From positions 1-14,211 of the forward strand of contig JAADIO010000072.1 in the NCBI GenBank assembly GCA_013151235.1: a stretch of DNA of 14,211 nt, written 5' to 3'. This document shows, one piece after another, positions 1-14,211 of the stretch. Position 1 is the first letter of the stretch, and the number at the start of each line of letters is the position of its first letter. The position numbers and the translations under genes were made by a program. The notes under the pieces are model-generated. The model was not told the DNA's origin. It ran no database searches and worked only from the letters and a program-made list of their open reading frames with translations. The DNA is from Deltaproteobacteria bacterium. Lineage in GTDB: Bacteria; CG2-30-53-67.

Positions 1-226
1 GAACGTAGATGTAGCCTCGTAAAAGACAAGCTCCACTGGCCGAGCCTCTTCAAGATAGGCGAAGGCAGCATCCTTTTGCCGACACTGGCTTGAAGGATAA
101 AATAGGGACAGCGACCATTATATTCCTTTGCGTGGCCGCCATGGCCGCGATAACGCTCAAGGTACCAGATCTTTAATCTTGCTCTCCTTTGTTGAAAAGG
201 CCTGACACCTTACACCTCCAAACCAC
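1..226. other. Gene-poor left edge, no identified gene
   Basis: I recognise no gene here. The minus strand is stop-free from 117 to the window edge (39 codons, with residues such as AFAYLEEARPVELVFYEATS), but it has no ATG in the window and I cannot assign it to a family. It could be the 3' fragment of something beyond the edge, a decayed remnant, or chance. The strings around 99-116 (aaaatagggacagcgacc) and 198-217 look like dispersed intergenic repeats rather than coding sequence; I cannot verify their copy number. Confidence 0.35.
198..217 (+). repeat. Imperfect direct repeat, left copy flanking mazEF
   Basis: AGGCCTGACACCTTACACCT at this position matches AGACCTGACACTTTACAGGT at 921-940 in 16 of 20 positions, in the same orientation. 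The two copies bracket the mazEF module. The arrangement is visible directly; whether they are boundaries of a mobile cassette or merely two copies of a dispersed repeat is inference. Confidence 0.5.
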
Positions 227-235
227 ATGAATATC

Positions 236-264
236 TTGACTTTCTCAGACGACTCCAATAGTAT
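236..264 (+). promoter_or_regulatory. mazEF sigma-70-type promoter
   Basis: TTGACT at 236-241 and TAGTAT at 259-264 are separated by exactly 17 bp. The predicted start point is near 271, downstream of the alternative upstream ATG at 227 and 25 bp before the ATG at 296, which supports the shorter mazE start. Confidence 0.55.
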
Positions 265-275
265 CTACAATGTAG
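265..275 (+). promoter_or_regulatory. Palindromic candidate MazE operator
   Basis: CTACAATGTAG is a perfect inverted repeat (CTACA, central A, TGTAG) that directly follows the -10 element and covers the predicted start point. AbrB-fold antitoxins such as MazE commonly autorepress through palindromes over their own promoter, so this is a good operator candidate. Binding is inferred, not shown. Confidence 0.45.
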
Positions 276-295
276 CAACAAAAAGGAGGGCCGCC

Positions 296-538
296 ATGAA
301 AACCAAGGCACAAAAATGGGGAAACAGCCTGTCCGTCCGGGTGCCCAAGGGCATTGCAGAAAAAGCAGGTATCCGTGATGAAGATATGCTCGATATCGAT
401 ATTGAGAACGGAAAGATCATATTGATACCCATCAAGAAAAAAGAATATCAACTCAAAGACCTTCTCAAGAAGATTACCGATGAGAATATCCATGGCGAAA
501 TTGACTTTGGAGAACCCTTGGGACGAGAGATCTTTTGA
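296..538 (+). CDS. mazE: MazE-like antitoxin (SpoVT/AbrB domain)
   Basis: This 80-residue protein is the antitoxin of a type II toxin-antitoxin pair. An N-terminal AbrB/SpoVT swapped-hairpin DNA-binding domain (about residues 3-48) carries the typical KWGNSLSVRVPK and ENGKIILIP strands. The C-terminal tail (about 51-80), ending in IDFGEPLGREIF, closely resembles the tail of E. coli MazE (IDWGEP) that threads into the toxin. The ATG at 296 is chosen over the one at 227 because AAGGAGGG at 283-290 is well placed and the likely promoter starts transcription near 271. The stop overlaps the toxin start by one base (TGATG), so translation is probably coupled. Length is normal for the family. It should neutralise MazF and autorepress the operon. 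Confidence 0.93.
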   Translation: MKTKAQKWGNSLSVRVPKGIAEKAGIRDEDMLDIDIENGKIILIPIKKKEYQLKDLLKKITDENIHGEIDFGEPLGREIF

Positions 539-882
539 TGACGCCGACACCGTATGTACCGGATCGTGGAGATATTGTATGGCTTCAATTCAACCCTCAA
601 TCCGGGCATGAACAGGCCGGCTACCGACCTGCTTTGGTACTTTCACCCGTGACCTATAATGAGCGCGTGGGGTTGATGTTGTGCTGCCCCATCACAAGCC
701 GGATCAAGGGATATCCTTTTGAAGTGGAAATCAAAGCGGGTGCAAGAATCAAGGGTGTGGTCCTTGCTGATCAAGTGAAAAGCCTGGACTGGAAAGTACG
801 AAAAGCCAGGAAAGAAGCGAAGACCACGGCCGGAGTGATTCATAAAGTCCTGGCCAAACTCCATACGTTGTTATCCTACTGA
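538..882 (+). CDS. mazF: MazF endoribonuclease toxin
   Basis: This 114-residue protein belongs to the MazF/PemK family, mRNA interferases that cut single-stranded RNA at short sequence motifs and halt growth when the antitoxin is lost. The whole length aligns with E. coli MazF: YVPDRGDIVWLQFNP at the N-terminus, EQAGYRPALVLSP (residues 25-37), KGYPFEV (58-63) and VLADQVKSLDW (75-85). Residues equivalent to the E. coli functional residues E24, R29 and T52 are present as E25, R30 and T53, so the toxin looks active. The ATG at 538 overlaps the mazE stop; an in-frame TTG at 535 is a less likely start. No terminator is visible between its stop and the convergent gene that ends at 940. The cleavage motif cannot be predicted from sequence. 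Confidence 0.95.
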   Translation: MTPTPYVPDRGDIVWLQFNPQSGHEQAGYRPALVLSPVTYNERVGLMLCCPITSRIKGYPFEVEIKAGARIKGVVLADQVKSLDWKVRKARKEAKTTAGVIHKVLAKLHTLLSY

Positions 883-920
883 TTTTCTTTCCCTTCAAAC
901 GCTATACAAATCTTATAAGC

Positions 921-940
921 AGACCTGACACTTTACAGGT
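921..940 (+). repeat. Imperfect direct repeat, right copy flanking mazEF
   Basis: AGACCTGACACTTTACAGGT is the partner of the copy at 198-217 (16 of 20 identical). Its last base is also the last base of the stop codon of the convergent 5-oxoprolinase gene, so that gene's 3' end lies exactly at the repeat edge. Confidence 0.5.
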
Positions 941-3900
941 TATCCCTGCTGTTCGTCCGTTTTACCGAATCCTCCCCCTCCGGGTGTCTTCAGGAGAATC
1001 GAATCTCCGGCCTCAAGATGGAGGGCCACGCGATGGGGCAGCTCTTCAATCGTTCCGTCGGCCCGGCAGAGCCGGTTCACTCCCCGCTGCCCGCTTCCTC
1101 CCCCGGCCATGCCGTAGGGAGGGATCTTCCGCCGTTCCGAAAGGATCGAGAGGGTGGCCGGTTTTTGAAAGCCGATCTTCCGGATGACCCCGTTGCCTCC
1201 GGGGAACTTCCCGTCTCCTCCGGAGCCTTTCCGAAGCGTAAATCGACGAAGCCGGACACCGGGGTGCCGGACTTCAAGAATTTCCGGGTCGGTGATCCGG
1301 GTATTGGTCATATGGACCTGGACCCCGGAGGCGCCGGGACAGCCGTCGAGAGCACCCGATCCTCCCGCAACGGTTTCATAGTATGGAGACTCCCCCTCCA
1401 CCTCGAAAAGGAGATTGTTCATTGTCCCCTGGGAGGCGCCGGCTACCCCGAGGGCCCCGAGGAGGAGATCAACGACCCGCTGGGAGGTTTCCACATTCCC
1501 CGTGGCCACGGGTGCGGGGAAGGGAGGATTGAGGATCGATCCTTCCGGTACACGGAGAGTGATCGGCCGGAGGCAGCCGCTGTTCAGGGGGATGTCGCCG
1601 CAGGTGAGGGTGCGGACAACGTAGAGGACGGCGGAACGGGTGACCGAGAGGGGGGTATTGAGGTTATCTTCACGGTGCCGGGCGCCGGTTCCCGCAAAGT
1701 CAATGATCGCCGTCACTGTGGAGGGGGGACGCTCACCGCCCCGGATCTCGATCCTGACCCGAAGGGGGGTCCCGTCGTCGAGACGATCTTCGAAGGAAGC
1801 AATGAAGGGATCCTTTTTCAGGAGGAATTTCAGCAGGGCCTGCTGCACGGAGAATTCGGCATTGTCCTGTATATAATCCATATACCGGCGCACCGTCTTC
1901 CATCCATAGCGACGGATCATCCGCTGAAGTTCGCCGACCCCCTTGTGGCAGGCGGCGATCTGTGCCTGGAGATCGAAGATCCGCTCTTCCACGTTCCGGA
2001 CGGGACGGGGGGCGTCGGACAGAAGACGGGTCAGTTCGGCCTCCCGGAAGTGCCCTTTTCGGACCAGCAGAAAGTCATCAATCAGGACTCCTTCGTCGCT
2101 CAGGTCCCGGGCCTTGACCGGCATGGAGCCTGGAGCGGCCCCGCCGATGTCGGCATGGTGCCCGCGGGCGGCTGTGAAAAACCGGATCTCCCCCTCCCGG
2201 GAGAAGACGGGGCAGATCACCGTCGTATCGGGAAGATGGGAGCCTCCCTTATAGGGGTTGTTCGTCAGATAGAGATCTCCCGGTTGCATCCTTCCTTTCC
2301 GGTCGGCGAGGACGGCCTTGACGGTATCTCCCATCGAACCGAGATGAACGGGGATGTGGGGGGCGTTGGCGACCAGACCGCCCGATGCGTCAAAAACGGC
2401 ACAGGAAAAATCGAGACGTTCCTTGATATTGACGGAATGTGCCGTATTCCGCAGGGTATGACCCATCTCGCCGGCCACCGACATGAAGAGATTGTTGAAG
2501 ACCTCGAGAAGGACCGGGTCGGGACCTCTGCTCGTCACCGAGGCCGGGATCCTGCACCGGGACACCCTGTCGGCGAGGACAACTCCGTCGGACAGGACCG
2601 TTGCCTCAAAGCCCGTCTCCACCAGAAAGGTCGTATGGGGATCGACGACAAAGGCGGGTCCTTCGATCCGGGTCCCCGCGGGAAGGTCTTTTCGTAGATA
2701 GACGGGAGCTTTGATCGTTCCTTTCTCGTCATGGAAGGTCTGAAAGGAGACCGCCTCCGCCCGGTGTTTCCTGTCCGCCGGATGCACGGGACCGGGGGGA
2801 AAGAATTCCTCTTCTTCTTCTCCTTCCACGCGGAGATGGACCACCTCCAGGGAACCTTCGGCAGGGACGAATCCGAAGATTTTTTCATACCGCGTACAAA
2901 ATTCGGTAACCGTCTTTTCATATCCGCCGAAGGGGACGGGGATGAAATTTTCCGTGCCGCGCTGCCGCAGGTCGATCCATCGATGGATCGAATAGGCCGT
3001 TTTCCCGGCCGGTTTGCCGGAAAGGTTCCGTTCCAACACCCGGTAGCGCTCTTCCAGCGCCTCGTATCCTTTCGGACCAAAGGGTTCAAGAAGGGTGGCC
3101 TCCGCCTGCACCGTAGGTCGGGCCAGACCGATGCCGTAGGCGGACATGAGACTGCTCAGGGGATGAAAAACCACCCGGTTGATTTCGAGGAGATCGGCCA
3201 CACGGCAGGCATGCTGCCCTCCCGCCCCGCCGAAGCAGACGAGGGCATCGTTCCGGACGTCCACCCCGCGGGAAACGGAGATCTCACGGATTGCCAGGGC
3301 CATCTTTTCGTCTGCAATCCGGAGAAACCCGAGGGCGGTCTCCCGGACCGAAAGATTTCGATCCAGGGTGGTATTGATTCGCTCCGTCATCTCTTCAAAG
3401 GATCGAAGAGAGGCCGTGACATCCAGTCCCGACTTCCGGTCGGCGCCGAAGGTCTTCGGAAAGGCGTCCGCTATGATCCTCCCCGTTACAAGGTTGGCGT
3501 CCGTTACGGTGAGGGGACCGCCGAAACCGTAACAGGCGGGTCCGGGATCGGCGCCTGCCGATTCCGGGCCGACCCGTATCTTTTGTCCATCAAACCAGAG
3601 GACGGACCCCCCGCCGGAGGCGACAGACACAATGTTGAGCATCTCCGTGGAAAGTTCAACGCCGCCGACCTCCCGTTCAAAGCACTTTTCGAACTCCCCG
3701 TCAAAACGGCAGATATCGGTGGAGGTTCCTCCCATATCGAAACCGATGACACCGGCCGCACCCGCCTGCCGTGCGGCCTCGGCCACGGCGATGACCCCGC
3801 CTGCCGGTCCCGAAAAAAGGGCGTTCCTCCCATGGAAGTGATCCGGGCTCACCAGCCCCCCTGCGCTGACCATGAATTCGATCGGGATCGTTCCCGTCGC

Positions 3901-4570
3901 CTTCCGGATCTCCTGCAGGTGCCGATCGATCACCGGACTGAGATAGGCATCGACGACCGTACTCCGTCCCCGGCCGACGATCTTGATCCTGTTCATGGTC
4001 TCATGGGAGAGATAGATATTCGAAAATCCGGACTTTGCCGATCTCCTCTTCGTGGACCGGGTTTTTCCAGGCATGGAGGCAGACCACGGCCACGGCATCG
4101 ATCCGCTCTTGCTCCAGGCGCTCCAGGATCGTGCCGAGACACTCCCGCCGGAGGGGCTCCTCCACCTCCCCCGCGGCATTGATTCGCTCACGAACCTCCA
4201 GAACAAGATCGTAAAGGACCGACGGTTTCCGTATGCAGAGTTCGAAGATCGAAGGGCGGCTCTGGTTCCCGATCTCCAGCAGGTCGGCGAATCCCGCCGT
4301 GATCAAAAGCGCCACCCGTCCCCCCTTGTGTTCTAAAAGGGCGTTCGTGGCCACGGTTGTCCCGAAACGGATCCCTTCAATCCGGTCGGCCGGGAGAACG
4401 ACTTCCGGTGGAAGACCGAGAAGACGGCGGATTCCCTCAATCGATGCCGAGGGATAGTCCGGTGACGAAGAGAGGAGCTTTGTTACATGGAGTTTTCCCG
4501 AAGGATCGCGCCCGATCACATCTGTAAAGGTCCCCCCCTGATCGACGGCGAATCTCCATTTCGAAGTCAT
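940..4570 (-). pseudogene. 5-oxoprolinase (hydantoinase A/B fusion), frameshifted
   Basis: This gene encodes a fused HyuA-HyuB protein of the ATP-dependent 5-oxoprolinase type, which opens 5-oxo-L-proline to glutamate in the cytoplasm. Reading starts at the ATG at 4570 (GGAGAG just upstream), with VDQGGTFTDV near residue 9 and FGTTVATNALLEHKGG. After the frameshift at about 4036 come FDMGGTSTDICRF, GPAGGV, GPESAGADPGPACYG, FGGAGGQHAC, and then the HyuB half from about 2520 with [53 protein letters not shown] and a C-terminal PGGGGFG. The reconstructed length of roughly 1,210 residues is close to the single-chain eukaryotic-type enzyme (about 1,290). The two parts are in different frames: the upstream part ends at a TGA near 3995 and the rest is open to 940. 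Only this one lesion is seen. A related hydantoinase specificity is possible, but similarity to OPLAH is strong along the whole chain. Confidence 0.88.
4030..4040 (-). other. Frameshift point in the 5-oxoprolinase gene
   Basis: On the minus strand the upstream frame reads HEEEIGKV and the downstream frame reads GFSNIYLSHE. Compared with the OPLAH pattern HE-x12-GF spacing as I remember it, four codons are missing and one stray base remains, so an 11-bp deletion fits better than a single inserted A in the AAA run at 4034-4036. Without correction the N-terminal 178 residues terminate about 13 codons later. Confidence 0.75.
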
Positions 4571-4733
4571 TTTATCTCTCCGTTCTTTCTGTGGGCATGT
4601 TCCGCGTTTTCCGGTCCGGTGATCGGCAGCCTGCATTCTAACCATTTCCCGGCGCGACGACAAGCCGGAAACATTTTCTCCGCTCCGTGCCGCATTTTCG
4701 GGAAGAAAACAGTCACAGATGGAAGATACGACA

Positions 4734-4779
4734 GTGCAATTTGCACGATATGGGTAAATTATTACATAGACCATTGGTC
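4734..4779. promoter_or_regulatory. Two short palindromes upstream of the 5-oxoprolinase gene
   Basis: GTGCAATTTGCAC (4734-4746, perfect 6-bp arms) and GACCATTGGTC (4769-4779, perfect 5-bp arms) lie 165-210 bp before the minus-strand start. Between them the minus strand holds AATAAT (4763-4758), a possible -10 element, but no convincing -35. They are candidate operators for the 5-oxoprolinase gene; the function is inference. The remaining part of the 4571-5084 intergenic stretch shows no gene I can support. Confidence 0.3.
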
Positions 4780-5084
4780 CATTCCCGTCGAGATCCGGCA
4801 TGCCGGGCGCTTCATGCAACTATTGTCTTTTAAATCAATAAGATATGAGATGTTTTCCGGTGTTGGAAGGCCGTGATCAAGAGGGCTTCCTGATTCCGTG
4901 TCTGCACGATTGTATCATGCAGGCCTCCTGACGGATGCGCGGGACATGCCGGCGATTTTGTTTATTGATTTTGTCAAGAAAACGGGAACGAAGCGTCCAT
5001 TTCTTTTCCTATCGATTTAATCCACAATTAAATTCTTCGGGATGTTCTCCCGAATATCCGGGCTTCAGTTTGGTCCGGCTGTAC

Positions 5085-5101
5085 TTTATCAATATGATAA
5101 A
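5085..5101 (+). promoter_or_regulatory. Candidate enhancer-binding-protein site (palindrome)
   Basis: TTTATCAATATGATAAA is a perfect inverted repeat with 7-bp arms and a 3-bp centre. It is centred about 76 bp upstream of the start point expected from the sigma-54 element at 5142-5158, the usual neighbourhood of an upstream activator site, and an A/T-rich stretch (5101-5129) that could bend lies between. The palindrome is seen directly; its role is inferred. Confidence 0.5.
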
Positions 5102-5141
5102 CAAAAAAATATTTATAAAAATCAACAAGATCGATGATCCC

Positions 5142-5158
5142 TTGGCATGTTGTTTGCT
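5142..5158 (+). promoter_or_regulatory. Sigma-54 (RpoN) promoter of the sulfur operon
   Basis: TTGGCATGTTGTTTGCT matches the sigma-54 consensus YTGGCACG-N4-TTGCW at every defined position except one (T instead of C in GGCAC). The -24 GG (5144-5145) and -12 GC (5156-5157) have the required spacing of 12 bp between their first bases. Transcription should start near 5169, giving a leader of about 53 nt to the ATG at 5222 with its GAGGAG site at 5211-5216. Confidence 0.7.
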
Positions 5159-5221
5159 GTTTCAATGGTCCGTTGATGTGAATGGGGTCAGTGTAAACCG
5201 GTATTGTCGCGAGGAGATTTT

Positions 5222-5626
5222 ATGAGTGAACAAGACAGAAAGATTGCAATCATCCTCTCATCGGAGGACTACGCCAAGATACAGCTTGCCGGAATGATCG
5301 CTTCGGTGGCTGCCGTATCGAGTATCGAGGTACTCATCTTCGTTTCAATGGGGGCCGTCCGAAAATTCAGGAAGGGGATCACGGACGATGAACGATTCAC
5401 GGGATCCGATTTTTCAAAGGTCCTGAGGGAGAAAAAGGTTCCGCCCTATCTTGATCTTTTCAAGCAGGCCAGGGAGTTCGGCGATGCGAAGATCTATGCC
5501 TGCCCCATGGCCATGGAGGTCTTGGAGATGACGAAAGAGGATCTGGAAGAGGATATTTTCGACGAGATCGCCGGGATGACGAAGTTTCTCGTCGATGCCG
5601 ATGGATACAATATTATTAATCTGTAG
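5222..5626 (+). CDS. DsrE-family sulfur-relay protein (DsrE2-like)
   Basis: This 134-residue protein has the DsrE/DsrF-like fold pattern: an N-terminal strand KIAIILSSED, a hydrophobic helix with QLAGMIASVAAV, a second strand EVLIFVSMGAV, and the signature YACPMAMEVLEMTKEDLEED near residues 92-111. Its single cysteine, Cys94, lies in that signature, where DsrE2-type proteins carry the persulfide-binding cysteine. Such proteins are thought to accept or donate sulfane sulfur together with TusA. The ATG at 5222 is chosen because GAGGAG at 5211-5216 precedes it; the upstream in-frame start at 5204 has no such site. It is the first gene after a sigma-54-like promoter and lies 26 nt before tusA. 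DsrE2 proteins are often longer or membrane-linked, and I see no membrane anchor here, so it is probably soluble. Confidence 0.82.
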   Translation: MSEQDRKIAIILSSEDYAKIQLAGMIASVAAVSSIEVLIFVSMGAVRKFRKGITDDERFTGSDFSKVLREKKVPPYLDLFKQAREFGDAKIYACPMAMEVLEMTKEDLEEDIFDEIAGMTKFLVDADGYNIINL

Positions 5627-5652
5627 TACGTTGCCAAACAGGAGGTAAAATC

Positions 5653-5889
5653 ATGGATGCTGCAATTAACACAAGCGTGGATGCACGGGATTCTTACTGT
5701 CCGGGGCCGCTGATGGAACTGATCCGGACCATGAAAAGGGAACCGGTCGGTTCGGTGATTGAAATCCTCTCTTCGGACCAGGGGTCGGCAAAGGATATTC
5801 CGGAGTGGATCCACAAGGTGGGACACGAGTATCTCCGCACCGAAGAGAAGGAAGGGTTCTGGAGTATTCTGGTGAAGAAAGCCAAATAG
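5653..5889 (+). CDS. TusA-family sulfur carrier protein
   Basis: This 78-residue protein is a TusA/SirA-like sulfurtransferase. The defining Cys-Pro-x-Pro motif is present as YCPGPLMELIRTMK, with Cys16 as its only cysteine, following the usual D-x-R strand (SVDARDSYCPGP). The rest follows the family: GSVIEILSSDQGSAKDIPEWIHKVGHE, then a final strand ending WSILVKKAK. TusA proteins carry a persulfide on the CPxP cysteine and hand it to partners. The ATG follows AGGAGG at 5641-5646. Its location between a DsrE-like gene and an SQR gene indicates a role in sulfur oxidation or sulfane-sulfur trafficking rather than tRNA thiolation, since no tRNA-thiolation partner is seen here. The next gene is 170 nt away, across a hairpin, but on the same strand with no terminator. 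Confidence 0.93.
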   Translation: MDAAINTSVDARDSYCPGPLMELIRTMKREPVGSVIEILSSDQGSAKDIPEWIHKVGHEYLRTEEKEGFWSILVKKAK

Positions 5890-5959
5890 GCCGGCCGGAT
5901 TATATCGATCATCATTTCGTTGTCATTGCCTGTTCCGGAACATTGCCCGGCGCGGTCGG

Positions 5960-5982
5960 GGACCGAATGTCGTATTCGGTCT
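5960..5982 (+). promoter_or_regulatory. Intercistronic stem-loop between tusA and sqr
   Basis: GACCGAAT (5961-5968) and ATTCGGTC (5974-5981) form a perfect 8-bp stem around GTCGT, extendable by a G-T pair. No T-run follows (TGCTCTTCC), so it is not a classic intrinsic terminator. It could stabilise or process the operon mRNA, or be an operator; the function is unknown. The rest of 5890-6059 holds no gene I can support. Confidence 0.45.
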
Positions 5983-6059
5983 GCTCTTCCGTCCGGCGAT
6001 CAGGTCTGCGTGGGCGGAATGTCTGCAGCAACAAAATAATTTATGGAGGAATCTTCAGA

Positions 6060-7199
6060 ATGGGAAAGCGGATTGTAATCATTGGGGGAGGGACCGGCGG
6101 GACCATTGTCGCCAACCTCCTTGCACAGGGGCTGCGAACCGAGATGCGTCGCGGTGACGTAACGGTCAACATGCTCAGCGCTTCGGACAAACATGTCTAC
6201 CAGCCGGGTTTTATGTATGTTGCCTTCGGACGGATGCAGGACGATGAAATCATTCGGGATCAGCGGAGTATTCTCGACTCACTGGTCAACCTCTACGTCG
6301 ATCCCGCTGTAAAGATCGATATCGAGGGGCAGACGGTCACGGCAAAAAGCGGCCGATCCTTCCCCTACGATTATCTGGTCATTGCGACCGGTTCCAGGAT
6401 CGTCCCCGAGGAGATCCCCGGCCTCAAAGAGGGGGCGCATTGGTTCTACGACCTTCAAGGAGCCAAGAAGCTCCGGAAAGCGCTAAAGGAATTCGAGGGA
6501 GGCCGGATCGTCATCGCCGTGGGCGTTCCCCACAAATGTCCCGTGGCCCCGCTGGAAGTTACCTTCATGATCGACGACCTTTTCTCCAACAGCCATCTCA
6601 AAGGAAAATACGAACTCTTTTACACCTACCCCATCGCCCGCGTTCATGCACTGGAGCCGGTGGCACACTGGGCGGTCAAGGCCTTCGAGCGAAGGGGAAT
6701 TCAGTATGAGACCTTTTTCAATATTGAGAAAGTAGACCCGGAGAAGAAGCAGCTTCACAGCGAAGAGGGGTCCGTCATCGACTATGACCTTCTGATTGCC
6801 ATCCCCCCCCACAAGGGCGCCCCGCTGATTGAAGACTCCGGCCTCGGAGCCGACGGCTGGATTCCCACGGACAAACATACCCTGACCATGAAAGGGAAGG
6901 AAAATGTCTTCGTCGTGGGAGACACGACCAATATCCCCATCAGCAAGGCCGGTTCCACCACCCACTTCGAAGCGGACACCGCAGCGGAATCCCTGATCTG
7001 CCTGATCAAAGAAGGATGTCCGGGCCGCAGATACGACGGGAAGGTCTTCTGCTTCGTGGAAACCGGCATGGACAAGGGAACTTATGTCTGGTTCAACTAT
7101 AACACGCCGCCGAATCCAGGGGAGCCGTCCCAGATGATTCACTGGTTCAAGCTGGCCTACAATCGCCTCTACTGGCTGAGTGCACGGGGCATACTCTAA
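6060..7199 (+). CDS. Sulfide:quinone oxidoreductase-family flavoprotein
   Basis: This 379-residue protein has the FAD-dependent disulfide-reductase fold of sulfide:quinone oxidoreductases, which oxidise sulfide to zero-valent sulfur and reduce membrane quinone. The FAD-binding GGGTGG motif is at residues 9-14, ATGSRIVPEEIPG at 109-121, and ENVFVVGDTTNIPISKAGS at 281-299 is the second FAD contact. Cys160 in VPHKCPVAPLE and Cys331 in KVFCFVETG sit where the redox-active pair is expected; the third cysteine of many SQRs, near 130, is absent (WFYD). The C-terminal tail MIHWFKLAYNRLYWL is amphipathic and may dock in the membrane, since there is no transmembrane helix. The ATG at 6060 follows GGAGGA at 6045-6050. 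The stop is 13 nt before the DUF1641 gene. A related quinone-linked flavoprotein using another sulfur donor cannot be ruled out. Confidence 0.88.
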   Translation: MGKRIVIIGGGTGGTIVANLLAQGLRTEMRRGDVTVNMLSASDKHVYQPGFMYVAFGRMQDDEIIRDQRSILDSLVNLYVDPAVKIDIEGQTVTAKSGRSFPYDYLVIATGSRIVPEEIPGLKEGAHWFYDLQGAKKLRKALKEFEGGRIVIAVGVPHKCPVAPLEVTFMIDDLFSNSHLKGKYELFYTYPIARVHALEPVAHWAVKAFERRGIQYETFFNIEKVDPEKKQLHSEEGSVIDYDLLIAIPPHKGAPLIEDSGLGADGWIPTDKHTLTMKGKENVFVVGDTTNIPISKAGSTTHFEADTAAESLICLIKEGCPGRRYDGKVFCFVETGMDKGTYVWFNYNTPPNPGEPSQMIHWFKLAYNRLYWLSARGIL

Positions 7200-7212
7200 A
7201 GGGAGGAATGAA

Positions 7213-7998
7213 ATGTCCAAGAAGAATGGAGGGATGCAGGTGGTGGATGCACCTTCGGCGGATCTCGGGAATGCCGCTGCCGCCGATGCGCGTATGAATC
7301 AGGCGAGCAGTCTTGCAGAGGTTGCCGAGATGGTCCGGGCCTATCGGGATTCGCAGACCGACCCCATGATTGAGCGGATGGCCGCCATGATGGAACCCTT
7401 GGCAGCCCTGGCCGACCAGGTGGCGAAGCCCGAAGTGTTCCAGGCCGTGCAGGAGTCGGTTCGCACCCTGACCGAGCTGCATCAAAGCGGTTCGCTCAAC
7501 GATCTCAAAGAGATGGCCCTTTTCGCCAGCGCCGCCAAGAACTCCATGGGAGAGAGCGTTATTACGCGAATGGCTGCCAACATGGAAACAATGATGGCGC
7601 TGATGGATGAGATGGCCAAGGCGGACTTGATGCGGGCCATGCCGGCCATCGAGGAACTGATCAACAGCGGCAGTCTTGAGATTCTGGCCCAGATGGCAAC
7701 GTTTCTCGGATCGACCACACATGCTTTTACCGACAGCATCGTCGAACGGATGCTGACCATGTTCGAAAACATGGTCAGCCGCCTTACGAACCCCCAGATT
7801 CAGGATCTGATCGGCGCAGCGGTGGAAAGCGCGCAGGAGACCATGAACGAGATGAAGCAGAAACCCGAAAAAGCGGGGATGCTGGCACTCTGGAAAGCGG
7901 CGCGGGATCCCATGGTACAAAAAAGTCTGCTCTTTGTTATGGACTTTGCCAAGAACTTCCACAAGAGCCTGATCTCGGAGACCGGCCCCAGGCTGTGA
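7213..7998 (+). CDS. DUF1641-family protein, SQR partner
   Basis: This 261-residue protein matches the DUF1641 type of soluble, Met- and Ala-rich helical proteins encoded next to SQR-like genes; its biochemical role is unknown to me. It has no cysteine, no signal peptide and no membrane span. Internal repeats are visible: MIERMAAMMEPLAALADQVA (52-71), VITRMAANMETMMALMDEMA (116-135) and IVERMLTMFENMVSRL (176-191), with SGSLNDLKEMALFAS (92-106) paralleled by SGSLEILAQMATFLG (152-166). The unit is about 60 residues long and present about two and a half to three times. The start follows GGGAGG at 7201-7206, and the gene is followed by the operon terminator. It may be a scaffold or adaptor holding SQR at the membrane or binding TusA/DsrE; this is inference from position only. 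Confidence 0.8.
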   Translation: MSKKNGGMQVVDAPSADLGNAAAADARMNQASSLAEVAEMVRAYRDSQTDPMIERMAAMMEPLAALADQVAKPEVFQAVQESVRTLTELHQSGSLNDLKEMALFASAAKNSMGESVITRMAANMETMMALMDEMAKADLMRAMPAIEELINSGSLEILAQMATFLGSTTHAFTDSIVERMLTMFENMVSRLTNPQIQDLIGAAVESAQETMNEMKQKPEKAGMLALWKAARDPMVQKSLLFVMDFAKNFHKSLISETGPRL

Positions 7999-8039
7999 TG
8001 TTTTGCCGGTGGATCCCTTGCAATTCTGTTCCCCCCGGT

Positions 8040-8068
8040 CCCGGGCAGAGATGCCCGGGGCTTTTTTT
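8040..8068 (+). terminator. Intrinsic terminator of the sulfur operon
   Basis: CCCGGGCA, loop GAGA, TGCCCGGG form a perfect 8-bp GC-rich stem, followed by GC and seven Ts. It lies 42 nt after the DUF1641 stop and just before the convergent antiporter stop; the reverse direction lacks a T-run, so it serves the plus strand. Confidence 0.92.
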
Positions 8069-8083
8069 GTGTGCGCCCGGGGT

Positions 8084-9997
8084 TTACGAACAGGACCACC
8101 CGGAGGGGAAAGAGTTCTCCTCTTCCGTCCCGGTGAAAAGATTCCGTGCCAGAAGGACCGATTCAAGATCTCCGTAGAGTGCGATGATATCATCGAGATA
8201 AAGACGGGTTTTCCCGTGGGGGATGATGGTCCCGTTCGCCCGTTTGATAAAGAGGATCAGACTGTTCCCCGGAAGACGGATCTGGTTCAAAGCCTTGCCG
8301 CTGAGGGCGGCGTTTTGCAGGGCGACTTCCTCGATTTCGTTGGCCGACTCCTCCTGAAGCAGCACATCAAATACGTTGGGCCGGAGGATCAGATTCTCTA
8401 TGGCCAGGGTCCCCTGGCGGGCAAAATCGACGGTCCGGATCTCCATTTCCTTATATTCCCCGGCAAAATCCTCATCGGAGATCCGTGCAATGATCCGCTC
8501 CACCTCGAAGAGATCCCGGGCAAGCCGTGCAATCCGGAGATTCACGGTATCCTCCCGGGCCGTAAGAATCAGTACATCTTCGGGATAGATACCGGTCAGG
8601 GCCAGGAAGTCGGGATCGGTCCCATCGCCCAGCAAGACCTTGATTCCCAGCCGCTGCGCCTCCTGAAAGAGGCGGAGATCCTTTTCCAGGAGAAAGACGG
8701 GCAGTCCCCGCTCCTGCAGGCGGCGGGCGAGGTCCAGACCGACGCGGCCCGCTCCGACAATCTGGATATAACGGGCGGGACGGACCTCCCGTTTCATCAA
8801 TGCATGGAAGATCAGCGGGGAGGCGACACAGGTGACAAGGGCCATGATCACAATGGCGGAGTTCAACGCCGGAGAGATCGCCCCCATTTCAAGGCCGATG
8901 GCCGCCGCCGCGACGATCAGACTCAGCCGGGAGGAGAGGAGCGCCCCACCGGCAAGGGTCTCCTTCCAGGAGAAGCGGACCTTAAGGATCAAGGCGGAGA
9001 GAAAATTGACGCCGTAGGCCATGAGGATCAGGACCCCGACCAGAAGCGGCCCGGCCGTGGAGGCGGTGAGCGCCCCGAGATCGAAATTGACTCCGACCAT
9101 AATAAAGAAGATGGGGATGAAAAATCCGTAGCCGATGGCGTCAAGTTTCAACTGCAGGTTCGGGATCTCCCCCCGTGAAATTTTCGAGACCAGCGCCCCG
9201 GCGAGGAACGAGCCGAGGATCACCTCCGCCCCCAGACTCTGGGCCAGAACGACAAAGATCAGCATCAGGGCGAAGACCCCCCGTACCCGGATCTGCGAGG
9301 TGGCGTGGGCCAGATCAATAAAGATCCGCCGGACGGCCGTCTTGTTCTGCAAATAGTGGTTGATCTTGTCCGCAGCAAGCACGGCAAGGAAGAGGAATCC
9401 CACCAGGAGGAGCTTCGGATCCCAACCCGTGGTATAGAAGATGAACCCGAGGGTCAGCAAGATCACCGTGATCAGATCGGCGATGATGGAACAGGAGAGG
9501 ATCACCTGCCCGAAATCCTTCTCCAGGTATCCCTGCTCTTTGAGGACCAGCAGGACGACCCCAACGGACGTGGTCGAGAGAATCAGGGTCATGAGCCAGA
9601 TTTGCCGAATCAGGCCGGCCCGATAGAGGAGAAAGGACAGGGCCGTGGCGATCAACAATCGCAGCACGAAAATGGCCAGGCTCTGGTAGAGGGGAACGGT
9701 AAAACAGTACCGGGGACTCCAGCGATGGTCCGGTCCTTTCTTTCGGGGCCGCATCCATTCGACATCGATCTCTAATCCCGACAGAAACATCAGGTAGGCA
9801 AAACCGAAATGATAGAGAAAACTCAACCACGGACCGGCCTCGATCAGATTCAAACCGCTCTTCCCGATGATGATCCCGCAGAGGATTTCACCCACCATGG
9901 CCGGAATGAGAAATTTCCGGAACGAAGAAGTCAGGATCGGAACGAAAAAGGCCAGCAGTGTAATCATCAGTAACGGTGCAAAATGCATCGGTTCCAT
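8084..9997 (-). CDS. CPA2 cation/proton antiporter with RCK domains
   Basis: This 637-residue protein is a KefB/KefC-like monovalent cation:proton antiporter of the inner membrane. Residues about 8-400 hold roughly a dozen hydrophobic segments, including VGEILCGIIIGKSGLNL (35-51) and LSGLEIDVE (72-80), typical of the Na/H exchanger domain, and SIIADLITVILL with an in-membrane Asp174. A soluble tail follows: an RCK-N/TrkA-N Rossmann domain from about 409 (IQIVGAGRVGLDLARRL, GDGTDPDFL) and a TrkA-C domain to about 620 (SGKALNQIRLPGNSLILFIKR, DDIIALYGD). The ATG at 9997 is chosen over one at 10117 because family proteins begin shortly before the first membrane helix and AGGG precedes it. The tail implies gating by nucleotide or ligand binding. 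Which ion it moves (potassium or sodium) is not visible. It converges with the sulfur operon and diverges from the FKBP gene. Confidence 0.88.
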   Translation of the reverse strand: MEPMHFAPLLMITLLAFFVPILTSSFRKFLIPAMVGEILCGIIIGKSGLNLIEAGPWLSFLYHFGFAYLMFLSGLEIDVEWMRPRKKGPDHRWSPRYCFTVPLYQSLAIFVLRLLIATALSFLLYRAGLIRQIWLMTLILSTTSVGVVLLVLKEQGYLEKDFGQVILSCSIIADLITVILLTLGFIFYTTGWDPKLLLVGFLFLAVLAADKINHYLQNKTAVRRIFIDLAHATSQIRVRGVFALMLIFVVLAQSLGAEVILGSFLAGALVSKISRGEIPNLQLKLDAIGYGFFIPIFFIMVGVNFDLGALTASTAGPLLVGVLILMAYGVNFLSALILKVRFSWKETLAGGALLSSRLSLIVAAAAIGLEMGAISPALNSAIVIMALVTCVASPLIFHALMKREVRPARYIQIVGAGRVGLDLARRLQERGLPVFLLEKDLRLFQEAQRLGIKVLLGDGTDPDFLALTGIYPEDVLILTAREDTVNLRIARLARDLFEVERIIARISDEDFAGEYKEMEIRTVDFARQGTLAIENLILRPNVFDVLLQEESANEIEEVALQNAALSGKALNQIRLPGNSLILFIKRANGTIIPHGKTRLYLDDIIALYGDLESVLLARNLFTGTEEENSFPSGWSCS

Positions 9998-10037
9998 TGT
10001 TTTCCCTGTTGATTCCCGCCGGTTATGAATTTCCCCT

Positions 10038-10046
10038 ATGATAGCA
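10038..10046 (-). promoter_or_regulatory. Candidate extended -10 promoter of the antiporter gene
   Basis: On the minus strand TGCTATCAT (TG-n-TATCAT) is an extended -10 element with five of six bases of TATAAT. No good -35 is seen. Transcription would start near 10031, giving a leader of about 34 nt. Confidence 0.35.
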
Positions 10047-10069
10047 TAGCAAAAACTTTTTGAATATAG

Positions 10070-10098
10070 TTGACAATAAACCTGAAAACGGGTTATGT
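10070..10098 (+). promoter_or_regulatory. Candidate promoter of the FKBP gene
   Basis: A perfect -35 box TTGACA (10070-10075) is followed after 17-18 bp by TTATGT/TATGTA, a weak -10; TATAAC at 10098-10103 is a better -10 but at 22 bp. The start codon is at 10141 with GAGGA upstream (10129-10133). Confidence 0.35.
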
Positions 10099-10140
10099 AT
10101 AACAAATTTTTATTCATAATAAACTGATGAGGATTTCATT

Positions 10141-10653
10141 ATGGCCATTCAGAAAGATTCACACGTCACCATGGAATACACCCTGACCCTCGAATCGGGT
10201 GAACAGATCGACCGGTCCGATCCGGACCGGCCGTTGCAATTTCTCTGCGGTTACAGCCAGATCATCCCCGGCCTGGAGAAGGAGTTGATCGGAAAGAACG
10301 AAAATGAATCTTTTCAGGTCAAGGTCCCCTCGGAGGAGGGATATGGACCCTACCAGGAGGAACTCCTCCAGAAAATTCCCCTCACGCAGTTCCCGGAAAA
10401 GATCGAACTGAAAGTGGGGATGAGTTTTCAGACCCGCTCCCCGCAGGGGCTTCCCATGACCTTCGTCATTAAAGAGATCGAAAAGGATTCGGCGGTTGTC
10501 GATCTCAACCATCCCCTTGCCGGCAAAACCCTCATCTTCGATATTGCCATCAAGGGTGTTCGGGCAGGCACACCGGAGGAAATCGAAGCGGTCAAAAATC
10601 CCTCCTGCGGATCCGACGGATCGAGTTGCGGCAGTGGGTGTAGCTGCGGCTGA
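10141..10653 (+). CDS. SlyD-like FKBP-type peptidyl-prolyl isomerase
   Basis: This 170-residue cytoplasmic protein belongs to the SlyD group of FKBP prolyl isomerases, which speed prolyl bond rotation during folding and act as chaperones. Seen in order: the first FKBP strand with VTMEYTLTLESGEQIDRS (9-26), the pocket segment PLQFLCGYSQIIPGLEKELIG (31-51), the EEGYGPYQEELLQKIP turn that opens the inserted 'flap' domain (about 65-125), and the closing DLNHPLAGKTLIFDIAIKGV (121-140), highly typical of SlyD. The tail is Cys/Ser/Gly rich (NPSCGSDG, SCGSGCSCG; Cys156, 163, 167, 169) rather than His-rich; SlyD tails often bind metals such as nickel, so metal binding is likely here too. The gene is monocistronic, with its own terminator. 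Start and length are as expected. Confidence 0.92.
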   Translation: MAIQKDSHVTMEYTLTLESGEQIDRSDPDRPLQFLCGYSQIIPGLEKELIGKNENESFQVKVPSEEGYGPYQEELLQKIPLTQFPEKIELKVGMSFQTRSPQGLPMTFVIKEIEKDSAVVDLNHPLAGKTLIFDIAIKGVRAGTPEEIEAVKNPSCGSDGSSCGSGCSCG

Positions 10654-10681
10654 AGGGAACGGAAAAGCTGTTTTCAGATGA

Positions 10682-10711
10682 CGGCGCAGCTTGAAGCTGC
10701 GCCGTTTTTTT
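10682..10711 (+). terminator. Intrinsic terminator of the FKBP gene
   Basis: CGGCGCAGCTT (10682-10692) pairs with AAGCTGCGCCG (10694-10704), giving a stem of up to about 10 bp around a very tight loop, then seven Ts at 10705-10711. It begins 29 nt after the stop codon. Confidence 0.92.
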
Positions 10712-10735
10712 GAGCCTCTCCGAAACAAATTCTCC

Positions 10736-10763
10736 TTGCGAAACCCCTGCCCTCCATGATAAT
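10736..10763 (+). promoter_or_regulatory. Candidate promoter of the NSS transporter gene
   Basis: TTGCGA (10736-10741) and GATAAT (10758-10763) are separated by 16 bp, with four and five matches to consensus. The start would fall near 10770, about 50 nt before the ATG at 10823. Confidence 0.4.
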
Positions 10764-10822
10764 TTTTCGCCGTATTGCATTTCCCGAAGATCCTTGGCGG
10801 TAACATTTCCGGAGGAGGCAGA

Positions 10823-12349
10823 ATGGCCCCTGCGCCCAAATCCCGCGGTCAATGGAATTCCCGCACCGGTTTCATCCTGGCGGCCATCGGTTCCGCCGTC
10901 GGACTCGGCAACATCTGGCGTTTCTCCTATCTCGCCTACGACAACGGGGGCGGCGCCTTTCTCATCCCCTATCTCATTGCCCTGGTCACAGCGGGTATTC
11001 CCCTGTTGATCCTCGAATTCGGGATCGGTCACGAACGGATCGGATCGGCACCGCTGGCATTCGCCAAGCTGAGAAAACACTGGGAATGGCTCGGCTGGTG
11101 GCCGGTCATCTTCGTCATGTTCGGCATCGTCCTCTACTATTCCGTGATTATCGCCTGGTGTGTCGACTATGTCTTCTACGCCTTCAAGCTCTCCTGGGGG
11201 AACGATCCGAACGCCTTCTTCTATAAATCCTTTCTTCATCTCAGCAAATCCCCCTCCGAAGTCGGGAGCATCCAGACCCCCATCCTGTGGGCGCTGGTAT
11301 TCGTCTGGGGTATAAGCTGGGTGATCATTCAGCGGGGGGTCAGCCGGGGAATCGAACTGGCGAACCGGATCTTCATGCCTCTTCTCCTGATTTTGACCCT
11401 CTTCCTCGTTTTCTGGTCGGTCCGACTCGACGGCGCCTCCATCGGGATTGCCGCCTACCTCCACCCTGATTTTTCGAAGCTGGCGGAGCCGAAGGTCTGG
11501 ATCAACGCCTACGGCCAGATCTTCTTCACCCTGAGCCTCGGTTTCGGCATCATGATCGCCTACGCCAGTTACCTCCCCTACAAGACCGATATTACCGGCA
11601 GCGCCGTGATTACGGCGCTCACGAATTGCGGTTTTTCGCTGATTGCCGGATTCGGCGTCTTCTCCGTCCTCGGTTTCATGTCCCGGAGCCAACACTTGCC
11701 CATCGACAAAGTCGTCACCAAGAGTATCGGGCTGGCCTTTGTCGCCTATCCCAAGGCGATCTCTCTCATGGGACCGGCCGGCCCGATCTTCGGCGCCGTC
11801 TTCTTTACCAGTCTTGTCGTCGCCGGGCTTTCTTCGGCCGTCTCCATTGTGGAGGCCTTTACCTCGGCCGTGGTGGACAAGTTCGGGATGAACCGGAAGG
11901 TTCTTGCCACCCTGCTTTCCATCACCGGTTTTCTGGGCGGGATCATCTTCACCACCCAGGGAGGACTCTTCTGGCTTGACATCGTTGATCACTTTCTCAA
12001 TGCTTACGGACTCGTGGTCGTAGGACTTCTCGAATGCATCGTCGTCGGCTGGATCTTCCGGCTGGAGACGATCCGCAAGCACCTGAACAAGGTCTCAAAT
12101 CTCCGCCTTGGCCTCTGGTGGAACTGGATGATCAAGTTTCTCCTGCCGGGGGTCCTGACCGTCATCATGATCAACCAGCTCACCGAAGAAGTCACCAAGC
12201 CTTACGGCGACTATAGCTGGGCCAGTCTCATCTCCATCGGCTGGAACTGGGTCGGCATCACCTTCCTTCTTTCCTTCATCTTTGCCGTTCAACCCTGGCG
12301 CACCCGGGCGAACCTGGAAAAAGGGCGCAGCGACGGTGAACCGGAATGA
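10823..12349 (+). CDS. Neurotransmitter:sodium symporter (NSS) family transporter
   Basis: This 508-residue membrane protein is a LeuT-like sodium-coupled symporter of the NSS/SNF family. The length is close to LeuT (511), with about twelve hydrophobic segments. The TM1 signature IGSAVGLGNIWRFSYLAYDN (residues 22-41) holds residues equivalent to the LeuT sodium ligands A22, V23 and N27 (here A25, V26, N30), and GGGAFLIPY follows. TM6 has the unwound FFTLSLGFG segment (equivalent to LeuT F253-T254-L255-S256), and Asn in ALTNCGFS probably matches N286. Substrate is most likely an amino acid or related amine, but it cannot be read from the sequence. The ATG at 10823 is supported by GGAGGAGG at 10811-10818; the in-frame start at 10775 has no comparable site. 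It stands between its own promoter and a separately regulated downstream unit. Confidence 0.93.
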   Translation: MAPAPKSRGQWNSRTGFILAAIGSAVGLGNIWRFSYLAYDNGGGAFLIPYLIALVTAGIPLLILEFGIGHERIGSAPLAFAKLRKHWEWLGWWPVIFVMFGIVLYYSVIIAWCVDYVFYAFKLSWGNDPNAFFYKSFLHLSKSPSEVGSIQTPILWALVFVWGISWVIIQRGVSRGIELANRIFMPLLLILTLFLVFWSVRLDGASIGIAAYLHPDFSKLAEPKVWINAYGQIFFTLSLGFGIMIAYASYLPYKTDITGSAVITALTNCGFSLIAGFGVFSVLGFMSRSQHLPIDKVVTKSIGLAFVAYPKAISLMGPAGPIFGAVFFTSLVVAGLSSAVSIVEAFTSAVVDKFGMNRKVLATLLSITGFLGGIIFTTQGGLFWLDIVDHFLNAYGLVVVGLLECIVVGWIFRLETIRKHLNKVSNLRLGLWWNWMIKFLLPGVLTVIMINQLTEEVTKPYGDYSWASLISIGWNWVGITFLLSFIFAVQPWRTRANLEKGRSDGEPE

Positions 12350-12355
12350 CCGGAA

Positions 12356-12371
12356 TGTGATCCGGATCACT
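12356..12371 (+). promoter_or_regulatory. CRP/FNR-superfamily regulator site
   Basis: TGTGATCCGGATCACT contains the perfect palindrome GTGATCCGGATCAC (12357-12370) and matches the CRP pattern TGTGA-N6-TCACA at nine of ten positions. It can also be read as an FNR-like box (GTGAT-N4-ATCAC). Its centre at 12363.5 is about 42 bp upstream of the start expected from the -10 at 12394-12399, ideal for class II activation. Confidence 0.65.
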
Positions 12372-12390
12372 GTCCGGGAAGGAAGATCTC

Positions 12391-12399
12391 TGTTACAAT
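12391..12399 (+). promoter_or_regulatory. Extended -10 promoter of the zinc-ribbon gene
   Basis: TGTTACAAT is an extended -10 (TG-n-TACAAT, five of six bases of TATAAT). The position of a -35 (12371-12376, TGTCCG) is poor, as in promoters that depend on an activator, and the site at 12356-12371 occupies that place. Transcription should begin at about 12405-12406. Confidence 0.6.
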
Positions 12400-12449
12400 G
12401 GGAAACAATAGTCGGCGATTTCTTTAAGAATCCATACCGGGAGGATTTC

Positions 12450-12587
12450 ATGTCGGAAGAGAAGAAAGTCTGTTTTGTCTGTGGAAATGATGAAGATGCG
12501 AACGTTCTGCTCCCCTGCCGGACGGAGGGGAAGGATCTGTGGGTTTGTGTGAGGTGTCTGCCGCCGCTTATCCACGGCCAACATTAA
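12450..12587 (+). CDS. Small zinc-ribbon-like protein
   Basis: This 45-residue protein has a cysteine arrangement typical of a zinc ribbon: Cys8-x2-Cys11 (VCFVCGNDED) and Cys33-x2-Cys36 (WVCVRCLPPLIHG), with further Cys23, His42 and His45. Basic, acidic and hydrophobic residues lie between. I recognise no named family or function. It is likely a real gene because GGGAGG at 12439-12444 is well placed before the ATG, the metal-ligand pattern is orderly, and a strong regulated promoter lies directly upstream. It may sense or protect against metal-thiol damage such as nitrosation, or act as a small DNA- or protein-binding adaptor; that is inference. The next gene, 147 nt downstream, is YgbA-like and may share the promoter. 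Confidence 0.75.
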   Translation: MSEEKKVCFVCGNDEDANVLLPCRTEGKDLWVCVRCLPPLIHGQH

Positions 12588-12630
12588 AAAGCATCTTCCA
12601 CAAATTCCCCATCTGCCCCTTCGATATATT

Positions 12631-12711
12631 CCGTTCTTGCGGTTCGGTCGGCTCACCATGCCCGGAAAGTTTAATGGACCGTTCGTGGTGAGCTTGTCGA
12701 ACCATGAACGG
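12631..12711. repeat. REP-like inverted repeat pair
   Basis: The 12679-12711 element has arms CCGTTCGTGGT and ACCATGAACGG (one G-T mismatch) around the core GAGCTTGTCGA. An inverted degenerate copy lies at 12631-12660 (GGTTCGGTCGGCTCACCATG, compare GGTTCGACAAGCTCACCACG on the reverse of the second). The GAGCTTGTCGA core resembles a dispersed intergenic repeat I recall from many Proteobacteria. The pair could form a transcript hairpin between the two genes. The ATG at 12704 lies inside the repeat. Confidence 0.6.
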
Positions 12712-12733
12712 AATCCGGAGGGTTGATGTAATC

Positions 12734-13123
12734 ATGTTTTTTGCCCGCTCAAAAACCGATGAGGAAAAGATCAAAAAGGACATCCGTGTCCTGGCCGATC
12801 TGACCGAGGTCTACTGCAAAAAGAAACATGCCGGGGCGGAACGCACCCCCATCATCGCAAAGGGGAGGATCTCCGGCTATGGTGATTTGCTGAAAGTCTC
12901 CCTCTGTCCCGACTGTACAAAACTGGTTCTTCACGGTGCCGTGAAACGGATTCAATGCCCCATGAACCCCAAACCGGAGTGCAGGAGATGCCCCGAGCAC
13001 TGTTATCACCCGCGGTATCGGGACCAGGTCCGGGAAGTCATGCGTTTTGCCTGGCGTTATCTCCTCTTGCGGGGACGGATCGACCTCGTTTTCAAACACC
13101 TGTACGGCCGGGGAGGTCCTTAA
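12734..13123 (+). CDS. YgbA_NO family protein (nitrous-oxide/NO-associated)
   Basis: This 129-residue protein resembles E. coli YgbA, a cysteine-rich protein whose gene is NO-responsive there (NsrR regulon). It has helix LADLTEVYCKKKH (20-32), Cys58-x2-Cys61, a central IQCPMNPKPECRRCPEHCYH region (Cys75, 83, 86, 90), and YRDQVREVMRFAWRYLLL (95-112); the CxxCPxHCYxxxYRxxxREVMR pattern is the family hallmark. Function is not known; cysteine clusters suggest a metal or Fe-S site. The ATG at 12734 is preferred over that at 12704, which sits inside a repeat; GGAGGG at 12717-12722 lies 11-12 bp upstream, slightly long spacing. The protein is longer at the N-terminus than E. coli YgbA as I recall it. 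It likely follows the CRP/FNR-controlled promoter of the preceding gene. Confidence 0.85.
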   Translation: MFFARSKTDEEKIKKDIRVLADLTEVYCKKKHAGAERTPIIAKGRISGYGDLLKVSLCPDCTKLVLHGAVKRIQCPMNPKPECRRCPEHCYHPRYRDQVREVMRFAWRYLLLRGRIDLVFKHLYGRGGP

Positions 13124-13201
13124 ATAATTAAATGACGGAATCTCCCAAAGAAGAACCATTCTCTTAAAAGGATAGGGGGTGGGGACTTTCTCAATATTTT
13201 C

Positions 13202-13230
13202 TTGACTTTTTTCCCGGGTCACTGTATTTT
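13202..13230 (+). promoter_or_regulatory. tRNA-Asn promoter
   Basis: TTGACT (13202-13207) and TATTTT (13225-13230) are separated by exactly 17 bp. The predicted start near 13237 gives a 5' leader of about 94 nt before the tRNA. The rest of 13124-13330 shows no gene. Confidence 0.55.
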
Positions 13231-13330
13231 CAGTACACTTTTTGGACCGATTTTGTCGTGAAATAGCTGGGAAATGAGGTTCGCAGAATAAATATTATGT
13301 AATCAGCGCAATATCTTGCAGTATTACCGA

Positions 13331-13406
<76 letters not shown>

Positions 13407-13415
13407 TAAAACAAG

Positions 13416-13446
13416 AAAGTCCCCCCTTTTGTGGGGGACTTTTTGT
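13416..13446 (+). terminator. Intrinsic terminator after tRNA-Asn
   Basis: AAAGTCCCCC (13416-13425) pairs with GGGGGACTTT (13433-13442) around a loop of about seven bases. Ts run on at 13440-13444, then GTTTTT. Confidence 0.92.
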
Positions 13447-13489
13447 TTTTGTGTTCTCCGTAGACGGCGAGAACAGGAGAGGAAGTGCC

Positions 13490-13552
13490 GTGAAGAGGTG
13501 GTGGTTGTACATCATTGATAGAAGGGGGAGATATTACACGGGGATCACAAGG
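13490..13552 (+). pseudogene. Truncated start of a GIY-YIG endonuclease gene
   Basis: A GTG start at 13490 with AGGAGAGG seven bases upstream (13475-13482) reads VKRWWLYIIDRRGRYYTGIT. The WLYII...YYTGIT pattern is the opening of a GIY-YIG nuclease domain (UPF0213-like), whose catalytic Tyr residues both appear. Similarity stops after TGITR: the usual LERRL..H continuation is missing, and the frame runs through the end of the antisense PIN gene. Only about a fifth of the domain remains, so it is a remnant. It is likely non-functional. Confidence 0.65.
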
Positions 13553-13560
13553 GTCGCGGG

Positions 13561-14079
13561 TCAATCAATCTTTTTTTTGATGAGATGGGTGAATCGCGTG
13601 AGGATTTTCGGAGTGATATGTTTGGGGTTGGCCTGATGAATTTTGCCGGCGATGTTGATGGCGTCGTCGGCCGGAAGACCGCCGGAGCGGTGCAACTCGG
13701 CCAGCAACTGCAAGCCCCACAGAAGAGGCACCTTCTCTTTTTTGCAGAGCGTTCGCAAATTCTTGTCGTTGGTCACACACGAGAAACCATATCGCTTGGC
13801 TGCAAGGAGGCATAACCGGTCCTGGAACGATGTCGGCCCGGTTTGGCCGGCAGCAGTGTAGGCGTCTTCGATTTCAGGCTCGAAAATAACCAATCCGAGA
13901 TCGACGATCTCATGTTCGTCTTCGATTTCGTTAACTTCATCGAGAACCGGACTGGCCACATGGAGCGGTCCCACATGTTTTACCACAAGTTGGAGAATAG
14001 ACCGGTCTGCCTTGAGGAAATCGATCAGGACGCAGGCATCCATGATCATTGCCTTGTGAGTCTCCGGATGCTTCGTCAC
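13561..14079 (-). CDS. PIN-domain toxin (VapC-like)
   Basis: This 172-residue protein has a PIN-domain pattern: MDACVLIDFLKAD with Asp14, a Glu near residue 48 (VLDEVNEIEDE), FQDRLCLLAAKR with Asp87, and CVTNDKNLRTLC with Asp105, matching the acidic metal-binding residues of VapC-type RNases. The hydrophobic segment VPLLWGLQLLAELH ends the fold, and a longer C-terminal extension (about 132-172) includes basic residues near the end. The start is GTG at 14079, overlapping the upstream antitoxin stop in a GTGA arrangement, so translation is coupled; ATG at residue 11 or 13 is also possible. It presumably cleaves RNA and is neutralised by the HTH protein encoded just before it. The length is somewhat above a typical VapC of about 130-140. 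Confidence 0.82.
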   Translation of the reverse strand: MTKHPETHKAMIMDACVLIDFLKADRSILQLVVKHVGPLHVASPVLDEVNEIEDEHEIVDLGLVIFEPEIEDAYTAAGQTGPTSFQDRLCLLAAKRYGFSCVTNDKNLRTLCKKEKVPLLWGLQLLAELHRSGGLPADDAINIAGKIHQANPKHITPKILTRFTHLIKKKID

Positions 14080-14211
14080 AGAACCGTCTCCCAGTTCTGC
14101 AGGAGGTCTTGCATCTCCTCAATGCTGATGCCGAGCATCTCTGCGCCCCGGCTGAGCGAGATTTTGTCCTTCTCGACGGCTTCCATGACCAGCCGACTTA
14201 AACGGTCTTCC
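14076..14211 (-). CDS. HTH antitoxin, C-terminal part (truncated by window edge)
   Basis: The last 44 residues of this protein are visible and the start lies beyond the right edge. They contain DKISLSRGAEMLGISIEEMQDLL, a helix-turn-helix or ribbon-helix type DNA-binding element of the kind found in short UPF0175-like antitoxins paired with PIN-domain toxins. The stop overlaps the toxin start by four bases. The role as antitoxin is inferred from this architecture. Length and exact family cannot be judged. Confidence 0.75.
   Translation of the reverse strand, partial: EDRLSRLVMEAVEKDKISLSRGAEMLGISIEEMQDLLQNWETVL

Follow-up and report, generated by a model that had tools for sequence, protein, structure and literature searches.

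A probable sigma-54 promoter of a DsrE-TusA-SQR operon and a candidate two-component activator in an uncultured deltaproteobacterial lineage

The DsrE-TusA-SQR-DUF1641 operon and its −24/−12 element

The window, as we call the whole 14,211-nt stretch analysed here, comes from a 2.62-Mb genome in 73 contigs (G000) and carries on its plus strand an operon that begins with a DsrE-family protein of 134 aa (5222–5626; PF13686, PF02635), preceded by a Shine-Dalgarno-like GAGGAG at 5211–5216. This gene is followed by a TusA-type sulfur carrier of 78 aa with a CPGP motif (5653–5889; PF01206), an SQR-like flavoprotein of 379 aa (6060–7199) and, as last gene, a DUF1641 protein (7213–7998), after which an intrinsic-terminator-like hairpin with a T run lies at 8037–8062 on the same strand. 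The closest solved relatives of the flavoprotein are sulfide:quinone oxidoreductases, the NCBIfam model it comes nearest to, with a score below cut-off, is that of type III SQR, and the cysteines of its KCPVAP and KVFC motifs align with those of KCAGAP and YTSC in human SQOR, so that the redox-active cysteine pair of sulfide:quinone oxidoreductases appears to be in place. Elsewhere in the window a MazE-like antitoxin gene is followed by a PemK/MazF-like toxin gene (227–882, a type II toxin-antitoxin pair), and a YgbA_NO-family protein (nitrous oxide-stimulated promoter family) is encoded at 12704–13123, unlinked to the sulfur operon. At 940–4819 on the minus strand the N-terminal domain of Hydantoinase A and the Hydantoinase A/B domains are split between overlapping reading frames, suggesting a frameshift, either real or an assembly error. 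The sole Rfam match was a tRNA, and folding of the operon leader gave no structure above chance.

Upstream of dsrE, the plus strand bears the −24/−12 element TTGGCATGTTGTTTGCT at 5142–5158, identified from its letters, its match to the strict pattern and its conservation, with GG at 5144–5145 and GC at 5156–5157, a step of 12 bp. It stands 64 bp from the dsrE start, whose first ATG is at 5222, and its position predicts a transcription start near 5169. The element is the sole site in the window that matches TGGCA-N6-TTGC with 0 mismatches, and when the 200 bp preceding dsrE were shuffled by dinucleotides, 0.03% of the shuffles produced an equally good box. Pattern searches of the whole genome with a strict sigma-54 pattern (TGGCAY-N5-TTGCW) returned 31 sites, against 5 for the same pattern reversed, and many of the strict sites listed precede typical RpoN targets, namely PII genes, an ammonium transporter, flagellar genes and pilins, as read by eye from the translations. 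Two divergent sigma-54 boxes were also seen between multihaem cytochrome genes and a molybdoenzyme/ferredoxin cluster (G000:C1:18592-18928). The genome encodes one rpoN (204 bits to Sigma54_DBD) and about 24 strong enhancer-binding proteins (EBPs).

To ask how far the box extends beyond this locus, we compared the family operons (n = 4), these being the window copy and a second copy on contig C55 of the same genome (L069), together with the operons of two genomes of the sister genus, G002 (L070) and G004 (L071), each of which has one copy in a neighbourhood other than those of G000. In the G004 operon an additional TusA-like gene (L071:8839-9171) separates tusA from sqr. Scored out of 13, with 11 or more counted as a box, all four have one upstream of dsrE at 11–12, with the sequences TTGGCATGTTGTTTGCT (window), TTGGCATCTCCTTTGCT (C55), CTGGCACGGTTATTGCT (G002) and TTGGCATGTTTATTGCT (G004), and none of the 38 distant homologous operons with enough upstream DNA (Alpha-, Gammaproteobacteria and others) reaches 11. 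The Fisher P for 4/4 against 0/38 is ∼9e-6, a value to be read with fewer than four independent family cases in mind, as G002 and G004 form one related pair and the two G000 copies another. Outside the box, the upstream DNA is largely unalignable between these pairs. The contrast between the family and the distant operons therefore indicates that the box of the sulfur operon is real and, by this comparison, specific to this lineage.

GG and GC 12 bp apart, an rpoN gene, at least one EBP and conservation upstream of orthologous genes are among the marks by which an RpoN promoter is recognised, and these four are found here. We consider 5142–5158 very probably a functional sigma-54 promoter of the dsrE-tusA-sqr-DUF1641 operon. 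This bears out the preliminary description, which had read a sigma-54 promoter driving a DsrE-TusA-SQR operon (to which DUF1641 is now added) with its letters, coordinates and 12-bp step all correct, and which had made the presence of rpoN in the genome a check on that reading: rpoN, abundant EBPs and conservation across the family all support it. Its further proposal that the operon is switched on by a specific signal can fairly be inferred from sigma-54 biology.

A second operon copy and its kinase-EBP pair

No EBP gene is encoded in the window. The second operon copy, whose SQR is 88% identical to that of the window, lies on C55 directly downstream of a histidine kinase and an NtrC-type EBP, the latter a response regulator of 448 aa with receiver (Response_reg), AAA+ and Fis-type HTH domains. 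The kinase has a Cys-rich N-terminal domain that is kept in its orthologues; that of G004 (L143:4772-5848, on G004:C99) appears to have two copies of this sensor domain. An orthologous kinase-EBP pair (EBP 81% identical) also occurs in G001, a genome congeneric with G000, where it is followed by the identical promoter core TTGGCATCTCCTTTGCT and then by a YedE/YeeE-type transporter, a Psr-like molybdoenzyme, a ferredoxin and NrfD; G001 is without a close homologue of the operon's SQR. Set side by side, the loci G000:C55 (L069:6067-11671) and G001:C13 (L141:1506-10855) look as though sulfur modules had been exchanged behind a fixed regulator.

Orthologues of the kinase are present in every family genome with the operon (G000, G002 and G004) and in G001, and absent from G003 and G005, both of which lack the operon. 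Four of the 24 EBPs of G000 fit this pattern of presence, provided that the C55 EBP is counted in G004 via its kinase, as the EBP itself is not seen there because the G004 contig breaks off within the kinase gene. The C55 EBP is the only one of these found beside an operon copy. Its linkage and distribution therefore mark it out as the likeliest activator of the window copy as well, where it would act in trans, an assignment that we make tentatively and put a little short of probable.

No convincing binding motif shared by the window and the C55, G001, G002 and G004 promoters was found. A TTCTCA motif with a spacing of ∼32 bp is present in the C55, G001, G002 and G004 promoters and not in the window; as a shared upstream activating sequence it was rejected, the TTCTCA pairs not being significant in an unbiased test (35 of 300 shuffles) and being missing from the window. 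Also against the assignment, the motifs found upstream in the window copy match those of none of these four promoters.

The C55 and G001 promoters share a further element, a perfect inverted repeat AATATTC-N8-GAATATT that abuts the −24 box (L069:8889-8915 and L141:7957-7983, minus strand), with its arms conserved and its spacer diverged between the two. Of this extended form, G000 has two perfect copies and G001 has one. The core ATTC-N8-GAAT, which lies at about −46 to −31 of both promoters, is exactly the deduced recognition sequence of SqrR (PMC9774250). G000 also has, adjoining a thioredoxin gene on C48, an ArsR-family gene whose sequence matches YgaV and SqrR chains. The likeness to SqrR/YgaV control thus consists of the exact operator at C55 and G001 and the YgaV/SqrR-like gene in G000, whereas the element is missing from the window promoter. 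At C55 this suggests a dual layout of a two-component system plus a repressor.

Inverted repeats upstream of the window promoter and competing accounts of its control

The window promoter has inverted repeats of its own. The perfect 7+3+7 repeat TTTATCAATATGATAAA (TTTATCA-ATA-TGATAAA, 5085–5101, unstranded) is centred at about −76 and spans −85 to −69; the preliminary description, which took it for the activator palindrome, gave its letters, position and centre correctly. Two more perfect and likewise unstranded repeats are TTCGGGA-TGTTC-TCCCGAA (5036–5054) and ATTTAAT-CCACA-ATTAAAT (5015–5033). In shuffles of the AT-rich 200-bp upstream region, repeats with arms of at least 7 and a loop of 0–12 arise in 32%, and those with a loop of 3 in 4%; three such repeats together are rarer (P ∼0.005). 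The perfect 17-mer has one copy in 2.62 Mb, is absent from the C55, G001, G002 and G004 promoters and, in the scan for palindromes near RpoN promoters that had been proposed, was found (at up to 2 mismatches) near none of the 30 other strict sigma-54 sites in G000. Not conserved in related genomes, which the preliminary description had itself named as grounds for refutation, present in one perfect genome copy and within chance, the palindrome is probably not the activator's landing site, and is at best possibly a site specific to this copy. As a regulon motif it is ruled out by its single perfect copy and its absence near other strict sites, and IHF, FNR and Fur readings did not fit when judged by eye against consensus sequences.

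These data allow us to weigh other accounts of the promoter. If the −24/−12 box were a chance match, the operon would be read from an unrecognised promoter; the start near 5169 is a prediction and even the reversed pattern yields 5 chance sites genome-wide, but the box stands at the same place in 4/4 family operons although the DNA around it has largely diverged beyond alignment, and the plus strand upstream of dsrE showed no sigma-70-like promoter, making this account very unlikely. A different possibility, which we regard with some doubt, is that the window copy is sigma-54-dependent but responds to another EBP, with a site that includes the palindrome or the other repeats, such that the paralogous operons answer different signals. 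The three perfect 7-bp repeats with their joint P of ∼0.005, the lack in the window of the C55/G001 elements (ATTC-N8-GAAT and the TTCTCA pairs) and the two dozen other EBPs in the genome all argue for it; against it, the window copy lacks a linked EBP, and the palindrome, within chance as a single repeat, has one genomic copy and was not found close to any of the other strict sigma-54 sites. Finally, the palindrome could be the operator of an unrelated regulator, a repressor or global factor, that modulates the sigma-54 promoter. Its AT-rich and perfect sequence and its placement at −85 to −69 would suit such a role, and the C55 and G001 promoters do bear a different, repressor-like operator at about −49 to −28, but the palindrome has neither a known regulator nor conservation, and we consider this account improbable.

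The explanation we favour as a whole, and hold to be moderately probable, combines the sigma-54 promoter, the C55 regulator acting in trans and a product that oxidises sulfide, the absence of an EBP gene from the window and the lack of a box in the distant homologous operons being counted against it. RpoN holoenzyme would be held closed at 5142–5158 until an AAA+ EBP remodels it, and the NtrC-type regulator from C55 would be the EBP that activates the window copy, its Cys-rich partner kinase presumably sensing a reduced-sulfur or redox signal. The operon would encode proteins that oxidise sulfide and relay the sulfur: SQR would produce sulfane sulfur, and TusA and DsrE would carry it, possibly to a Dsr system of the DsrEFH/DsrL type in the same genome. 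The promoter sequence and its conservation, the rpoN gene, and the EBP beside a paralogous operon with its own sigma-54 promoter are established; the transcription start, the activator of the window copy and the signal are inferred.

Dsr loci, known systems and implications

Two dsrAB loci were found in G000 (L317, G000:C19:24000-42000, and L318, G000:C16:20000-38000) and in each of four family members tested, using a profile for dsrA only (TIGR02064), with the oxidative or reductive direction judged from neighbour genes and not from a tree. One of the G000 loci is surrounded by DsrK, a TusD/DsrE-type subunit and a DsrL-like flavoprotein, neighbours that suggest an oxidative-type Dsr system, one that TusA and DsrE could feed.

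Sigma-54-dependent activation by FisR of an operon that holds SQR was described in Cupriavidus pinatubonensis, according to the account of that 2017 work in PMC7315123, and in Acinetobacter baumannii an SQR/PDO operon is under sigma-54-dependent FisR, an EBP whose gene adjoins it (PMC7315123). In Acidithiobacillus, the sigma-54-dependent two-component systems TspS/TspR and TcsS/TcsR adjoin sulfur-oxidation clusters (PMC6335251), and in Bacillus licheniformis a DsrE, TusA and SQR cluster is controlled by a sulfide-sensing two-component system and a sulfane-sulfur repressor, YrkD/NreBC (PMC9918477). The preliminary description knew of no well-described case of such control, a view overtaken by FisR for SQR and by TspS/TspR for sulfur oxidation. 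TusA and DsrE go unmentioned in the main text of two papers on sigma-54 regulomes (PMC4641369, PMC12316311).

None of these systems is a full match. With FisR-sqr-pdo the present case shares sigma-54 control of an SQR operon, and FisR systems likewise have the EBP beside the operon; the candidate EBP here, however, contains a receiver domain and is paired with a kinase, PDO is missing from the operon while DsrE, TusA and DUF1641 are present, and the window copy is without an adjacent EBP. FisR itself is not known to be a two-component response regulator. The TspS/TspR-sox arrangement of Acidithiobacillus caldus resembles C55 in having a two-component system directly upstream of a sulfur cluster, while its target genes are others; of the two operon copies in G000, C55 alone has the combination of kinase, NtrC-type regulator, sigma-54 promoter and sulfur cluster, and the upstream regions examined showed no instance of the published TspR site TGTCCCAAATGGGACA. 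YrkD/NreBC is like the C55 layout in its DsrE-TusA-SQR cluster under a two-component system plus repressor, but its response regulator NreC is not an NtrC-type AAA+ EBP and its repressor is CstR-like, not SqrR-like. Sigma-54 control of SQR and sigma-54 two-component systems for sulfur oxidation are thus known, and what appears unusual here is the way they are combined and the seeming swap of sulfur modules downstream of a single regulator and promoter.

A broader and rather speculative reading, which we think unlikely in its entirety, is that the kinase-EBP pair and the adjacent sigma-54 promoter form a control cassette fixed across the family, behind which different sulfur modules are plugged in (dsrE-tusA-sqr-DUF1641 in the case of G000, YedE with Psr-like genes in that of G001). 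With the SqrR-like operator abutting the −24 box, two sensors, the Cys-rich kinase and a persulfide-type repressor, would have to agree, and the window copy would, after duplication, have kept the box and lost or rewired the other sites.

With these data, the sulfide-oxidation genes under sigma-54 control would come to include a DsrE-TusA-SQR-DUF1641 unit, found in an uncultured lineage with two dsrAB loci, and a testable activator can be named, the Cys-rich kinase with its NtrC-type regulator. This control would be particular to the lineage, as the homologous operons of Alpha- and Gammaproteobacteria are without the box.
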